From: Paenarthrobacter nicotinovorans
Lineage (GTDB): Bacteria; Actinomycetota; Actinomycetes; Actinomycetales; Micrococcaceae
Length of the DNA: 64,000 bases
Assembly (NCBI RefSeq): GCF_021919345.1
Contig: NZ_CP089293.1
Span: 1,860,001 to 1,924,000 of the forward strand
Direction: 5' to 3'
The first letter of the stretch is position 1. Each line of letters starts with the position of its first letter. The notes beneath the pieces were generated by a model, which saw only the letters and a list, made by a program, of their open reading frames with translations, searched no databases and was not told the origin of the DNA. The position numbers and the translations under genes are program-made. This document shows, one piece after another, positions 1-64,000 of this stretch.

Positions 1-1
1 C

Positions 2-568
2 TGGGCTTGGCCGGTAGGAATCATCGGCAACATCCTTTTGCTCACCGTGTTCCTCGGCAACGTATTCGGTGCTGCTGCGCCCGCAACCCTCTGGGGACAG
101 GCCGGCCGGCAGGTGATGTTCATCGCCGTTGCACTTTATGGCTGGTACCGGTGGCGTCAAGGCCGGCAGTCGAGCACCCAGGGCCGGGCCGTGGTCCCCG
201 GCTGGGCCGGTAACAAGGTGCGCCTGGTTCTGATCGGCGCGATGGTAGCCGGTACTGCGGCCCTGACGCCCCTGTTTGACGCCCTCGGCTCCTACCCGCC
301 TGTGTGGGCAGACGCCTGGACCTTCATGGGCTCCCTCCTGGCCACTTACGGCATGGCCCGGGGATGGACTGAATTCTGGTTGATCTGGGTTGCCGTGGAC
401 ATCGTGGGCGTGCCTCTGCTGTTCAGTGCCGGCTATTACGCCAGTGCTGTGATGTACCTGTTCTACGGGTTCTTTACCCTGACCGGATTCTTCGTGTGGT
501 GGCGGGCCGAAAAGCGTGAGCGTGGCGCTGTTCAACCACTTCCGGCGCCCGCAGGAGCCGTGCGATGA
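2..568 (+). CDS. pnuC: PnuC-family transporter (RibM/PnuX-type), 5' truncated
   Basis: Integral membrane vitamin transporter of the PnuC family. The reading frame is open from base 2, so the start and probably an N-terminal segment lie outside the window. About 188 codons are visible, rich in hydrophobic stretches and tryptophans as is typical of PnuC. The stop overlaps the start of ribD in an ATGA junction, so it is translated with the riboflavin operon. PnuC proteins classically import nicotinamide riboside, but members encoded inside actinobacterial rib operons (RibM/PnuX) are known to carry riboflavin. From this context riboflavin is the more likely substrate; that is inference. An FMN riboswitch, if present, would lie upstream of the window. 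Confidence 0.85.
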   Translation, partial: WAWPVGIIGNILLLTVFLGNVFGAAAPATLWGQAGRQVMFIAVALYGWYRWRQGRQSSTQGRAVVPGWAGNKVRLVLIGAMVAGTAALTPLFDALGSYPPVWADAWTFMGSLLATYGMARGWTEFWLIWVAVDIVGVPLLFSAGYYASAVMYLFYGFFTLTGFFVWWRAEKRERGAVQPLPAPAGAVR

Positions 569-1704
569 GCGCGCAGGCCGTTGAGTTTTCGGCTACTGAA
601 AAGGCCGCCATGGACGCAGCTCTCACCGCCGCCCTGGCTGGCCCGCGAGGAGCGAATCCGCTGGTTGGCGCAGTGATCCTCGGCGCGGAAGGCGAGCAAC
701 TTGCCACCGGCTACCATCGCGGTGCCGGAACGGCCCATGCGGAGGCCGACGCCATCTCCGAAGCCCGGCGCCAGGGAATCGACACCAAGGGCACCACCAT
801 GGTGGTCACCCTGGAGCCTTGCAACCATGTAGGCCGGACAGGTCCCTGTGCCCAGGCGATCATTGCAGCCGGCATCGCAAAGGTGATCTACGCCGTCGAC
901 GATCCGCACGACCCCGCCGCCGGCGGTGCCAAGACGCTGCGCGCGGCAGGAATCGATGTCACGTCCGGGCTCGGCTACGACGAATCCCTGGACCTGAACC
1001 GGGAATGGTTCGACGCCGTTGCCGCCAAACGCCCGTTCGTCACCTTGCATATTGCACAGACCCTGGACAGCCGGATCGCTGCGGTTGACGGCACCAGCCA
1101 GTGGATCTCCAGCGCAGAGTCGCTGGCAGACAACCACGCCTTGCGGCGCCTGATCGACGCGATCCTCGTAGGGACCGGAACCGTGCTCATCGACAACCCC
1201 CGGCTGACGGCGCGCACTCCTGACGGTGAACTTTCCCAACGCCAGCCCGTCCGGGCAGTCATGGGCCTGCGGGATGTCCCGGAGGGGGCAGCGGTACGGG
1301 GAACCGACGGCCGCTTCAGGCATCTGCCAACCCGGGATCCAGCAGAGGCCCTGGGCATGCTCTTCGAAGAGGGTGTCCGGCATGTGATGGTCGAAGGGGG
1401 TTCGAGCATTCTGAGTACCTTCCTTGCGGCGGAGTTGGTGGACGAGTTGATTGTCTACCTGGCGCCGACCCTGCTGGGGTCCGGTACTCCGGCGCTGAAC
1501 GACTTGGGTATCGGCACGCTCGCCGAAGCCCAGCACTGGGCGTGGGACGAGGCATCAGGGGGTCCGGTACGGACCCTCGGCAACGACCTGCGGCTCCATC
1601 TCCGTCCAGCCGGACGTGCTGCCAACACCACTAAGAATTCGATTCCGCAGAAGAATATGGTTTCACGCAGTGACGCCGCGGAATATGTCACAGGAGGACA
1701 CTGA
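565..1704 (+). CDS. ribD: Bifunctional riboflavin deaminase/reductase RibD
   Basis: Bifunctional cytosolic enzyme for the second and third steps of riboflavin synthesis: deamination of the diaminopyrimidinone made by RibA, then NADPH reduction of the ribosyl side chain. The N-terminal deaminase domain shows the zinc motif HAE at residues 58-60 and the PCxxxGxTxPC motif with Cys86 and Cys95. The C-terminal RibD reductase domain covers roughly residues 155-345. The 379-residue length is normal for the fused family. It overlaps the upstream transporter gene by 4 nt and ribE by 1 nt (TGATG), indicating translational coupling. No anomalies are seen. Confidence 0.96.
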   Translation: MSAQAVEFSATEKAAMDAALTAALAGPRGANPLVGAVILGAEGEQLATGYHRGAGTAHAEADAISEARRQGIDTKGTTMVVTLEPCNHVGRTGPCAQAIIAAGIAKVIYAVDDPHDPAAGGAKTLRAAGIDVTSGLGYDESLDLNREWFDAVAAKRPFVTLHIAQTLDSRIAAVDGTSQWISSAESLADNHALRRLIDAILVGTGTVLIDNPRLTARTPDGELSQRQPVRAVMGLRDVPEGAAVRGTDGRFRHLPTRDPAEALGMLFEEGVRHVMVEGGSSILSTFLAAELVDELIVYLAPTLLGSGTPALNDLGIGTLAEAQHWAWDEASGGPVRTLGNDLRLHLRPAGRAANTTKNSIPQKNMVSRSDAAEYVTGGH

Positions 1705-2333
1705 TGTTTACCGGAATCGTTGCAGAACAAGGCACTGTCCTGGGTATTGAGCATGACGGCGATGCCAGCGCAACACTGCGCTTGAAGGCCCCCACCACTA
1801 CCGGGGACCTGCCGTTGGGCGGCTCCATTGCCGTCAACGGTGTCTGCCTCACGGCCACCCGCATTGATGGACAGGACTTCAGCGTCGATGTCATGGGCGA
1901 GACCCTGACGCGCACCACCATCGGGGAATTGGCTGCGGGAGACACCGTGAACCTGGAACGCTGTGTTCCTGCCGGCGGACGGCTGGATGGCCACGTCGTG
2001 CAAGGCCATGTTGACGGCGTGGGGGAGCTGCTCGAGCGCGAAGCGCTGGGTAACTGGGACCGCTTGCGGTTCGGCGTCCCCGCCCCGCTGGCACGCTACA
2101 TCGCCGAAAAAGGTTCCATCGCCGTCGACGGGGTATCGCTCACGGTGACCGCCGTCAGCGCGGCTTCCGAAAAGGACGCGTGGTTCGAAGTCGGCCTCAT
2201 CCCCACCACGCTGGAGGAGACGGGCCTGGGAGCGAAACCGGTTGGCGGGCACGTCAACCTGGAAGTGGATGTCCTGGCAAAATACACCGAACGGCTTCTG
2301 TCGTTCGCTCCGCGGCAGGAGGGCACCCGATGA
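1704..2333 (+). CDS. ribE: Riboflavin synthase alpha subunit
   Basis: Riboflavin synthase, which dismutates two 6,7-dimethyl-8-ribityllumazine molecules into riboflavin and the pyrimidine precursor. The 209-residue protein begins with the family-typical MFTGIV and consists of two tandem lumazine-binding barrels; the NGVCLT motif of the first is echoed by DGVSLT in the second, showing the internal duplication. An AGGAGG-type ribosome site inside the ribD tail precedes the ATG. The 3' end overlaps ribB by 4 nt. It acts together with RibH, encoded three genes downstream. Confidence 0.96.
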
Positions 2334-3025
2334 GCGCCCCCACGACCCCGCAACCGGCGACGTCGCAGCGTCCGGGCCTGGACTCCGTGGAATCCGCCAT
2401 CGCAGCCATGGCGGCCGGGCGGGCCGTCATTGTGGTGGACAACGAGGACAGGGAAAACGAAGGCGACATCATTTTTGCCGCTGAACATGCCACCCCGGCC
2501 CTGATGGGTTGGACCATCCGATATTCCTCCGGCGTCATCTGTGTTCCGTTGGAAGGCCAGCGGGCCGACGCGCTGATTCTGCCCCCGATGGTCGAAATCA
2601 ACGAAGATGCTAAGGGTACTGCCTATACTGTTTCCTGTGACGCTGCGGTAGGAGTCAGCACGGGTATTTCTGCCACGGACCGGGCCCTGACGGCCCGGAT
2701 CCTGGCGGACCCGAGCAGCACTCCGGCGTCACTCACCCGCCCCGGGCATATTTTTCCGCTTCGGGCCGTTAAGGGGGGAGTGCGAGAACGTCCGGGACAC
2801 ACGGAAGCTGCCGTGGACTTGTGTCGCCTGGCCGGGCTCGCCCCGGTGGGTGTGATCGCAGAGTTGGTACATGACGACGGTGAAATGATGCGCTTGGACA
2901 GCCTGCGCGGGTTCGCCGCTGAACATGGATGCCCCCTCATCTCCATCGAGGACCTGGTGTCGTATGTTGAGGCGACGGAGTCCCGGGCGGCGCAGATTTC
3001 ACGGGTAGACGAGGAGAAGCGATGA
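2330..3025 (+). CDS. ribB: 3,4-dihydroxy-2-butanone-4-phosphate synthase (stand-alone RibB)
   Basis: Converts ribulose 5-phosphate to 3,4-dihydroxy-2-butanone 4-phosphate and formate, giving the four-carbon unit for lumazine. I chose the ATG in the ATGA overlap with ribE, giving 231 residues; an upstream in-frame extension would only read through ribE. The acidic metal/substrate loop [10 protein letters not shown] is at residues 37-46, and the [10 protein letters not shown] motif lies in the second half. It ends in an ATGA overlap with ribA. Many actinobacteria carry a fused RibBA; here a genuine stop codon separates the two enzymes. Confidence 0.95.
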
Positions 3026-3729
3026 CCGCATCGACAACACGCAGCAGTGAGCACACGGAGCCCGGTCCGCACCCCGTAAGCGGGGGACCGATCGTCCAGT
3101 TGCCGACGGCCTTTGGTGAATTTGTGGCGCAGGCGTGGACGGATCATGTCACGGGGGTCGAACATCTCGCGGTCAGCTCGCCCAATCCGCCCAAGGGCGG
3201 CCAGGCACCCTTGGTCAGGCTGCACTCTGAATGCCTGACCGGAGATGTGTTCGGTTCCTACCGCTGCGATTGCGGTGAACAGCTTGCCTTCGCCCTGGAG
3301 CTCATCCACAGGGAAGGCGGCACGCTGCTCTACCTGCGTGGACAGGAAGGGCGCGGCATCGGACTCGCCAACAAGATCAAGGCCTACGCCCTGCAGGAAG
3401 CCGGTTTCGACACTGTCGAGGCCAACGAGCAACTGGGCCTGCCGGTCGATGCCCGTTCCTACAGCGCAGCGGGTCAGATCCTTGCCGAAATGGGTCTCAA
3501 CGAAGTCCGGCTGTTGAGCAACAACCCGGACAAACAGCACCGCCTGGACAAAGCCGGGGTGACTGTCGTGGAGATGGTGCCTACGGAGGTGCCGTCCCGG
3601 GAGCAGAACCTTCGGTACCTGCAAACCAAGAAGGACCGTATGGACCACCGGCTGACGCTCGACGTCGAGCCGGTCAGCAACGGCAAGAAGACAGCTTCAC
3701 CCCAAACCTCAAACAGCAACCAAGACTGA
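3022..3729 (+). CDS. ribA: GTP cyclohydrolase II (stand-alone RibA)
   Basis: First committed enzyme of riboflavin synthesis: opens the imidazole ring of GTP with loss of formate and pyrophosphate. The zinc-binding cysteines are visible as Cys71, Cys82 and Cys84 in the segment HSEC...YRCDCGE, followed by the GQEGRGIGL loop near residues 107-115. At 235 residues it is longer than the E. coli enzyme (196), with extra N- and C-terminal tails rich in Ser, Thr and Asn, as expected where a fused RibBA has been split or never fused. Its start overlaps ribB, so translation is coupled. Confidence 0.95.
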
Positions 3730-3747
3730 ACGGATCCCCAGCACACC

Positions 3748-4233
3748 ATGAGCGGACACGGCGCGCCCACAATCGACCTCACTACCCTCAACCCTGAAGA
3801 AACCTCGCAGCTCAAGCTCGCCATCGTGGCCGCGAGCTGGCACACCCAGATCATGGACGGCCTGGTGGATGGTGCCCTGCGTGCCGCGAAGGAAGCAGGC
3901 ATCGCCGAACCCACCCTGGTGCGGGTTCCGGGCAGTTTTGAATTGCCGGTTGCAGCCGCCCGGCTGGCACCGCACTTTGACGCCGTCGTGGCCCTGGGCG
4001 TTGTTATCCGTGGCGGAACCCCGCACTTTGACTACGTTTGCCAGGCCGCGACGTCGGGACTCACCGATGTCAGCGTCCGCACCGGCGTGCCGGTCGGCTT
4101 CGGCGTACTCACCTGCGATACGGAACAACAGGGCCTTGACCGGGCCGGCCTCCCGGGTTCCCAGGAGGACAAGGGCCACGAGGCGGTCACCGCTGCCCTG
4201 GCCACCGCTGTGACGCTCAAGCAATACAGCTGA
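3748..4233 (+). CDS. ribH: 6,7-dimethyl-8-ribityllumazine synthase
   Basis: Lumazine synthase condenses the RibD-pathway pyrimidine with the RibB product; the family assembles as pentamers or 60-mer shells. The 161-residue protein shows the family motifs [23 protein letters not shown] (phosphate and catalytic His region) and FGVLT. It starts 18 nt after ribA and is the last gene of the operon; a strong intrinsic terminator follows directly. Nothing unusual is seen. Confidence 0.96.
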
Positions 4234-4244
4234 TTCCAGCGCGA

Positions 4245-4286
4245 ACGGAGGGGATGTGAGTGTGTGTTCACTCACATCCCCTCCGT
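4245..4286 (+). terminator. Intrinsic terminator of the rib operon
   Basis: Perfect 18-bp inverted repeat (arms 4245-4262 and 4269-4286) with a 6-nt loop, 11 nt after the ribH stop. There is no long T run, which is common for high-GC actinobacterial terminators. It separates the rib operon from hisE. Confidence 0.85.
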
Positions 4287-4339
4287 CATGCAACGCCCCA
4301 ACAAGCGGCGCCGGGCCCGGAGCAAGTAGTCTGGAGGGC

Positions 4340-4603
4340 GTGAAGAATTTCGAGACGCTGTTCGCAGAACTGAGTGAGAAAGCAGCGACCCGTCCGGCAG
4401 GCTCGCGCACGGTAGCCGAGCTGGACTCCGGAATCCACGGCATCGGCAAGAAGGTGGTCGAAGAGGCCGCCGAAGTCTGGATGGCCGCGGAGTACGAATC
4501 GGACGAGGCCGCTGCTGAGGAAATCTCCCAGCTGCTCTACCACCTGCAGGTTCTCATGCTCGCCAAGGGCCTCAGCCTGGAAGACGTTTACAAGCATCTC
4601 TAG
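4340..4603 (+). CDS. hisE: Phosphoribosyl-ATP pyrophosphatase
   Basis: Second histidine-biosynthesis enzyme: hydrolyses phosphoribosyl-ATP to phosphoribosyl-AMP and pyrophosphate. The 87-residue stand-alone protein has the MazG-like alpha-helical signature [14 protein letters not shown] plus a second acidic helix ([15 protein letters not shown]) that supplies metal ligands. I chose the GTG at 4340 with GGAGGG a few bases upstream; the open frame extends further up but only into the rib terminator. Next in line is hisG, the preceding step of the same pathway. Confidence 0.93.
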
Positions 4604-4690
4604 CCACGCCCCTCCGCACGCATTTCAAGCGGAGTCAGCCGCGTGGCCGATGTGCCTGAAACCTCCATTCCAAAAAGAAAGTCTCTCCCA

Positions 4691-5551
4691 ATGCTCCGTG
4701 TAGCAGTCCCCAACAAGGGATCCCTGTCCGAAGCCGCCTCGGCAATGCTTTCCGAGGCCGGCTACCGCCAGCGCCGCGACTCCCGCGAACTGGTGATGGT
4801 TGATCCTGACAACGACATTGAGTTCTTCTTCCTCCGTCCCCGTGACATCGCCGTCTATGTAGGCCAGGGAACCCTGGACGTCGGCATCACCGGCAGGGAC
4901 CTCCTGCTTGACGCGAAGGTGGAAGCTGAAGAGTTGCTCCCCTTGGGCTTCGCGCCTTCGACATTCCGTTTCGCCGGCCCTGTTGGTGACTTCACCGGCG
5001 TCGAGCAGCTTGAAGGCAAGCGGCTGGCCACAAGCTATGACGGCCTCCTGCGTGACTACCTCGCTGAACGCGGCGTCAACGCCACAGTGGTCCGTCTCGA
5101 TGGGGCCGTGGAATCATCCGTCCGCTTGGGCGTGGCCGACGCTATTGCCGATGTCGTGGAAACCGGCAATACCCTCAAGGCCGCCGGCATGGAGATCTTC
5201 GGCGACCCCATCCTGAAGTCCGAAGCCGTCCTGATCCGTCGTACGGGCTCCGCTGGCGCAGCCAACGGGACCGCGAAGGAAATCGACATCCTCATCCGCC
5301 GCCTTCAAGGCGTTCTGGTTGCGCGCCAGTACGTGCTCATGGACTACGACATCCGCAAGGACCTCGTGGAAGACGCCGCGGCGCTGACTCCCGGACTTGA
5401 ATCGCCCACGGTCTCGCCGCTTCGCGATTCCGAGTGGGTAGCCGTGCGGTCCATGGTCCCCAAGAAGGAAACCAACCGCATCATGGATGAGCTTTACGAC
5501 CTCGGCGCGCGCGCCATCCTGGTCAGCAGCATCCACGCCTGCCGGATCTGA
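4691..5551 (+). CDS. hisG: ATP phosphoribosyltransferase (long form)
   Basis: Catalyses the committed, histidine-inhibited first step: ATP plus PRPP to phosphoribosyl-ATP. The start at 4691 gives the family-typical [14 protein letters not shown]; an in-frame GTG at 4643 would add 16 unlikely residues. The 286-residue length and the C-terminal portion after about residue 210 show the long form with an ACT-like regulatory domain, so it needs no HisZ partner. The PRPP loop is in the [13 protein letters not shown] region. It lies 87 nt after hisE. Confidence 0.95.
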
Positions 5552-5595
5552 CCCACACTGACCGACTAGAGCCCAGCAGAACTGAGGAGCAGCAC

Positions 5596-6372
5596 ATGGC
5601 CGTAGCCGTACGCGTCATTCCATGCCTGGACGTGGACGCCGGCCGCGTCGTCAAGGGTGTCAACTTTGAAGGCCTTCGCGACGCCGGAGACCCTGTGGAA
5701 CTCGCCCACCGGTACGACAATGGCGGGGCAGACGAACTGACGTTCCTGGACGTCACGGCGTCGTCAGGGAACCGCGAAACAACGTTCGACGTCGTCCGTC
5801 GCACCGCAGAGGAAGTGTTCATTCCCCTCACCGTGGGTGGTGGCGTCCGCGGGGTGGCCGAGGTGGACAAGCTCCTGCGCTTTGGTGCGGACAAGGCGTC
5901 CATCAACACAGCCGCCGTCGCCAGGCCCGATGTCATCGATGAAATTACCCGCCACTTCGGCTCCCAGGTCCTGGTGCTCTCCGTCGACGCGCGCCGGACC
6001 CGGGAAGGCGACGCCCCGACGTCGTCCGGGTTTGAAGTCACCACGCACGGCGGCCGGACCGGTACCGGAATCGATGCCATTGCCTGGGCGAAGGAAGCCG
6101 CGGACAGGGGAGTGGGGGAGATCCTGCTCAACTCCATTGACGCCGACGGCACCAAGGACGGCTTCGACCTTGAGCTGATCCGTTTGGTTCGGGCAGCCGT
6201 GAATATCCCGATTATCGCCTCGGGCGGTGCCGGTGCCCCGGAGCACTTCCCGCCCGCTGTACAGGCTGGGGCTGACGCTGTGCTGGCCGCCTCGGTGTTC
6301 CACTTCGGTCCGGATGACATGATCGCTCAGGTCAAGGCCGCGATCCGCGAGGCCGGCTTCGAAGTCCGCTAG
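5596..6372 (+). CDS. hisF: Imidazole glycerol phosphate synthase cyclase subunit
   Basis: Cyclase subunit of IGP synthase; uses ammonia from HisH glutaminase and PRFAR to make imidazole glycerol phosphate and AICAR. The 258-residue TIM barrel starts with [15 protein letters not shown] carrying the catalytic Asp, contains the phosphate loop VGGGVR and ends with the second phosphate site [22 protein letters not shown] ribosome site precedes the ATG. hisH and hisA are not in the window and must lie elsewhere. A bidirectional hairpin follows. Confidence 0.96.
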
Positions 6373-6380
6373 GCAACGCA

Positions 6381-6440
6381 AACGCGGGGTCGCTGCTGGC
6401 CATCATCCCTTGCGGGATGGGCCATCAGCGACCCCGCGTT
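6381..6440. terminator. Bidirectional terminator between hisF and the convergent gene
   Basis: Long stem-loop whose outer 15-bp arms (6381-6395 and 6426-6440) are perfectly complementary, with further inner pairing towards a loop near 6410. It sits 8 nt after the hisF stop and 6 nt beyond the stop of the convergent minus-strand gene, so it can serve both. Confidence 0.85.
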
Positions 6441-6446
6441 GCTTGG

Positions 6447-7091
6447 TTAAAGGCCGATGTCCGCTGACTGCAAGAGCGCGACGGCGTCCGGCTGGCCTTC
6501 GAAGGTGACCAGGGCCTGGTTGGTGCGGCCGTGGGCGTGCATGAGAAGCTCGCCCGGCTCGCCAACGATGGCGACGGATACGGGTGCGCGCTTGGCCACA
6601 TGCCGCGGCCCCGTGGGCCTGACAAGGACGATGCCGAGGTCCACGCCGCGGTACAGGAACGCTGCACGCTTGATGAGGTCATTCCAGAGTGCATCCGAAT
6701 AGGCCTCGTCCAGTGCCCTCGGCGCCCACCTGTCGCCGGCGCGGCGGATGTCCTCGGTGTGCACGAAGTACTCGATGAGGTTGGAGGTCTCGTCCAGCGC
6801 CTTGATCTTCAAAGGAGAGAAAGCGGGAGGCCCGGAGCGGAACGTCTTGACGAGGTCCGCGTAGGCGTCCGTGGTCTTCAGCTGGGAGGCCAGCTTGGAG
6901 GTGGCTTTTTCCGATGCCTTGCCCAGACTGGGAATCAACAGTCCAAGACCGACAGCGATTTTCCGCTCCCGCAAGTACAAATGCGCGGCAAGGTCACGGG
7001 TCCGCCAGCCTTCGCAGAGCGTGGGGGAGTCAGGCCCGGCCGCCAGCAGGGTTTCGGCCAGTACTTCTCGGGAGGGATCGACGAAATGCAT
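6447..7091 (-). CDS. TIGR03085-family metal-binding protein (DinB/maleylpyruvate-isomerase-like fold)
   Basis: Conserved actinobacterial protein of the TIGR03085 family, related in its first half to the mycothiol-dependent maleylpyruvate isomerase N-terminal domain (DinB-like four-helix bundle). The segment MHFVDPSREVLAETLLAAGP followed by PTLCEGWRTRDLAAHLYLRE is characteristic; histidines in the helices are the likely metal ligands. I chose the ATG at 7091 (214 residues); an in-frame GTG at 7109 would add six residues, and neither has a strong Shine-Dalgarno. It is transcribed away from hisI, which starts 90 bp off. No reaction is established for the family. Confidence 0.8.
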   Translation of the reverse strand: MHFVDPSREVLAETLLAAGPDSPTLCEGWRTRDLAAHLYLRERKIAVGLGLLIPSLGKASEKATSKLASQLKTTDAYADLVKTFRSGPPAFSPLKIKALDETSNLIEYFVHTEDIRRAGDRWAPRALDEAYSDALWNDLIKRAAFLYRGVDLGIVLVRPTGPRHVAKRAPVSVAIVGEPGELLMHAHGRTNQALVTFEGQPDAVALLQSADIGL

Positions 7092-7181
7092 CACTTGTGA
7101 AACTAGCACGATCGGAGCGCTCTTGCGCAGTGGAACCGCCGCAGAACCGCCAGTCCCGTCAAAGGCACTAGACTTGATCTG

Positions 7182-7598
7182 ATGTCAGAGCAGTCCGCCC
7201 CCAGCCCCTCTCCCGCCGTGGAGCTTTCCAGCGACCCCGCGGGTCCGTTGCCGCAGGAGATCGCGGACGCTCTCAAGCGCGATTCCGCCGGCCTGGTTGC
7301 TGCTATTGTGCAGCAGCACGACACCAACGAGGTTCTCATGCTCGGATGGATGGATGACGAGGCACTGCACCGCACCATGACCACCGGGCGCGTCACGTTC
7401 TACTCCCGCTCCCGCCAGGAATACTGGCGTAAGGGCGACACTTCCGGACACGTACAGTTCGTGAAGTCCGTCGCCCTTGATTGCGACGGCGATGCCCTCC
7501 TGATCCGCGTGGACCAGATCGGCGCAGCCTGCCACACCGGAACCCGGACCTGCTTCGACGGTCGCGACTTTACAGTCGTTACGGGCCACCGCGACTAA
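7182..7598 (+). CDS. hisI: Phosphoribosyl-AMP cyclohydrolase
   Basis: Third histidine-biosynthesis enzyme, opening the adenine ring of phosphoribosyl-AMP. The 138-residue single-domain form has the typical [10 protein letters not shown] and [17 protein letters not shown] segments and a zinc-binding cysteine region, [11 protein letters not shown]. The N terminus carries a Pro/Ser-rich extension of about 20 residues. It lies 59 nt upstream of trpE and points the same way, so it probably leads the trp operon. No tryptophan-codon leader peptide is visible in the hisI-trpE gap. Confidence 0.95.
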
Positions 7599-7657
7599 GG
7601 CACCCAGCACTTACCACTGACGCACCACCTCATACCAAAAGGCGGAGAAGAATAGCC

Positions 7658-9238
7658 ATGCAGGACCTTGGAATCATCAGCCCGGGCCTGGAAGAGTTCC
7701 GGGAACTCGCCGTCCACAGCCGTGTCATCCCCGTGCGGCTCAAAGTCCTGGCCGATGCAGAAACCCCCATTGGCCTTTACCGGAAGCTCGCCAAGGGACA
7801 GCCCGGCACCTTCCTCCTGGAATCAGCAGCAGTAGGCGGGGCCTGGTCGCGTTATTCGTTCATCGGTTCAAAGTCCCGCGCAACCCTGACCACCCAGGAC
7901 GGCCAGGCACACTGGATCGGTGAGCCGCCCGTCGGCGTGCCAGTTTCCGGGAACCCGGTGGAGGCCGTCCGCAACACGATTGCCGCACTGCAGACCGATC
8001 GTTTCGAGGGCCTTCCGCCCTTCACCTCCGGCCTGGTCGGCTTCCTTGGCTGGGAATCCGTGCGCCACTGGGAACGCCTGACCTCTCCGCCCGAGGACGA
8101 CCTGCAGTTGCCGGAGATGGCGCTGAACCTGGTCACCGACATGGCGGTTCATGACAACGTCGACGGCACTGTCCTGCTCATTGCCAATGCCATCAACTTC
8201 GACGGCAGCAGCGAACGCGTCGATGATGCCTGGCACGATGCCGTGGCTCGAGTGCAAGCGCTCCTGGACCAGATCAGCACGCCCGTTCCCCAGCCTGTTT
8301 CCGTTTTGGACACGGCGGCCCTGGACTTTGCCTCAAGCGTGCAGGAACGCTGGGAGGAAGCGAAGTACCTGGAAGCCATCGACCGTGGCAAGGAAGCGAT
8401 TGTTGACGGCGAAGTGTTCCAGGTGGTGATTTCGCGCCGCTTCGAGATGGAATGCGCCGCAGATCCCCTGGATGTCTACCGCGTGCTGCGCAACACCAAC
8501 CCCAGCCCCTACATGTACCTCTTCAGCCTCGAAGATGCAGACGGCCGCGAGTACTCGATTGTCGGGTCCTCGCCGGAAGCGTTGGTGACGGTGACCGGTG
8601 AGGAAGTCATCACGCACCCCATCGCCGGTTCACGTCCCCGAGGGAAGACTGTAGAGGCCGACAAAGCCCTGGCCACAGAGTTGCTCGCGGACCAGAAGGA
8701 ACGCGCGGAACACCTGATGCTGGTGGACTTGTCCCGTAACGACCTTTCCAAAGTGTGCGTGGCCGGGACAGTCGATGTCACCCAGTTCATGGAAGTGGAG
8801 CGCTTCAGCCACATCATGCACCTCGTTTCAACTGTGGTGGGGCAGCTTGCTCCCCACGCCAAGGCATACGACGTCCTCAGGGCAACCTTCCCGGCAGGTA
8901 CTTTGTCCGGCGCCCCGAAGCCCCGTGCGCTGCGGCTCCTCGATGAACTCGAACCGCACCGCCGCGGCATCTACGGTGGCGTGGTGGGCTACCTGGACTT
9001 CGCCGGTGACATGGACATGGCCATTGCCATCCGTTCGGCACTGCTCCGTGAGGGCCGCGCCTATGTGCAGGCCGGCGGTGGAATCGTGGCCGATTCGCAC
9101 AAGCCTTCGGAAGCGCTTGAAACGGTAAACAAGGCAGCTGCGCCGCTTCGCGCCGTGCACACCGCAGGCTCATTGCAGAACATTGCGGTGGACGCCGGCC
9201 GGGCCGAAGTTCCCGACGACGGGACGCCTGCCTCGTGA
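7658..9238 (+). CDS. trpE: Anthranilate synthase component I
   Basis: Chorismate-utilising subunit of anthranilate synthase, first enzyme of tryptophan synthesis. I chose the ATG at 7658, preceded by AAAGGCGGAGAAG; the open frame extends back over hisI but that is a shadow. The 526-residue protein has the N-terminal regulatory domain (the LLESA motif near residue 55 is the usual tryptophan-feedback element) and the C-terminal chorismate-binding domain with AGTLSGAPKPRAL and IRSALLREG. The glutaminase subunit trpG is not adjacent. The 3' end overlaps the next gene by 4 nt. Confidence 0.96.
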   Translation: MQDLGIISPGLEEFRELAVHSRVIPVRLKVLADAETPIGLYRKLAKGQPGTFLLESAAVGGAWSRYSFIGSKSRATLTTQDGQAHWIGEPPVGVPVSGNPVEAVRNTIAALQTDRFEGLPPFTSGLVGFLGWESVRHWERLTSPPEDDLQLPEMALNLVTDMAVHDNVDGTVLLIANAINFDGSSERVDDAWHDAVARVQALLDQISTPVPQPVSVLDTAALDFASSVQERWEEAKYLEAIDRGKEAIVDGEVFQVVISRRFEMECAADPLDVYRVLRNTNPSPYMYLFSLEDADGREYSIVGSSPEALVTVTGEEVITHPIAGSRPRGKTVEADKALATELLADQKERAEHLMLVDLSRNDLSKVCVAGTVDVTQFMEVERFSHIMHLVSTVVGQLAPHAKAYDVLRATFPAGTLSGAPKPRALRLLDELEPHRRGIYGGVVGYLDFAGDMDMAIAIRSALLREGRAYVQAGGGIVADSHKPSEALETVNKAAAPLRAVHTAGSLQNIAVDAGRAEVPDDGTPAS

Positions 9239-9834
9239 GCGCCGCCGCATCCGCACTTCCCGCCAGGACTTCACCGCGCTGGGCCCGTAAATCCACACTG
9301 GTGCTCGCCGCGGTCGTGCTGGCCCTCGCTGTCTTCGGAACCACCACCCAGACCTGGATTGAAGTGCAGCTTGACCCCTCCGGTGTATCCAGCAGCAACC
9401 TCCAGGTTCCCGGAAACAAGGCTGCTACCGCAGTCACGGCTCTGGCCCTGGTGGCCCTGGCCGGTGGCCTGGCGGCATCCATTGCAGGCAAGGTGGCGCG
9501 CTGGATCATTGCGGTCATCATTGCTTTGTCCGCGGTAGGGATCATCCTGGCGGCCACTACCGTGCTGACCGATCCGCTCGGCGCAGCGCAGGGTGCCATT
9601 GCAGCCGCGACGGGCCTTGCGGGTGGACAGGCGAGTGTCGCTGCGACGGCCTTCCCCGTAGTAGCCATAGTGGCCGGGGCGCTGCTGGCAGTGGTTGCGG
9701 TGGGCTTGCCGGTGGCCGGGCGTTACTGGAAGACCCGCACCAAGTACGACACCAATGCCGTCAGGAATGACGGCGAACCGGTGGATGAGATCGACAGCTG
9801 GGACAGCCTGTCGCGCGGCGAGGACCCTACGTAG
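9235..9834 (+). CDS. Tryptophan-operon-associated membrane protein (Trp_oprn_chp family)
   Basis: Conserved membrane protein typically found in actinobacterial trp operons (TIGR02234/Trp_oprn_chp). The 199-residue protein has about four predicted membrane segments near residues 20-38, 60-80, 85-105 and 138-160, and a charged cytosolic C-terminal tail ending in a cluster of acidic residues. It starts with GTG inside a GTGA overlap with trpE, so it is made in step with anthranilate synthase. Its function is not known; a role in tryptophan transport or sensing is only suggested by context. Confidence 0.85.
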   Translation: MSAAASALPARTSPRWARKSTLVLAAVVLALAVFGTTTQTWIEVQLDPSGVSSSNLQVPGNKAATAVTALALVALAGGLAASIAGKVARWIIAVIIALSAVGIILAATTVLTDPLGAAQGAIAAATGLAGGQASVAATAFPVVAIVAGALLAVVAVGLPVAGRYWKTRTKYDTNAVRNDGEPVDEIDSWDSLSRGEDPT

Positions 9835-9967
9835 GCAGCCGGGAGCGGGTTTCGCGCAGCTTCATTGCGACTTTGCCGCCACCGTTGCCCCGGACGTCGG
9901 TCCATGTCCCCGGCTGACGTCAATAAATGGCAGAATGTAAGCAGTATTCATCCTGAGGAGATTTCAC

Positions 9968-10240
9968 ATGAGCAAAACCACAGTGTCCGCAAACCAAACT
10001 GAATCCACCATGGCCAGCCACGCTGACGCCATCGGTCACGGAAACAGCCCGGCTGCCTGGACCTGCGTGATTGTCATGCTGGTTGGTGCCTTGATTTCCT
10101 CCATCGCTTTCGTCATCGCCAGCACCCCGATCTTCGTCGGCGGCCTGGTTGTCATGGTTATCGGCCTGATTGTTGGCCTGGTTATGCGCAAGGCGGGCTA
10201 CGGAGTGGGCGGCAGCAAGCTGCAGAACAACGGCCACTAA
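9968..10240 (+). CDS. HGxxPAAW-motif small membrane protein
   Basis: Ninety-residue protein with the exact motif HGNSPAAW at residues 24-31, defining the HGxxPAAW family of small actinobacterial membrane proteins that sit between trpE and trpC. Two hydrophobic segments follow (about residues 32-52 and 56-76). The ATG has a clear GAGGAG ribosome site at about 9955. The 133-nt gap upstream may hold a minor promoter, but I cannot identify one with confidence. trpC starts 2 nt after the stop. The function is unknown. Confidence 0.85.
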   Translation: MSKTTVSANQTESTMASHADAIGHGNSPAAWTCVIVMLVGALISSIAFVIASTPIFVGGLVVMVIGLIVGLVMRKAGYGVGGSKLQNNGH

Positions 10241-10242
10241 TC

Positions 10243-11061
10243 GTGACCGTTCTTGATGACATCATCGTTGGCGTCAAGGAGGACATGGAGGCCCGCCGGG
10301 CTCAAGTGTCCCTCGAGGAGCTAAAGGACCGCGTCGCCGGTGCTGCACCTGCACGGGATGCCTGGGCGGCCCTGGGCGGACCCGCATCCGACCGCAACGA
10401 CCTCAAAGTCATCGCAGAGATCAAGCGCCGCAGTCCGTCGAAGGGCGACCTCGCTTCCATCGCAGACCCCGCATCGCTCGCAGTGCAGTACGCGGACGGC
10501 GGCGCCTCCGTCATCAGCGTCCTGACCGAACAGCGCCGCTTCGGCGGCTGGCTGGCCGACCTCGATGCCGTGCGTGCCGCCGTCGAAACGCCGTTGCTCC
10601 GCAAGGACTTCACAGTTGACGAGTACCAGATCTGGGAAGCCCGTGCCCACGGTGCCGACCTCATCCTGCTCATCGTCGCAGCGCTGACCGACGCCGAACT
10701 CGTCCGGTTCAGTGCCTTGAGCCATGAACTGGGCATGAGCGTGCTCGTGGAGACCCATACCGAAGAAGAGATCGAGCGGGCGGTTGCGGCCGGCGCCAGG
10801 ATCATCGGCATCAACGTGCGCAATTTGAAGACGCTCGACGTCGACCGCTCGGTTTTCGGTTCGCTGGCCGGTTTGATTCCGGCCGGGGCAGTCGTGGTCG
10901 CGGAGTCTGGCGTCAGGGGTGCCGACGACGTCGCGCATTACGCAGCCAATGGCGCCAATGCCATCCTGGTGGGCGAAGCGCTGGTCAGCGATTCAACCCC
11001 GCGTGAACGAATTACCGAATTCAAGGCAGCAGGAGCTGCCGCCATCGCCGTCAGGAACTGA
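10243..11061 (+). CDS. trpC: Indole-3-glycerol phosphate synthase
   Basis: Converts CdRP to indole-3-glycerol phosphate in tryptophan synthesis. The 272-residue TIM barrel starts at a GTG 2 nt after the previous stop. Visible family motifs are VIAEIKRRSPSKG (catalytic Lys), LLRKDFTVDEYQ, LVETHTEEE and GINVRNLKT, with the phosphate-binding VAESGVRG and LVGEAL near the end. It is a stand-alone TrpC rather than the TrpC-TrpF fusion of E. coli; trpF is not in the window. Confidence 0.96.
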   Translation: MTVLDDIIVGVKEDMEARRAQVSLEELKDRVAGAAPARDAWAALGGPASDRNDLKVIAEIKRRSPSKGDLASIADPASLAVQYADGGASVISVLTEQRRFGGWLADLDAVRAAVETPLLRKDFTVDEYQIWEARAHGADLILLIVAALTDAELVRFSALSHELGMSVLVETHTEEEIERAVAAGARIIGINVRNLKTLDVDRSVFGSLAGLIPAGAVVVAESGVRGADDVAHYAANGANAILVGEALVSDSTPRERITEFKAAGAAAIAVRN

Positions 11062-11089
11062 GGCAGTTACTGAATTACGGCGAGCAGTC

Positions 11090-11170
11090 ATGAGGCAGCC
11101 CGGGCACCAGCCCGTGGCTGCCTTGTGGCACGTGGAACTACCCAAAGAACTAACTGGAACAGGACGGTGA
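11090..11170 (+). CDS. Possible 26-residue peptide between trpC and trpB
   Basis: ATG at 11090 to TGA at 11170 encodes 26 residues, ending 5 nt before the trpB start, with a GGCGAG-like ribosome site. It contains a single tryptophan in the segment [10 protein letters not shown], so it is not a classical multi-Trp attenuator peptide. Streptomyces has small genes (trpX/trpM) at the same position between trpC and trpB, which makes a coupling or regulatory role conceivable. Its 5' end coincides with a hairpin. Chance cannot be excluded without comparing related genomes. Confidence 0.4.
11093..11123 (+). promoter_or_regulatory. Hairpin between trpC and trpB
   Basis: Inverted repeat AGGCAGCC-CGGGC (11093-11105) pairs with GCCCG-T-GGCTGCCT (11110-11123) around a 4-nt loop with one bulged T: a 13-bp GC-rich stem 32 nt after the trpC stop. 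No T run follows, so it may be an mRNA-processing or attenuation element rather than a full terminator. Confidence 0.5.
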
Positions 11171-11175
11171 GACTG

Positions 11176-12552
11176 ATGGTCGACGCGCCAACAGCCGGCT
11201 CAGAAGAGAATGCGGCAGACGCATTCCTGCAAGGTGGCCCTTCGCTGCGCAACGCATCGGGACCCTACTTCGGCAGCTACGGCGGACGCTGGATGCCGGA
11301 GTCTCTCATTGCCGCCTTGGATGAAGTCCAGGACACCTTCGAAAAAGCCAAGGCCGACCCCGATTTCATCGCCGAGCTGAAGGACCTCAACAAGAACTAC
11401 TCGGGCAGGCCTTCGCTGTTGACTGAGGCCAAGCGCTTCTCGGCGCATGCCGGTGGCGCCCGCATCTTCCTCAAGCGTGAGGACCTCAACCACACCGGTT
11501 CCCACAAGATCAACAACGTCCTGGGCCAGGCGCTCCTGGCGAAGCGGATGGGCAAGACCCGCGTCATTGCCGAAACCGGAGCCGGACAGCACGGCGTCGC
11601 AAGTGCCACGGCTGCAGCGCTGCTGGGACTTGAGTGCGTGGTCTACATGGGTGCCGAAGACTGCCGCCGCCAGGCACTCAACGTCGCCCGCATGCAGCTT
11701 CTTGGTGCCACAGTCGTGCCCGTGACCAACGGTTCGCAGACACTCAAGGACGCCATCAACGACGCCCTCCGCGATTGGGTCTCCAACGTCGAGGACACGC
11801 ACTACCTCCTGGGTACTGCCGCCGGAGCGCACCCGTTCCCGGCCATGGTCCGCTACTTCCACGAGGTCATCGGCGAAGAGGCGCGCAGCCAGATCCTGGA
11901 GCAGACGGGCAAGCTTCCTGATGCCATCTGTGCGTGCATCGGTGGCGGTTCCAACGCCATCGGCTTGTTCCACGCATTCCTCGATGATGCTTCCGTGAAG
12001 ATCTACGGCTTTGAAGCCGGTGGCGAGGGTGTGGAAACCGGCCGTCACGCTGCGGCCATCTCCCTTGGCCGGCCGGGTGTGCTGCACGGCGCCCGTTCCT
12101 ACCTCATGCAGGACGAAGACGGCCAGACCATCGAGTCGCACTCCATCTCTGCAGGTCTTGACTACCCCAGCGTTGGCCCCGAGCACTCATACCTCGCCGA
12201 CATCGGCCGGGTCACCTACGAGGCAGTCACGGACACCGAAGCCATGGACGCCTTCAGCCTGCTCTGCCGGACAGAGGGCATCATCCCCGCCATCGAGTCC
12301 TCGCATGCCCTGGCCGGTGCCATCAAGATCGGCCACCGCCTCACGGAAGGCAAGGAAGACCCCTCGGAAGTCACTATCATCGTGAACTTGTCCGGGCGAG
12401 GCGACAAGGACGTGGAAACCGCCGCCGCATGGTTCAACATGTTGGATGACGAGGGGCACGTCAAGGGGACCACCCTGTCCACCCGTAAGCCCAAGGGCCC
12501 TTCAGAGCGAGCCTCTGAAGCATCCGCGGATGACAACGAGGACCAGAACTGA
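11176..12552 (+). CDS. trpB: Tryptophan synthase beta chain
   Basis: PLP enzyme condensing indole with serine to give tryptophan. I chose the ATG at 11176, with AGGACGGTGAG just upstream, giving 458 residues; an in-frame upstream start at 11125 would overlap the small ORF. The PLP lysine is Lys111 in [10 protein letters not shown], the indole/serine-site segment [10 protein letters not shown] follows, and the phosphate loop GGGSNAIG is near residue 255. The C-terminal GRGDKD motif is typical of TrpB. About 25 extra residues of Lys/Ser/Glu-rich tail are present. The stop overlaps trpA (TGATG). Confidence 0.96.
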
Positions 12553-13364
12553 TGAACGAATCAACAGCCAGCAAGTCAGCTGCGGCCATTGACAAGGCCA
12601 GGGCCGAGGGCCGCGCCGCTTTGGTGGGTTACCTGCCCGCCGGCTACCCCACGGTCAAGGAAAGTATCGAGGCTGGCATCGCGCTTGCCCGGAACGGCGC
12701 CGATCTCATTGAGATCGGAATTCCGTACTCCGATCCCGTGATGGACGGTCCTGTCATCCAGGCGGCCACTACCGAAGCGATTTCGAACGGTTTCCGCGTA
12801 GCCGACGTCTTCGAAGTCGTTGCAGGGATTACCGCAGTTACGGATGCTGCCGTCCTGGTGATGACGTACTGGAACCCGGTCATGCGCATGGGCGTGGACG
12901 AGTTCTCGCGCCGTCTGGCAGAAGCCGGGGGAGCAGGTCTTATTACTCCCGACCTCGTCCCCGATGAGGCTGCAGAATGGTTCGAGGCCTCGGACAGGTA
13001 CGGCTTGGACAGGGTGTTCCTCGTGGCCCCGTCGTCCACTCCTGAACGTCTGGACATGACGGTCAAGGCCAGCCGCGGTTTTGTCTACGCTGTTTCGATC
13101 ATGGGTGTCACCGGAGCCCGCACCTCCGTCAGCAGCGCTGCCGAAGAGGTGGTGGCCCGTGCCCACGCAGCCGGTGCGGATCGGGTATGCGTAGGCCTGG
13201 GTGTCTCCAGTCCCGACCATGTACGGGAAATTGCTGCCTATGCCGACGGTGTCATTGTAGGCACCGCCCTGGTGGCAGCCCTCCGCGATGGCGGGGTGGA
13301 CGCCGTCGGGCAACTCACCAAGAACCTCAGCGCCGGCTTGGGCCGCGCAGCTGCAGAAGCCTAG
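12552..13364 (+). CDS. trpA: Tryptophan synthase alpha chain
   Basis: Cleaves indole-3-glycerol phosphate to indole and glyceraldehyde 3-phosphate and channels indole to TrpB. The 270-residue TIM barrel has the catalytic segment LIEIGIPYSDPVMDGPVIQ carrying the essential Glu and Asp, and phosphate loops near GVTGAR and VGLGVSSPDH. The start overlaps the trpB stop by 1 nt, consistent with equimolar synthesis. It is followed after 20 nt by lgt. Confidence 0.96.
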   Translation: MNESTASKSAAAIDKARAEGRAALVGYLPAGYPTVKESIEAGIALARNGADLIEIGIPYSDPVMDGPVIQAATTEAISNGFRVADVFEVVAGITAVTDAAVLVMTYWNPVMRMGVDEFSRRLAEAGGAGLITPDLVPDEAAEWFEASDRYGLDRVFLVAPSSTPERLDMTVKASRGFVYAVSIMGVTGARTSVSSAAEEVVARAHAAGADRVCVGLGVSSPDHVREIAAYADGVIVGTALVAALRDGGVDAVGQLTKNLSAGLGRAAAEA

Positions 13365-13384
13365 AAAAGGAAACAGCGAAGCGC

Positions 13385-14539
13385 ATGCAGACGGTCCTCC
13401 ACGCAGCGGCAATGGTCCCCTTGAGTATCCCGAGCCCATCCTGGTCCGGTTTCGACATTCCGCTGCCGTGGGGGACGTTGCGTATCCACGCCTACGCCTT
13501 GTGCATCCTGGCGGGCATCATTGTTGGCCTTTGGCTGACGTCTGCCCGGTGGAAGCAGCGCGGCGCGCCCGAAGGCAGCCTGTGGGACATCGCCATTTGG
13601 GCGATTCCATTCGGAATTATCGGCGGTCGCCTGTACCACGTCTTCTCTTCGCCCGATGCCTACTTTGGCCCGGGCTTCGACGGCACAGGCGACCTCTCGC
13701 TGATTCCCCAGATCCAGCGCGGCGGGCTGGGCATCTGGGGCGCGGTGGTCCTCGGCGTCGTGGGCGCATGGATCGGATGCCGCCGTGCCGGTGTCCGGCT
13801 GACGGCCTTCCTGGACGCCGCTGCACCTGGCCTGCTTCTTGCACAGGCCATCGGACGACTGGGGAACTGGTTCAACCAGGAACTTTTCGGCGCGCCCACC
13901 ACGTTGCCATGGGGCCTGGAGATCGATCCTTCCAACGCGAACTTCCCGCCCGACATGGCCGCCGGAACCCTCTTCCACCCGACGTTCCTCTACGAGATGC
14001 TGTGGAACCTCGCCGGCGTAGCGCTCCTCCTGGTGCTGGACAAGAAATTCGCCTTCCGGTGGGGCCGGCTGTTCTGGCTCTACGCCATGTACTACACGCT
14101 GGGCCGCGTATGGATCGAAGCCCTCCGCATCGACGACGCCGAGCAGATCACCCTCTTCGGAATCACGACCCGGCTTAACGTGTGGACCAGCATCTTTGTC
14201 TTCATCGCGGCCTTGGTTATCTTCCTGCTGCTCGCCCGGCGCGGCCGACCAGTGCCGGACACTCCTTATCTGCCAGGGCGCGAGCCGGAAAAAGAGGCCA
14301 TCAAGGACCCCGCTACGGTGACGAGCGTCACCAGTCATGATGTGGACGCACCTGTCTCGGATAGTGGTTCGCGTGATAATCTCCCAGATAACCAAAGTGA
14401 TCCGGGCAACGTCGACGGGCCGCGGGATGCATCAGTGAAGACCGTCCAGGACACCACGTCCACAACGGAGCCGTCATCTGATGCCACCGCCGCCAGGAAA
14501 ACATCCGGATCCTCGCCTGGGGCTGACGACACCAAGTAG
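13385..14539 (+). CDS. lgt: Prolipoprotein diacylglyceryl transferase
   Basis: Membrane enzyme transferring diacylglyceryl from phosphatidylglycerol to the lipobox cysteine of prelipoproteins. I chose the ATG at 13385 after AAAGGAAA, giving 384 residues; MVPLSIPSP at 13412 is an alternative. The Lgt signature GRLGNWFNQELFG and the HPTFLYEMLWN motif are present, with about seven membrane segments in the first 280 residues. The last 90 residues are a hydrophilic Ser/Thr/Asp-rich tail, common in actinobacterial Lgt. It lies 20 nt after trpA and probably shares the trp transcript. Several lipoproteins in this window would be its substrates. Confidence 0.94.
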   Translation: MQTVLHAAAMVPLSIPSPSWSGFDIPLPWGTLRIHAYALCILAGIIVGLWLTSARWKQRGAPEGSLWDIAIWAIPFGIIGGRLYHVFSSPDAYFGPGFDGTGDLSLIPQIQRGGLGIWGAVVLGVVGAWIGCRRAGVRLTAFLDAAAPGLLLAQAIGRLGNWFNQELFGAPTTLPWGLEIDPSNANFPPDMAAGTLFHPTFLYEMLWNLAGVALLLVLDKKFAFRWGRLFWLYAMYYTLGRVWIEALRIDDAEQITLFGITTRLNVWTSIFVFIAALVIFLLLARRGRPVPDTPYLPGREPEKEAIKDPATVTSVTSHDVDAPVSDSGSRDNLPDNQSDPGNVDGPRDASVKTVQDTTSTTEPSSDATAARKTSGSSPGADDTK

Positions 14540-14670
14540 TCGCCGAAGGTAAAGGGGCAACAGAGTCACCGCTCGTAGGGCCCAGTCCACAGCGTCGTGG
14601 CACCCCGGAAACCGGATCGCAGCATACCGATGTTCACTGGTCAAGCCGGGGCCAGAGGTCTGCGTAACTG

Positions 14671-14700
14671 TTCGTTGCGCTGGATCGACTGGCCTACAAT
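14671..14700 (+). promoter_or_regulatory. Candidate promoter for gltBD
   Basis: In the 259-nt gap after lgt, a -35-like TTCGTT (14671-14676) and a -10-like TACAAT (14695-14700) lie 18 nt apart, about 100 nt before the gltB start. No terminator is evident in the gap, so read-through from the trp operon is also possible. Confidence 0.35.
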
Positions 14701-14798
14701 TCCAATAACTAGCGCTTTGTTGTGCCCGTCACAGGGCAGGCAAGGTGGGGCCAACGTTGTCCCTTCCATACGCACGATCTCGAGGAAGGACGTCTCCC

Positions 14799-17700
14799 AT
14801 GACCCATCTTCATAACCCCGGTTGGTCCGAAAATATCGAACCGCAGGGTGCCATGTCTCCGTTCAAGCGTTTTGCTGCGCTCCCGGAGGCCCAGGGTCTT
14901 TACAACCCTGATAAGGAGAAGGACGCCTGCGGCCTGGCTATCATTGCCACGCTCCGCGGGGAACCGGGATACGACATCGTGGAAGCGGCACTGACCGCCC
15001 TCCGCAATCTCGAACACCGCGGCGCCGTGGGCGCCGACGAAGGAACCGGCGACGGAGCGGGCCTGCTGATGCAGGTCCCCGACGAGTTCTTCCGCGCCGT
15101 CACCGAATTTGAACTGCCGGCACCCGGACAGTACGTGGTGGGTACCGCGTTCCTTCCGGCTGAAGCCCGCGAAGCTGCGACAGCGAAAGCCGGCATCGAG
15201 GCACTTGCCGCCGACGAAGGCCTTACAGTCCTCGGCTGGCGTGAGGTTCCTGTGGTCGCGGACCTCGTGGGAGCCATGGCACGGGCATGCATGCCCTACT
15301 TCTCCCAGCCGTTCTTCGCCTCTGCCAACGGTGAGCAGCTTGAGCACAACGAGCTGGACTCCCGCGCCTGGCGGATCCGCAAGCGCGCCCAGAACAAGTT
15401 TGGCGTGTACTTCCCCTCGCTGTCCTCGCGCACCATCGTGTACAAGGGCATGCTGACCACGGCCCAGCTGGAGCCGTTCTACCCCGATCTTTCGGACAAG
15501 CGCTTCAAGACCAAGCTGGCCATTGTCCACTCGCGCTTCTCCACCAACACGTTCCCGTCCTGGCCGCTGGCACAGCCGTTCCGCACTATCGCGCACAACG
15601 GTGAGATCAACACGGTCAAGGGCAACCGGAACTGGATGCGTGCCCGCCAGTCGCAGCTGGCCAGCCCCTTGCTGGGTTCGGTCCCGGAAGAGCTGTACCC
15701 GATCTGCACCCCGGGTGCCTCTGACTCCGCCTCCTTCGACGAGGTAGCCGAGCTGCTGTGGCTCTCAGGGCGCCCCATCACACACTCCATCATGATGATG
15801 ATCCCGGAGGCGTGGGAAAACCACGCCACCATGGATCCGGCACGCCGTGCCTTCTACGAGTACCACTCCCTCCTCATGGAGCCGTGGGATGGTCCCGCTG
15901 CCGTGTCCTTCACCGACGGAAGCCTCGTTGGCGCCACGCTGGACCGCAACGGCCTGCGCCCGGGACGCTACTGGATCACCGAAGACGGCCTGATCATCTT
16001 CGCCTCCGAAGTTGGCGTTATCGAGGTCGAGCCCTCCAACGTGGTCAAGAAGGGTCGCGTTGCTCCCGGCAAGATGTTCCTGGTGGACACCGAAGCCGGC
16101 CGCATCATTGACGACGCCGAGGTCAAGGCCGAGGTAGCTGCTGCCAACCCCTGGGCCGAGTGGCTCAAGGACAACCTGATCGACATCAACGAGCTTCCCG
16201 AGCGTGAGCACGTGCTCCACACGGCAGCATCGGTGAACATCCGCCAGCGTACCTTCGGCTACACCACTGAAGAGTTGAAGATCCTGCTTGGACCGATGGC
16301 CCGCACCGGTGCCGAGCCCCTGGGCGCCATGGGTTCGGACACTCCGGTAGCTGTGCTGTCAAAGCGTCCGCGTCTGCTGTTCGACTACTTTGTGCAGTCC
16401 TTCGCCCAGGTCACCAACCCGCCGCTGGATGCCATCCGCGAAGAATTGGTGACTTCCCTGAAGTGCGCCATCGGTCCCAACGGCAACCTCCTGGACGGCA
16501 AGCAAGTCCGCCAACCGCAGATCTCGCTGCCGTTCCCCGTGATCAATAACGACCAGCTCGCCAAGATCGCGAACATTGAAAGCCCCGACGGCGACCGCAT
16601 CGCCATGAAGGTCCGCGGACTTTACCGCCCCGAGGGTGGGGAAGCGGCTCTCCGTGCCCGCCTGACGGAGATCTGCGAGCAGGTATCCGGTGCCATCAAC
16701 CGTGGCGTCCAGTACGTGGTGCTGTCCGACCGCGACTCGAACGCCCAGTGGGCACCGATCCCCTCGCTCCTGCTGGTCAGCGCGGTCCACCACCACCTGC
16801 TTCGCAGCGCCAACCGCACCAAGACCGCCCTGGTGGTCGAAGCCGGTGACGTCCGCGAGACGCACCACGTTGCCGTGCTCATCGGTTACGGTGCCTCCGC
16901 TGTCAACCCGTACTTGGCCATGGAATCGGTGGAACAGCTGATCTCCAACGGTGACGTGACGGGCGTGACCCCGGAAGACGGCGTCTACAACCTCATCAAG
17001 GGCCTGGGCAAGGGTGTCCTGAAGATCATGTCCAAGATGGGCATCTCCACTGTGGCTTCCTACACGGGTGCCCAGACCTTCGAAGCGCTGGGCTTGTCCC
17101 AGGAACTCGTGGACGAATTCTTCTCCGGCACACACTCCCAGCTCGGTGGCGTTGGCCTGGATGTCATCGCCGCGGAGGTTTCGGCACGCCACCAGATGGC
17201 GTACCCCGAAGGTGGCATCGAGCACCCGCACCAGCCGCTGCTCGGCGGCGGCGAGTACCAGTGGCGCCGCGACGGCGAACCGCACCTCTTCAACCCGGAG
17301 ACAGTGTTCCGCCTGCAGCACGCTACCCGCGAACGCCGCTACGACATCTTCAAGTCCTACACCAAGGGCGTTGACGACCAGTCCGAGAACCTGATGACCC
17401 TGCGTGGGCTCCTCAAGTTCAAGGACGGCGTCCGTCCGCCTGTGCCGCTGGAAGAAGTGGAGTCCGTTTCCAGCATCGTGAAGCGTTTCTCCACTGGTGC
17501 GATGAGCTACGGCTCCATCTCCAAGGAAGCGCACGAGACACTGGCCATCGCCATGAACCGTCTGGGCGCCAAGTCCAACACGGGCGAAGGCGGCGAGGAC
17601 GTGGACCGCCTGCTGGATCCGGAACGACGTTCTGCCATCAAGCAGATCGCTTCAGGCCGATTCGGTGTCACCAGCCTCTACCTCACCAACGCCGACGACA

Positions 17701-19412
17701 TCCAGATTAAGATGGCACAGGGCGCCAAGCCCGGCGAAGGTGGACAGTTGATGGCGCAGAAGGTCTACCCCTGGGTAGCCCGGACCCGTCACTCCACTCC
17801 CGGCGTCGGGCTGATTTCCCCGCCCCCGCACCACGACATCTACTCGATCGAAGACCTCGCGCAGCTCATCTACGATGCCAAGCGCGCCAACCCTTCGGCC
17901 CGGGTGCACGTGAAGCTGGTTTCGGAAGTCGGGATCGGTACTGTGGCCTCCGGCGTCACGAAGGCCAAGGCCGACGTCGTGCTTGTTTCAGGTCACGACG
18001 GCGGTACCGGCGCCTCGCCGCTGAACTCGCTCAAGCACGCGGGCGTGCCGTGGGAACTCGGCCTGGCCGAGACACAGCAGACCCTCATGCTCAACGGCCT
18101 CCGCGACCGCGTGGTTGTACAGGTGGACGGTCAGCTCAAGACCGGCCGCGACGTCGTCATTGCTGCCCTGCTAGGTGGCGAGGAGTATGGTTTCGCGACT
18201 GCTCCGCTGGTGGTGTCCGGCTGCATCATGATGCGTGTCTGCCACCTGGACACCTGCCCGGTGGGTGTTGCCACGCAGAACCCTGAACTTCGGTCCCGGT
18301 TCAATGGCAAGCCCGAGTTCGTGGTCAACTTCTTTGAGTTCCTCGCTGAAGAAGTCCGTGAAATCCTTGCCGGGCTTGGCTTCCGCAGCCTCGAAGAGGC
18401 CATTGGCCACGCCGAGATGCTGGACACCCGCGAGGCAATCGACCACTGGAAGGCCGAAGGCCTGGACCTGGACCCGATCCTGCACGGTCTCGAGTTCGAC
18501 GACGACGTGCCGCTGCGCAACATGACCGGCCAGAACCACGAGCTGGACAAGCACTTCGACCAGCGTCTGATCACCATGGCCCAGGAAGCTCTCAGCGACC
18601 GCATGCCTGTCAAGATCACCTTGGACGTCATCAACACGGACCGTTCCGTGGGCACGATGCTCGGCCACGTGGTGACCAAGACGTTCGGTACCGATGTACT
18701 GGCGACGGACACCATCGACATCACGCTCAATGGCACCGCGGGCCAGTCTCTGGGCGCTTTCCTGCCTGCCGGCATCACGCTGCGCATGTTCGGAGACTCC
18801 AACGACTACGTGGGCAAGGGACTTTCCGGTGGGCGCATCATCGTCCGCCCGGACCGTACCAACGTCTTCCAGGCGGAACGAAACGTCATCGCCGGCAACG
18901 TCATCGGCTACGGTGCGACCAGCGGCGAGATGTTCCTGCGCGGCCAGGTCGGCGAACGGTTCCTGGTCCGCAACTCCGGTGCCACCGCCGTCGTCGAAGG
19001 CATTGGCGACCACGGTTGTGAATACATGACCGGTGGCCAGACGCTGATCATCGGCCGTACCGGCCGCAACTTCGGCGCCGGCATGTCCGGTGGTACCGCC
19101 TACGTGCTGGACCTGCAGCCTGAGCGCGTCAACAAGCTCGCCCTGGACACGGGTGAACTCCAGCTCCTGGAGCTCGACGCTGAGGATCGTGACATTGTCC
19201 ACGGCCTGCTCACCAAGCACGTTGAGGAAACCGAATCCGTCCTGGCCGGCCGTCTGCTCGAAAACTTCGACGACACTGCCGCCCGCATCACCAAAGTACT
19301 GCCGCGCGATTACGCCGCAGTCCTGCAAACCCGTCTCGACGCCATCGAAGAGGGCCTGGACCCTGATGGCGAAGAAGTATGGTCTCGAATCCTGGAGGTA
19401 ACCGGTGGCTGA
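14799..19412 (+). CDS. gltB: Glutamate synthase (NADPH) large subunit
   Basis: Large subunit of GOGAT: glutamine plus 2-oxoglutarate to two glutamates, in ammonium assimilation. The ATG at 14799 follows CGAGGAAGGACG and gives 1537 residues, normal for bacterial alpha subunits. The N-terminal class II glutamine amidotransferase has its nucleophile at Cys44 (KDACGLAII), exposed by cleavage of a 43-residue propeptide. The FMN/synthase domain contains [13 protein letters not shown], and the [3Fe-4S] ligands lie in [12 protein letters not shown]. The C-terminal GXGXG beta-helix follows. It overlaps gltD by 8 nt. Confidence 0.97.
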
Positions 19413-20862
19413 TCCACGCGGATTTCTGAAAGTCCGGCAGCGCGAGACGCAGCCACGCCGTCCCGTTCCCGTCCGCATCATGGACTGGAAAGAAGTGTAC
19501 GAAGCCCAGGAGAAGGGCGTCCTGAAGAGCCAGGCCGGGCGCTGCATGGACTGCGGTGTTCCCTTCTGCCACCAGGGCTGCCCGCTGGGCAACCTGATTC
19601 CGGAATGGAACGACCTCGTTTGGCGGGATAAGGGTGAGGAAGCGATTGAGCGCCTTCACGCCACGAACAACTTCCCGGAGTTCACCGGCCGGCTGTGTCC
19701 TGCACCCTGTGAAGCGTCCTGTGTGCTGGGCATCAACCAGCCTGCCGTGACCATCAAGCAGGTCGAGGTTTCCATCATCGACCAGGCGTTCGACAACGAC
19801 TGGGTCCAGCCCCTTCCGCCGACGCGCCTCACCGGCAAGACGGTCGCCGTCGTCGGTTCCGGCCCCGCCGGCCTGGCCGTGGCGCAGCAGCTGACGCGTG
19901 TAGGCCACACCGTTGCCGTGTACGAACGCGACGACAAGATCGGTGGCCTGCTCCGGTACGGCATCCCCGACTTCAAAATGGAGAAGGAACAGGTCGACCG
20001 TCGCCTCGAGCAGATGAAGGCCGAAGGCACACGCTTCCGGACCGGCGTCGCCGTCGGAACGGATGTCACGTGGGAGCAGCTGCGCCGCCGTTACGACGCC
20101 GTCGTTGTCGCCACCGGGGCTACCGTCCCGCGCGACCTGCCGATCCCGGGCCGCGACCTTGAAGGCGTGCACTTCGCCATGGATTACCTCGTGCCGGCTA
20201 ACCGCGTAGTGGCGGGGGAGACCCCGGAGAACCACATCGACGCCCGCGGCAAGCACGTTGTCATCCTCGGTGGTGGCGATACCGGTGCTGACTGCATCGG
20301 AACCGCCCACCGCCACCAGGCAGCGTCGGTGACGACGCTGGCGATCGGCAAGCAGCCGCCGTCGGAACGCGCAGCCCACCAGCCGTGGCCGACGTTCCCC
20401 ACCTTGTTCGAGATGGCCAGCGCCCACGAAGAAGGCGGCGAGCGTACGTACCTTGCGTCCACCGTTGAGTTCGTTGGTGAAAATGGCAAGCTCACCGGCG
20501 TCAAGGTTGCCGAAACCGAGTTCGTGGACGGCAAGCGACTGCCCAAGGCAGGCACGGAGCGGATTATTCCGGCTGACCTGGTGTTCCTGAGCCTCGGCTT
20601 TACCGGTGCTGAGCCGGCAGGTATCACCGAGCAGGTCAGTGCAGAATTCGACGGTCGGGGCAACGTAGCCCGCGACGGCTACTACATGACAAATACCGAG
20701 GGAGTATTTGTTGCCGGCGATGCCGGACGTGGCCAGTCACTGATTGTGTGGGCCATTGCGGAAGGCCGTGCGTGCGCGGCCGCAGTGGACAGGTTCCTGA
20801 TGGGAAGCACCATTCTCCCGGCACCGGTCGCCCCCACCGACCGGGCGATAGCGGTCTTATAG
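19405..20862 (+). CDS. gltD: Glutamate synthase (NADPH) small subunit
   Basis: Small subunit of GOGAT: takes electrons from NADPH through FAD and two [4Fe-4S] clusters to GltB. The N-terminal ferredoxin-like cysteines are in [14 protein letters not shown] and CPAPCEASC; the FAD site is [13 protein letters not shown], and the nucleotide site [12 protein letters not shown] follows. The C-terminal [17 protein letters not shown] completes FAD binding. The 485-residue length is normal. GTG start within the end of gltB, so coupled translation is likely. Confidence 0.97.
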
Positions 20863-20917
20863 CGCCGGCAGGAACTGATCTTTTACTCAATCAGCATGAA
20901 CTACTTAGGGTAGGTAT

Positions 20918-22411
20918 ATGAGACGCGCGAAAATTGTGGCAACTTTCGGCCCGGCTATCTCCAGCTTCGACAACACCCTCGCGGTGCTGGAGGCCGGCGT
21001 CGACGTTGCTCGCATGAACATGAGCCACGGCGACTACTCCGTGCACGACAACACCTACGAGAACGTCCGCAAGGCTGCGGCCCAGTTGGGCAAGCCCGTG
21101 GCCATCATGGCCGACCTCCAGGGACCCAAGATCCGCCTTGGACGTTTTGTTGACGGCCCGCACGAGCTGGCTGTCGGCGACACCTTCACCATCACCACTG
21201 AAGACGTTCCCGGCACCAAGGACATCTGCTCCACCACGCTCAAGAGCCTCACCGAGGACGTCAACGTCGGCGACGCACTGTTGATCGACGACGGCAAGGT
21301 GGCGCTGCGCGCCATCGAAGTTGACGACGTCAAGGTTGTCGCCACGGTCACCGTCGGCGGCAAGGTGTCCAACAACAAGGGCATCAACCTTCCCGGTGTT
21401 GCCGTCAACGTTCCGGCGTTGAGCGAAAAGGACGAGGACGACCTCCGTTGGGCCCTCAAGCGCGGTGCTGACCTCATCGCCCTCTCGTTCGTGCGTGATG
21501 CCTCCGACATCAAGCGCGTCCACGAGATCATGGACGAAGAAGGCCGTCGCGTGCCGGTAATCGCCAAGATCGAAAAGCCGCAGGCCGTGGAGCAGCTCCA
21601 CGAAATCATCGACGCGTTCGACGCCATCATGGTTGCCCGTGGCGACCTCGGCGTCGAACTTCCGCTCGAAGAGGTGCCGATCGTCCAGAAGCGTGCCATC
21701 GAACTGGCACGCCGCTGGGCCAAGCCGGTCATCGTGGCCACCCAGGTCCTCGAATCCATGATCGACAACCCGCGCCCGACCCGCGCCGAAGCCTCCGACT
21801 GCGCCAACGCAGTCCTCGACGGCGCCGACGCGGTCATGCTCTCCGGCGAAACCTCCGTGGGCCAGTACCCCATCGAGACCGTCAAGGTCATGGCACGGAT
21901 CATCGAGTCCACCGAAGTCCACGGTCTTGAGCGCGTACCCCCGCTGGGTACCAAGCCCAAGACCCGCGGTGGCGCCATCACCCGTGCCGCCGTCGAAATC
22001 GCCGACCAGCTGGATGCAAAGTACATCTGTACTTTCACCCAGTCCGGTGACTCGGCACGCCGTCTTTCGCGCCTCCGCCCGGTCAAGCCGGTCTTCGCGT
22101 TCACGCCGGTGGAGCACGTCTGGAACCAGCTGGCCCTCACCTGGGGCATCCAGCCGGTACTGGTTCCCTCCGTGGGCCACACCGACGAGATGACGGCGCA
22201 GGTGGACAAGAGCCTGTTGGAAATGGATCTCGTGGACGAAGGCGACCTAGTTGTCATCGCAGCCGGTTCCCCTCCAGGACAGGCCGGTTCCACGAACTCG
22301 CTGAAGGTCCACAAGGTAGGCGACCTCGCCGACACATCCAAGACCGACGACGGTTCGCGTAAGGAACCTGTTGGTCCTTGGCCCGAAAAGAAGTCCAAGG
22401 CCAAGAACTAA
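20918..22411 (+). CDS. pyk: Pyruvate kinase
   Basis: Last glycolytic enzyme, phosphoenolpyruvate plus ADP to pyruvate plus ATP. The protein starts MRRAKIVATFGPA, has the substrate-site segment ADLQGPKIRLG, the signature IAKIEKPQAVEQL and MVARGDLGVELP, and a C-terminal allosteric-type domain; 497 residues. A TAGGGTAGG ribosome site precedes the ATG. It starts 55 nt after gltD with no terminator between, and is closed by a very strong terminator. Confidence 0.97.
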   Translation: MRRAKIVATFGPAISSFDNTLAVLEAGVDVARMNMSHGDYSVHDNTYENVRKAAAQLGKPVAIMADLQGPKIRLGRFVDGPHELAVGDTFTITTEDVPGTKDICSTTLKSLTEDVNVGDALLIDDGKVALRAIEVDDVKVVATVTVGGKVSNNKGINLPGVAVNVPALSEKDEDDLRWALKRGADLIALSFVRDASDIKRVHEIMDEEGRRVPVIAKIEKPQAVEQLHEIIDAFDAIMVARGDLGVELPLEEVPIVQKRAIELARRWAKPVIVATQVLESMIDNPRPTRAEASDCANAVLDGADAVMLSGETSVGQYPIETVKVMARIIESTEVHGLERVPPLGTKPKTRGGAITRAAVEIADQLDAKYICTFTQSGDSARRLSRLRPVKPVFAFTPVEHVWNQLALTWGIQPVLVPSVGHTDEMTAQVDKSLLEMDLVDEGDLVVIAAGSPPGQAGSTNSLKVHKVGDLADTSKTDDGSRKEPVGPWPEKKSKAKN

Positions 22412-22423
22412 GCCTCAGCTTTG

Positions 22424-22464
22424 ACACAGCCGGCCCCGCCATTTGGCGGGGCCGGCTGTGTTTT
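22424..22464 (+). terminator. Intrinsic terminator of pyk
   Basis: Perfect 17-bp GC-rich stem (22424-22440 and 22445-22461) with a 4-nt ATTT loop, followed directly by a T run, 12 nt after the pyk stop. Confidence 0.93.
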
Positions 22465-22496
22465 GTCTTGGGTTTCTTTAATTCGTGGTGAGTACG

Positions 22497-22536
22497 ACGG
22501 CGGCCGCGCACCTCATGCGAGGTACGCGGCCGCCGT
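22497..22536 (-). terminator. Terminator of the convergent pdtaR gene
   Basis: Perfect 12-bp outer stem (22497-22508 with 22525-22536) and a 5-bp inner stem (ACCTC/GAGGT) around a 4-nt loop, 16 nt beyond the stop of the minus-strand response regulator gene. Confidence 0.8.
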
Positions 22537-22552
22537 AGTGCGTTGCGTTTAG

Positions 22553-23158
22553 TTAGTTGACCTGGTTGATGATGGTCTCGGCAACCTCACGCATGCTGAG
22601 GCGGCGGTCCATGGAGGTCTTCTGGATCCAGCGGAAAGCTTCCGGTTCCGTCAGGCCCATCTTGGTGGTCAGGAGGCTCTTGGCGCGCTCTACAAGCTTG
22701 CGCGTGGCGAACTGCTCCTGGAGGTCGGACACCTCGTTTTCCAGGGCCTTGATTTCCTCGTGGCGCGAGAGGGCGATCTCAATGGCCGGGATCAGGTCCG
22801 CGGGGGAGAACGGCTTGACGACGTAAGCCATGGCACCGGCGTCGCGGGCGCGCTCCACCAATTCCTTCTGGCTGAACGCGGTCAGCAGGACGACGGGAGC
22901 AATGCGGGCCTTGACGATCTTCTCGGCTGCCGAGATGCCATCCATGACGGGCATCTTCACATCCATGAGGACAAGGTCGGGCTTGAGTTCCTCGGCCAGC
23001 TGCACGGCCTTCTCGCCGTTGTCCGCCTCGCCTATGACGTCATACCCTTCGCCCTTCAGGATCTCGATAATGTCCAAGCGGATGAGTGTTTCATCCTCGG
23101 CTACGACAACGCGTCGGGCCGGCTGGGCTGTAGACGTGGACTCCGTCTGTTCGGTCAC
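22553..23158 (-). CDS. pdtaR: ANTAR-domain response regulator (PdtaR-type)
   Basis: Response regulator that acts on RNA rather than DNA. The 201-residue protein has a receiver domain (about residues 15-130) with acidic pocket Glu21-Asp22, phosphoacceptor Asp66 (LVLMDVKMP) and conserved Lys115, then a coiled-coil linker and a C-terminal ANTAR domain (about 140-200). ANTAR domains bind paired hairpins in mRNA leaders and prevent premature termination; in mycobacteria PdtaR is phosphorylated by the soluble kinase PdtaS. No kinase gene is adjacent. GTG start with AAGGAG 6 nt upstream. Confidence 0.92.
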   Translation of the reverse strand: MTEQTESTSTAQPARRVVVAEDETLIRLDIIEILKGEGYDVIGEADNGEKAVQLAEELKPDLVLMDVKMPVMDGISAAEKIVKARIAPVVLLTAFSQKELVERARDAGAMAYVVKPFSPADLIPAIEIALSRHEEIKALENEVSDLQEQFATRKLVERAKSLLTTKMGLTEPEAFRWIQKTSMDRRLSMREVAETIINQVN

Positions 23159-23248
23159 GGGATCTCCTTGAAAAGGTTCGGCGGGTTCATGTCCATCTTA
23201 GTGTGGACTCTTTGATGGCAGGTTTTGTTGCATCAGCGCGTCCGGTTC

Positions 23249-23276
23249 TTTGAATCAGCCTATCTGCATGTAGAGT
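23249..23276 (+). promoter_or_regulatory. Candidate promoter for tRNA-Leu
   Basis: TTTGAA (23249-23254) and TAGAGT (23271-23276), spacing 16, about 70 bp upstream of the mature tRNA and divergent from pdtaR. It is a weak match to consensus. Confidence 0.35.
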
Positions 23277-23345
23277 AGTTTCGCGTGCTGGGAAAGGATC
23301 GCGTTGCTCACAGGAATGAGAGCAGCTGAACTCCCAGTATTCCGG

Positions 23346-23427
23346 GCCCGAGTGGCGGAATTGGCAGACGCGCCGCACTCAAAATGCGGTATCGAAAGGT
23401 GTGTGGGTTCGAGTCCCACCTCGGGCA
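23346..23427 (+). tRNA. tRNA-Leu (anticodon CAA)
   Basis: Cloverleaf read by eye: 7-bp acceptor stem GCCCGAG/CTCGGGC, a D arm with GGCAGA, anticodon stem CCGCA/TGCGG enclosing the 7-nt loop CTCAAAA with anticodon CAA, an extended variable arm as in class II tRNAs, T arm GTGGG-TTCGAGT-CCCAC and discriminator A at 23427. The CCA end is not encoded. A terminator follows 7 nt later. tRNA-Leu genes are frequent integration sites, and accessory genes begin directly downstream. Confidence 0.95.
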
Positions 23428-23433
23428 CGGCAT

Positions 23434-23457
23434 ACCCCCTCGTCAGAGGGGGTTTTT
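23434..23457 (+). terminator. Terminator of tRNA-Leu
   Basis: Seven-bp stem ACCCCCT/AGGGGGT (23434-23440, 23447-23453) with a 6-nt loop and five Ts. Confidence 0.9.
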
Positions 23458-24469
23458 GCTTTAACGTGTGTACATTCTGGGTGGTCAGGTTCCTCTGACA
23501 CTGGCCGCGGGGTGTGCCTGGCGCCGCGGGTCGCCTATGCAGTTGTGGGGGAGCGGGTTCAGGGTCGTGGCCGGTGGGCCCTCCGCCTGCTCTGAACTGG
23601 GGTTATACGGTCCTTTCCTGGTTCGTTCGGTAGGTCGTGGTTGGCGTACACCTCTTCATGGGTAGGGATGCTGCGCACGACATGACTTTGGGAACTTGCA
23701 CTAACGATCCTGACTTCGATTTGTTCCTGAAACGAGGAGACGTGGATGGTGACTTCTTTGTCAGGCCAAAGGAGGTGTGTACATCGTCCATACTTAAATC
23801 CTCTTTATTGCGCCTGCTGCGGCCAAGAGAACTTCCCTCATTGCGCCTACATCTACTCATGCATGTGGGTGGTCATAGCGACATGACGCCGATTCGCAAA
23901 CGCACCCTGGAGGTTCACCCTCGACGTGAGAGTTCAGTCGCCACGTTCGATCGAGTGCCTTCAGGATTGTAGTCGCATCCGAGCTGTCGCCGTGACGCGA
24001 CTGAATGGGGCGCGCGCCGGACGCAGATGACCGCTGCCCCAGCGGTGCCCTCCGGCACATCGCAGTTCACGCCATCGTCGGTTGAGCATGTCCAAGACGA
24101 TCGCTTTGCCGGTAGGGCGTGCATATGTCGCCCTTGGCCGCAGCGGGATGCCGTTCCTTTTTGCTACAGCCGAGAGGTAGGCAATGACTGCTAAGTTCAA
24201 CTTAGGCAGCCTCGGCCACTGCTCGTTGACGTCGTTCAGGGACCACTGGGCGACTTCTGTGGCCACCGCCCAGTAGCGTATAAAGTCCAGTTCGCCGCCA
24301 GGACCTAACTCCCTACATATGGCACACGAAAATTCAACCAGCCACTTTCTCGGCTTGTAATCCGCTATCAACAAATATCGGTGAAGTTAGACACGACTAG
24401 CCTGATGGGAGTCGCAGTTCGTTGGATCTGGAGCTTAGGTTTACTCGCTCCTGAAGCACATTGCCTGGC
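23458..24469. other. Gene-poor stretch at the core/accessory boundary
   Basis: About 1 kb between the tRNA-Leu terminator and the first accessory gene. Short frames exist on both strands (for example 23637-23972 plus and 23603-23860 minus), but none has a recognisable domain, and overlapping opposite-strand frames argue against coding. No integrase, transposase or repeat of the tRNA 3' end is visible. Base composition looks less GC-rich than the flanking core. It may be decayed mobile DNA. Confidence 0.5.
23961..24374 (-). CDS. Doubtful hypothetical ORF, possibly a decayed gene
   Basis: An open frame of 137 codons beginning with TTG and no clear ribosome site. The first 105 residues (containing WLVEFSCAICREL and LNLAVIAYLSAVAKRN) look protein-like, with helical and hydrophobic stretches, whereas the last 30 are Arg/Gly-rich and resemble frame-shadow sequence, as in a truncated or frameshifted gene. 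I recognise no family. Listed because it is the only plausible frame in the boundary stretch. Confidence 0.25.
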   Translation of the reverse strand: MLIADYKPRKWLVEFSCAICRELGPGGELDFIRYWAVATEVAQWSLNDVNEQWPRLPKLNLAVIAYLSAVAKRNGIPLRPRATYARPTGKAIVLDMLNRRWRELRCAGGHRWGSGHLRPARAPFSRVTATARMRLQS

Positions 24470-25846
24470 TCAGATGGCGCGTCGGTCCGAAGGGCCGCTC
24501 AGCAGCAATAGCAAGAGTGCGGCGAGGACGACGAGGGCTGCGGCGAGTCGGAAGTTGAGAACCAGTCCAGTCAAAAAATCCGGCTGCAGGGTGAGTGTGG
24601 CACCAAAAGTCGCGACGCCCAAGGCGCCGCCTAGCTGCCGTGCTGAATTGAGGACTCCTCCGGCGGTTCCCGCGCGTTGGGCTGGAACGCGGTCCACAAT
24701 GAGGGTTGTAAGCGGTGGAACAGTAAACGACCCACCAACACCAATCGGAACCATCACCAGCGCCACGATGACGATTGGTGTGTCTTGCGGTAGCAGGCTG
24801 AGGGCCACAAGTCCGGTGGCTACGCTGACTTGACCGCCAACTATGGTCCGCAGTTTGCCGAATCGTTCCATGGCAAGCGCAACCAACGGATTGAGGAGGA
24901 CGACAAGCAAGCTCATGGGAAGGAAAAGCAACCCCGTGGTCAGGGGGTCGAGAGCTCGGTACTGCTGGAAGTAGAGGCTTTGAAGGAAGACGACCCCGCA
25001 GAAGGCGGCCATATTCACAAACGCAACACTTAGCCCTAGAACTGAGGCGGACGAGCTGAAGAGACTCAGCTGAATCATTGGGTGCCGTCCCCGAACTTGC
25101 GAGAATACGAATACGACACAACCAACAATTCCGAGGGCAAAGGACCCGAGGACCTGGGCACTTTCGTAACCGTGCTCAGCTCCTTCGATGATTCCAAAGG
25201 TCAGTCCGCCGAGTCCCAGCATGACTGTTATCTGTCCTGTCCAATCAAAGGGTCGCGGCTGCACTGCAGACCTCGGGACCTTAGTCAAAAGTAAGAGGGC
25301 AACAGCACCGACTGGAATGTTGATGAGGAAGATGAGGCGCCAGTCCAATTGAGTAAGAGCGCCGCCTACGATCGGGCCAGCCGCGGTAGCGATCGAGCCT
25401 CCCAACGCACACCTGACGATCGCCTTTCCTCGCTCCGTGGCCTCTGGGAAGGACTCCCGAATCAACCCAAGCGAGCTCGGGGTCATCATCGCGGCACCCA
25501 CCCCTTGCAGAATTCTCCCAGCGACTAGGAGAATCAGTGATGGCGCAAGGGCGCAGGCCATTGAGGCGACGATGAAAATGGCCAAGCCGATCCCGAACGT
25601 GCGCCGAGCTCCCATGCCATCTGAGAGCGTCCCGCTGAACAGTTGAAGCGCAGAAAAAGTGATCAGGTAACTTGTCACGACCCATTGAAGTCCAGCTAGG
25701 CCGCCACCAAAGCTGATTCGGATGTCGGGTAGCGCTACGTTAACAATCTGCGCGTCCAACGAGATGACGAAGAACCCCAGCATTGCGACAGCGAGCGGTG
25801 CTATCGGTGCCCTTGAGCGGATGGGGTTTTCGGTTGTGACGGTCAC
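24470..25846 (-). CDS. MFS transporter, DHA2 (EmrB/QacA-type) family
   Basis: Proton-driven efflux transporter of the 14-helix DHA2 family. Visible signs are helix 1 with AMLGFFVISLDAQIVNVALPDI, the motif-A loop GTLSDGMGARR after helix 2, motif C in helix 5 (GPIVGGALT) and continuous hydrophobic segments to the C terminus. I chose GTG at 25846, preceded by GCAGGAGACACG, giving 458 residues; an upstream ATG at 25885 lacks a ribosome site. The substrate is unknown; drugs or aromatic compounds are usual. Downstream of a quinone-oxidoreductase gene in the same orientation, separated by about 200 bp. Confidence 0.88.
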   Translation of the reverse strand: MTVTTENPIRSRAPIAPLAVAMLGFFVISLDAQIVNVALPDIRISFGGGLAGLQWVVTSYLITFSALQLFSGTLSDGMGARRTFGIGLAIFIVASMACALAPSLILLVAGRILQGVGAAMMTPSSLGLIRESFPEATERGKAIVRCALGGSIATAAGPIVGGALTQLDWRLIFLINIPVGAVALLLLTKVPRSAVQPRPFDWTGQITVMLGLGGLTFGIIEGAEHGYESAQVLGSFALGIVGCVVFVFSQVRGRHPMIQLSLFSSSASVLGLSVAFVNMAAFCGVVFLQSLYFQQYRALDPLTTGLLFLPMSLLVVLLNPLVALAMERFGKLRTIVGGQVSVATGLVALSLLPQDTPIVIVALVMVPIGVGGSFTVPPLTTLIVDRVPAQRAGTAGGVLNSARQLGGALGVATFGATLTLQPDFLTGLVLNFRLAAALVVLAALLLLLLSGPSDRRAI

Positions 25847-26043
25847 CGTGTCTCCTGCGGGTGTATTTACGATCTTCAAAAGCATCTATGGCTGTTCTGG
25901 GGCGTTGCCTGAGCGAAGAAAATTAGGGTGCCGGGCGAGGCTGCCCGCTAGCCTTTCAGTCGGCATACGGCTGTGCTGCACGTGGGGCCGAACCCAGCAT
26001 AAGGACCGGACACTTAGGAGCTCGAAGCACCAGATGGCAAGCG

Positions 26044-26979
26044 TTAGAAGGTTAGAACCAGACGGCCTCGAACGCCGCCCGCCTCCATCGCGCGATGTGC
26101 CGCGGCTGCTTCCTCGGCCGGGTAACTTCTGGCCACCCGCGGGGTAAGAACGCCTTTCTCGATGCTTTGCCTCAGTTTCGCCAAGAGGTCCACCCGGCCA
26201 GCGCCCTGGCTGACAGAGACGTGTTCCTTCCGGATTCCGCGCCCGGGGTCTCCGCTCCACGCCCGGACGATGACCATTGTTCCGCCGTCGGCAATGTCAG
26301 GAGTGACTTCAACGTTCTGCACGGAGGCGTCCACCAATCCGGCCACGCCGGCCGGTTGAAGATCTCGGATACGTCCTGCGACGTCCACCCCGCGCCGGAC
26401 AACATGGTGCGCTCCCAAACCTCGTACTAGTGCTTCGTCAGCTTCTGAAGCATCTGCAATAACTTGTAGCCCTGCAGCCCGCGCGAGCTGAATGACGTAT
26501 CCACCGAGTGCCCCAGCTGCACCGGTCACCGCAATTATCGCGCCCTTCGAGAGTGCCAAGGTGTCCAAGGCCATGACAGCAGTCAGTCCATTCATCGGGA
26601 GAGTTGCGGCGGCGAGGCTATCCATCCCCTTCGGTGTTGGAAATACGTGGGTGGCCCTCACGATAACGTGCTCTGCATAAGCGCCTCCACGGGGGCCGAA
26701 CGGGAGGACGATCGCTGTGACATCCTCGCCAACCCATAGGGATACTCCTTCGCCAACCTCGTCTATCGTTCCAGCCGCCTCCATGCCGACGACGTAGGGC
26801 CGTTCCAAAGCTGTCATGGCTTGCTGACTCATGCCGGTGCGGGCCATTGTGTCTGCGGGGTTGACCGTGGCTGCCCGCACACGGATGCGGACCTCTCCTG
26901 GCCCGGCGTGCTGCTCTGGACGGTCGAATACATGCAGGACTTCAGGCCCTCCGAACTTACTAAATCCAATAGCTTTCAC
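26044..26979 (-). CDS. NADP-dependent zinc-less oxidoreductase, quinone-reductase type (MDR)
   Basis: Medium-chain dehydrogenase/reductase of the quinone oxidoreductase/enoyl-reductase type. The N-terminal GroES-like domain (about residues 1-120) lacks the zinc cysteines of alcohol dehydrogenases, and the Rossmann domain has VTGAAGALGGYVIQLARAAG. I chose GTG at 26979 (311 residues), with AAAAGGAG nine bases before it; the open frame runs 14 codons further up without a ribosome site. It reduces quinones or alpha,beta-unsaturated carbonyls in relatives. It may be co-transcribed with the MFS gene downstream. Confidence 0.87.
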   Translation of the reverse strand: MKAIGFSKFGGPEVLHVFDRPEQHAGPGEVRIRVRAATVNPADTMARTGMSQQAMTALERPYVVGMEAAGTIDEVGEGVSLWVGEDVTAIVLPFGPRGGAYAEHVIVRATHVFPTPKGMDSLAAATLPMNGLTAVMALDTLALSKGAIIAVTGAAGALGGYVIQLARAAGLQVIADASEADEALVRGLGAHHVVRRGVDVAGRIRDLQPAGVAGLVDASVQNVEVTPDIADGGTMVIVRAWSGDPGRGIRKEHVSVSQGAGRVDLLAKLRQSIEKGVLTPRVARSYPAEEAAAAHRAMEAGGVRGRLVLTF

Positions 26980-27121
26980 TGGACAGGACTCCTTTTGGCT
27001 GAGGGTGCGCGTTCTCCACAAGCGGGCTCACCGGCGCTTGGTGTCAATTTTTAGGGTCGGTTCGCAATCCCTGCCGGGACCTTGAGCCACAACGGTGCGG
27101 CTCGGTCGCGTGGTGGTGGTT

Positions 27122-28597
27122 TTAGAGTTGGATGCCGGTGTATTTGGTTTCTTGGTAGGCGTTGAGGCCTTCGGTTCCGCCTTCGCGGTGGAGTCCGGAT
27201 TGGTTGGTTCCGCCGAAGGGGGCTGCGGGGTTGGAGATGAGTCCGCGGTTGATGCCGGTCATGCCTGCGTCGATGGCGTTTGCGACGCGTAGTGCGCGGG
27301 AGAGGTTTTCGGTGAAGATGTAGGAGGCTAGTCCGTAGGGGGTGTTGTTGGCCTCATGGATTGCTTCGTTTTCGGTGTCGAAGGTGTAGATAGCTGCGAC
27401 GGGACCGAAGATTTCCTCGGTGCGGATCTCTGCGTTGGTGGGGATGTTGGTCAGGACCGTGGCCGGGTAGTAAGAACCAGGGCCCTGGGGAATAGTTCCA
27501 CCCGTGAGGCAAACGGCACCCTTGGCGACGGCGTCCGTTACTAGGGCAGCCACCGTCTTTACTTGTTTGGCGTCCACGAGAGGTCCCAGGTCCGTGTCGG
27601 GGTGTGCGCCGTCGCCGAGACGAGCAGCAGCCATGCGTTCGGTGAAGCGGGCGGTGAATTCGGCGGCGATGTTGTTTTGGACGTAGATGCGGTTGGCGCC
27701 GACGCAGGATTGGCCTCCGTTGCGGAGTTTGGCGAGCATGGCGCCCTCGACAGCTTGGTCAAGGTCGGCGTCGTCGAACACGATCAGGGGTGCGTTGCCG
27801 CCGAGTTCCATGGAGGTGTTCATGACGTTTTCGGCTGCTTGGGCCAAGAGCGCACGCCCGACCTGTGTGGAGCCGGTGAAGGAGATCTTGCGGACTCGTG
27901 AGTCCTTCATGATGGCGGCGATAACGTCGCGGGAGTTGTTGGTGGTGATGACGTTGACAACACCGGCGGGGGCGCCTGCTTCTTCGAGAACCCGCGCCAG
28001 TAATAGCGAAGTCAAAGGGGTCAGCTCTGCGGGCTTCAGGATGGTGGTGCATCCTGCGGCGAGGGCCGGGGCGATCTTCCGTGCGCCCATCGCGAGCGGG
28101 AAGTTCCAGGGCGTGATGAGCAGGGAAGGGCCGACGGGGCGTTTGGAGACGGCGATCTGGTAGTTGCCGCCGGGTTCGACGCCGTATTGGCCTTCGGTGT
28201 GTATCCGGCCGGCGGATTCGGCGAACCAGCGGAAGAAACCGGCGCCGTAGTCGACTTCGGTTTGGGCTTCCGGGAGGGGCTTGCCCATTTCTGCGGTGAT
28301 CAGTGCCGCGAACTCGTCGCGGCGGGCCAGGATTCCTTCGTAGGTGCGGAAGAGGATGTCGGCACGTTCCCGGGCAGGGGTGGCGGCCCAGGCTGGTTGT
28401 GCGGTGGCGGCGGCATCGACTGCCGCGAGACCGTCGTGAACTGTTGCAGAGGGAACTTCCGCGATGGGTTCTCCGGTGGCCGGGTTGGCGACGGTGAGGT
28501 TTGCGTTGTTGCTCGAGGGGATCCAGGCCCCGCCGATGGGCATGAGGTTCTCCGGGAATCCAAGTGGGGGAGCGGGGGCAGTGGTGGTGTTTTCCAT
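27122..28597 (-). CDS. NAD(P)-dependent succinate-semialdehyde-type dehydrogenase
   Basis: Aldehyde dehydrogenase superfamily, closest by eye to GabD/succinate-semialdehyde dehydrogenases. The 491-residue protein has ITPWNFPLAM near 161-170, FTGSTQVG near 240-247, the general base Glu264 (MELGGN) and nucleophile Cys298 (GGQSCVGANR), and the late motif EEIFGPV. It is the last gene of a minus-strand operon after an aminotransferase and a two-subunit ThDP decarboxylase, so it probably oxidises the aldehyde made by that decarboxylase. Succinate semialdehyde, malonate semialdehyde or sulfoacetaldehyde are all possible. The gap to the upstream gene is 75 nt. Confidence 0.9.
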   Translation of the reverse strand: MENTTTAPAPPLGFPENLMPIGGAWIPSSNNANLTVANPATGEPIAEVPSATVHDGLAAVDAAATAQPAWAATPARERADILFRTYEGILARRDEFAALITAEMGKPLPEAQTEVDYGAGFFRWFAESAGRIHTEGQYGVEPGGNYQIAVSKRPVGPSLLITPWNFPLAMGARKIAPALAAGCTTILKPAELTPLTSLLLARVLEEAGAPAGVVNVITTNNSRDVIAAIMKDSRVRKISFTGSTQVGRALLAQAAENVMNTSMELGGNAPLIVFDDADLDQAVEGAMLAKLRNGGQSCVGANRIYVQNNIAAEFTARFTERMAAARLGDGAHPDTDLGPLVDAKQVKTVAALVTDAVAKGAVCLTGGTIPQGPGSYYPATVLTNIPTNAEIRTEEIFGPVAAIYTFDTENEAIHEANNTPYGLASYIFTENLSRALRVANAIDAGMTGINRGLISNPAAPFGGTNQSGLHREGGTEGLNAYQETKYTGIQL

Positions 28598-28672
28598 TGA
28601 AGTTCTCGTGCTTTCAGCAGGTTGGGTTCCTGCCGGGCCCGTTGGGGCCCGGCAGGAAGGAGGGGGGTGTGG

Positions 28673-29257
28673 TTAGGACGCTTCGGCCAAACGTGGGGTG
28701 AGCCAGTTTTGGAAGCGGTTGCCGTGGGTGACGGGGTCGATGAGGAGGAGTTTGGTGCCGGGTTCGTTGCCGGGTTCGGTGCGGGTGTGGATGAACCAGG
28801 GCCCGTCTTGGGTGAGGGTTTGTTTCAGGGCGAGGGTGAGTTCTTCGGGGTTGTCGGCGCGGAGGACTTTCAGGTCGACGGATTCGGCGAAGCGTCCGAG
28901 GTCGATGGTGACGGCTTGGGTTGGGATGGAGGCGGTGGAGGCGTAGACGCCGTTATCGAGCAGGATGATGACGAGGTTTTCGGGGGCGAGGTAGCCGGCG
29001 GTGATTGCTGAGCCGGGGTTCATGAGGAGGGAGCCGTCGCCTTCGATGACCACGGTGCGGGTGATGGGGGTGTTTTTGATGGCTTGGGCGATGCCGGTTC
29101 CGACGGAGATGGCCAGGCCCATGGCGTCCAGGAGGTAGAGGTGGTTGGGTCGGTCGGCGATGGAGGCCAGTTCGCGGGAGGTCGCGGCGCAGGTTGCGAT
29201 CACGGGAACGTCCGGGGTGGTGTCAACGATGGCTTGGAGGGCTTCGATGCGTTTCAT
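28673..29257 (-). CDS. ThDP-dependent decarboxylase, beta subunit (ComE-like)
   Basis: C-terminal, diphosphate-binding half of a thiamine-diphosphate decarboxylase made as a separate subunit, as in sulfopyruvate decarboxylase ComDE and phosphonopyruvate-decarboxylase-like enzymes. The 194-residue protein shows the ThDP motif starting GDGSLLMNPGS near residue 94 and closing with LLDNGVY about 28 residues later, and the aminopyrimidine-side segment DAMGLAISVGTGIA. Its ATG overlaps the stop of the alpha-subunit gene by 4 nt, indicating equimolar synthesis. It needs the alpha subunit for the catalytic Glu. The substrate, a 2-oxo acid, is not fixed by the sequence. Confidence 0.85.
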   Translation of the reverse strand: MKRIEALQAIVDTTPDVPVIATCAATSRELASIADRPNHLYLLDAMGLAISVGTGIAQAIKNTPITRTVVIEGDGSLLMNPGSAITAGYLAPENLVIILLDNGVYASTASIPTQAVTIDLGRFAESVDLKVLRADNPEELTLALKQTLTQDGPWFIHTRTEPGNEPGTKLLLIDPVTHGNRFQNWLTPRLAEAS

Positions 29258-29805
29258 GCTTTTGCCTTTGCGTCTTTGGGGTCGAAGAATTCCATGAGGA
29301 CCACGACGGGTCGGTAGGTCATGCGGGCGTGGTTGCCGGCTTCGGCGACGGTCGCGCCCCAGTCCTGGGCGGTGTTGCGTCGGTCGACCTGGAAGACGGG
29401 GATGTTCGTGGAGGCCAGCAACGCGGGGACGGGTGCGGAGATGGTGTGGATCATGGAGTTGTACTCGCCGAGCCCGCCGCGGGTGTTCGCGACGATGAGC
29501 AACGGCAGGTGGTAGGACACGGCGAACGTTGTCAGGGCGGTCAGGGCGTTGCCGAAGCCGTTGTCCTGCATGATGATGACCCCGAATTTCCCGGCGAACG
29601 GGTAGGCGCCAACAACACCGATGGCTTCTTCTTCGCGGGAGACGGGGTAGACCAGGGGCAGGTCCCCGTTGGTCTGGGCGGTGAGGACGCCGTTGATGAT
29701 CGGGGCGATGGACGCGGAGGGCACGTAGGCGACGCCGTCGGGGGCCAGGCCCACGATCGCGTCCACCACTTCGGTGTGGCGGTCCTGGGTAATGGTGGTA
29801 GTCAT
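29254..29805 (-). CDS. ThDP-dependent decarboxylase, alpha subunit (ComD-like)
   Basis: Pyrimidine-binding (PYR) domain of the two-subunit ThDP decarboxylase. The 183-residue protein carries SREEEAIGVV near residue 56 with the conserved Glu that activates the cofactor, and MQDNGFGNALTALTTF typical of the sulfopyruvate/phosphonopyruvate decarboxylase N-terminal domain. It begins 6 nt after the aminotransferase stop, so the transaminase product is its likely substrate. Single-chain pyruvate-type decarboxylases have both domains fused; here they are split with an ATGA overlap. Confidence 0.85.
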   Translation of the reverse strand: MTTTITQDRHTEVVDAIVGLAPDGVAYVPSASIAPIINGVLTAQTNGDLPLVYPVSREEEAIGVVGAYPFAGKFGVIIMQDNGFGNALTALTTFAVSYHLPLLIVANTRGGLGEYNSMIHTISAPVPALLASTNIPVFQVDRRNTAQDWGATVAEAGNHARMTYRPVVVLMEFFDPKDAKAKA

Positions 29806-29811
29806 GGGTGG

Positions 29812-31029
29812 TCAGGCTCCCTTGGGGTGTGGTGTGGTCAGGGTCTGGACGATGCGTCGCAGGCCTTCGGTGAGGTCATCGATGTGGCAGGCGTATGAGA
29901 TGCGGATGGAGTGGGTTCCGCCGTCGGGGTCGAACGCGGTCCCTGGCACGACGGCGACGCGTTGTTCATCGAGGAGCCGTAGCGCCAGTTGTTCGGCTGG
30001 TTCGGCGGTCTCGGGTGTGTAGGTGAGGTAGAAGTAGAACGCGCCGTCGGGCTGGCTGACGGTGACGCCTGGAATGCCGGTGAGGATCTTCAGGCCGGCT
30101 TTGCGTCGTTCCTGGAATTCGGCGCGCATCGACTCTGCGTCGGGACCCGCGTGGCGGAGGGCTGCTGCAGCGCCGGGTTGGAGGAAGGTGGGGGCGCAGA
30201 CGGTGGTGTACTGGCGCACCCTCAGTGCCGGTGTGATGAGTTCTTTGGGGCCGGCGAGCCAGCCGAGGCGCCAGCCGTCCATGGCGAAGGCTTTGGCGAA
30301 GCCGCCTACGACCAGAGTCCGTTCGCGGAGGTTTCCTACCGCCGCCGGGGATTGGTGCTGGATCTCGTCATAGACGAGGTCGGCGTAGATTTCATCGGAC
30401 ATCAGCAGCGCGTCGGTCGGTTCCAAAACGGTGGCCAGCTTTTCGATGTCCTCAGCAGTGGCGACACCCCCGGTGGGATTATTCGGGGTGCAGAGGATCA
30501 CCATACGTGTCGCGGGGGTGATCGCGGCGGCGATCGCGTCGATATCAAGGCGGTAGTCATCGGTAGCGTCCAACCGGACAGGCACCGGGGTCGCCCCGGC
30601 CAGGCGGATGCAGGACTCGTAGTGGGCCCAGGCCGGTACGGGGAAGATCACTTCGTCACCGGGCCCGCAGAAAGCCATCAAGGCCAAGAACACCGCTTCG
30701 TTCGCGCCGATCGTGATGAGCACTTCGGTGCCCGGGTCATAGGTGGTCCCGCGGCGCTCTTGCAGATACGCACTGATCGCCTCACGCAGATCCAGCGTTC
30801 CCGCGTTCGGGCCGTAGTGGACCTCCCCGCGGTCCAACGACGCAGCCGCAGCGTCCTTGACTACCTGCGGGGTATCGAAATCCGGGCGCCCGATCTCGAA
30901 GTGGTACACCTTCTCACCCGCAGCGTCCAGCGCCGCAGCCTTATCAAAAATGGCCCTGATCGGCGACGGACCAATATCCCGCAACCGATCAGCAAACCGT
31001 CCAAACCGTGTAGTGGTAGCGGTACTCAT
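29812..31029 (-). CDS. PLP-dependent aminotransferase, class I/II
   Basis: Fold-type I aminotransferase of 405 residues related to AspC/alanine-type enzymes. The PLP lysine is Lys246 in GGFAKAFAMDGWRLGW, the substrate-binding segment CTPNNPTGG is at 180-188, SDEIYADLVY carries the PLP-pairing Asp and Tyr, and an Arg near the C terminus should bind the substrate carboxylate. A GGAG ribosome site precedes the ATG. It is the first gene of the operon that continues with the ThDP decarboxylase and aldehyde dehydrogenase, and is divergent from a GntR regulator. It presumably turns the imported amino acid into the 2-oxo acid; the amino acid is unknown. Confidence 0.88.
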   Translation of the reverse strand: MSTATTTRFGRFADRLRDIGPSPIRAIFDKAAALDAAGEKVYHFEIGRPDFDTPQVVKDAAAASLDRGEVHYGPNAGTLDLREAISAYLQERRGTTYDPGTEVLITIGANEAVFLALMAFCGPGDEVIFPVPAWAHYESCIRLAGATPVPVRLDATDDYRLDIDAIAAAITPATRMVILCTPNNPTGGVATAEDIEKLATVLEPTDALLMSDEIYADLVYDEIQHQSPAAVGNLRERTLVVGGFAKAFAMDGWRLGWLAGPKELITPALRVRQYTTVCAPTFLQPGAAAALRHAGPDAESMRAEFQERRKAGLKILTGIPGVTVSQPDGAFYFYLTYTPETAEPAEQLALRLLDEQRVAVVPGTAFDPDGGTHSIRISYACHIDDLTEGLRRIVQTLTTPHPKGA

Positions 31030-31185
31030 AGGGATACTCCAATTTCAGGGGGATGCGGTGGTGGAATTGAGCCTGCATCGAAAGCAGGCGGCCGTCTTGG
31101 ATTCAGCATCCCGCGATCCGGACAGGTTCCGGATGGAGTGCTGGGATAGTGTGGTAGACGTGACCAGCAAGCCTCCAACTGCAAG

Positions 31186-31197
31186 AATGTTAACATT
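31186..31197. promoter_or_regulatory. GntR operator, perfect palindrome AATGTTAACATT (copy 1)
   Basis: Perfect 12-nt palindrome ending at the base before the gntR ATG, in the 168-bp gap shared with the divergent aminotransferase operon. An identical copy lies at 32023-32034 before the ABC importer genes, and TGTTAACA recurs at 32150-32157. FCD-type GntR proteins bind short palindromes of this kind. The position suggests autorepression. Confidence 0.7.
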
Positions 31198-31917
31198 ATG
31201 AAATCTGACACCACAGCAAATGTCAAGAACGGAACCCTTCGCGCACCCCTGAAACGTCGCGGAATGGCCCAGGATGTCGCGGACCGGATCCGTGACGCAA
31301 TTCTGGCCGGGGAAATACCTCCGGGGGAACGGATCAATGAAGTGGAGATGGCCGCGTCCCTATCCGTCAGTCGCGGACCAGTGCGGGATGCCATCGTTTT
31401 GCTGCGGCAGGAGGGCCTGCTTCAAGGCGACTGGCACCGAGGATCGCGGGTTACCGTCTTTACGCACAAAGACCTTGAAGAGATCTACTCGCTCCGGTAC
31501 TCGATAGAGTTGCTCGCCGTTCAGCGGCTGATTGCACACCGCACCGGGAAGGATTTGGACCTCCTTCAAGTGCGTGCCGAGGACATTGAGCGGGCGGCCG
31601 CCCTGGGGGATAGGGGTGACATGCTCCAGTCGGACATTGCGTTTCATGATGCGATCTACGCCTGTGCCGGTCATGAGAGGTTGGAGCAGGTTTGGTTGGG
31701 TCTGCGTTCGCAGATCGCTTTGCTTCTCCTCAATCGACAGCAAGGCCATGATGATTACAGGGCCCGCATTGGCCCAGAGCATTGGGAAATGTTCCGCGTC
31801 ATCCGCGACCAGGATGGTGCGAAGGCTGAAGAGCTGGTGCGTGAGCACATCGAGACTGCGTTCGAAAGAATCAAAGCCGACCTCGACAGCAAAGAACGCC
31901 TCCAAGGTGCAGGCTAG
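31198..31917 (+). CDS. GntR-family transcriptional regulator (FCD subfamily)
   Basis: Repressor-type regulator of 239 residues. The N-terminal winged helix (about residues 15-80) contains DRIRDAILAGEIPPGERINE and the recognition segment LSVSRGPVRDAIVLLRQEG; the C-terminal alpha-helical FCD ligand domain has the conserved D-x4-H metal-binding spacing in SDIAFHDAIY and later histidines. It lies between the divergent aminotransferase-decarboxylase operon and the ABC importer, with matching palindromes before itself and the importer, so it most likely controls both in response to a pathway carboxylate. Confidence 0.9.
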   Translation: MKSDTTANVKNGTLRAPLKRRGMAQDVADRIRDAILAGEIPPGERINEVEMAASLSVSRGPVRDAIVLLRQEGLLQGDWHRGSRVTVFTHKDLEEIYSLRYSIELLAVQRLIAHRTGKDLDLLQVRAEDIERAAALGDRGDMLQSDIAFHDAIYACAGHERLEQVWLGLRSQIALLLLNRQQGHDDYRARIGPEHWEMFRVIRDQDGAKAEELVREHIETAFERIKADLDSKERLQGAG

Positions 31918-32022
31918 TCACACGTCCTTCTGAAAGTTCGCCAGCGGACGAAGCCCGGTGCCGGCCTCGTCCGCGTCCGGAGCTCCCGCATCGACTTGCC
32001 CTCTCCTGATCTTTGCCGTACA

Positions 32023-32034
32023 AATGTTAACATT
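32023..32034. promoter_or_regulatory. GntR operator, perfect palindrome AATGTTAACATT (copy 2)
   Basis: Identical to the palindrome before the GntR gene and located about 90 bp before the ABC-ATPase start, in the 206-bp intergenic gap. Two exact 12-mers flanking one regulator gene are unlikely by chance. Confidence 0.7.
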
Positions 32035-32123
32035 CTTACTTTCGTAATTTAGGTCACATGGAGCCCGGGGTGAGAAACCTGCACCTACCCCCACGACCGT
32101 CGAGACGAAATATCCCCGAACGA

Positions 32124-32921
32124 ATGGCGAACATGGAACTGCAAAAGTTTGTTAACAGCACTTCTGAGGCTGCTGCCGACGAGAAGAAGGCGATGATCTC
32201 CATCAGGGGGGTCAACAAGCATTTCGGACCTCTGCACGTGCTCCGTGATGTCAATCTTGAGGTTGCCCAGGGCCAGGTTGTGGTTGTCTTGGGTCCCTCT
32301 GGCTCGGGAAAGTCGACTCTCTGCCGAACTATCAACAGGCTGGAGACCGTCGAATCCGGCACGGTCGCCGTCGACGGCAAGCCTCTCCCCAAGGAAGGCA
32401 AGGCGCTGACGCGCTACAGGGCCGACGTCGGAATGGTCTTTCAGTCATTCAACCTCTTCGCCCACAAAACCATTCTCGAAAACGTCATGCTTGCACCACT
32501 CAAGGTGCGACGTATCGGAAAGGCCGAGGCTCAAACGCGGGCAATGGCCCTGCTCGAGAGGGTGGGTATAGCAAATCAGGCGCATAAACTCCCCGCCCAG
32601 CTTTCGGGTGGACAGCAGCAGCGTGTAGCCATTGCCCGGGCGTTGGCCATGGAGCCGAAGGTGATGCTCTTCGACGAACCTACCTCGGCTCTTGACCCGG
32701 AAATGGTCACCGAAGTACTGGATGTCATGACGTCTCTGGCGCAAGGAGGCATGACGATGCTCGTAGTCACGCACGAGATGGGCTTCGCTCGACGCGCCGC
32801 CGACCGGGTGGTGTTCATGGCCGATGGTCAGATCCTCGAAGACACAACGCCGGACCGGTTCTTTGACAACCCAACCACCGAGCGGGCCAAAGAGTTCCTC
32901 GGCAAGATCCTCAGCCACTGA
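32124..32921 (+). CDS. Polar amino acid ABC transporter ATPase
   Basis: Nucleotide-binding subunit of a PAAT-type importer (HisP/GlnQ family). Walker [10 protein letters not shown], the Q-loop FQSFNLF, signature LSGGQQQR, Walker [14 protein letters not shown] and the switch histidine in VVTHEM are all present. The start is uncertain: ATG 32124 gives 265 residues, but ATG 32193 (preceded by GAGAAGAAGG) fits the usual family N terminus [12 protein letters not shown], and a third TGTTAACA core lies at 32150-32157 inside the extension. It heads a four-gene transporter operon with its binding protein and two permeases. Confidence 0.93.
32150..32157. promoter_or_regulatory. Possible third GntR half-operator TGTTAACA
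   Basis: Eight-base palindromic core identical to the centre of the two flanking 12-mers, located within the first codons of the ATPase frame as annotated. If functional, the true ATPase start is probably the downstream ATG at 32193. Confidence 0.35.
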
Positions 32922-32952
32922 CAAGTCACCCCAATCTAGAAAGCAGCACATC

Positions 32953-33789
32953 GTGAAGCTCAAGTTCCTGGCCATTCCGGCCGCAGCGCTGTTCCTTGCC
33001 AGCTCGATCGCCGGTTGCTCCGGTGCATCCGACAAAGCCAAAACAGTTGAAGCCAGCGCACAATCGGGCCACCTCACCATCGGTATTTCCTTCGATCGCC
33101 CAGGGCTTGGAATCAAGACTCCCGACGGATCATTCAAGGGTTTCGATGTTGACGTTGCCAAGTATGTCGCCAAGAAGCTTGGCGTCGAGGAGTCTTCCAT
33201 CACCTGGAAGGAAGCGACTCCGGCGCAGCGAGAGAGCCTGATCCAGAACGGGCAGGTGGACTATGTGGTGAACACCTACAGCATCAATGACGCCCGAAAG
33301 GAGAAGGTCGCCTTCGCGGGGCCTTACTTCCTGGCTGGCCAGTCGCTCCTGGTTCGTTCTGACTCCACAGACATCACGGGCCCGGAGTCCCTGAATGGGG
33401 GCAAAAAGTTGTGCTCGGTGACCGGTTCCACACCAGCACAGAACATCAAGAAGAACTACAGCAAGGACGCGCAGCTTCAGGAGTACGACACCCCTTCCGC
33501 ATGCGTTGAAGCCCTGAAGAGCGGCGCCGTTGACGCAATGACCACGGATGATATTCAACTTGCCGGTTATGCAGCTGCCAATCAGGGAAAGCTGAAGCTT
33601 GTTGGCAGTACCTTCAGCAAGGAGAACTACGGCATTGGTCTGAAGAAGGATGACACCGCGGGCCGTGCCAAGATCAACGACGCCATTCAGTCCATGATCG
33701 ACGACGGATCGTGGGCCAAAGCGTTTGAGAGCAACGTTGGACCGTCCGGTTATGCATTGCCCGCCACGCCAGTGGTAGACCGCTACTAG
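32953..33789 (+). CDS. ABC amino acid-binding lipoprotein
   Basis: Extracellular solute-binding protein (SBP_bac_3 type) of the PAAT importer. GTG start at 32953; the signal peptide ends in the lipobox SIAGC, so the mature protein is anchored at about Cys21 by diacylglycerol. The class-typical segments GFDVDVAKYVAKKLG, the NTYSINDARKEKVAFAGPY strand and a C-terminal IQSMIDDGSWAKAF are present; 278 residues. Relatives bind glutamate, glutamine or other polar amino acids; the ligand here should be the substrate of the co-regulated aminotransferase pathway. Confidence 0.92.
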   Translation: MKLKFLAIPAAALFLASSIAGCSGASDKAKTVEASAQSGHLTIGISFDRPGLGIKTPDGSFKGFDVDVAKYVAKKLGVEESSITWKEATPAQRESLIQNGQVDYVVNTYSINDARKEKVAFAGPYFLAGQSLLVRSDSTDITGPESLNGGKKLCSVTGSTPAQNIKKNYSKDAQLQEYDTPSACVEALKSGAVDAMTTDDIQLAGYAAANQGKLKLVGSTFSKENYGIGLKKDDTAGRAKINDAIQSMIDDGSWAKAFESNVGPSGYALPATPVVDRY

Positions 33790-33822
33790 TCGGGCAGCCA
33801 GACAAGAGACTGGATAGTTAAC

Positions 33823-34503
33823 ATGAACATCCTCAACGAATACGGGGATCAGATCCTGGCGGCCTTCCTGATCACCCTGCAGCTCACGGCGCTGTCTGCA
33901 CTGGGCTCGTTGGTATTGGGCACTGTCCTGACTGCCATGCGGGTATCACCGATTTGGGCGATGCGGACGCTTGCCACCGGGTACGTGAACATTATCCGGA
34001 ATACCCCTTTGACCCTTGTGGTGCTTTTCGCATCGTTCGGATTGGCACAGCAACTCGGTATCACCTTGGCAGATCCAAAGTCCCCCACATCCATCACGGA
34101 CAGCTCGTTCCGGCTGGCCGTCCTGGCCTTTAGCCTGTACACGTCGACGTTCGTATCCGAAGCGCTAAGGGCAGGTATTAATACGGTCCCTCCTGGCCAG
34201 TCGGAAGCGGCCCGGTCGTTGGGCCTGAACTTCGTGCAGGGCTTGGGCCACATCGTCTTGCCGCAGGCCTTCCGGGCGGTCATTGCGCCTTTGGGCAGCA
34301 TCCTCATTGCGTTGACCAAAAACACAACGGTTGCGTCAGTCATAGGCGTGGCTGAAGCCGCCCTCCTGATGAAGGAAATGATCGAGAACACCTCCGCCCT
34401 CATCGTCGTTGGGCTGATCTTCGGGGCCGGCTTTATGTGCCTGACTCTTCCGACAGGTGCGGCTTTCGGATACCTAAGCAGAAAGTTTGAGGTAAAGCGA
34501 TGA
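33823..34503 (+). CDS. Polar amino acid ABC transporter permease 1
   Basis: Membrane permease of the HisM/GlnP family, 226 residues with about five membrane segments. The EAA-type cytoplasmic loop that docks the ATPase is seen as SEAARSLGLNFVQGLGHIVLPQAFRAV. It shares a 4-nt ATGA overlap with the second permease gene, so the two are made together as a heterodimer. It starts 33 nt after the binding-protein stop. Confidence 0.92.
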   Translation: MNILNEYGDQILAAFLITLQLTALSALGSLVLGTVLTAMRVSPIWAMRTLATGYVNIIRNTPLTLVVLFASFGLAQQLGITLADPKSPTSITDSSFRLAVLAFSLYTSTFVSEALRAGINTVPPGQSEAARSLGLNFVQGLGHIVLPQAFRAVIAPLGSILIALTKNTTVASVIGVAEAALLMKEMIENTSALIVVGLIFGAGFMCLTLPTGAAFGYLSRKFEVKR

Positions 34504-35375
34504 GCAACACTCAAGCGCCCATCAACAACCTGTATGACGTCCCCGGGCCCAAGGGGCAAATTCTGAACGTCGTCGTCAGCGCTCTGTGCGTCGTTGGGCT
34601 GGCAGCGGCCGGTTGGTTCGTGATGTCAGCCCTAGCAGGCAAGGGGCAACTGGCGCCGGAGAAGTGGCAGCCATTTCTCACGCCGGAAATGTGGCAGACC
34701 TACCTTCTGCCCGGGATCGTGGGAACACTTCAGGCTGCGGTCTTTGCCATCATCCTGGCCATAATTCTGGGAATCCTGCTGGGCATCGGGCGTCTCTCCG
34801 ACAACCGGTTGGTGCGCTACGCGTGCGCCGCTGTGGTGGAGTTCTTCCGGGCAATTCCGCTGCTGATTCTGATGATTTTCTGCTTTCAGCTCTTCGCCGA
34901 CTACGACCTGTTCCCGTCCACCGATCTTGCGGTTGCGGCGGTAATTACCGGCCTTGCCCTGAGCAACGGGGCGGTCATTGCAGAAATTGTGCGCGCAGGA
35001 ATCAAAGCCATTCCACGAGGCCAAGGGGAAGCTGCTGTGGCTCTTGGCCTCGGCAGTGGACAAACACTCCGGATGATTCTCCTGCCCCAGGCGATCACGG
35101 CAATGCTCCCGGCAATCGTCGCTCAACTGGTAGTAGCGCTGAAGGACACTGCGCTTGGCTACCAAATCACCTACGTGGAAGCCGTGCGGCAAGGCATCCA
35201 GGCCGGCTCGGCCTATTCAAACTACATACCGGCGCTCGTAGTGATCGCGCTCGTGATGATTGTCATCAATCTGGGCCTGTCGCGGCTTGCAACCTATATT
35301 GAGCTTCGACTCCGAAGCGGCCGCAAGGCTCCTGTCGAATCAAAGGTTGGCGAGATCCTGGTTCCCCAGAACTAG
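34500..35375 (+). CDS. Polar amino acid ABC transporter permease 2
   Basis: Second permease of the importer, 291 residues, longer than permease 1 through an N-terminal segment with its own membrane helix (about 20-45). The coupling loop GEAAVALGLGSGQTLRMILLPQAI is present. The C-terminal tail is basic and cytosolic. It is the last gene of the transporter operon; no clear terminator is seen in the 17 nt before the convergent regulator gene. Confidence 0.92.
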   Translation: MSNTQAPINNLYDVPGPKGQILNVVVSALCVVGLAAAGWFVMSALAGKGQLAPEKWQPFLTPEMWQTYLLPGIVGTLQAAVFAIILAIILGILLGIGRLSDNRLVRYACAAVVEFFRAIPLLILMIFCFQLFADYDLFPSTDLAVAAVITGLALSNGAVIAEIVRAGIKAIPRGQGEAAVALGLGSGQTLRMILLPQAITAMLPAIVAQLVVALKDTALGYQITYVEAVRQGIQAGSAYSNYIPALVVIALVMIVINLGLSRLATYIELRLRSGRKAPVESKVGEILVPQN

Positions 35376-35392
35376 ACGCGGGCGGTCGTAGT

Positions 35393-35725
35393 TCAGGATG
35401 CTCGTTGCTTCAGCTCGGAACTGCGTTCTGCTGCAATGACGACGCTGAGCAAACCTGGAAACAGCGATTCCATAACGTCGGTTCGAAGCGTGTTGAGAAT
35501 CGCCGTTCCCTGATAGTGCTGTTCTATGATTCCCGCCTCGCGAAGCACGCGGAAGTGATGAGTTGACGTGGACTTGCTCACGGGTAACTCAAATGCGATG
35601 CATGCCTGGTCGTCATGGCCATCGGCCAGTTGGGTCACGATCCGACGCCGGATAGGGTCGGCCAGTGCCGAAAGCACGCCATCGATGTGAATATCGTCGG
35701 GCGTAGGGTGGTCCAAAGTTCGCAT
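35393..35725 (-). CDS. ArsR-type winged-helix regulator
   Basis: Small HTH regulator of 110 residues. The winged helix shows LSALADPIRRRIVTQLADG and the recognition helix VSKSTSTHHFRVLREAGIIEQ; no cysteine pair typical of metal-sensing ArsR proteins is present, so it probably senses an organic compound or works without metal. I chose ATG 35725 rather than an upstream TTG. It is divergent from an NAD(P)-binding reductase gene, and the gap holds a TACGAT-N4-ATCGTA palindrome, a likely shared operator. Confidence 0.88.
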   Translation of the reverse strand: MRTLDHPTPDDIHIDGVLSALADPIRRRIVTQLADGHDDQACIAFELPVSKSTSTHHFRVLREAGIIEQHYQGTAILNTLRTDVMESLFPGLLSVVIAAERSSELKQRAS

Positions 35726-35785
35726 TCTTCGATTATCCAAGAAGTTCAAGGACGTGACGATTTATAAGTCCTATGCTAGTCGTAG

Positions 35786-35801
35786 TACGATGATTATCGT
35801 A
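35786..35801. promoter_or_regulatory. Palindromic operator TACGAT-GATT-ATCGTA
   Basis: Perfect 6-bp arms around a 4-nt spacer, in the 98-bp divergent gap between the ArsR-type regulator and the reductase gene, 22 nt before the latter's start. This is the probable binding site of the adjacent regulator, controlling both genes. Confidence 0.55.
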
Positions 35802-35823
35802 TTTAACGTGGAGGGAGATGCAC

Positions 35824-36474
35824 ATGAAGATATTCCAAGTAGGCGCAGCGGGGGGAGTAGGCCGACGTCTGGCTCAACTGCTGAGTGGCCGCGGTGATGC
35901 CGTCACAGGAATGTTCAGGAATCCCGATCAAGCGGACACGGTTGCCTCCAGTGGCGCTACGCCCGTGGAGGGGGACCTGATTAAGGACTCCATTGAGGTG
36001 CTGGCCGAAAAGTTTAAGGGACACGATGCCGTCGTCTTCTCTGCTGGCGCCCATGGCACCGGAATCGACCAGACCACCCTCATCGACGGCAAGGGGTTGG
36101 AGAAGGCTGCCGATGCTGCCGCCCTCGCTGGGGTGTCCCGTTTTGTCCTGGTCTCCGCCTTCCCGGAGTCGGGGCGGGGTGAGTCGGTGAATGAACGTTT
36201 TGAGCACTATATGCGCACAAAGAAGACAGCAGACGTCTACCTCACACGCACTGACCTGGACTGGCTGATAGTTCGGCCGGGGCTTTTGACTGACGACCCC
36301 GGAGATGGACGGGTTACCGCGGGCCCTGCGATTGAGTACGGAGACATTCGACGCGATAACGTTGCGGCGTTCATTGACGCGGCGCTTCATAACCCACGGA
36401 TGACCCGGACCATCGTCGAACTAACCGATGGCGAGACACCAGTGGCCGAGGCCGTGTCTACCCTCGTTGGCTGA
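35824..36474 (+). CDS. NAD(P)-binding oxidoreductase, atypical SDR (YwnB-like)
   Basis: Atypical short-chain dehydrogenase of the NmrA/SDR_a5 type, 216 residues. The Rossmann motif appears as VGAAGGVGRRLAQLL near the N terminus, with SRFVLVSAF and LDWLIVRPGLLTD further on; the catalytic Tyr-x3-Lys of classical SDRs is replaced by less conserved positions, as usual in this group, which often reduces quinones or flavins or merely senses NADPH. I chose ATG 35824, with GGAGGGAG seven bases away, over an ATG at 35818 that abuts the ribosome site. A perfect terminator follows. Confidence 0.87.
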   Translation: MKIFQVGAAGGVGRRLAQLLSGRGDAVTGMFRNPDQADTVASSGATPVEGDLIKDSIEVLAEKFKGHDAVVFSAGAHGTGIDQTTLIDGKGLEKAADAAALAGVSRFVLVSAFPESGRGESVNERFEHYMRTKKTADVYLTRTDLDWLIVRPGLLTDDPGDGRVTAGPAIEYGDIRRDNVAAFIDAALHNPRMTRTIVELTDGETPVAEAVSTLVG

Positions 36475-36502
36475 CAGGCAGAGACCGACTTTCCAAAGGC
36501 AA

Positions 36503-36535
36503 GAAGGGATGCACGCGAATCGCGTGCATCCCTTC
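36503..36535. terminator. Bidirectional terminator
   Basis: Perfect 15-bp stem (36503-36517 and 36521-36535) with a 3-nt loop, between two convergent genes. Confidence 0.85.
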
Positions 36536-36554
36536 CTTGTATTCATTCATGCTT

Positions 36555-37241
36555 TTATGGGTGTCCAGGCTTAGGCGTCGACTCCATGGCACTAAGTGCG
36601 GCTTCCGCAGCGTTTGATGCATGCACCTCACAAGCTCGCCGGGCTGCCTCGGGATCTCTAGTGATGGCCGCTGACGTGGTGATGTCCGTCAGTTCCGCCA
36701 GCATGAGCGGACTTCTCCCCGGGGAGCTTGTAGAGAGGGCCCTCAGTACTTGGGTGCGGGCATTGATTTGCCGAAGCATGCCCGAGATTTCGTTGTTGCC
36801 AGCGCCGGCCAGAAGTACCTCGTAGTAGCTGTCCTTCGCGGCGAGCAACTTCTGCGCCCCGCCTGCTGACTCTGCTCTTCGGATATCAAAAAGTCTCGCA
36901 ACGAGTTGCCCGCGCTGAGCTTCTGTGGCTCGCTCGGCGAACAGGCTTCCGGCGAGCGATTCCAAAGCGCCGCGAACTTCATAGAGACTTCGGGCTTCGG
37001 CGGGTGTGAGGGTTGCAACTTCGGGGCCCTTGTTCGGCACCGTCACTATCAGTTGCTCGGACTCCAGCTGCCGCAGCGCTTCACGAATCACTGTCCGGCT
37101 GACGGAGAACTTATCGCAAAGCGCAGTCTCGACCAGCCTCTCCCCAGGACTGTACTCGGAGGTAACGATCGCCCGGCGAAGGGCGGCTACCACCTCTTGG
37201 CGCAATGGCGCGGCCGTTCGCTGGATTGCTTCCGAAATCAT
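36555..37241 (-). CDS. GntR-family regulator (FCD), close paralogue of the 55853-56530 gene
   Basis: 228-residue FCD-type GntR regulator. I chose ATG 37241 with GAGGGTCGAGA upstream. The wHTH segment includes IQRTAAPLRQEVVAALRR and SVSRTVIREALRQLESE. Residues 1-85 are almost the same as in the regulator at 55853-56530 and the ligand domains are also alignable throughout, so the two arose by duplication. It follows the NTF2-like and aldehyde dehydrogenase genes on the same strand, after a terminator. Its ligand is probably a carboxylic acid. Confidence 0.9.
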   Translation of the reverse strand: MISEAIQRTAAPLRQEVVAALRRAIVTSEYSPGERLVETALCDKFSVSRTVIREALRQLESEQLIVTVPNKGPEVATLTPAEARSLYEVRGALESLAGSLFAERATEAQRGQLVARLFDIRRAESAGGAQKLLAAKDSYYEVLLAGAGNNEISGMLRQINARTQVLRALSTSSPGRSPLMLAELTDITTSAAITRDPEAARRACEVHASNAAEAALSAMESTPKPGHP

Positions 37242-37274
37242 TCTCGACCCTCGCGTGTTGAATACCAGTAAGAA

Positions 37275-37310
37275 CGAAAAAACCGGGGGAGGCGTAAGCC
37301 TCCCCCGGTT
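37275..37310 (-). terminator. Terminator downstream of the NTF2-like gene
   Basis: Perfect 13-bp stem (37281-37293 and 37298-37310) with a GTAA loop; the A run at 37275-37280 becomes a U tract on the minus strand. It lies 9 nt beyond the stop of the NTF2-like gene and just upstream of gntR. Confidence 0.9.
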
Positions 37311-37318
37311 CTGTTGGA

Positions 37319-37705
37319 CTAGGCCTCGTACTGGTGGTAGACCTTGGCGATGATCTTCCATTCGCCGTCCTGCTTCAACAGGGTGTGGAAGTCGGTGTAG
37401 TCAGCACCAATGGCGTCGTTTTCCATGTCGACCTTCACGACGGCAGTGGTCTGTGTGATACCGACGACGTCCACGCGGGTTTTGACGTCCGGAGCGGCGC
37501 CGTTTTCCGCGACGAAGTCGTACAGGTTCTTGATGGGGCCGCCCAGAAGCTGGCCGTTGGTGAAGCCATACATGGTGGCTTCGGCGTGGAAGGCCTCCGC
37601 GACGCCTTCGGGGCTGCCAACTCGCAGGCCTTCGACATACTTCTGAACGGTGCTGACGATCTGGTCATATTCGTCGGTCGGAACGACTTTGAGGTTCTTG
37701 GGCAT
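37319..37705 (-). CDS. NTF2-like/SnoaL-type protein (lumazine-binding-like)
   Basis: 128-residue alpha+beta barrel of the NTF2 superfamily, Lumazine_bd_2 type, with the typical pattern IVSTVQKYVEGLRVG (helix), VAEAFHAEATMYGF and the C-terminal strand GEWKIIAKVYHQYE. Such proteins are often small hydrolases, isomerases or binding proteins. The gene lies directly downstream of an aldehyde dehydrogenase gene (67 nt) and should act on the same compound; no catalytic residue set can be named. Confidence 0.8.
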   Translation of the reverse strand: MPKNLKVVPTDEYDQIVSTVQKYVEGLRVGSPEGVAEAFHAEATMYGFTNGQLLGGPIKNLYDFVAENGAAPDVKTRVDVVGITQTTAVVKVDMENDAIGADYTDFHTLLKQDGEWKIIAKVYHQYEA

Positions 37706-37772
37706 GGTTTCTCCTTGTGAATGAGCGGGTCCGGTTCCGGCACCCTGGGATGGTTTGGCTGAAGAAAAGCTG

Positions 37773-39239
37773 CTAGCGCTTCCGAATCACAACGGTTTTG
37801 TTGTTGGTGTGCGAGGCCAGGCCTTCATCACCGTGTTCGACGCTCAGGCCCGACTGCTTGTGGCCACCGAACGGTGCGTGGTCTGGGTGGCTCTGGCCCT
37901 GGTTGACCCAGACGTTGCCCGAGTCGATGCGATCCGCCACGGCCAGGGCTCGCTCCTCGTCGCGTCCCCACACAGTTGCGCCAAGGCCGAAAATGGTGGC
38001 GTTTGCGCGCTCGATGACGTCGTCGACGTCGTCGTACACGAGGACGGGTACGATCGGCCCAAAAGGTTCCTCCTGGACGATGCGGCTGTTCTCGGGAGGG
38101 TTGTTGACGATGGTGACCGGGACGAAGTTCCCGTCCAGGGACTCGTCGATGGTGCCCCCGAGCGGGACGTCGTAGCCATTGCGTCGAGTGTCTTCGAAGA
38201 GGTCGCGAAGCTTGTCGTACTGCATGCGGTTATTGATGGGACCAAGATCGCTGGTGGGATCCATGCCGTCGCCGACCTTTTGTGTCTTGGCATAGTCCAC
38301 GAGTGCGTTGACGAATTCTTCGTGGAAGGAGCGGTGCACGTAGATGCGCTTGGCCGCGATGCACCACTGACCCGAGTTTCCGAAGGCGGCGTTGAATACC
38401 TGCGGCACCGCGTCCCGCCAGTCCGCGTCCGGGAGCAGGATCGCAGGATCATTTCCACCCAGTTCGAGGGTGACCCGCTTGATGGTGCCAGCGGCCGAAG
38501 CCATGATCTTGGTACCGGTTTCCGTGGATCCCGTGAAGGTGATCATCCCGACGTCTGGGCTCTCGGTGAGGATCTGCCCAAGTTCGTTGCCGCCTGTGAC
38601 GATGTTGAAGACGCCGGGCGGGAAGACCTGGGCTGCCAGCTCCCCGATCCGCAGTGCGCAGAGCGGGGTGTAGGGAGAAGGCTTGAGAACTACGGTGTTG
38701 CCGGTGATCAGCGCGGGGACGGTCTTCCACAGAACGTGAAGGTAGGGGTAATTCCACGGAATGATGGCCCCCACAACGCCGAGTGGTGAGCGGCGAAGTT
38801 CCACGCGCTTTTCATCGTCCTCCACCAGCACCTTGTCCTCAAGCCTCGACTTGGCAGTGTTGGGGATCCAGGGATTGGCAAGGTTAACTTCGAACGTCGC
38901 CTGATTGTGCCGTGGCTTGCCCTGCTCCAGAGAGAGCAAGGTAATGAACTCTTCTTTGTGGGCCTCGAGCGCCTCGAAGAATTCGACGATGATCGCTTCG
39001 CGCTCGTCTGCGGTCAGCGCCGCCCACGCAGGGAAAGCCCGTTTGGCGGCACCGATGGCGCGTTCCATGTGTTCCCGTGTGCCCTGGGGTGCGGATGCGA
39101 GGACCGAGTTTGTGGCCGGGTTGTAGACGTCAAAATGGTCCTCGGTCTGGATGATGTTGCCATCAATGAGCAGTCCGTAGGGTCCGTTGAAGTTCGGGGG
39201 CGTGATGGTACTCGTGCCCTCCGTAATGGAAACTCCCAT
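37773..39239 (-). CDS. NAD-dependent aldehyde dehydrogenase
   Basis: 488-residue aldehyde dehydrogenase, closer to the betaine-/aromatic-aldehyde group than to GabD. Motifs: IIPWNYPYLHVLWK near 159-172, FTGSTETG near 235-242, base Glu259 (LELGGN), nucleophile Cys293 (SGQWCIAAKR) and EEPFGPIVPV. The upstream gap of 220 bp to the divergent GFA gene holds two copies of a 28-nt operator-like repeat. The substrate is unknown; the adjacent NTF2-like gene and GntR regulator belong to the same unit. Confidence 0.9.
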   Translation of the reverse strand: MGVSITEGTSTITPPNFNGPYGLLIDGNIIQTEDHFDVYNPATNSVLASAPQGTREHMERAIGAAKRAFPAWAALTADEREAIIVEFFEALEAHKEEFITLLSLEQGKPRHNQATFEVNLANPWIPNTAKSRLEDKVLVEDDEKRVELRRSPLGVVGAIIPWNYPYLHVLWKTVPALITGNTVVLKPSPYTPLCALRIGELAAQVFPPGVFNIVTGGNELGQILTESPDVGMITFTGSTETGTKIMASAAGTIKRVTLELGGNDPAILLPDADWRDAVPQVFNAAFGNSGQWCIAAKRIYVHRSFHEEFVNALVDYAKTQKVGDGMDPTSDLGPINNRMQYDKLRDLFEDTRRNGYDVPLGGTIDESLDGNFVPVTIVNNPPENSRIVQEEPFGPIVPVLVYDDVDDVIERANATIFGLGATVWGRDEERALAVADRIDSGNVWVNQGQSHPDHAPFGGHKQSGLSVEHGDEGLASHTNNKTVVIRKR

Positions 39240-39293
39240 GTGATCTCTCCTATCATGCGGCGGCTTGCCGTGGAGCGGTGAACAAAACGAATG

Positions 39294-39321
39294 CTGAAAC
39301 AGATTCGGGTTTCAGTTTAGG
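39294..39321. repeat. Operator-like repeat, copy 1 (CTGAAA-N10-TTTCAGTTTAGG)
   Basis: Inverted hexamers CTGAAA (39294-39299) and TTTCAG (39310-39315) separated by 10 nt and followed by TTTAGG. A second copy begins exactly 66 bp downstream, so both lie on the same face of the helix. Located between the divergent aldehyde dehydrogenase and GFA genes. Confidence 0.65.
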
Positions 39322-39359
39322 GGCGCAGGGACTGGACACGCAAGACCTTTTGCCAAATT

Positions 39360-39387
39360 CTGAAATACGATATTGTTTCAGTTTAGG
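39360..39387. repeat. Operator-like repeat, copy 2 (CTGAAA-N10-TTTCAGTTTAGG)
   Basis: CTGAAA (39360-39365), 10-nt spacer, TTTCAG (39376-39381) and TTTAGG (39382-39387), matching copy 1 in both arms and the trailing hexamer but differing in the spacer. This conservation pattern, arms but not spacer, is what a dimeric regulator site would show. Confidence 0.65.
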
Positions 39388-39458
39388 ATGTGATGATCGA
39401 CACGACAGCAGTGCGACCTCCCCTGAAGTCCCTTACCAATGAAGCTCAAGGAGCAGAC

Positions 39459-39872
39459 ATGAAACTCGACGGACAGTGCCTATGCGGTGAAGTCACCTAC
39501 ACGATTGACAGCGAACCGAAGTTCACGGCCTTGTGTCATTGCACCGATTGCCAGCGTCAGACCGGCGGCGCGTACTCGTTGGTCATCGGCGTTGACGACG
39601 ACAAGCTGACAATCACCGGCGACGCGGTGAAAACGTTCATCACCGTCGGCGCTGAGCACAAGACCAACACCAACCGGTCATTCTGCGGGGAATGCGGTTC
39701 GCCAATTGTTGGCCGCATCGACGCGATGCCTGGATTGGCCTTCGTCAAAGCGGGAACACTCAACGACACGTCGTGGCTCAAGCCGACGGTGGAAGTTTGG
39801 TGCCGGTCCGCCCAGCCCTGGGTCGAGGCTCTCCCGGGTGCCGAGCGGTACGACGGCGACATCCCGGCCTGA
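39459..39872 (+). CDS. GFA-family zinc protein
   Basis: 137-residue protein of the glutathione-dependent formaldehyde-activating enzyme fold (GFA/CENP-V). Zinc-ligand cysteines are arranged as CLCGEV, CHCTDCQ and CGECGSP. I chose ATG 39459, with AAGGAG upstream. Actinobacteria generally lack glutathione, so the name should not be taken as function; the fold binds small thiol adducts or acts as a general zinc scaffold. It stands just before an EgtA-type glutamate-cysteine ligase gene, which might relate to thiol metabolism, and may be controlled by the repeats upstream. Confidence 0.87.
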   Translation: MKLDGQCLCGEVTYTIDSEPKFTALCHCTDCQRQTGGAYSLVIGVDDDKLTITGDAVKTFITVGAEHKTNTNRSFCGECGSPIVGRIDAMPGLAFVKAGTLNDTSWLKPTVEVWCRSAQPWVEALPGAERYDGDIPA

Positions 39873-39981
39873 TTCGGGCCTGCGCGCCGGAGGCCGCGCA
39901 GAGTTGGGGTTTGGGTGGATCGCTTCCTGGAGGTGGTCCACCCAGACCCCTTTCTCTATTTTTCGAAAGGACCAAAACCTG

Positions 39982-41280
39982 ATGACGTCCACCGGGATTC
40001 TCCGCGGCCATAACACCACCGCCGACCAGCAGGAAGCACCCCTTACGGTCGCTGCGGCCGAGGAGTGGATTCAGCGCACATGCTTCTCGACCGGCCCTGC
40101 CGGGCGCATCGGTCTCGAACTTGAGCTGCTCATGGGTCGAATCGGCGACCCCTCCTTGCAGCGTCCGTTTGCTGACGACAACTACCGGCGCTTGTTCTCG
40201 GAACTGCGGCCTCTGGACGTTCATGGAAATCTTACTCTGGAACCTGGTGGTCAGCTTGAGCTGAGCTCGCACCCCGAGGCCTCTTTGCGGGACGTCATTA
40301 CATCGGTGCACGGCAGCCTGAAACTGTTGCGGGAGCAGGCGGCCGACCTGGATGCAATCCTCGTGGGTGCAGGAGTGTCCCCACACCTGGAGCCCAGGCG
40401 GATTACGCAAGCCCCACGTTACGCTGCCATGGAAAAGTATTTTGAACCGTGGGCGCCGGCGGGCCAAACCATGATGTGTTCCACAGCGTCAGTGCAGATC
40501 AACGTCGAGGCTGGGGCGGACGACGTCGAAATCCGTCATCGGTGGAACCTGCTGTATTCAATAGGGCCAGTGCTGGCAGCGACGTTCGCGAACTCGGGCT
40601 GGATCGGTGGTCGACGAAGTGGTTGGAAGAGCACACGGCTTGCGGCATGGCTCGCTCTGGACCCGGCCAGGACTGGAGTGCCGCCCTTCAGCGCTGCCCA
40701 GGATCCCGGAGTGTCTTACTCCCGATGGGCCTTGGACGCCCCCCTGATGATGATTCGGCGCGACGCGGGGGAGTGGCAAGCCCCGGCTGGCCTGACGTTC
40801 CGCGATTGGCTCCGTCTGGGGACAGCAGTGGTACCGGACCGACCCCCGGCAAACCTTGAGGACTTGAAGCAGCATTTGAGCACTCTCTTCCCCCATGTCC
40901 GGCCCAAAGGGTACTTCGAGATCAGATACATCGATGCCCAGCCCGGCTGCTGGTGGGCTGTTCCCGCCGCCGTAGTTTCCGCGCTCATCGCCAATCCCGC
41001 TGTCTCGGACCAAGCCAGAGGTATCTGTGCCGGTTCCCCGGACTGGGAAGTCTCTGCGCGTCTTGGGCTGGAGGATCCGGGAATTGCATCCCGGGCCGTG
41101 CAATTGATGTCGCTGGCTGCGGACGAGCTCCTGAATGATCCTGCTACGGCCAACCTTGCCAGGCAGGTTGAGGAATACGCGGAAACGTGGACTCTGCGGA
41201 GCCTGGCGCCCGCAGATGATCAACCGTCGGCCTGGGCAACCCGCAAGCAGGGCTGTGCCCTGGATACAGGCAGCTGCTAA
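39982..41280 (+). CDS. egtA: Glutamate-cysteine ligase, EgtA type
   Basis: ATP-dependent ligase forming gamma-glutamylcysteine, the first step towards ergothioneine when EgtB-E are present. The 432-residue protein begins its catalytic domain with RIGLELELLMGR, continues with LTLEPGGQLELSS, a substrate segment MMCSTASVQINVE, TRLAAWLALDPARTGVPP and the late motif GYFEIRYIDAQPGCWW, all typical of EgtA. ATG 39982 with GAAAGGA upstream. egtB, egtC and egtD are not adjacent, so either they lie elsewhere or the enzyme glutamylates another amine. Its stop overlaps the convergent LuxR gene by 4 nt. Confidence 0.82.
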   Translation: MTSTGILRGHNTTADQQEAPLTVAAAEEWIQRTCFSTGPAGRIGLELELLMGRIGDPSLQRPFADDNYRRLFSELRPLDVHGNLTLEPGGQLELSSHPEASLRDVITSVHGSLKLLREQAADLDAILVGAGVSPHLEPRRITQAPRYAAMEKYFEPWAPAGQTMMCSTASVQINVEAGADDVEIRHRWNLLYSIGPVLAATFANSGWIGGRRSGWKSTRLAAWLALDPARTGVPPFSAAQDPGVSYSRWALDAPLMMIRRDAGEWQAPAGLTFRDWLRLGTAVVPDRPPANLEDLKQHLSTLFPHVRPKGYFEIRYIDAQPGCWWAVPAAVVSALIANPAVSDQARGICAGSPDWEVSARLGLEDPGIASRAVQLMSLAADELLNDPATANLARQVEEYAETWTLRSLAPADDQPSAWATRKQGCALDTGSC

Positions 41281-41963
41281 ATCAACCCAAGGTCTGTGGC
41301 AACAATGACAGCGCGCGTTCTGGTTGTCGAAGAAAGTTTGCCGCGCGCGTTCTCCATGTGCGTGGAAACCGTGCGTGGTGAGAGAAAGAGTTCGCTGGCA
41401 ATTTGCGTGTCCGTCAGACCCCTCTTGACCATCCGGAGGATCTCCAACTCACGCGGAGTAAGCCCCAGGCTGCGGCTTTGCCTGGCGCGTTCGACCATCT
41501 CTGCAAGTACCGGTCGCAGAGCCGTCAACATAGGTGCCGTGAGGGCAGGCCAGGCCGCGCGATCGGTACTGAGGTTGCAAGTTCCCACGATCTGTCCCTT
41601 GACTGTCAGGGGCATCGTGACTCCGTTGTTGAACCCTTCTGGTCCGAAATGCAGAAGCGCGGGCGCTGAGGCCCGGTAGCCTGGGAGGTTATCCCAGTCA
41701 TAAATGGTGGACTCATCCCGCAGTGCTTGTCTGGCCGCTTTGTCGTGGAGAAGCAGATCCCGGGTGATGTAGTCCACAACGCTGTCCCTGTAGCCCGAAC
41801 TTCCCACCGCGATGTGGGTCTGAGCCATAGGATCCACGTACGTCAGAAGGATCGCCCCCGCACCGCTTTCGAAGCGAACGAGGTCGAAGTATGCGTTGCG
41901 CCGGCGAATAATGTCTTCGCTTTGCAGGTCCTGCAAGATGAGAACCCGGGACGCGGAGTCCAT
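41277..41963 (-). CDS. LuxR-family regulator with GAF-like sensor domain
   Basis: 228-residue regulator: a GAF-like ligand domain (about residues 15-155) and a C-terminal LuxR HTH (about 165-228) with LTPRELEILRMVKRGLTDTQIASELFLSPRTVSTHMENARGKL-type helices. No receiver Asp, so it is not a two-component regulator. I chose ATG 41963 with GGAGG a few bases upstream. It is divergent from the Rbs-type ABC transporter operon and tail-to-tail with egtA; it probably activates the transporter in response to a small molecule. Confidence 0.88.
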   Translation of the reverse strand: MDSASRVLILQDLQSEDIIRRRNAYFDLVRFESGAGAILLTYVDPMAQTHIAVGSSGYRDSVVDYITRDLLLHDKAARQALRDESTIYDWDNLPGYRASAPALLHFGPEGFNNGVTMPLTVKGQIVGTCNLSTDRAAWPALTAPMLTALRPVLAEMVERARQSRSLGLTPRELEILRMVKRGLTDTQIASELFLSPRTVSTHMENARGKLSSTTRTRAVIVATDLGLI

Positions 41964-42211
41964 GTGGCCTCCATGGTTCGTAGGGAAAAGCTCACGTTGG
42001 TTGTCAGATAAAACCAGCGGCGACAATGACCCGGACAGCAAGTCTGTGGGGGTTTCGCATGAAGGGCTCGCACTTTGTAAAGCGATCCGGATCACAAATA
42101 TACGTGAAATCACCGATGGTAGCCAGAGCGGGCCCTTCCTAGGCTGGATCTACTCCCCAGGAATCACCACCCTGCGGCCCCACATTCCATCGCCCAGGAG
42201 GCTCACAAACT

Positions 42212-43210
42212 ATGCATCTCAAACCAACCCTCATTGCAGGTGTGGCGGCTTTGGCCCTGGCGTCTACGGCTTCGCTTTCGGCCTGCAGCGCACCAGCATC
42301 CAGCTCTGCCAACGCCGAATGCTCGAAGACGTACACCGTCGGTTTCAGTCACCCGATTGGCGAAGCCGAGGTGATCAAAGCTTTGAAGTCATTGGCCAAG
42401 GAGTACGCCACCAAAGTTGGTTGCGTCGACCTGCTTCTGGACAACACCACCGGAATGAAATTGGAAAGCCAGCGTGCCACGGTTGAAAGCTGGGTGACGC
42501 AGCACGTGGACGCCATCGTCCTTTGGCCAGTCGACTCGACGGCTTTCGCCGGACTCCAGAAGCAGGCACAGAGCCAGGGCACCAAGTGGCTCACGTATTT
42601 GACCAGCATGGACGGACAAGACGGCAGCGTCGGCTTTGATAACAAGCTCCAAGGAGAGCAGATCGCGGCGGATGTCACAGCGTGGATCGGGAAAAACTAC
42701 CCCGACGGCGGTGCAACAGCCGCGGTCACTACGCTGACTACGCTGCCGCCTTCGCGACCCAGATACGAACTTCCCATCAAAGCCATTGAAGAGGCCGGCC
42801 TCAAAGTTGTTTCTGAACAGAACTGCACGGATCAAGCATGCGGTCTTCAAATTGCGGAAGATGCCCTGCGCGAGCACCCCGATTTGCGCATCTTCATTGG
42901 GCTCAGCGACGAGTCCGCCATCGGCGCGATGAAGGCCTTCAAGAACGCTGGAATCGACCCAAACACCGTCTACATAGCTGGCCAGGATGGCTCACCTGAG
43001 GGTCTGGCCGCGGTCAAGGAAGGCGGCATGTACCGGGCAAGCTCCGCGATACCTATGGATGCCCTGGCAGCGTCCATCGTTGACGCAGCCCTGGCCGCCG
43101 TTACTGGTGAGGGCGAGCCCAATCTCGTTACTCCGACGGTTCTGGCAAAGGCCGACAACCCGCAGCTGGTAGCCGATCTCATCGGGAACTTTGAGCGCAA
43201 GGGCCAATGA
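42212..43210 (+). CDS. Sugar-type ABC substrate-binding lipoprotein (Peripla_BP_4)
   Basis: 332-residue solute-binding protein of the RbsB/XylF fold. The signal peptide ends with the lipobox SLSAC (about Cys25). The typical first-domain strand TYTVGFSHPIGEAEVIKALK and the hinge segments VDAIVLWPVDSTAF and VYIAGQDGSPEGL are present. CAGGAGG lies 9-10 nt before the ATG. First gene of a three-gene importer operon. Such CUT2 systems carry pentoses, inositol, purine nucleosides or autoinducer-type sugars; the amidase gene following the operon suggests an amide- or amine-containing ligand, which is inference. Confidence 0.9.
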   Translation: MHLKPTLIAGVAALALASTASLSACSAPASSSANAECSKTYTVGFSHPIGEAEVIKALKSLAKEYATKVGCVDLLLDNTTGMKLESQRATVESWVTQHVDAIVLWPVDSTAFAGLQKQAQSQGTKWLTYLTSMDGQDGSVGFDNKLQGEQIAADVTAWIGKNYPDGGATAAVTTLTTLPPSRPRYELPIKAIEEAGLKVVSEQNCTDQACGLQIAEDALREHPDLRIFIGLSDESAIGAMKAFKNAGIDPNTVYIAGQDGSPEGLAAVKEGGMYRASSAIPMDALAASIVDAALAAVTGEGEPNLVTPTVLAKADNPQLVADLIGNFERKGQ

Positions 43211-43211
43211 A

Positions 43212-44753
43212 ATGCCACGGGACGCTGTGATTGAGGAAGATTCCGTGAATTTCGGCCTTGTGCTATCGGGAATCCGCAAATCGTATGGAGCGAATCACGT
43301 GCTGCGGGGCATCGACATGAATATTCCTGCGGGCACGGTTCATGCGCTTCTTGGTGCGAATGGTGCGGGGAAGTCGACACTGTTGGGTTGCCTCAGCGGA
43401 GCCACCAGTCCTGACGACGGTGAAATCGTCATCGGGGGACGCCCATACCGTGGGCTTACGCCGACACAAGCTTTTGAAGCTGGATGCGCCATCATCTACC
43501 AGCATTTTCAGCTCATCGCGTCGCTCTCCGTCGCGGACAACATATTTCTCGGCCAAGAGCGTCGTACCGTCCTCGGGGCGATCGATACCCGCCGGCAGGA
43601 GCGTGAAGCACAAAACATCCTCGAATCTCTGGACGTGGACATAAACCCCAAATCCTTGGTCGGTTCATTATCAGTGGGGGAGCAGCAGATCGTTGAAATC
43701 GCTCGGGCGTTGCGACGGAAACCGGACCTTCTCATTTTGGATGAACCAACGGCAGCCCTCGGCCCTCATGAAGTAACGGCCCTGATCCGGCTCGTGCGCC
43801 GGCTGGCCACGACGCAGGGACTCACCGTTATCTACGTGACGCACCTGCTGAACGAGGTGTTGCAGGTCGCCGACGCTGTAACTGTCCTCCGCGACGGCCG
43901 GGTGCACTGGACCCGGGATCGCCTGGACCTTCAAATGGTGGACCTGGTTGATGGCATCTCTCCGGGCAGCTCACTGACCGGCCGGGCATCAGACTGCGAA
44001 CCAGGCGCGCCGATGCTGCAGTTGGAGGCACTACAGTGCTCCTTCACGGGGCCTTTGACGACGACAGTGCATGCCAATGAAATCGTCGGACTGTTCGGGC
44101 TGTTGGGCTCGGGACGAACGAACCTTCTGGAGTCTCTGGCAGGAGTAAGGAGACCCGTGGGAGGGGGCATCAGCCTGTCGCGGACGTCCCCTGCCTCCAC
44201 TCGGTCTAAGTCACTGAGGGCAGGCATTTCCTTGGTGGCTTCCGATCGAAAAGAACAGTCGCTTTTCGGCAGCATGACGGCTGAAGAAAACGTACTTCTT
44301 CCGCACTACCACCAGCTCTCACGTGGATTTCGTAGCCGTGGCCGCGAACGGGCGGCCTTTCTTGAGACGGCCGGGAGGATCCGGCTGAGTCCGATGTCTC
44401 CAGGGAATCCAGCGGATTCGTTCTCGGGGGGAAATGCCCAAAAGCTGGTGGTGGGGCGTTGGGCCGGTGACCTTGGCGACACATCGGTTCTGCTCCTGGA
44501 TGAACCAACTCAAGGGGTGGACATCGGATCCCGACACGAGATCTACGAATTACTCCGCGAGTTTGTCTCCGGTCCTGAGCGATGCGTGATCTTCGCGAGC
44601 AGCGAACCCGAGGAAATCCTCGCGCTTGCCACCCGTGTCTTCGTTCTGGTGGACGGAGTGCCCAGGGAAATCGCCCCCGAAGACATCACAGAAAATTACC
44701 TACTGTCAGCTGCCCAAGGCAGTTCTGGCGAAGCGGAAGGAACATCAAAGTGA
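43212..44753 (+). CDS. CUT2 ABC transporter ATPase with two nucleotide-binding domains
   Basis: RbsA/MglA-type protein of about 513 residues with duplicated ABC modules. The first has Walker A GANGAGKST, signature LSVGEQQIVEIARAL and Walker B LLILDEPTAALG; the second has the degenerate P-loop GLLGSGRTN, signature FSGGNAQKLVVGRW and LLLDEPTQGVD. ATG 43212 lies 1 nt after the previous stop; GTG 43245, preceded by GAGGAAGA, is an equally good start. It overlaps the permease gene by 4 nt. Confidence 0.9.
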   Translation: MPRDAVIEEDSVNFGLVLSGIRKSYGANHVLRGIDMNIPAGTVHALLGANGAGKSTLLGCLSGATSPDDGEIVIGGRPYRGLTPTQAFEAGCAIIYQHFQLIASLSVADNIFLGQERRTVLGAIDTRRQEREAQNILESLDVDINPKSLVGSLSVGEQQIVEIARALRRKPDLLILDEPTAALGPHEVTALIRLVRRLATTQGLTVIYVTHLLNEVLQVADAVTVLRDGRVHWTRDRLDLQMVDLVDGISPGSSLTGRASDCEPGAPMLQLEALQCSFTGPLTTTVHANEIVGLFGLLGSGRTNLLESLAGVRRPVGGGISLSRTSPASTRSKSLRAGISLVASDRKEQSLFGSMTAEENVLLPHYHQLSRGFRSRGRERAAFLETAGRIRLSPMSPGNPADSFSGGNAQKLVVGRWAGDLGDTSVLLLDEPTQGVDIGSRHEIYELLREFVSGPERCVIFASSEPEEILALATRVFVLVDGVPREIAPEDITENYLLSAAQGSSGEAEGTSK

Positions 44754-45763
44754 CTACGTTGGAGTCCACCACCAAGAGTCCCCCAAGCAACAGCCCAGGG
44801 ATCAAACAGCCTGGCCTCACCGGCAAAAAGCTGGTTCTTCAGGGCATCAACTGGTTTATGCCGGCCGCCACCCTTGGTCTCATGGTGTATTTCTCTCTGG
44901 CGACCAAGTCTTTCCTTACCGGCGGCAACCTCCTGGCGGTACTAACCCAGAATGGGCCCACCTTCATAGTGGCCGTGGTGGCTGCAGTGTTGCTGATGGC
45001 CGGATTCGTAGATCTGTCCGTCGGTTCGACGTTGGCCTTGGCCGGAGTGTGCTCCGGGCTGACGTTCCTGAGTTCCGGTCTCATCCCCGGGCTCTTAGTA
45101 GGAATCGCAGTAGGTACAGCAATCGGCGCCATCAATGGATTGTTGATTGGATGGCTGGAACTGTCTCCCTTGGTAGTAACGCTGGGAATGCTCGCAGCTA
45201 CGCGGGGTGTTGCTCAGTACCTTGCCCCCGATTCGCTCTACGGTTTTCCATCTGACGTCAATGTCCTGGGCAATGGCTCCATTTTCGGTGTGTCCTATCT
45301 GGGCCTCGCAGCCTTGTTGGTCATCGGCGCAGCACTGCTCACCATGAATCGTCTCCCTGTTGGCCGCAAAATCATCGCAATCGGGGTGAATGCGAGGGCT
45401 TCCTACCTTGTAGGCATCCCGGTCAAACGCTTGTCAGTGCTTCTCTACGTTGTTGTAGGACTGGCGGCAGGTATTGCAGGTGTCCTGCAGGTGGCGAGAC
45501 TGGACAGTGCCCCCTCGGGCACTCTGGGGGTCGGATTCGAAGTGACCGTATTGACCGCCGTGCTCCTTGGCGGTGTGCCGTTCAACGGTGGACGTGGCAG
45601 CGTCCTTCGCGTGGTTCTTGGAGTATGGCTCATCGCCATCCTTAAGAACGGGCTAACGCTACTCAACTTGGGGCCGGAAATCGCCGGAATCGTGACGGGC
45701 AGTGTACTGGTCCTGGCCGCCGGCCTTGAGGCCATCCGCTTCTGGGTGCAGCGGTCCAAGTGA
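44750..45763 (+). CDS. CUT2 ABC transporter permease (RbsC-type)
   Basis: 337-residue membrane permease with eight to ten hydrophobic segments and the family motifs GFVDLSVGSTLALAGVC and GGVPFNGGRGS. GTG start in a GTGA overlap with the ATPase gene, GGAAGGA eight bases upstream. Only one permease gene is present, implying a homodimer as in the ribose system. The downstream amidase gene begins 56 nt after its stop. Confidence 0.92.
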   Translation: MTTLESTTKSPPSNSPGIKQPGLTGKKLVLQGINWFMPAATLGLMVYFSLATKSFLTGGNLLAVLTQNGPTFIVAVVAAVLLMAGFVDLSVGSTLALAGVCSGLTFLSSGLIPGLLVGIAVGTAIGAINGLLIGWLELSPLVVTLGMLAATRGVAQYLAPDSLYGFPSDVNVLGNGSIFGVSYLGLAALLVIGAALLTMNRLPVGRKIIAIGVNARASYLVGIPVKRLSVLLYVVVGLAAGIAGVLQVARLDSAPSGTLGVGFEVTVLTAVLLGGVPFNGGRGSVLRVVLGVWLIAILKNGLTLLNLGPEIAGIVTGSVLVLAAGLEAIRFWVQRSK

Positions 45764-45819
45764 CGCACTCAGCGAACAGCCACGACTACACCCCAAACCT
45801 CAAACCCAAGGAGAGCATC

Positions 45820-47283
45820 ATGGACCACGTCACCACTGAAGACATCCCCTGGATGAGCGCGACACATATAAGCGAAAAGGTACGCCGCCAGGAACTTTCC
45901 CCTACCGATATCGCCACATCGATGACGGACCGCATCAAGGCTGTGAATCGGCAATTGAACGCGTACGTTACCTTCGACGAGGAGCAGGTCACCACGGACG
46001 CCGAACGCCTGCAGACACAGGTGGACTCGGGTGCAGAGCTTGGGCCGCTTCACGGGGTCCCTTTCGCAGTCAAGGAACTCACCGCCATGAGTGGACTGCC
46101 GGCAACGTACGGCTACTTGCCGCTGAAAGGAACCGTAGCTCAGCACGATGCTGCCGTCGTTAAGCGTCTCAAAGCGGCTGGGGGGTTGTTTCTCGGCAAA
46201 ACGAATATGCCCGAGGGTGGCTACTACGGGGGGACGGACAACCATTTGTACGGGCCCACTCACAATCCCTGGAAAAGCGGCTACTCGGCCGGCGGGTCCA
46301 GCGGGGGATCGGCTGCTGCTGTGGCTGCAGGCCTTGCACCCATTGCAGAGGGGAGCGATGGAGCGGGGTCGGTTCGGATCCCGGCTTCAATGTGTGGTGT
46401 TGTCGGAATGAAACCAACCCATGGGCTCATCCCACAGACAATTCTGGGGGGTCGCTTTTATACCTGGATCTATCATGGGCCGATTGCCCGGACAGTGGCT
46501 GACGCTGCGCTCATGCTCAATGTCATGGCTGGTCCGGACGACGAAGACCCAACCAGTCTTCCGGACATGAATATTGACTTCACCGAGGAGATCAAGATGC
46601 CGATCGACGGCCTACGGATCGCCTGGTCCTCAGATCTGGGCCTTGGCTACGTGGACCCGGAGGTCGCGGCGATCTGCAGGTCTGCCATGGACGCTTTCGA
46701 GGAACTTGGTGCGGTTGTCGAAGAGGCCACTCCGTCATGGGGCGGAGCCCAGGAAGCGATGTGGAACGGCGTCTGGCTTCCTGGATTTGCCAGCCAGGTT
46801 GACCTGCTGGACTGGCAGGGCATGACGGGACAGGTGGATGAAAACCTTCTGGAGATCATGAGCCAATGCAAGACGCTGAATGGAGAAGATAAGGGCAGGG
46901 CCGACCTTTACCGCGGTCAGATGTGGCAGACCTTCAGAGAGTTCATGTCAGGTATCGACCTCTTGATTTCTCCAACCCTGACCTCAGCGGCTTTTCCTCT
47001 GGAACAGTTCGCGCCCAGCTGGCTTGAGGGTAAGCCGCTCCGGGAGCAGATCCTCGGATGGTTGCTCACGTATCCATTCAACATGATGACGACGCCATCC
47101 ATCACGGTGCCCGCGGGACTTACCTCGGGAGGACTGCCCGTTGGACTACAAATTGCGGGCGGTTTTCACGCGGATGCGAAGGTTCTGAGGGCCGCCGCAG
47201 CATTCGAAGCCGCCAGGCCTTGGTCACACCTCCGCCCTTCTCATATGGGTGACCGGGAGCTGACGGCTCCGCGTCCCGCATAG
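45820..47283 (+). CDS. Amidase-signature hydrolase
   Basis: 487-residue amidase-signature enzyme. The full catalytic triad is readable with canonical spacing: Lys85 (PFAVKEL), cis-Ser160 in GGSSGGS and nucleophile Ser184 in [10 protein letters not shown]. An in-frame GTG at 45760 exists, but ATG 45820 has AAGGAG five bases away. The family includes 6-aminohexanoate-cyclic-dimer hydrolase NylA from Arthrobacter, glutamyl-tRNA amidotransferase subunit A and aryl-amide hydrolases; length and motif context are similar to NylA but the substrate cannot be assigned. It follows the CUT2 importer and probably hydrolyses the imported amide. Confidence 0.9.
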
Positions 47284-47322
47284 GCATTCTTCGAGTACAG
47301 GCGAATCTATATCTTGTTCTGG

Positions 47323-47352
47323 GTCGGCCCGGGCGTTCGCGTCCGGGCCGAC
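47323..47352. terminator. Bidirectional terminator
   Basis: Perfect 10-bp GC-rich stem (47323-47332 and 47343-47352), between the convergent amidase and TetR genes. Confidence 0.75.
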
Positions 47353-47391
47353 GTGTTGACAGCTGTCTCGGCCGGTCGCGGGCGCGGGATC

Positions 47392-48204
47392 CTAAGGCAG
47401 ATATGTGGACAGATATTCGATGCTGGAGCGTTTCATTTCCTGCAGCAGCGCCTCGTTGCCTCGATCCTGCGACTCCCGATAAGCAAGGTCAAATCCCTTA
47501 TCCAACATGCCGACAAAAATTTGTGTCACAACTCCCAGCGGAACCTGCGGCGCGTCGGGCCTGACCTCGGTTATGGTTCGCGCCAGAAAGGCTGCCAGTT
47601 GGTCGTCGTGCATACGGTTGGCGCGGATCATGCGCCCGGTGAACTCTGTGGAAAACCAGATGGCACGGAAGGCTGGAGTCTCATTGAAAAATTCAATATG
47701 GGCTTCCACACCGGCTTCGGCCTTCTGCTTCCAGTCAGACCCACCTAAGTCGAAATCAACTTTATCCAGCCGGTTGTCAAGGTCCTGAAGGCAGGACACA
47801 AGAATTTCTTCCAGCAAGGCCTCCCGGCCATCGAAAAAGTTGTAAAGCCATCCAACAGATACGCCAGCCCGCGCTGCCACGGTAGTCGTGGTGACTGCTT
47901 CAGGTCCGCCCTCGACCAGAAGGTCGATAGCGGCTTTCAGTACCGTCTCCATCTTCGAACGGCTGCGCTTTTGTACGGCCGTCCTGTGGGCGCCGACTGT
48001 GGCGGACGCCTCTGTCAGAAGCTCGGAGAGAGAATGAGCTGGTCCCGCAGATGCAGGCGGACGGGCTCCATCAAAAGGTGCAATGGAATCACTTACTTCA
48101 CGTTGCGCTGCCTGGCTCATCGTGGCGCCCCCTCCAGCCTGTCTCCTGTAAGCATGAAACTTTTCACGTTCCGTGGTCCAGTCTAGGTCTTCGCCGGGGC
48201 TCAT
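47392..48204 (-). CDS. TetR-family transcriptional regulator
   Basis: 270-residue TetR-type repressor with an unusually long N-terminal extension (about 80 residues) before the HTH. The HTH segment reads MVLKAAIDLL-type helix 1, TTTTVAARAGVSVGWLYNFFDGREALLEE at about 105-135; the ligand domain follows. GGAGAGGA precedes the ATG; internal starts cannot be excluded. It is divergent from the APC permease gene and most likely represses it. Confidence 0.88.
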   Translation of the reverse strand: MSPGEDLDWTTEREKFHAYRRQAGGGATMSQAAQREVSDSIAPFDGARPPASAGPAHSLSELLTEASATVGAHRTAVQKRSRSKMETVLKAAIDLLVEGGPEAVTTTTVAARAGVSVGWLYNFFDGREALLEEILVSCLQDLDNRLDKVDFDLGGSDWKQKAEAGVEAHIEFFNETPAFRAIWFSTEFTGRMIRANRMHDDQLAAFLARTITEVRPDAPQVPLGVVTQIFVGMLDKGFDLAYRESQDRGNEALLQEMKRSSIEYLSTYLP

Positions 48205-48265
48205 GGGTCCTCTCCAGTAACTGACTCTTGCACTAACTGTGACTTATGCCTCATACTTCGAATAT

Positions 48266-48291
48266 GAAAGATGAACTTGTTTCATTCTTTC
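48266..48291. promoter_or_regulatory. Possible TetR operator
   Basis: Imperfect inverted repeat GAAAGATGAA / TTCATTCTTTC with one unpaired base, in the 280-bp divergent gap between the TetR and permease genes. A nearby CATA...TATG element at 48252-48266 is a second candidate. Neither is a perfect palindrome. Confidence 0.3.
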
Positions 48292-48484
48292 GGTTTCACT
48301 GGACGCAGCGAAGCCAGCTTGACTTCATCGACTCTGCCAACTCAACGTGCGGCCAATCCTCCACGCGCAGATGGCAAGAACGATGCGGACCTACCGCGTC
48401 CCCAATTCTCGACGGTATCCGCACCCTCCCAATGTTCTTTGGCGCGCTCCCCAACAGTGCGTCAAAATTTGAAGAAGGACCCCC

Positions 48485-50014
48485 ATGGCAACTTCCAGTG
48501 CCCTTTCCGCGTCATCTGAACAGACAGAAGTCCATCGACTCAAATCCGGTTCCCTCGGACTGGTAGGCATTCTTCTGCTGGCTTTCTCCAGCGCAGCCCC
48601 CTTGGTGGGCTGCTTGGGCAACATTCCGCTTGCGGTCGCCTTCGGCAACGGTGTAGGCGCTCCAGCCGGATTCATCGTCGCAATGGGCGTACTTCTCTGC
48701 TTCGCCGTCGGCTATGTAGCCATGACGCGACGTCTCAGCGCGACCGGCGGATTCTACAGCTTTATCAGCAACGGTCTGACTAAACCGCTCGGGCTGGCAT
48801 CAGGGCTGTCTCTGATGCTGGGCTACCTATGCGTCCAGGTGGCGGTATTGGGCGCGATCGGATATTTCGGCTCGGCCGCCCTGAAGCAATCCTTGGGAAT
48901 AGACGTGCCCTGGCTTGTCATCGCCGGTATCGCCCTGGTCCTGGCCGCAGTGGCATCGTACTTCGGCGTCGAACTTTCAGCTAAGGTGCTTGGCGTCCTG
49001 TTCATCGGGGAGATTATCATTCTCGCCGTTGTCAATGGTGCCATTTTCATGAATGGGGGACCAGAGGGTGTTAGCCTCGAACCGATCAACCCCATCAACG
49101 CCTTCGGCGGGATCGCCCCGGGTATCGGTATCTTCTTCGCTTTCTGGTCCTGGCTCGGATTCGAAGTGGTTCCTAACTACGCAGAAGAATCAAAGAACCC
49201 CAAAAAGCTTGTGCCGTTGGCGACTTACCTTGCGGTAATCGGCATCGGCCTCATTCTGTTCGTCACCGCTTGGGCAACAATCACGGGTTTCGGAACCGGC
49301 AAAGTGGTGGATGAGACAACCGGCCTGCTGGGTCAGTCCTACATTTCGCTCGCTCAAACTTACGTTGGTGCCTGGGCTGCCGATTGCATCAACTGGCTTG
49401 TGATAACCGGCTGCTTCGCGTCCGTGTTGGCCTTCCACCAAACTGTTTCACGCTATATCTACGCGATTGCACGTGAGGGTGTTCTGTTCCCCGGCAAGTT
49501 GGGCCACACACACCCGCGTTTTGGAAGCCCGCATCACGCTGCAGTTGCGACGTTCTTTGGAGCGGCGCTGATTCTGGCCCTTTTCACGGCTTTCTACTTT
49601 GCTGCTCCCTCGGCCCAGGAATTCGCCAGCAACGACTTCAACACTGCCGCCTACTCAGAGGTCTTTGGCTGGTTCGCGATCGCATGTACCTTCTGGGTCA
49701 TGCTTAACCAGATCTTGTGCTCCATTGCCACCATCCGGTACCACCGGCTGCCAGCGCACCGCGTGCATGCTCACTGGTGGCGGACGATGTTGGCCCCGGG
49801 GATCGGAGCACTTGGTTTGGGCGGTGCCCTCTACCTGCTGTGGTCCAATCTCAGCACTCTTGGGGGCGACATCATCTGGGTCAGTCTCATCCCGTGGTTC
49901 TGCATCGGCTGGTTTGTCTTCAGCCTCCTCATAGCATTCTGGTTGAAGTCCAAGCGCCCAGCGGCGTACGAAGGACTTGGCCGCGTGCTATCGACGACAG
50001 CCGACGACGCCTAG
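48485..50014 (+). CDS. APC-family amino acid permease
   Basis: 509-residue secondary transporter with about 12 hydrophobic segments. The first helix begins GLVGILLLAFSSAAPLVGCLGNIP and the sixth contains FFAFWSWLGFEVVPNYAEESKNPKK, the typical APC substrate-site signature. GAAGAAGG precedes the ATG. It carries amino acids, amines or related zwitterions in symport with protons or by exchange. Located opposite a TetR regulator and downstream of the amidase; it may take up or export a product of that enzyme. Confidence 0.9.
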   Translation: MATSSALSASSEQTEVHRLKSGSLGLVGILLLAFSSAAPLVGCLGNIPLAVAFGNGVGAPAGFIVAMGVLLCFAVGYVAMTRRLSATGGFYSFISNGLTKPLGLASGLSLMLGYLCVQVAVLGAIGYFGSAALKQSLGIDVPWLVIAGIALVLAAVASYFGVELSAKVLGVLFIGEIIILAVVNGAIFMNGGPEGVSLEPINPINAFGGIAPGIGIFFAFWSWLGFEVVPNYAEESKNPKKLVPLATYLAVIGIGLILFVTAWATITGFGTGKVVDETTGLLGQSYISLAQTYVGAWAADCINWLVITGCFASVLAFHQTVSRYIYAIAREGVLFPGKLGHTHPRFGSPHHAAVATFFGAALILALFTAFYFAAPSAQEFASNDFNTAAYSEVFGWFAIACTFWVMLNQILCSIATIRYHRLPAHRVHAHWWRTMLAPGIGALGLGGALYLLWSNLSTLGGDIIWVSLIPWFCIGWFVFSLLIAFWLKSKRPAAYEGLGRVLSTTADDA

Positions 50015-50044
50015 CCAGCGCATCTCCCTCAACCATCAATAAGA

Positions 50045-50075
50045 AATGCCGCCCCAATCGCTTTGGGGCGGCATT
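50045..50075. terminator. Bidirectional terminator
   Basis: Perfect 12-bp stem (50045-50056 and 50064-50075) with 7-nt loop, flanked by A- and T-rich ends, between the convergent APC permease and quinone-reductase genes. Confidence 0.88.
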
Positions 50076-50125
50076 CTTGGCGTCCGTTGGATGCAAGCAC
50101 TTTGATGCAAGCCCTTGAGTCAGTC

Positions 50126-51064
50126 CTAAATTGTGAGGATCAACTTGCCGCCGGCAGCTCGATTCCCCAACCGGTCAAGGGCGGTAGCCATGTCATCCCA
50201 GGAGAGGACTTGGGCGACATGGGGGATGAGCGTACCTTTCACCACGAGCTCCAGGAGCAGTGCCAGATCTCGTCCGAAGGGAAGGGGATCAAAGAACAGC
50301 TCGAAACCCAGGATCTTGACCAGAGCACCGTTGTAAACATCACGGACATTGAAGGTAGTCGGCTCGTCTGACGAATTGCCAAAGGCAACCAACCTTCCCC
50401 GCGAATCCAGCAATGAGAGTGCGCGGCCGAGCACTTGGCCGCCCACCGACTCGATGATGACATCGAAACGATCACGAACTTGCTCGATGTCAGTTACTAC
50501 ATGTTTGGCGCCAATGCCCTCAAGTACTCCGGCCTCCGTGCCCGTGGAGACCAGCGCCGTAACCATGGCTCCTGCTCGTGCGGCGAGTTGAACAGCGAAC
50601 TGGCCAACACCGCCGGAAGCCCCGGTGATCAGGACATGATCACCGAGGCCCGCCGCGCCCAGCCTTAGGGTGCGCAAGGCTGTGAGTGCGGCTGTCGGCA
50701 AGGCTGCGGCTTGAGTGAACGTCACTTCATCCGGAATGGCGGCAATCCAGTCACGGCGCACGGCGACCACCTCTGCCCAGGCGCCATGTTCCACTATTCC
50801 CAGAACCCTGGAACCAGCCCTCAGCTCCTCGCTGGCGTCCTCCATGAGGACGCCAGCGAAGTCCCAACCGGGGATGGTGCCTGGGGTCGCTGTGCGAAGT
50901 GCCCGCATTTCTCCTCGGTTGAGGGAAATGGCATAAACCTCAACCAGGACTTCATCAGGATTTACTAAAGGCGTTGCGACGTGCTGAATGGCGATTCGCC
51001 CGGGAGCCTCAGAGCTGACTGCCAGTGCACGCATTGTTGACGAGGCAGGTGGTGAGTGTTTCAC
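50126..51064 (-). CDS. Zinc-less quinone-reductase-type oxidoreductase (MDR)
   Basis: 312-residue medium-chain reductase; the Rossmann motif is ITGASGGVGQFAVQLAARAG and the N-terminal domain has SLNRGEMRAL instead of zinc cysteines. GTG start with GGAGG four bases upstream; MRALAVS at 51034 is an alternative. It ends an eight-gene minus-strand operon and lies 35 nt after the small protein gene. It probably reduces an enone or quinone, but its step in the pathway is not evident. Confidence 0.86.
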   Translation of the reverse strand: MKHSPPASSTMRALAVSSEAPGRIAIQHVATPLVNPDEVLVEVYAISLNRGEMRALRTATPGTIPGWDFAGVLMEDASEELRAGSRVLGIVEHGAWAEVVAVRRDWIAAIPDEVTFTQAAALPTAALTALRTLRLGAAGLGDHVLITGASGGVGQFAVQLAARAGAMVTALVSTGTEAGVLEGIGAKHVVTDIEQVRDRFDVIIESVGGQVLGRALSLLDSRGRLVAFGNSSDEPTTFNVRDVYNGALVKILGFELFFDPLPFGRDLALLLELVVKGTLIPHVAQVLSWDDMATALDRLGNRAAGGKLILTI

Positions 51065-51099
51065 AGATCCTCCAGAGGTGTTCTGCTGCAGGACAAGGA

Positions 51100-51318
51100 C
51101 TAGGCCGGCGAGACGACGACACCTTCCCGGTAGTCGAAAGCCTTGCGCTGGTGCGTGGTGTCGGAGACTACCCAGATGACAGTGCAGTCCTCGGTGATCG
51201 CGTCGACTGTCGCCGGGTATTGCTCGCCAATGGATTCCCGAACCAGGACGGTCTGGGCAGGCCGAAGCCCGGACCAGTTCTGACTGATCCGGGCTTCGGT
51301 GGTGGAGGCTGTTTCCAT
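51100..51318 (-). CDS. Small unrecognised protein in the module D operon
   Basis: 72-residue acidic-to-neutral protein with GGAAGG...GAGG before the ATG and a 12-nt gap to the ABM gene upstream, so it is very probably translated. The sequence has SIGEQYPATVDAITEDCTVIWVV-like beta strands and ends in YREGVVVSPA, suggesting a small all-beta fold. I recognise no family and assign no function. Confidence 0.6.
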   Translation of the reverse strand: METASTTEARISQNWSGLRPAQTVLVRESIGEQYPATVDAITEDCTVIWVVSDTTHQRKAFDYREGVVVSPA

Positions 51319-51330
51319 CCTCGTGCCTTC

Positions 51331-51645
51331 CTAAGGAGCTTCTGCGGGGCTGTTGGCAGTGACATAGGTGGAAACGGTCCGCGCTTCGAGCTCCGGGATG
51401 ATGTGGACAGCCCCGATGGTGAGGAAATGTTGCGTCTGTCGATGCAGGTCAAAGTCCTCGGCAGTGTGGTAGCTCTCCAGGATGACAATCTTCCTGTCAT
51501 CCTCCACTCCGCGGAAGAATTCGTAGGAGATGTTGCCGGGTTCTTCACGGGTCTGGGCTGCCATTTTCTGCAGGTGTCCCAGAACCTCTTCCGTGGTTCC
51601 TGGCTTGGTTCTGTATCTGGCAACGACATTGAAAGTGCTGGTCAT
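51331..51645 (-). CDS. Antibiotic-biosynthesis-monooxygenase (ABM)-domain protein
   Basis: 104-residue dimeric alpha+beta barrel with VVARYRTKPGTTEEVLGHLQ, the ISYEFFRGVEDDRKIVILESY strand pair and a C-terminal HIIPELE. ABM proteins are cofactor-free monooxygenases, quinone-acting enzymes (YgiN-like) or heme degraders. AAAGGAG lies before the ATG and only 2 nt separate it from the lactonase-type gene. Placed with a CMD protein and a quinone reductase, it may handle a quinone or unsaturated ketone intermediate. Confidence 0.85.
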   Translation of the reverse strand: MTSTFNVVARYRTKPGTTEEVLGHLQKMAAQTREEPGNISYEFFRGVEDDRKIVILESYHTAEDFDLHRQTQHFLTIGAVHIIPELEARTVSTYVTANSPAEAP

Positions 51646-51647
51646 GA

Positions 51648-52478
51648 TTACTCCTTTGGGTCTTGGTGGGTTGCGCCGATGGCCACGCCGGCCCCGGCAG
51701 GGAGTTCCTGGCAGGGACGGAATCGTGCCAGAACGTCCGGATCATGGCCCGCGACGACGGTGATCCCGCGTTGACGCGCTTCTTCACGGATGAACGAGAA
51801 TGCCTCATACATGGCCGGTAGATCGCTGATTGCAGTAAAGGGCATGTCGCGTTCCAACTCCTCGTAGAAGTGGACAGCGTCAGAGGCCAAAAGAACGTCG
51901 CCCTCCGAAGTGGGGACGTAGACAATTGCCTGTCCGGGCGTGTGCCCGCCGACTTCGACCAGTCTGATTCCCGGAGCCGGTGACGTTTCGCCCGAGAACA
52001 ACTTGAGGCGCCCCTGGGTTTCGGCCAAGCGAAGCTGGTATATTTCACCGTCTTCAGCGTAGAAGGAGAACTGGACGTGTCCAGCTGTCGGCGAGGTCCA
52101 GAACCGGTATTCAGCTTCGGCAATGTGGATCCGGGCGTTCGGGAACAGGTCAAGGTTTCCGATGTGGTCGTAATGGCCATGGGTCACTATGACGTCACCG
52201 ACATCGTTCGGGTCAATGCCTAGGTGGGCAAGGGCCTCTGCGGGGTGCAGCAGCAGGGTACGGCCGCGCCGGCGGCCAGCTTCTTCACCGAAGCCTGTGT
52301 CCACAACAAGGGTGCCCTCTGGCCCTTGAAGGATCCAGAAGTAGTAGTCAACGGTGGCCGGTCCGTCGTCTTCCCCGTACAAACGGTAGTTAAGGTAGAC
52401 GTCGCTGCGTTCAGTGGCCCGGGTGCCGACGCGAACGACGACAACCCGGTAGCCGCCGTCGTTCTTAGCCGGCGCCAT
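51648..52478 (-). CDS. MBL-fold metallo-hydrolase, N-acyl-homoserine-lactonase family
   Basis: 276-residue dizinc hydrolase. The zinc motif HGHYDH appears with His100, His102, Asp104 and His105; further ligands are His179 (GGHTPGQ) and Asp200 in ASDAVHFYEELERDMPF, a segment typical of the AHL-lactonase/BlcC branch. ATG 52478 (GAGGGCGG upstream) overlaps the CMD gene by 14 nt. Members open acyl-homoserine lactones or gamma-lactones. The operon also has alcohol dehydrogenases, so a lactone-to-hydroxy-acid step fits. Confidence 0.88.
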   Translation of the reverse strand: MAPAKNDGGYRVVVVRVGTRATERSDVYLNYRLYGEDDGPATVDYYFWILQGPEGTLVVDTGFGEEAGRRRGRTLLLHPAEALAHLGIDPNDVGDVIVTHGHYDHIGNLDLFPNARIHIAEAEYRFWTSPTAGHVQFSFYAEDGEIYQLRLAETQGRLKLFSGETSPAPGIRLVEVGGHTPGQAIVYVPTSEGDVLLASDAVHFYEELERDMPFTAISDLPAMYEAFSFIREEARQRGITVVAGHDPDVLARFRPCQELPAGAGVAIGATHQDPKE

Positions 52479-52899
52479 TGCCGCCCTCGTGAACTGCCAC
52501 GGACGGTTCGAGTCCGTCGGCCCCCACAACTTCCCGCCATGCTTCGAATCCGGCCTGGAACGCAACGACGCCGGCTTCCGGAAGCGAAATTTCGATCGCT
52601 TCCAGGATCTCGGTGGGCGTCAGGCCAAGGTCGAGCGCTACGCGGATGTGGGACTGGATGTGTCCCTTGGATGCGCGCATAACTGTGAGGCTGACAATGA
52701 AGATGAGTTCCTTGGTCCTGCGGTCAAGAGTGCGCTCATCCAAATAGGCAGCGGAGACCACATGATTAGCCGCCTGAAGTACGGGAAAATCGTGCTTGGC
52801 CATTACCTTGTGGTAGTCGAGGACATATCCGCGTTTGCGCGCCATGTCGTCGATGTACGTCTGGGCCTCGGCGGTCTGGTCGTTCAGATCAATGGTCAT
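52465..52899 (-). CDS. Carboxymuconolactone-decarboxylase-family protein
   Basis: 144-residue CMD-fold protein. The core VMRASKGHIQSHIRVALDLGLTPTEILEAIEISLPEAG matches the family, but the CxxC of AhpD-type peroxidases is absent (Ser-Lys-Gly-His instead), pointing to a decarboxylase/isomerase-like rather than a redox role. ATG 52899 with GGAAGGA upstream; the open frame extends another 65 codons without support. In relatives, CMD proteins process lactones from aromatic ring cleavage. Confidence 0.85.
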   Translation of the reverse strand: MTIDLNDQTAEAQTYIDDMARKRGYVLDYHKVMAKHDFPVLQAANHVVSAAYLDERTLDRRTKELIFIVSLTVMRASKGHIQSHIRVALDLGLTPTEILEAIEISLPEAGVVAFQAGFEAWREVVGADGLEPSVAVHEGGNGAG

Positions 52900-52927
52900 A
52901 GTGGTGTCCTTCCGGATGGTGCGGCGT

Positions 52928-53839
52928 TCAGCTGGCGCGCAGCGGTGTGCCGTTGAGTTTTTCGTAGTATCGGGCAAATTCGGTGTGATCCGGGTGGTCA
53001 CTGTCCAAGAGCTCACGTGCTTTCTCGGCGGTTTCCTGCGCGGTGAGTACGATCGGCGCTTCGGCGGATTGCTGGGAAATAAGGTTCCTGGCAATCTTTA
53101 GGTCCTTGAGCATGAGGTCCATGGCAAAGCCCGAATCAAAAGTGCCAGTCAGGATATGGCGGGGATACTTGAACTCCGACGCCTGGCTGCGGCCTGTGGA
53201 GCCATTGATGACTTCCAGCATCTTCTCCGGCGCAATTCCAGCCGTTGCGGCCACCGTCAGGATTTCGGCGGCGGCGGCAAGGTTGGTGGCCGACAACAAG
53301 TTGTTCAGCGCTTTGGCTGCGTGTCCCGTCCCCGGGGGCCCAACGTGTGTGATGGACTCTCCGAGGTTGCGAAGATGCCGTTTGGCGCGTTCGACGGCGG
53401 TGCTGTCGCCACCTACCATGATGGCCAGCTTCCCGGTCAAAGCCTTTGCGACGCCACCCGACACCGGTGCATCCACGTAATCGATGCCGAGGGCAGCTGC
53501 TTCCGCGGCAAGGGCTGCGGTGCTTTCGGGTTCGGAGGAGCTCATGTCAATGATCAAGGTTCCAGCCGTCAGGTGCTTCAGGAGTCCCGGACTGGTGCGC
53601 AGTACGGACTCGATGATCCTGCTGTTGGGGAGCATGAGGATCACGGTCCCTACGTGGGACGGGATGTTCTCGAGGTCCGGCAAAGCGGTGCCGTTCGTAG
53701 CCGCAGCTACCTCTGCGGCGACCGTAGGGTTCGTGTCGTAGACGAACAGTTCGCGTCCGGGGGAATAGTTGATGGCCATCGGCCGGCCCATATTCCCGAG
53801 TCCTACAAAAAGGGATGCGTGAGTGTCGGCGATTACCAT
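52928..53839 (-). CDS. 3-hydroxyisobutyrate-dehydrogenase-family oxidoreductase
   Basis: 303-residue beta-hydroxyacid dehydrogenase. FVGLGNMGRPMA binds NAD(P), the substrate signature is DAPVSGGVAKA near 123-133, and the catalytic Lys176 lies in GTGHAAKALNN. GGAGG precedes the ATG, which overlaps the SDR gene by 7 nt. The family oxidises 3-hydroxyisobutyrate, gamma-hydroxybutyrate, tartronate or D-3-hydroxyacids, or reduces semialdehydes. In this operon it may act on the hydroxy acid released by the lactonase-type enzyme. Confidence 0.9.
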   Translation of the reverse strand: MVIADTHASLFVGLGNMGRPMAINYSPGRELFVYDTNPTVAAEVAAATNGTALPDLENIPSHVGTVILMLPNSRIIESVLRTSPGLLKHLTAGTLIIDMSSSEPESTAALAAEAAALGIDYVDAPVSGGVAKALTGKLAIMVGGDSTAVERAKRHLRNLGESITHVGPPGTGHAAKALNNLLSATNLAAAAEILTVAATAGIAPEKMLEVINGSTGRSQASEFKYPRHILTGTFDSGFAMDLMLKDLKIARNLISQQSAEAPIVLTAQETAEKARELLDSDHPDHTEFARYYEKLNGTPLRAS

Positions 53840-54585
53840 GTTGATGTTCCTCCATCGACGGTGAGCACAGATCCCGTAGCGAAGCTGGACTCTTTGGCTG
53901 CCAGCCAGACAATGGCTTCGGCAACTTCTTCCGGGCGCCCCATGCGCTGCATGGGCGAACGGCCGTTGAGGGAGTCAACGAGCTCTTGCGGTTCCGGCGA
54001 CTCGGCGATCATTTTGTCGAAGTAGGGCGAGTTGATGGTTCCGGGAGCCACGGCATTGACGCGAATGCCTTGATCCACGTGGTCCAGTGCCATAGCCCGC
54101 GTCAGCGCCGATACGCCGCCCTTGGAAGCCACGTACGCGGCGCGGTCGCGGATGCCAACGTTTGCTGTGTACGAGGACGTGTTCACGATCCTGCCATCAC
54201 CCGTTTTCGCGAGTTCCGGGATGGCGTACTTAGAGCAGAGGTACACGCCCTTGAGGTTGACGGACATGAGGCGGTCCCAGTTGTCCTCGTCGATGTCCAG
54301 CACGTTTCCTGGGAACCCGAATCCCGCGTTATTGCACAGGACATCAATGCCTCCGAAGTTATCCACGACAGTCTTGATCATGGAACGGACACTGGCCGAG
54401 TCGCTGACGTCGACGGTGACGGCCAGTGCCTTGGCGCCGGCCTCGTCCGCAACTTCCCGTGCCGCCGCTTCATTCTTGTCAGCGATGACTATGTTCGCGC
54501 CAAGCTCGGAGAATCGAAGGGCAGCTGCCCTGCCGATACCACTGCCGGCGCCAGTGACTATGACGGTTTGGTCAGTGAAGTTCAC
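53833..54585 (-). CDS. Classical SDR-family dehydrogenase
   Basis: 250-residue short-chain dehydrogenase/reductase with TGAGSGIG cofactor motif (11-18), NNAG at 85-88, Asn110, Ser138, Tyr151 and Lys155 forming the complete catalytic tetrad, and VNAVAPGTINSP near 180. Asp36 after the second strand suggests NAD preference. GTG start overlapping the stop of the alcohol dehydrogenase gene by 4 nt. It oxidises or reduces a hydroxyl/keto group of the operon's substrate; the identity is not visible. Confidence 0.92.
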   Translation of the reverse strand: MNFTDQTVIVTGAGSGIGRAAALRFSELGANIVIADKNEAAAREVADEAGAKALAVTVDVSDSASVRSMIKTVVDNFGGIDVLCNNAGFGFPGNVLDIDEDNWDRLMSVNLKGVYLCSKYAIPELAKTGDGRIVNTSSYTANVGIRDRAAYVASKGGVSALTRAMALDHVDQGIRVNAVAPGTINSPYFDKMIAESPEPQELVDSLNGRSPMQRMGRPEEVAEAIVWLAAKESSFATGSVLTVDGGTSTW

Positions 54586-55700
54586 GAGGCGTTTCCCTTG
54601 AGGTCGATGATCTGACGAATGACTTTGCCTTCGCGGAGTTCATCCATGGCGTGATTGATGTCGTCCAGGGCGATGGTGCCGGAGATGAGCTTTTCGACTG
54701 GCAGGACGCCATCCAAGTACATCTGGGCATAGCGGGCGATGTCCTCCGACGGAATCCCGGAGCCCATGTAGGAGCCGATGATCTGACGGGCTTCAACAAC
54801 CAGGCTCAAGGGCGAGATTTCGAGTCGTGCATCGGGCCGGGGAAGCCCGACTGTCACAGTTCGGCCGCCTGGTTTGGTCATTTCGATGGCGCCGGAGAGC
54901 GCAGCGGGGTTTCCCACGCACTCGATCACGGCGTCGAACTTCAGGCCGGCGGCCGCTGCGTCGGCGGGTGTGTAGGCAGCAGTCGCACCGATCTCCAGCG
55001 ACGTTTCCAGCTTGGAGGGGAGCATGTCGATGGCAACCACTTCGCCTGCGCCAGCGGCTATTGCCACGAGTGCAGCTGCAAGGCCGACGCCGCCCATGCC
55101 AACAATGGCAACAGACTCACCTGGGCGGACCTTAGCGGCATTGATGACCGCGCCGCCACCAGTGAGGACAGCGCATCCAAGAAGAGCGCCGACGTCGGCG
55201 GGTACGCCTTCGGGCAGCGGAACAACAGAATGCTTGTCTACGACGGCGTACTCGGCAAACGCCGAGACTCCACCGTGGTGGTCAAGGGGCTGGCCGTTGA
55301 TGCGGAGTCGTCGGTCTCCGTGAAGCAGCGTTCCTTCTGCGTTGGCCTTGGTGCCTTCGAGGCACAGTGCCCACCCGCTGGAAGTACATGCAGTGCATTC
55401 ACCGCAACGCGGCATAAAGGTCATTGTGACGCGCTGTCCGACCTTGAGATCGTCACAGTCTTCGCCGAGTTCCTCGATGATTCCCGAGCCTTCGTGACCA
55501 AGGACCATCGGTACGGCGCATACGCGCACACCGCTGACGCGTGAGAGGTCGGAGTGACATACTCCCGCAGCTTCCATGCGGATGAGCACTTCGCCGCGGC
55601 CTGGCGCGTCAAGGGTCAACTCAGCCACATTGATGGGAGTGGTCTCCCCCCAGGGCGTGGGCGCCCCGATGGTTTCCAGAACTGCTCCTCTGAACTTCAT
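54582..55700 (-). CDS. Zinc-dependent alcohol dehydrogenase (class III-like MDR)
   Basis: 372-residue MDR alcohol dehydrogenase with both zinc sites: catalytic Cys48 and His69-Glu70, and the four-Cys structural site Cys99, Cys102, Cys105 and Cys113. The NAD motif is GMGGVGLAAA. ATG 55700 has GGAGGAGAACG directly upstream and heads the eight-gene operon. Relatives are S-hydroxymethyl-thiol, aryl-alcohol and gamma-hydroxybutyrate dehydrogenases. The divergent GntR gene and the GTATTAC palindrome upstream indicate regulated expression. Confidence 0.92.
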   Translation of the reverse strand: MKFRGAVLETIGAPTPWGETTPINVAELTLDAPGRGEVLIRMEAAGVCHSDLSRVSGVRVCAVPMVLGHEGSGIIEELGEDCDDLKVGQRVTMTFMPRCGECTACTSSGWALCLEGTKANAEGTLLHGDRRLRINGQPLDHHGGVSAFAEYAVVDKHSVVPLPEGVPADVGALLGCAVLTGGGAVINAAKVRPGESVAIVGMGGVGLAAALVAIAAGAGEVVAIDMLPSKLETSLEIGATAAYTPADAAAAGLKFDAVIECVGNPAALSGAIEMTKPGGRTVTVGLPRPDARLEISPLSLVVEARQIIGSYMGSGIPSEDIARYAQMYLDGVLPVEKLISGTIALDDINHAMDELREGKVIRQIIDLKGNAS

Positions 55701-55768
55701 CGTTCTCCTCCAGTCGCCGCCGTTGCCGGCGGAATCATTCTTTGTGAGCTGCACTTCGCGCTAATCCA

Positions 55769-55783
55769 GTATTACAGTAATAC
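55769..55783. promoter_or_regulatory. Operator palindrome GTATTAC-A-GTAATAC
   Basis: Perfect 15-nt palindrome in the 152-bp gap between the alcohol dehydrogenase operon and the divergent gntR gene. The half-site GTAATAC recurs in another perfect palindrome (56635-56647) upstream of the MFS gene. Probable binding site for the adjacent GntR regulator. Confidence 0.65.
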
Positions 55784-55852
55784 CTATAAGCGTGTCCAGT
55801 CCCACACTTGCTGATATCACGTATGATGGTGAAACCCTTTAGAAGGAATGCC

Positions 55853-56530
55853 ATGACTATTGACGCCATCCGCAGGACAGCAGCACCGCTTCGCACGGAA
55901 GTGGTTAACGCGCTACGTCGAGCCATAGTTGCCCAGGAATTTGCGCCGGGGGACCGCCTCGTCGAGACGGTCATGTGCGAGAAGTATTCCGTGAGTCGAA
56001 CGGTGATCCGTGAAGCCCTGAGGCAACTTGAGTCCGAAGGGCTTGTGACCATGGTCCCGAATCGTGGCCCGGAAGTTGCCACGCTCAGCATTCACGATGC
56101 GGAAAGCCTGTATGAAGTGCGCCGCGCACTTGAGTCGCTGGCTGGCAGCCTTTTCGCGGAAAGGGCGAGTGACGCACAGTGTACTGAGCTGGTTTCCAGG
56201 CTTGGGGAAGTCAAGGTGGCCGTGGCTTCAGGGGATCCCGAAAAACGCCTGGCTGCTAAGGATCGCTATTACGACGTGCTGCTTGATGGCACCGGAAACG
56301 CGGAGATCGCGCGGATGTTGCGCAGCGTGAATGCCCGGACTCAGATGCTCCGTACGCTCTCCTTGGCCGCTCCGGGCCGTGATGGAAGAACCATCGCTGA
56401 GATTACCCGGATCACCGCGGCGGCAGCAGTCAACCGCGATCCCGATGAAGCCCGCTTGGCCTGCGAGGAACACGTCCGCAATGCTGCCGAGGCAGCGCTG
56501 GGGGAGATGCGCAAACTCCACGCCAGCTGA
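55853..56530 (+). CDS. GntR-family regulator (FCD), paralogue of the 36555-37241 gene
   Basis: 225-residue FCD-type GntR protein. ATG 55853 has AGAAGGA upstream. The wHTH (IRRTAAPLRTEVVNALRR, SVSRTVIREALRQLESEG) and the N-terminal part of the ligand domain (SLYEVRRALESLAGSLFAERA) are nearly the same as in the regulator at 36555-37241, so the two are recent duplicates or co-acquired homologues. It sits between the divergent eight-gene operon and the MFS/hydrolase/dehydrogenase operon, with palindromes before both. It is closed by a terminator. Confidence 0.9.
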   Translation: MTIDAIRRTAAPLRTEVVNALRRAIVAQEFAPGDRLVETVMCEKYSVSRTVIREALRQLESEGLVTMVPNRGPEVATLSIHDAESLYEVRRALESLAGSLFAERASDAQCTELVSRLGEVKVAVASGDPEKRLAAKDRYYDVLLDGTGNAEIARMLRSVNARTQMLRTLSLAAPGRDGRTIAEITRITAAAAVNRDPDEARLACEEHVRNAAEAALGEMRKLHAS

Positions 56531-56545
56531 TTCCAGCCCCTTCAA

Positions 56546-56584
56546 AGCTCCGGTTCACCCTTGGTGGACCGGAGCTCTTGTTTT
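56546..56584 (+). terminator. Terminator of gntR
   Basis: Thirteen-bp stem with one G-T pair (56546-56558 and 56564-56576), 5-nt loop, followed by CTTGTTTT. Confidence 0.88.
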
Positions 56585-56634
56585 GCCCGACGACGCAGTT
56601 GACGTGGATCACATACCCGTTCTAAGCTCATAAC

Positions 56635-56647
56635 ACCGTAATACGGT
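56635..56647. promoter_or_regulatory. Operator palindrome ACCGTA-A-TACGGT
   Basis: Perfect 13-nt palindrome about 60 bp before the MFS gene, containing GTAATAC as in the site at 55769-55783. A second inverted repeat, CCAGT-N4-ACTGG, lies at 56659-56672. It is the likely control point for the downstream operon by the same GntR protein. Confidence 0.55.
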
Positions 56648-56706
56648 CTTATGACATTCCAGTATGAACTGGATCCCCAACTCTCTGTTTCGAAAGGTTG
56701 AGCGTA

Positions 56707-58032
56707 ATGGGCGCATCATCCGCGACACTGGCGTCGCCGCCTTCACCGGCGAAGGTCGCCATGGCCAGCTTCATTGGCACCACGATCGAGTGGTACGACT
56801 ACTACATCTTTGGCGCTGCCACTGTATTGGTACTTAACAGCCAGTTCTTCCCCACCTTGGACCCGTTTGCAGGCACGCTGGCTTCGTTCGCCACTTTTGC
56901 GGTGGCTTTCATCGCCCGTCCCTTCGGTGGCGCGTTCTTCGGCCACTTCGGTGACAAGATCGGCCGGAAGAAGATGCTCGTTTGGTCTGTCCTGGCCATG
57001 GGGTTGGGCACGCTCGTGGTGGGATTGCTCCCCAACTACGCCACGATCGGTATCTGGGCTCCGATTCTGCTCGTGGTCTGCCGGTTCCTTCAGGGCTTCG
57101 CAGTTGGCGGGGAATGGGGCGGCGCTGTGCTTATGTCCCTGGAACATGCACCAGCCAACAAGCGTGCCTTCTTTGCCAGCTTCCCTCAAGCCGGTGTCCC
57201 GGCCGGCACCGTCCTCTCCAGTGGCACCTTCGCGCTGATTGCACTCATGCCTCAGGACCAGCTTCTGTCGTGGGGCTGGCGGATCCCGTTCATTGCCTCC
57301 ATCCTGCTGGTCATCGTTGGCCTGTGGATCCGACTCAAAGTCACCGAATCACCTGAGTTCCTGGAGATCCAGGAAAAGAACGAAGTTCCCAAGGTGCCGG
57401 CGTTTGAAGTCTTCAAGCACCACAAGCGCTCACTCATGCACGGCATTCTCTGCGGTTTCGCGCCAAACTTCACGTTCTACATCGCAACCGTGTTCCTGGT
57501 CAGCTACGGCCCCAAGCAGCTTGGCATTCCCTCAAGCACGATCTTCGTCGCACTGATGATTGCTGCGTCCCTTCAGGTGTTTACCTTGCCGTTCTTCGCC
57601 ACCTTCGCGGATAAGTACAGCCAGAAGAAGGTGCTTCTGACCGGCTGCGTTCTGGTTGCTCTGGGGGCCTTCCCGGTCTTCGCCCTCTTCAGCACGGGAA
57701 CCTTCTGGGGAATTCTGTTGGCCCTCGTGATCGCGCTGCCGCTTCTTCACGGCGTCTCGTACGGGGTAATTTCCGGTTTTACGGCAGAACTATTCCCCAC
57801 TGAGGTCCGCTACACCGGCACCTCCCTTGCCTACCAGCTCGGCGGGATCGTCACATCAGCACCAGTTCCGATCATCGCAACTCTGCTGATTCAGCAGTAC
57901 CAGTCCAGCGACGCAGTCGCTTGGTACATGGTTATCTCTGCAGTCCTTGGCTTCATCGCCATCGTCACTGCAAAGACCATCAAGCACAAGAAGGCCAATG
58001 ACACTGTTCGCGTGGACGAACTGAGCATCTGA
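56707..58032 (+). CDS. MFS transporter, metabolite:H+ symporter (MHS) family, 1
   Basis: 441-residue 12-helix symporter. MHS hallmarks are FIGTTIEWYDYYIFGAA at the first helix, the loop GHFGDKIGRKKML (motif A) and QGFAVGGEWGGAVLM after helix 4. ATG 56707 with AAAGG upstream; a TTG at 56698 is in frame but less likely. MHS members import carboxylates, betaines or aromatic acids by proton symport. It opens the second module D operon and should import the pathway substrate. Confidence 0.92.
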   Translation: MGASSATLASPPSPAKVAMASFIGTTIEWYDYYIFGAATVLVLNSQFFPTLDPFAGTLASFATFAVAFIARPFGGAFFGHFGDKIGRKKMLVWSVLAMGLGTLVVGLLPNYATIGIWAPILLVVCRFLQGFAVGGEWGGAVLMSLEHAPANKRAFFASFPQAGVPAGTVLSSGTFALIALMPQDQLLSWGWRIPFIASILLVIVGLWIRLKVTESPEFLEIQEKNEVPKVPAFEVFKHHKRSLMHGILCGFAPNFTFYIATVFLVSYGPKQLGIPSSTIFVALMIAASLQVFTLPFFATFADKYSQKKVLLTGCVLVALGAFPVFALFSTGTFWGILLALVIALPLLHGVSYGVISGFTAELFPTEVRYTGTSLAYQLGGIVTSAPVPIIATLLIQQYQSSDAVAWYMVISAVLGFIAIVTAKTIKHKKANDTVRVDELSI

Positions 58033-58041
58033 TCCTTTCCC

Positions 58042-58077
58042 AGGTGCAAGGTAGGGGCTGTCCCCGGCCTTGCACCT
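58042..58077 (+). terminator. Stem-loop after the first MHS gene
   Basis: Perfect 10-bp outer stem (58042-58051 and 58068-58077) plus an inner GGGG/CCCC pairing, 10 nt after the stop. No T run; it may be a partial terminator or an mRNA-stabilising element, lowering downstream expression relative to the transporter. Confidence 0.55.
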
Positions 58078-58117
58078 TGGCACTCTGAGTCCGTTTCCCG
58101 AGCGCAGAAAGTAGTTC

Positions 58118-58528
58118 ATGTCTTCTACCAACAACACACTCCCTGTCATATCGGACGTGTGGTTCACCCATCTCGCCAACGCGGTGCACTCTGATCGTGA
58201 GCTGCAGGTCATTGGCAAGTACAGCGACTTCTGGATTGACGCTGTCTCACCCGGTAACTGGCGGGTTGTCTTGAATTTCCAAGGTTCCAGCCTGGTACCA
58301 ACGCCTTGGAAGGACTTGCCCAAGGATCACATCGCCATATCCGCTTCGCCATCCGGCTGGGGACAGATCTTCGATCCCCACCCCAAACCGTTGCTGCATG
58401 ACCTGCTCGCGCTCGGGAAGAACAGCCCGGATGTAACGCTCGGCGGTTCCGACGTTGAACTTGTCCGTAATTTAAGGGTCCTCGCCCGTCTGGTCGATCT
58501 CGGAAAGGCACTCCATGTCCAGCACTGA
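58118..58528 (+). CDS. Small SCP2-like protein encoded with a hydrolase
   Basis: 136-residue soluble protein, no signal peptide. The pattern YSDFWIDAVSPGNWRVVLNFQG, HDLLALGKN and a hydrophobic C-terminal helix (LVRNLRVLARLVDLGKAL) resembles small sterol-carrier-protein-2-like domains that bind hydrophobic ligands; this is a tentative reading. AGAAAG precedes the ATG. Its end overlaps the alpha/beta hydrolase gene by 14 nt, so the two probably work together, perhaps in ligand presentation. Confidence 0.7.
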   Translation: MSSTNNTLPVISDVWFTHLANAVHSDRELQVIGKYSDFWIDAVSPGNWRVVLNFQGSSLVPTPWKDLPKDHIAISASPSGWGQIFDPHPKPLLHDLLALGKNSPDVTLGGSDVELVRNLRVLARLVDLGKALHVQH

Positions 58529-59429
58529 CGCACCGATAGCCAGCTTCGAAGATGTGGTTGGCCGCTATGTGAACCTGCGTTCGTCCGGCCGCGACCAGCG
58601 CATCTACTTCGAAGAAGCCGGCAGCGGACCTGTCCTGCTTTGCCTGCATACGGCCGGCGCCGACTCCAGGCAGTTCCGGCATCTGCTTAATGATCCGGAG
58701 ATCACCAGCCGTTTCCGGGTGGTGGCCTTCGACCTTCCCTGGCACGGCCGGTCCCTCCCGCCCGAAGGCTGGTGGGAAGCGGAGTATCTACTCACAGCCG
58801 ATGCCTATGTCGCAATTGTCCGGGACTTCGCGGCAGCCCTGGATATCGAGCAACCCACAGTTATTGGTTGCTCCATGGCCGGGTCCCTGGTGCTGGAGCT
58901 GGCCCGAAGGCATTCTGATGAAATCGGGGCAGTCATAGGGTTGTCGGGGGCGCTCAAGGTCAACGGGCGCTTCCAGGACTGGTCCTTGCGGCCGGACGTC
59001 AATGCCCAGCAGTCGGTCCCCAGTTGGACGTCGAGCCTCATGGCACCGCAAAGCCCCGAGGTATCCCGCCGCGAAGTCTGGTGGATCTATAGCCAAGGCG
59101 GCCCCGGTATCTACCGCGGTGACACCTACTTCTACTCCCAGGACCTGGATCTCCGGGGCAGAGGGCATGAGATCGACACAAATGCCTGCCCGGTGTACTT
59201 GCTCACGGGGGAGTATGACCACGCCTGTACTCCAGCCGACACGGCAGATGCAATCGCCGAAATTCCTGGTGCGAAGGGCGGTGCCATGAAGGACATTGGG
59301 CACTTCCCGATGGCGGAGAACTACCCGCTGTTCAAAACCTATCTCCTGCCGATTCTCCAAGAACTCCACACGGATGTCGTCGGTAATGATCTTGATTCAC
59401 TCGCCCTGGAAGGAACCCATAATGCCTGA
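58515..59429 (+). CDS. Alpha/beta hydrolase
   Basis: 304-residue alpha/beta-hydrolase-fold enzyme. Oxyanion segment LCLHTAGADSRQF, nucleophile Ser120 in GCSMAG (a G-x-S-x-A variant of the usual G-x-S-x-G elbow), a likely acid in TGEYDHACTPADT and the catalytic His in DIGHFPMAENYP. The ATG has GGAAAGG upstream and overlaps the SCP2-like gene. It probably opens an ester, lactone or enol-lactone; the acid released would feed the adjacent semialdehyde dehydrogenase after oxidation. It overlaps the next gene by 8 nt. Confidence 0.88.
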   Translation: MSSTDAPIASFEDVVGRYVNLRSSGRDQRIYFEEAGSGPVLLCLHTAGADSRQFRHLLNDPEITSRFRVVAFDLPWHGRSLPPEGWWEAEYLLTADAYVAIVRDFAAALDIEQPTVIGCSMAGSLVLELARRHSDEIGAVIGLSGALKVNGRFQDWSLRPDVNAQQSVPSWTSSLMAPQSPEVSRREVWWIYSQGGPGIYRGDTYFYSQDLDLRGRGHEIDTNACPVYLLTGEYDHACTPADTADAIAEIPGAKGGAMKDIGHFPMAENYPLFKTYLLPILQELHTDVVGNDLDSLALEGTHNA

Positions 59430-60915
59430 AACGGCTACTGTCACGCCTGAGCTTGAGCGCCTTCTGCTCTCGACTATTCCCACCGGCCTGCTGATCAACG
59501 GCGAGTGGCGCGATGCCAGCGGCGGCGGGACGTTCGCCGTCGAAGACCCCGCAACGGGAAAGAAGCTCCTGGAGATAGCGGACGCCACCAGCGCCGACGC
59601 GATGGCAGCACTGGATGCTGCCGACGCCGTTCAGGCGTCTTGGGCGCGGACTGCCCCTCGTGTCCGGGCGGAGATCCTGCGGCGTGGTTTTGAACTTGTT
59701 ACCGAACGGGCCGAGGACTTTGCGTTGCTGATGACCTTGGAGATGGGCAAGCCGCTTGCCGAGGCTCGCGGCGAAGTGACCTACGGCGCGGAGTTCCTGC
59801 GGTGGTTCTCCGAGGAAACCGTCCGTGACTACGGGCGCTACCTCACATCCCCTGAGGGGAAGAACAAGATCATGGTCCAACGCAAGCCCGTCGGGCCGTG
59901 CCTGCTGATCACACCCTGGAACTTCCCGCTGGCGATGGCCACCCGAAAGGTTGCCCCGGCCATTGCTGCCGGCTGCACCATGGTCCTCAAGCCAGCGAAG
60001 TTCACGCCGCTGACGTCGCTGTTGTTCGCCCAGGTGATGCAGGAAGCGGGCCTGCCTGCCGGTGTGCTGAACGTCGTCGCTTCATCATCCGCGTCAGCAA
60101 TCTCGGGTCCCCTGATGAAGGACTCGCGCCTTCGGAAGGTCTCCTTCACGGGCTCGACGCCGGTTGGCCGACGGCTGCTCGCGGACGCGTCCCACAATGT
60201 GCTGCGGACGTCGATGGAGTTGGGCGGCAATGCCCCGTTCATCGTGTTCGAGGACGCTGATGTGGATAAGGCAGTCCAGGGCGCAATGGCAGCGAAGATG
60301 CGCAACATGGGTGAGGCCTGCACAGCAGCCAACCGTTTCCTTGTGCACGAATCGGTCGCAGAAGACTTCACCTCGAAGTTTGCCGCGGCCATGGGTTCAC
60401 TGACGCTGGGCCGAGGCACTGACCCGGGTACCGCCGTCGGGCCCATCATTGATGGTGGTGCCCGCAAGGATATCCACGCCCTGGTCACCGAAGCAGTAGA
60501 GCAAGGAGCCACAGTGGCAACCGGCGGTGCACCGCGCGACGGCGTGGGCTACTTCTATCCGCCGACCGTCCTGGCCAATGTCCCGCACGATGCAACGATT
60601 CTGGCCAGCGAAATTTTCGGTCCCGTTGCTCCGGTCACCACGTTCCGCACTGAGGAAGAGGCCATCCGCCTGGCAAATGCATCCGAGTACGGACTGGCTT
60701 CCTACCTCTTCAGCCGCGACCACGCACGGATGCTCCGCGTAGCAGAACAGATCGAGTTCGGCATGGTCGGCTTCAACAGCGGGATGATCTCGAATGCTGC
60801 TGCTCCGTTCGGCGGCGTCAAACAGTCCGGACTCGGCAGGGAAGGCGGAGCCGAAGGCCTCGCTGAATACACCACAGCGCAGTACATCGCCATCCCCGAC
60901 CCGTACGCGGACTAA
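59422..60915 (+). CDS. NAD(P)-dependent succinate-semialdehyde-type dehydrogenase, second copy
   Basis: 497-residue aldehyde dehydrogenase of the GabD type. Motifs: ITPWNFPLAM (163-172), FTGSTPVG (242-249), base Glu266 (MELGGN), nucleophile Cys300 (MGEACTAANR), EIFGPV. ATG 59422 has GGAAGGA upstream and overlaps the hydrolase gene by 8 nt. It is homologous to, but clearly distinct from, the dehydrogenase at 27122-28597. In its operon it would oxidise the semialdehyde formed from a hydroxy acid. Confidence 0.9.
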   Translation: MPETATVTPELERLLLSTIPTGLLINGEWRDASGGGTFAVEDPATGKKLLEIADATSADAMAALDAADAVQASWARTAPRVRAEILRRGFELVTERAEDFALLMTLEMGKPLAEARGEVTYGAEFLRWFSEETVRDYGRYLTSPEGKNKIMVQRKPVGPCLLITPWNFPLAMATRKVAPAIAAGCTMVLKPAKFTPLTSLLFAQVMQEAGLPAGVLNVVASSSASAISGPLMKDSRLRKVSFTGSTPVGRRLLADASHNVLRTSMELGGNAPFIVFEDADVDKAVQGAMAAKMRNMGEACTAANRFLVHESVAEDFTSKFAAAMGSLTLGRGTDPGTAVGPIIDGGARKDIHALVTEAVEQGATVATGGAPRDGVGYFYPPTVLANVPHDATILASEIFGPVAPVTTFRTEEEAIRLANASEYGLASYLFSRDHARMLRVAEQIEFGMVGFNSGMISNAAAPFGGVKQSGLGREGGAEGLAEYTTAQYIAIPDPYAD

Positions 60916-60958
60916 TACGGTGCCCCCGCGTTCGTAGCGCGGAGCATCGCCCCCACAC

Positions 60959-60996
60959 TGGCCCCCGCCCTTTGCTCGCAACAGGGGCGGGGGCCA
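60959..60996 (+). terminator. Terminator after the dehydrogenase gene
   Basis: Perfect 12-bp stem TGGCCCCCGCCC/GGGCGGGGGCCA (60959-60970, 60985-60996), 14-nt loop, no T run. It separates the dehydrogenase from the second MHS gene; TAATACGGT (60905-60923 region, overlapping the stop) resembles half of the upstream operator. Confidence 0.75.
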
Positions 60997-61036
60997 TTCC
61001 ATGCCCAAAACGGACGTCAACAGAGAGGTTGTCTTC

Positions 61037-62356
61037 ATGCAAAGCGCAAGCACAACAACACTTCCCGGCACCACAGAACCATCCGCAGCCACCCGCCGCA
61101 AGACTGCCCTTGCCGTAGGCATCGGCAACTTCATGGAATGGTTCGACTTCGCCGTTTATGGCTTCTTTGCCAGCATCATCGGGAAACTGTTCTTCCCTGA
61201 AAGCACCCCGATTCTCTCCCTGCTGAGTGCGTTCGCCGTCTTCGCCGTCGGCTTCATCATGCGCCCCCTGGGAGCATTCATTCTCGGACCCATTGGGGAT
61301 AAGCACGGTCGCAAGGCCGCGCTTGTATGGTCGGTTCTGCTCATGGGCGGGGCGACGACTGTCATGGGTCTTCTTCCCACATACGCAGTGGCCGGACTTC
61401 TGGCCCCCATTCTGCTGGTCCTGCTCCGTTGCGTGCAGGGTATCGCTGCTGGTGGCGAGTGGAGTGGCTCTGCCGCCTACCTGGTGGAAAGTGCCCCGAA
61501 CAATAAGCGCGGGCTGTATGCGAGCCTGATCTCAGGGACCGCCGCCTTGGCGTTCATCGTAGGAAGCTTCGTTGCGCTTGGCCTTAGCTCTGCACTTTCC
61601 CCGGAAGACCTATCGGGCTGGGGCTGGCGGCTTCCGTTCCTCCTGGCTGCGCCTATGTCCCTTGCCGGGCTCTACATCCGCATGAAACTGGGGGATACTC
61701 CCGTCTTCGAGAGCATGAAGTCCGAAGACCGGCTGGCTGGTTCACCTTTGGCAAAGGCAGGTACGAAGGGCCTTAAGCCGATCCTGATCACGTTTGCGTT
61801 CTCCAGCGTCTCTGGGCTCGGTATCTATTATCTGGCGACGTACATGAACAACCATCTGACCACCTCGCTTGGTTTGGACCGCGCTTCCGCGCTGACGCTC
61901 AGCGGTGCCGGCCTGTTCATCTACCTGTTGATGTGCCCTTTGGCGGGCATCCTGTCTGACCGGTTTGGCCGTCGCGGCCTGAATATTCTTGGAACTGTAG
62001 GTTTTGTTGTGCTGTCCATCCCGTCCTTCCTGCTCATGGGAACAGGGAACGGCGTGGCAATCGTTGCGGGGCTTATCCTCTTTGGAGCGTGCCAGGCACT
62101 GTGCAGTGTGACCAACGTGGTACTGCTCGTGGAGCTCTTCCCTGCCTCCACCCGGTCCAGCGGAAGCGCACTCGGCTACAACCTGGGGCTCGCCATCGTC
62201 GCCGGCCCTGGACCGCTGATCGCAGCAGCGCTGGCAAACTCAACCGGAACGTCGACGTCGGCGGCCTGGTACATGGCAGTGGTGGCACTCATTGCGGCAC
62301 CCATCCTTCTGAAGTGGCTCCCGGAGACGTTCAAGAAGGACATCCATGCCGGCTAG
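61037..62356 (+). CDS. MFS transporter, MHS family, 2
   Basis: 439-residue 12-helix metabolite:proton symporter. First helix GIGNFMEWFDFAVYGFFAS, motif A GPIGDKHGRKAAL and QGIAAGGEWSGSAAYL are typical MHS features. I chose ATG 61037 with GAGAGG upstream; ATG 61001 in the terminator's 3' arm region is less likely. It is only distantly similar to the MHS gene at 56707 and probably carries a different acid. The gene is followed by a gene-poor stretch. Confidence 0.91.
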   Translation: MQSASTTTLPGTTEPSAATRRKTALAVGIGNFMEWFDFAVYGFFASIIGKLFFPESTPILSLLSAFAVFAVGFIMRPLGAFILGPIGDKHGRKAALVWSVLLMGGATTVMGLLPTYAVAGLLAPILLVLLRCVQGIAAGGEWSGSAAYLVESAPNNKRGLYASLISGTAALAFIVGSFVALGLSSALSPEDLSGWGWRLPFLLAAPMSLAGLYIRMKLGDTPVFESMKSEDRLAGSPLAKAGTKGLKPILITFAFSSVSGLGIYYLATYMNNHLTTSLGLDRASALTLSGAGLFIYLLMCPLAGILSDRFGRRGLNILGTVGFVVLSIPSFLLMGTGNGVAIVAGLILFGACQALCSVTNVVLLVELFPASTRSSGSALGYNLGLAIVAGPGPLIAAALANSTGTSTSAAWYMAVVALIAAPILLKWLPETFKKDIHAG

Positions 62357-62745
62357 GCAGTGCCATCCAGGGCCATGCGCGCCGTTGTTTGATCGCTGTG
62401 GTCAATGGGAGGCAGACGATGTTTTCTAAACGTATGCGGATGTGGTTAAGGGGGCTCCTTCAGGCATGTTCTGACGGGCTCTATACTTCGATGCCTATGC
62501 CGCTTCAGGATGAGGTGTCCGACAACCACTGAAGCCAGGGACTGGGCGGGCCCACCAGGCTCGCCCTTATATCTCGCGGCCGCAGGGTGTATTACGCGGA
62601 ATTGGTTGGGTCGACTGCTGTGCCATTTGGGCATGGCGGTGGACCCAACCCTCCCGCACTTAAAGTGACCTTTCACCCACTGCAGTTCGTTGACGGACTC
62701 ACAACGCCAACAATCGGATACTCCACTGCCGGGTAGACGTCCTTT
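62357..62745. other. Intergenic stretch without a recognisable gene
   Basis: About 390 bp between the second MHS gene and the convergent amidotransferase gene. Short frames only, none with a family signature. A 9-bp stem with one G-T pair (62544-62552 and 62558-62566, loop CACCA, then TTATAT) is the only clear structure and could terminate transcription of the MHS gene. Confidence 0.5.
62544..62566 (+). terminator. Candidate terminator
   Basis: GGGCGGGCC pairs with GGCTCGCCC (one G-T pair) around a 5-nt loop, followed by TTATAT. It is about 190 nt downstream of the MHS stop. Confidence 0.45.
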
Positions 62746-63516
62746 TCAACTGATCCGAAGGAGCATCTTCTCGGCTTCGGCCTTCAGGGCGGCGAACAGC
62801 GGCTGCCGCAAAGTTGGTGCAGGAAGGTCCGCTTCCGGATGCCATTGGATGCCGACTATCCAGTTGTCGTCCACCGATTCGATGGCCTCAAGGAGACCGT
62901 CATCGGCCACTGCGGTGGGACGCAGTCCGTCGCCTAGAAGATCAACAGCCTGATGGTGGAACGACGCCACCGGGATTCGGGATTCGCCGTCGAATGCGAC
63001 GGCAACGCGGCTTCCCCTCTTGAGTTCCACCTCATGGACGGAGAAGTCTCTCGAGCCTTCTTCACCCTTGCTTACATGGGAGACGCTGCTGGGTCCTAAG
63101 TCGATGTGCAGGGACCCGCCGTAAGCAACATTGAGTAGTTGCATGCCGCGGCATATGCCCAACACCGGGATGCCATGGTCGATGCCGTACTGGATGGCGG
63201 CGAGGTCAAGGCTGTCTTGTGTCGCATCGACTCCGAAAAGAGACGGATCCTCGGCCGATCCGCCGAAAAGGGCCGGGTTAACGTCCCCGCCGCCCGGAAG
63301 GACGAAGCCATGGCAGGAAGCGAAGGTTTCTTCGAGTTCCAGATCGCCGGCTGGGCTGATGAGGACTGCTTCAGCCCCGGATCCCAGAATGAGCGAGACC
63401 ACTGCGTCAAAGGCCCTTTCGGCCTCCTTAAGGACCGGGTCCGAGACTCCGCAACCGAGGCCAGAGAGGCGGATTGGAATGCCAATCCTCGGGGAAATCG
63501 ATGCAGATGTGGCCAA
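62746..63516 (-). CDS. Class I glutamine amidotransferase, gamma-glutamyl-GABA hydrolase (PuuD) type
   Basis: 256-residue cytosolic hydrolase of the PuuD/peptidase C26 type, which in relatives cleaves gamma-glutamyl-GABA or gamma-glutamyl amines. Nucleophile Cys122 in LGICRGMQLLN, His226 and Glu228 in GIQWHPEAD, and the family-specific VASFHHQAV at about 183-191. TTG start with AGGAG seven bases upstream. Together with the succinate-semialdehyde-type dehydrogenases in the window it would fit polyamine/GABA catabolism, but no gamma-glutamylpolyamine synthetase is seen here. It is divergent from an ABC lipoprotein gene. Confidence 0.88.
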   Translation of the reverse strand: MATSASISPRIGIPIRLSGLGCGVSDPVLKEAERAFDAVVSLILGSGAEAVLISPAGDLELEETFASCHGFVLPGGGDVNPALFGGSAEDPSLFGVDATQDSLDLAAIQYGIDHGIPVLGICRGMQLLNVAYGGSLHIDLGPSSVSHVSKGEEGSRDFSVHEVELKRGSRVAVAFDGESRIPVASFHHQAVDLLGDGLRPTAVADDGLLEAIESVDDNWIVGIQWHPEADLPAPTLRQPLFAALKAEAEKMLLRIS

Positions 63517-63669
63517 AATAAGCTCCTGAGTGTGGTGTCGACCAGCAAGTACTGGTTGCGAAATATTGAGGTATTAGGTACGAGCCAAATACCTTAACAG
63601 GATGGCGGCATCTGCTGAGGGCTGTCAACTGGAAGCAAGGACGCTGATGTGGCCCTATCTACTGAACTC

Positions 63670-63698
63670 TTGACACCTGAAAGTGTGTCATGTTTCAT
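63670..63698 (+). promoter_or_regulatory. Promoter with overlapping inverted repeat
   Basis: A consensus -35 TTGACA (63670-63675), 17-nt spacer and -10-like TTTCAT (63693-63698), about 120 bp before the last gene. TGACAC (63671-63676) and GTGTCA (63685-63690) form perfect 6-bp inverted arms that overlap the -35 and spacer, a typical repressor-site position. The rest of the 302-bp gap between the divergent genes shows nothing else. Confidence 0.5.
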
Positions 63699-63818
63699 AG
63701 TTGGAAGGTTAATGGACCGCACCTCAGACCTTTACGGCGAGGATGGGTTGTCCATTCACCGCGGTCTCAGTCGCAACTGAAGGCCGCCGCCCTTTCTCAC
63801 TACTCCCTGGAGCACTAG

Positions 63819-64000
63819 ATGAAGAAGCAATCCTTAGCCGCCGTCGCTTTGACAGTCGGCGTCCTCGCCCTCACCGCATGCGGTGGCTCTGCAAACTCGA
63901 GCTCGCCCAGCAACGCCTCCGGCTTCGGGGACTGTAAAGTCACTGGGCAGCCGGACAGCATCAAGCTCAAAACCCAAAAACCAGATGTCCTGACGGTCGC
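63819..64000 (+). CDS. ABC substrate-binding lipoprotein, 3' truncated by the window
   Basis: First 60 or so codons of a lipoprotein gene: MKKQSLAAVALTVGVLALTAC is a signal peptide ending in the lipobox LTAC (Cys21), followed by a Ser/Asn-rich linker and the first strand of a binding domain (DVLTVA). TGGAG precedes the ATG. This start is characteristic of amino-acid-type solute-binding proteins. The remaining transporter genes should lie beyond the window; the divergent PuuD-type gene suggests an amine or amino acid ligand. Confidence 0.8.
   Translation, partial: MKKQSLAAVALTVGVLALTACGGSANSSSPSNASGFGDCKVTGQPDSIKLKTQKPDVLTV

What the first reader, a model, noticed from the sequence alone, without database searches (positions are those of the whole stretch)
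27122..35375. Candidate undescribed amino-acid catabolic regulon: importer plus aminotransferase, split ThDP decarboxylase and semialdehyde dehydrogenase
A minus-strand operon encodes aminotransferase, two-subunit ThDP decarboxylase and a GabD-type dehydrogenase, with gaps or overlaps of 75 nt or less. A GntR/FCD regulator and a four-gene polar-amino-acid importer lie divergently, and identical AATGTTAACATT palindromes precede the regulator and the importer. Together they spell amino acid import, transamination, decarboxylation and oxidation to an acid. Possible substrates are cysteate (to sulfoacetate), aspartate, glutamate or a non-protein amino acid. I know of no named pathway with exactly this set.
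Basis: partly seen in the sequence, partly recalled or inferred. Interest (0 to 1): 0.8.

Follow-up and report, generated by a model that had tools for sequence, protein, structure and literature searches.

The report
Regulated acidic amino acid breakdown genes
A soil actinobacterium carries a rare, self-contained set of genes that looks built to import an acidic amino acid, strip its nitrogen, remove carbon dioxide and oxidise the remainder to a usable acid; the parts are ordinary but the combination, its enzyme subfamily and its switch appear undescribed.

Summary
A minus-strand operon (aminotransferase, two-subunit ThDP decarboxylase, GabD-type aldehyde dehydrogenase) lies divergent to a GntR/FCD gene and a four-gene amino-acid importer. 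AATGTTAACATT occurs exactly twice in the 4.48 Mb genome, before the regulator and before the importer. The same site, inside a 24-bp perfect palindrome, precedes the aminotransferase operon in a Brevibacterium whose GntR is 63% identical: the best evidence for one regulon.

The cysteate reading is disfavoured. Both ThDP subunits miss the curated sulfopyruvate-decarboxylase cut-offs; the beta subunit falls outside the ComE/phosphonopyruvate branches and lacks their Gln motif. The dehydrogenase is SSADH-like. The importer's binding protein keeps the Arg and Thr that hold an acidic side chain in M. tuberculosis GlnH, but not its Trp. Four related operons carry 5-oxoprolinase-type genes.

My reading: catabolism of an acidic, probably glutamate-type amino acid through a 2-oxodiacid and its semialdehyde to a diacid. 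The exact substrate is unresolved (substituted glutamate, glutamate or aspartate type). No enzyme activity or DNA binding was shown. New variant of known kinds, moderate interest.

The parts
27122..28597 (-). GabD/SSADH-type aldehyde dehydrogenase (491 aa)
   Evidence: PF00171 536 bits; TIGR01780 SSADH 519.7 bits, below its cut-off of 646.35; Arg (GARK) and Arg (KLRNGGQSC, 6 residues before Cys) at the SSADH carboxylate-binding positions (roles from PMC10599462); the Ser in QSGLHREG as third residue is placed from memory
28673..29257 (-). ThDP decarboxylase beta subunit (PP/TPP-binding domain)
   Evidence: PF02775 above cut-off; phmmer to 9iz3_B (RhiEF beta) 1.8e-21; GDG...DN ThDP motif
29254..29805 (-). 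ThDP decarboxylase alpha subunit (PYR domain)
   Evidence: TIGR03845 78.9 bits, below its cut-off of 147.95; PF02776 20.4 bits, below its cut-off of 26.8; phmmer to 9iz3_A 7e-11; AlphaFold2 pLDDT 85.7 with best folds AzcBC and RhiEF, TM 0.72-0.75
29812..31029 (-). class I/II PLP aminotransferase (405 aa)
   Evidence: PF00155 237 bits; none of the 25 best NCBIfam models shown, of 80, reaches its cut-off; at E<=1e-100 found only inside the cluster, in 3 of 6 relatives' genomes
31186..31197 (.). AATGTTAACATT, candidate GntR operator 1 in the AT/GntR intergenic region, abutting the annotated GntR ATG and 156 bp before the AT start
   Evidence: conserved in Brevibacterium L006
31198..31917 (+). GntR/FCD transcriptional regulator; true start may lie downstream
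   Evidence: PF00392 and PF07729 above cut-offs; 63% identical over 220 aa to the L006 GntR, which begins at window residue 14
32023..32034 (.). AATGTTAACATT, candidate GntR operator 2, 23 bp (or 89 bp) before the ATPase start
32058..32921 (+). polar amino acid ABC transporter ATPase (start at 32058 or 32124)
   Evidence: PF00005; GlnQ model 322.5 bits, below its cut-off of 379
32953..33789 (+). SBP_bac_3 lipoprotein solute-binding protein (GTG start inferred; longest ORF from 32824)
   Evidence: PF00497 above cut-off; Arg147, Thr162, Ser164, Arg169 and Asp250 of M. tuberculosis GlnH kept, Trp232 replaced by Pro
33823..34503 (+). ABC permease 1
   Evidence: PF00528 above cut-off
34500..35375 (+). 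ABC permease 2
   Evidence: PF00528 above cut-off

Best explanation
A GntR-controlled accessory catabolic regulon for an acidic alpha-amino acid, most likely of the glutamate type (a substituted glutamate, or glutamate itself). The ABC importer brings it in. The aminotransferase turns it into a 2-oxodiacid. The split ThDP enzyme decarboxylates this to an omega-carboxy aldehyde (a succinate-semialdehyde-type compound). The GabD-type dehydrogenase oxidises that to a diacid entering central metabolism. GntR binds AATGTTAACATT before its own gene/the divergent operon and before the importer, and is presumably released by the substrate or its oxo acid. Shown by sequence: gene order, families, cofactor and catalytic motifs, the two unique palindromes and their conservation beside a 63% identical regulator. 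Inferred: the reactions, their order, the substrate class and the sign of regulation.
For: (1) The palindrome occurs twice in 4.48 Mb. An exact copy within a 24-bp palindrome lies 86 bp before the AT-ThDP operon in Brevibacterium L006, and a 2-mismatch copy lies 45 bp before its GntR gene. At up to 2 mismatches it is absent from the fetched stretches of the 7 other core loci, which show no comparable GntR (best 28-29% where one is present). (2) SBP: GlnH Arg147 and Thr162, side-chain contacts of the acidic ligand (PMC6069109 passages), are conserved in the window SBP and its 45% own paralog, but not in 4 other own paralogs. (3) The ALDH fits SSADH best (519.7 bits) and has the Arg pair; the SafD sulfoacetaldehyde model is not among the 25 best shown of 44, i.e. 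not above 255.7 bits. (4) In 4 of 9 core-clade loci (L003, L004, L089, L090) the order is GntR-AT-ThDPab-PxpABC-MFS-YcsI with a divergent ALDH, a 5-oxoprolinase-type supply of glutamate-like acids (family scans on L003/L004, the other two by similarity). (5) L001 has a D-2-hydroxyacid dehydrogenase in the AT's place; in sister clade 2, L037/L038 carry L-2-hydroxyglutarate oxidase LhgO above its cut-off. (6) At E<=1e-100 the AT occurs only inside the cluster in the 6 genomes searched.
Against: The ALDH is below the SSADH cut-off, and Arg pairs are also proposed to bind sulfonates (PMC10599462 passages). L003's PxpC is far below the 5-oxoprolinase equivalog cut-off (204.6 vs 500), and the four genomes with this operon have 3-6 PxpA copies. 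Sister-clade enzymes sit beside unlike pathways (hydroxyaspartate-lyase-like, sugar-acid dehydratase-like, LigK), so the family's substrates vary. 3 of 9 core loci lack the AT and 2 of 9 lack the GabD-type ALDH. The SBP lacks GlnH's Trp232 (Pro here; Tyr in 5eyf and the own paralog). At up to 2 mismatches the Brevibacterium genome has 25 sites against 5 for the control, and one 1-mismatch site lies beside an unrelated GntR and LigK-like genes, so the motif is less exclusive there. Glutamate needs no such route, since 2-oxoglutarate is already central.
Confidence: 0.5

Rival explanations
1. Plain glutamate (or 5-oxoproline) to succinate bypass: the split enzyme is a 2-oxoglutarate decarboxylase and, with GabD, circumvents 2-oxoglutarate dehydrogenase, which actinobacteria hold back through GarA (OdhI in Corynebacterium, recalled). 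This is the narrow form of the best explanation.
For: Acid-type SBP signature, SSADH-type ALDH, PxpABC in 4 related operons, LhgO neighbours in clade 2. GarA inhibition of glutamate catabolism through the TCA cycle is stated in PMC6069109 (passages).
Against: The genome has three other ALDHs of 53-54% identity and another importer's SBP of 45% identity that keeps the Tyr. The window SBP differs from glutamate binders at that Trp/Tyr position (Pro here). Dedicated enzymes for a central oxo acid seem wasteful.
Confidence: 0.2
2. Cysteate to sulfoacetate: AT makes sulfopyruvate, the ThDP pair is a ComDE-type sulfopyruvate decarboxylase, and the ALDH makes sulfoacetate.
For: Both subunits match the sulfopyruvate decarboxylase models best (78.9 and 125.2 bits). 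A GabD-like enzyme oxidises sulfolactaldehyde, with an Arg pair proposed to bind the sulfonate. Relative L002 has an SsuA-like transporter and TauD starting 1.5 kb downstream.
Against: Scores are well below cut-offs (147.95, 221.5). The beta-subunit clade is separated from ComE and Ppd by a long 100/100 branch. All 15 outgroup beta rows have Gln in the TGxQ position, 0 of 33 clade rows do. Identity to the ComDE of a DHPS-like cluster is 28/33%. The ALDH is not SafD-like. PxpABC is unexplained.
Confidence: 0.12
3. Aspartate or 3-hydroxyaspartate type: AT gives oxaloacetate (or a derivative), ThDP decarboxylation gives malonate semialdehyde, ALDH gives malonate.
For: The SBP residues fit Asp as well as Glu. 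Clade-2 loci of the L008 type pair the enzyme with a threo-3-hydroxyaspartate ammonia-lyase-like protein (L008 scanned, 323.6 bits vs cut-off 452), and L098 with LigK above cut-off, both oxaloacetate producers.
Against: Those are in the sister clade with a different ALDH type. PxpABC and the SSADH-type ALDH of the core clade fit C5 better. Oxaloacetate is itself central.
Confidence: 0.15
4. Phosphono or phosphinic amino acid (phosphonoalanine, phosphinothricin-like) giving a phosphono acid.
For: GntR's best NCBIfam hit is PhnR (113.4 bits vs cut-off 271.5); RhiEF is the nearest solved relative by sequence and among the nearest by fold; L002's SsuA-like protein has a marginal PF12974 phosphonate-binding match (28.9 vs 27).
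Against: No phosphonate-breakdown gene among the core-locus neighbours scanned; the single-chain Ppd model gives 107.8 (beta) and 41.1 (alpha) against 312.5; the Gln motif is absent; the PhnAcAld_DH model scores 266.9, about half of SSADH.
Confidence: 0.07

Closest known systems
RhiEF phosphonopyruvate decarboxylase (PDB 9iz3/9iz4; PMC12141560 passages)
   Same: heteromeric ThDP decarboxylase with separate PYR and PP subunits; top PDB sequence hit and among the top folds
   Different: biosynthetic (rhizocticin); 23% identity in the fold alignment; has the STGGQ motif that this clade lacks
ComDE sulfopyruvate decarboxylase
   Same: split alpha/beta, adjacent genes, best-scoring named models
   Different: below cut-offs, beta in a separate clade, Gln motif absent, different gene company
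AzcBC alpha-imino acid decarboxylase (9u8q-s; title only) and LumK/LumL heterocycle decarboxylase (PMC12746152 passages)
   Same: split ThDP decarboxylases with unusual substrates; AzcBC is a top fold match and its beta chain also lacks the Gln
   Different: other substrates; LumKL sequences were not compared here
Cyanobacterial 2-oxoglutarate decarboxylase plus SSADH (PMC10418658 passages)
   Same: same reaction pair as proposed under the 2-oxoglutarate reading
   Different: not the split ComDE-type clade studied here (single chain: recalled); no importer, AT or GntR unit known to me
GabD/SSADH and the GabD-like sulfolactaldehyde dehydrogenase RlGabD (PMC10599462 passages)
   Same: Arg/Arg residues for an acidic tail
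   Different: this ALDH is below the SSADH cut-off and sits in a different operon
Arginine transaminase pathway AruH/AruI/dehydrogenase (recalled, no call)
   Same: works alike: transaminase, ThDP decarboxylase, aldehyde dehydrogenase
   Different: basic substrate, single-chain AruI; the Arg residues in this ALDH argue against a basic aldehyde

Membership tests
ComDE sulfopyruvate decarboxylase | NCBIfam equivalog cut-offs TIGR03845 (147.95) and TIGR03846 (221.5) | tested here: not met
   78.9 and 125.2 bits
ComDE sulfopyruvate decarboxylase | beta subunit groups with ComE | tested here: not met
   core plus clade 2 (33 rows) form their own 100/100 branch; only one ComE row was in the tree, and alpha was not treed
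ComDE sulfopyruvate decarboxylase | decarboxylates sulfopyruvate | not testable with these tools
   needs an enzyme assay
Split (heteromeric) ThDP decarboxylase | separate PYR and PP domain genes, catalytic Glu and GDG...DN motif | tested here: met
   alignment; fold of alpha
GabD succinate-semialdehyde dehydrogenase | TIGR01780 cut-off 646.35 bits | tested here: not met
   519.7 bits
GabD succinate-semialdehyde dehydrogenase | Arg/Arg carboxylate-binding residues and catalytic Cys | tested here: met
   residue roles from PMC10599462
Polar amino acid ABC importer (GluABCD/GlnH type) | SBP_bac_3, BPD_transp_1 x2 and ABC_tran above Pfam cut-offs | tested here: met
Acidic amino acid-specific SBP | GlnH side-chain contacts Arg147, Thr162, Trp232 | tested here: inconclusive
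   Arg and Thr kept, Trp replaced by Pro
GntR/FCD regulator | PF00392 and PF07729 above cut-off | tested here: met
GntR/FCD regulator | binds AATGTTAACATT | not testable with these tools
   conservation only; EMSA needed
5-oxoprolinase PxpABC (in relatives L003/L004/L089/L090) | PxpA and PxpC curated cut-offs | tested here: inconclusive
   scored on L003 only: PxpA subfamily met (325.8 vs 226), PxpC equivalog not met (204.6 vs 500)

The most novel reading that the evidence does not exclude
A previously undescribed actinobacterial clade of two-subunit ThDP decarboxylases acts on five-carbon 2-oxodiacids (2-oxoglutarate or 4-substituted relatives), and in this organism forms the core of a new GntR-switched pathway taking an acidic, probably non-protein, amino acid to a succinate-type diacid. 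Related operons feed the same oxo acid from lactams (PxpABC) or 2-hydroxy acids.
Probability: 0.45. Interest if true: 0.65.

Novelty: new variant of a known kind. Interest (0 to 1): 0.5.

Why it matters
Many close relatives of the alpha subunit are named 'sulfopyruvate decarboxylase' by one source (JGI names; NCBI mostly says only 'thiamine pyrophosphate-binding protein'), which would credit these soil actinobacteria with organosulfonate metabolism. If my reading is right, that name should be changed, a new acidic amino acid pathway becomes testable with four gene products and one binding protein, and a compact regulator-operator pair becomes available. The varied gene company of the 33 clade members offers a ready set for mapping substrate range in this enzyme family.

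Tried and rejected
Specificity residue idea (note): I first matched a beta-subunit Ala to the ZmPDC I472 / BFDC A460 specificity site (recalled). The alignment to BFDC, with recalled BFDC numbering, puts the equivalents at the invariant Ser107/Thr108, so the argument was dropped. Wider regulon: at 2 mismatches the own genome has 8 sites against 6 for the control; G1114 (Brevibacterium) 25 against 5, G1110 16 against 3, G1111 6 against 6. I did not follow these one by one, and claim only the exact sites. The one 1-mismatch site of G1114 lies between another GntR and a gene row with a LigK-like aldolase (L144). Exact copies on Brevibacterium contig C23 are an inverted duplicate of the same region at a contig end and were not counted; L005 and L006 are likewise two contigs with the same locus. 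A 1-mismatch site of G1110 on contig C54 is not in L001. The YdiJ-like FAD/FeS gene in L006 (305.3 bits vs cut-off 1350) may belong to a neighbouring glyoxylate-type unit (BhcA-like gene upstream), so it is not used as evidence for 2-hydroxyglutarate. Genomic island: tRNA-Leu at 23346-23428, but no copy of its 3' end in the window at up to 3 mismatches, so not shown. Sigma-70 promoter-like sites: none in 30900-32200 or 26900-29300 (consensus ill suited to actinobacteria). Literature: none of the listings of searches showed a paper on this gene set; only 27, 29, 33, 50, 82 and 88 were aimed at it, and the library lacks most subscription journals. Importer context in relatives: no SBP match in 389 other family genomes at E<=1e-95, with only the five best first-look candidates scored per genome, so no substrate clue from there. 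Rows dropped: L011 (beta frame broken) and L005 (duplicate of L006) were left out of the beta tree; L016, L018, L023 and L025 were also left out.

Full report
What is there. The window lies at C1:1860001-1924000 of a 4.48 Mb genome. G268, which the tool places in the same genus, carries the same locus as L002 of Pseudarthrobacter sp. NamE5, and the closest beta subunit is from Arthrobacter sp. ISL-30. The minus-strand operon runs AT, ThDP alpha, ThDP beta, ALDH with a 6-nt gap, a 4-nt overlap and a 75-nt gap. GntR/FCD and the importer (ATPase, SBP, two permeases) run the other way. The SBP most likely starts at a GTG near 32953, giving a lipoprotein signal; the longest ORF begins at 32824.

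The switch. AATGTTAACATT is the only perfect 12-bp palindrome, of 25 distinct ones in the window, that occurs twice. It is found nowhere else in the genome at up to one mismatch. One copy lies between the divergent AT and GntR genes, directly before the annotated GntR ATG and 156 bp before the AT start. The other lies 23-89 bp before the ATPase start. In Brevibacterium L006, whose GntR is 63% identical over 220 aa, an exact copy within a 24-bp perfect palindrome lies 86 bp before the AT-ThDP operon, and a 2-mismatch copy lies 45 bp before the GntR gene. The fetched stretches of the 7 other core loci show no such GntR and no copy at up to 2 mismatches; whether their genomes hold the GntR elsewhere was not searched. 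This links regulator, operator and operon across Micrococcaceae and Brevibacteriaceae. Against it: at up to 2 mismatches the Brevibacterium genome has 25 sites against 5 for the control, not followed up, and one 1-mismatch site sits beside another GntR. DNA binding itself is inferred.

The enzymes. The ThDP pair is a heteromeric decarboxylase. Alpha models as a PYR domain (pLDDT 85.7) whose best folds are AzcBC and RhiEF. Beta carries the GDG...DN motif. The nearest named models are the sulfopyruvate decarboxylase subunits, but both scores are well below cut-off (78.9 vs 147.95; 125.2 vs 221.5). A tree of 48 beta subunits puts the window in a core clade of 9 (93/87; 8 of them 99/98), inside a 33-member actinobacterial clade set off by a long 100/100 branch from ComE and phosphonopyruvate decarboxylase (some outgroup rows are long branches). 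After DN..Y, all 15 outgroup rows have a Gln (TGxQ), and none of the 33 clade rows does. RhiEF beta has it too, while the AzcBC beta chain, an imino acid enzyme, does not. Only two of the 15 outgroup rows have a function suggested by both annotation and neighbours. The ALDH matches SSADH best (519.7 bits, cut-off 646.35), with the two Arg that hold the carboxylate in human SSADH; the Ser partner is placed from memory. The paper read in passages assigns such an Arg pair to sulfonate in sulfolactaldehyde dehydrogenase, so these residues indicate an acidic tail but not which acid. None of the 25 best AT models shown reaches its cut-off. In 6 relatives' genomes the AT was found at E<=1e-100 only inside the cluster, in 3 of them, with one doubled by assembly.

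The importer. The SBP aligns with M. tuberculosis GlnH so that Arg147, Thr162, Ser164, Arg169 and Asp250 are kept. The paper (passages) gives Arg147, Thr162 and Trp232 as side-chain contacts. Trp232 is Pro here, while 5eyf and the own 45% paralog have Tyr. Four further own paralogs lack the Arg and Thr. I read this as an acidic amino acid, with a distal pocket unlike that of plain glutamate binders. A close SBP match (E<=1e-95, five best candidates scored per genome) was seen in 1 of 390 family genomes, the own one.

Distribution. The alpha subunit was seen in 5 of 395 family genomes at E<=1e-20, of which only the own and G268 belong to the core clade. At tighter cut-offs it was seen in 8 of 396 genomes of the order, 1 of 394 of the class, the own, and 18 of 390 of the family of Saccharopolyspora spinosa. 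The samples overlap and were drawn by the tool.

Gene company. Core clade (9 loci, own included): AT in 6; GabD-type ALDH in 7; PxpABC-MFS-YcsI behind AT-ThDPab in 4 (L003, L004, L089, L090); a D-2-hydroxyacid dehydrogenase directly before ThDPab in 1 (L001); Tct transporter genes nearby in 2 (L006, L091). L003's PxpA passes its subfamily cut-off but its PxpC misses the 5-oxoprolinase equivalog, and the four genomes with this operon have 3-6 PxpA copies, so the lactam may not be 5-oxoproline itself. The sister clade (24 tree rows plus the broken L011) has a Sad/GabD1-type SSADH-like ALDH in 12 of 25 loci (L007 and L008 scanned, the rest by similarity), LhgO above cut-off in 2, RidA and a threo-3-hydroxyaspartate ammonia-lyase-like protein in the L008 type, an enolase-superfamily sugar-acid dehydratase-like protein in 7 (L103 scanned, 235.4 bits vs cut-off 500), and LigK-type RraA in L094-L098 (L098 scanned). 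The common theme may be a supply of 2-oxo acids with an acidic tail, but the substrates clearly vary.

Interpretation. I commit to catabolism of an acidic alpha-amino acid, most likely glutamate-type, through a 2-oxodiacid and an SSA-type semialdehyde to a diacid (about 0.5 with the substrate class; about 0.75 for the import-transaminate-decarboxylate-oxidise scheme alone). Plain glutamate would make it a 2-oxoglutarate-dehydrogenase bypass. A substituted glutamate explains better why a dedicated decarboxylase and an altered SBP pocket are needed.

Known or new. Each part belongs to a known kind. The heteromeric enzyme class is known from ComDE, RhiEF, AzcBC and LumKL, and the reaction pair of 2-oxoglutarate decarboxylase plus SSADH is known from cyanobacteria. 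The clade, the operon with importer and GntR operator, and the proposed substrate range were not seen in the listings of my searches of the held library (aimed at it), which lacks most subscription journals. Hence 'new variant of a known kind', moderate interest.

Noticed in passing
L094-L098 (fetched relatives): Clade-2 ThDP pairs sit beside a LigK-type aldolase (L098 scanned, 382.9 bits vs cut-off 304.5), amidohydrolase-like genes (one scanned below cut-off, one by eye) and an MFS-like gene in five genomes, suggesting that a related decarboxylase takes part in aromatic acid breakdown.
   Followed up: partly
L037 and L038: LhgO (L-2-hydroxyglutarate oxidase, above cut-off), a GntR gene and a TRAP-TAXI transporter lie next to a clade-2 ThDP pair: a possible 2-hydroxyglutarate unit.
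   Followed up: partly
L008, L009, L011, L102, L104: An MFS gene, RidA, a ThDP pair and a Sad-type ALDH recur together; in L008, L009 and L011 a threo-3-hydroxyaspartate ammonia-lyase-like PALP enzyme lies directly before the pair (L008 scanned), in L102 and L104 a 47-48% relative lies several kb away.
   Followed up: partly
L007, L092, L093, L099-L101, L103: MFS, GntR, ThDP pair, a Sad-type ALDH (6 of 7) and an enolase-superfamily sugar-acid dehydratase-like protein form a conserved unit (L103 scanned).
   Followed up: partly
window 59296-60915: A second ALDH (54% to the operon's) follows an alpha/beta hydrolase-like gene and precedes an MFS-like gene, near a GntR-like gene (55808) and a PuuD-like gene (62746); labels by eye, not scanned.
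   Followed up: no
window 23346-23428: tRNA-Leu (CAA) at the point where GC falls from about 0.64 to below 0.60; a possible integration edge, but no repeat of its 3' end in the window.
   Followed up: partly
L054 (Bradyrhizobium plasmid): A distant split ThDP pair lies with a Glu/Leu/Phe/Val dehydrogenase, an ALDH, an ABC transporter and CoA-transferases: perhaps an independent version of the same amino acid to acid logic.
   Followed up: no
G1114 and G1110 genomes: Near-copies (up to 2 mismatches) of the palindrome exceed the reversed control, 25 vs 5 and 16 vs 3; unexplained. Five of those in G1114 are AATGTTGACAAT.
   Followed up: no
Brevibacterium L143 (contig C23): An inverted duplicate of the AT-operon upstream region at a contig end, probably an assembly artefact.
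   Followed up: partly
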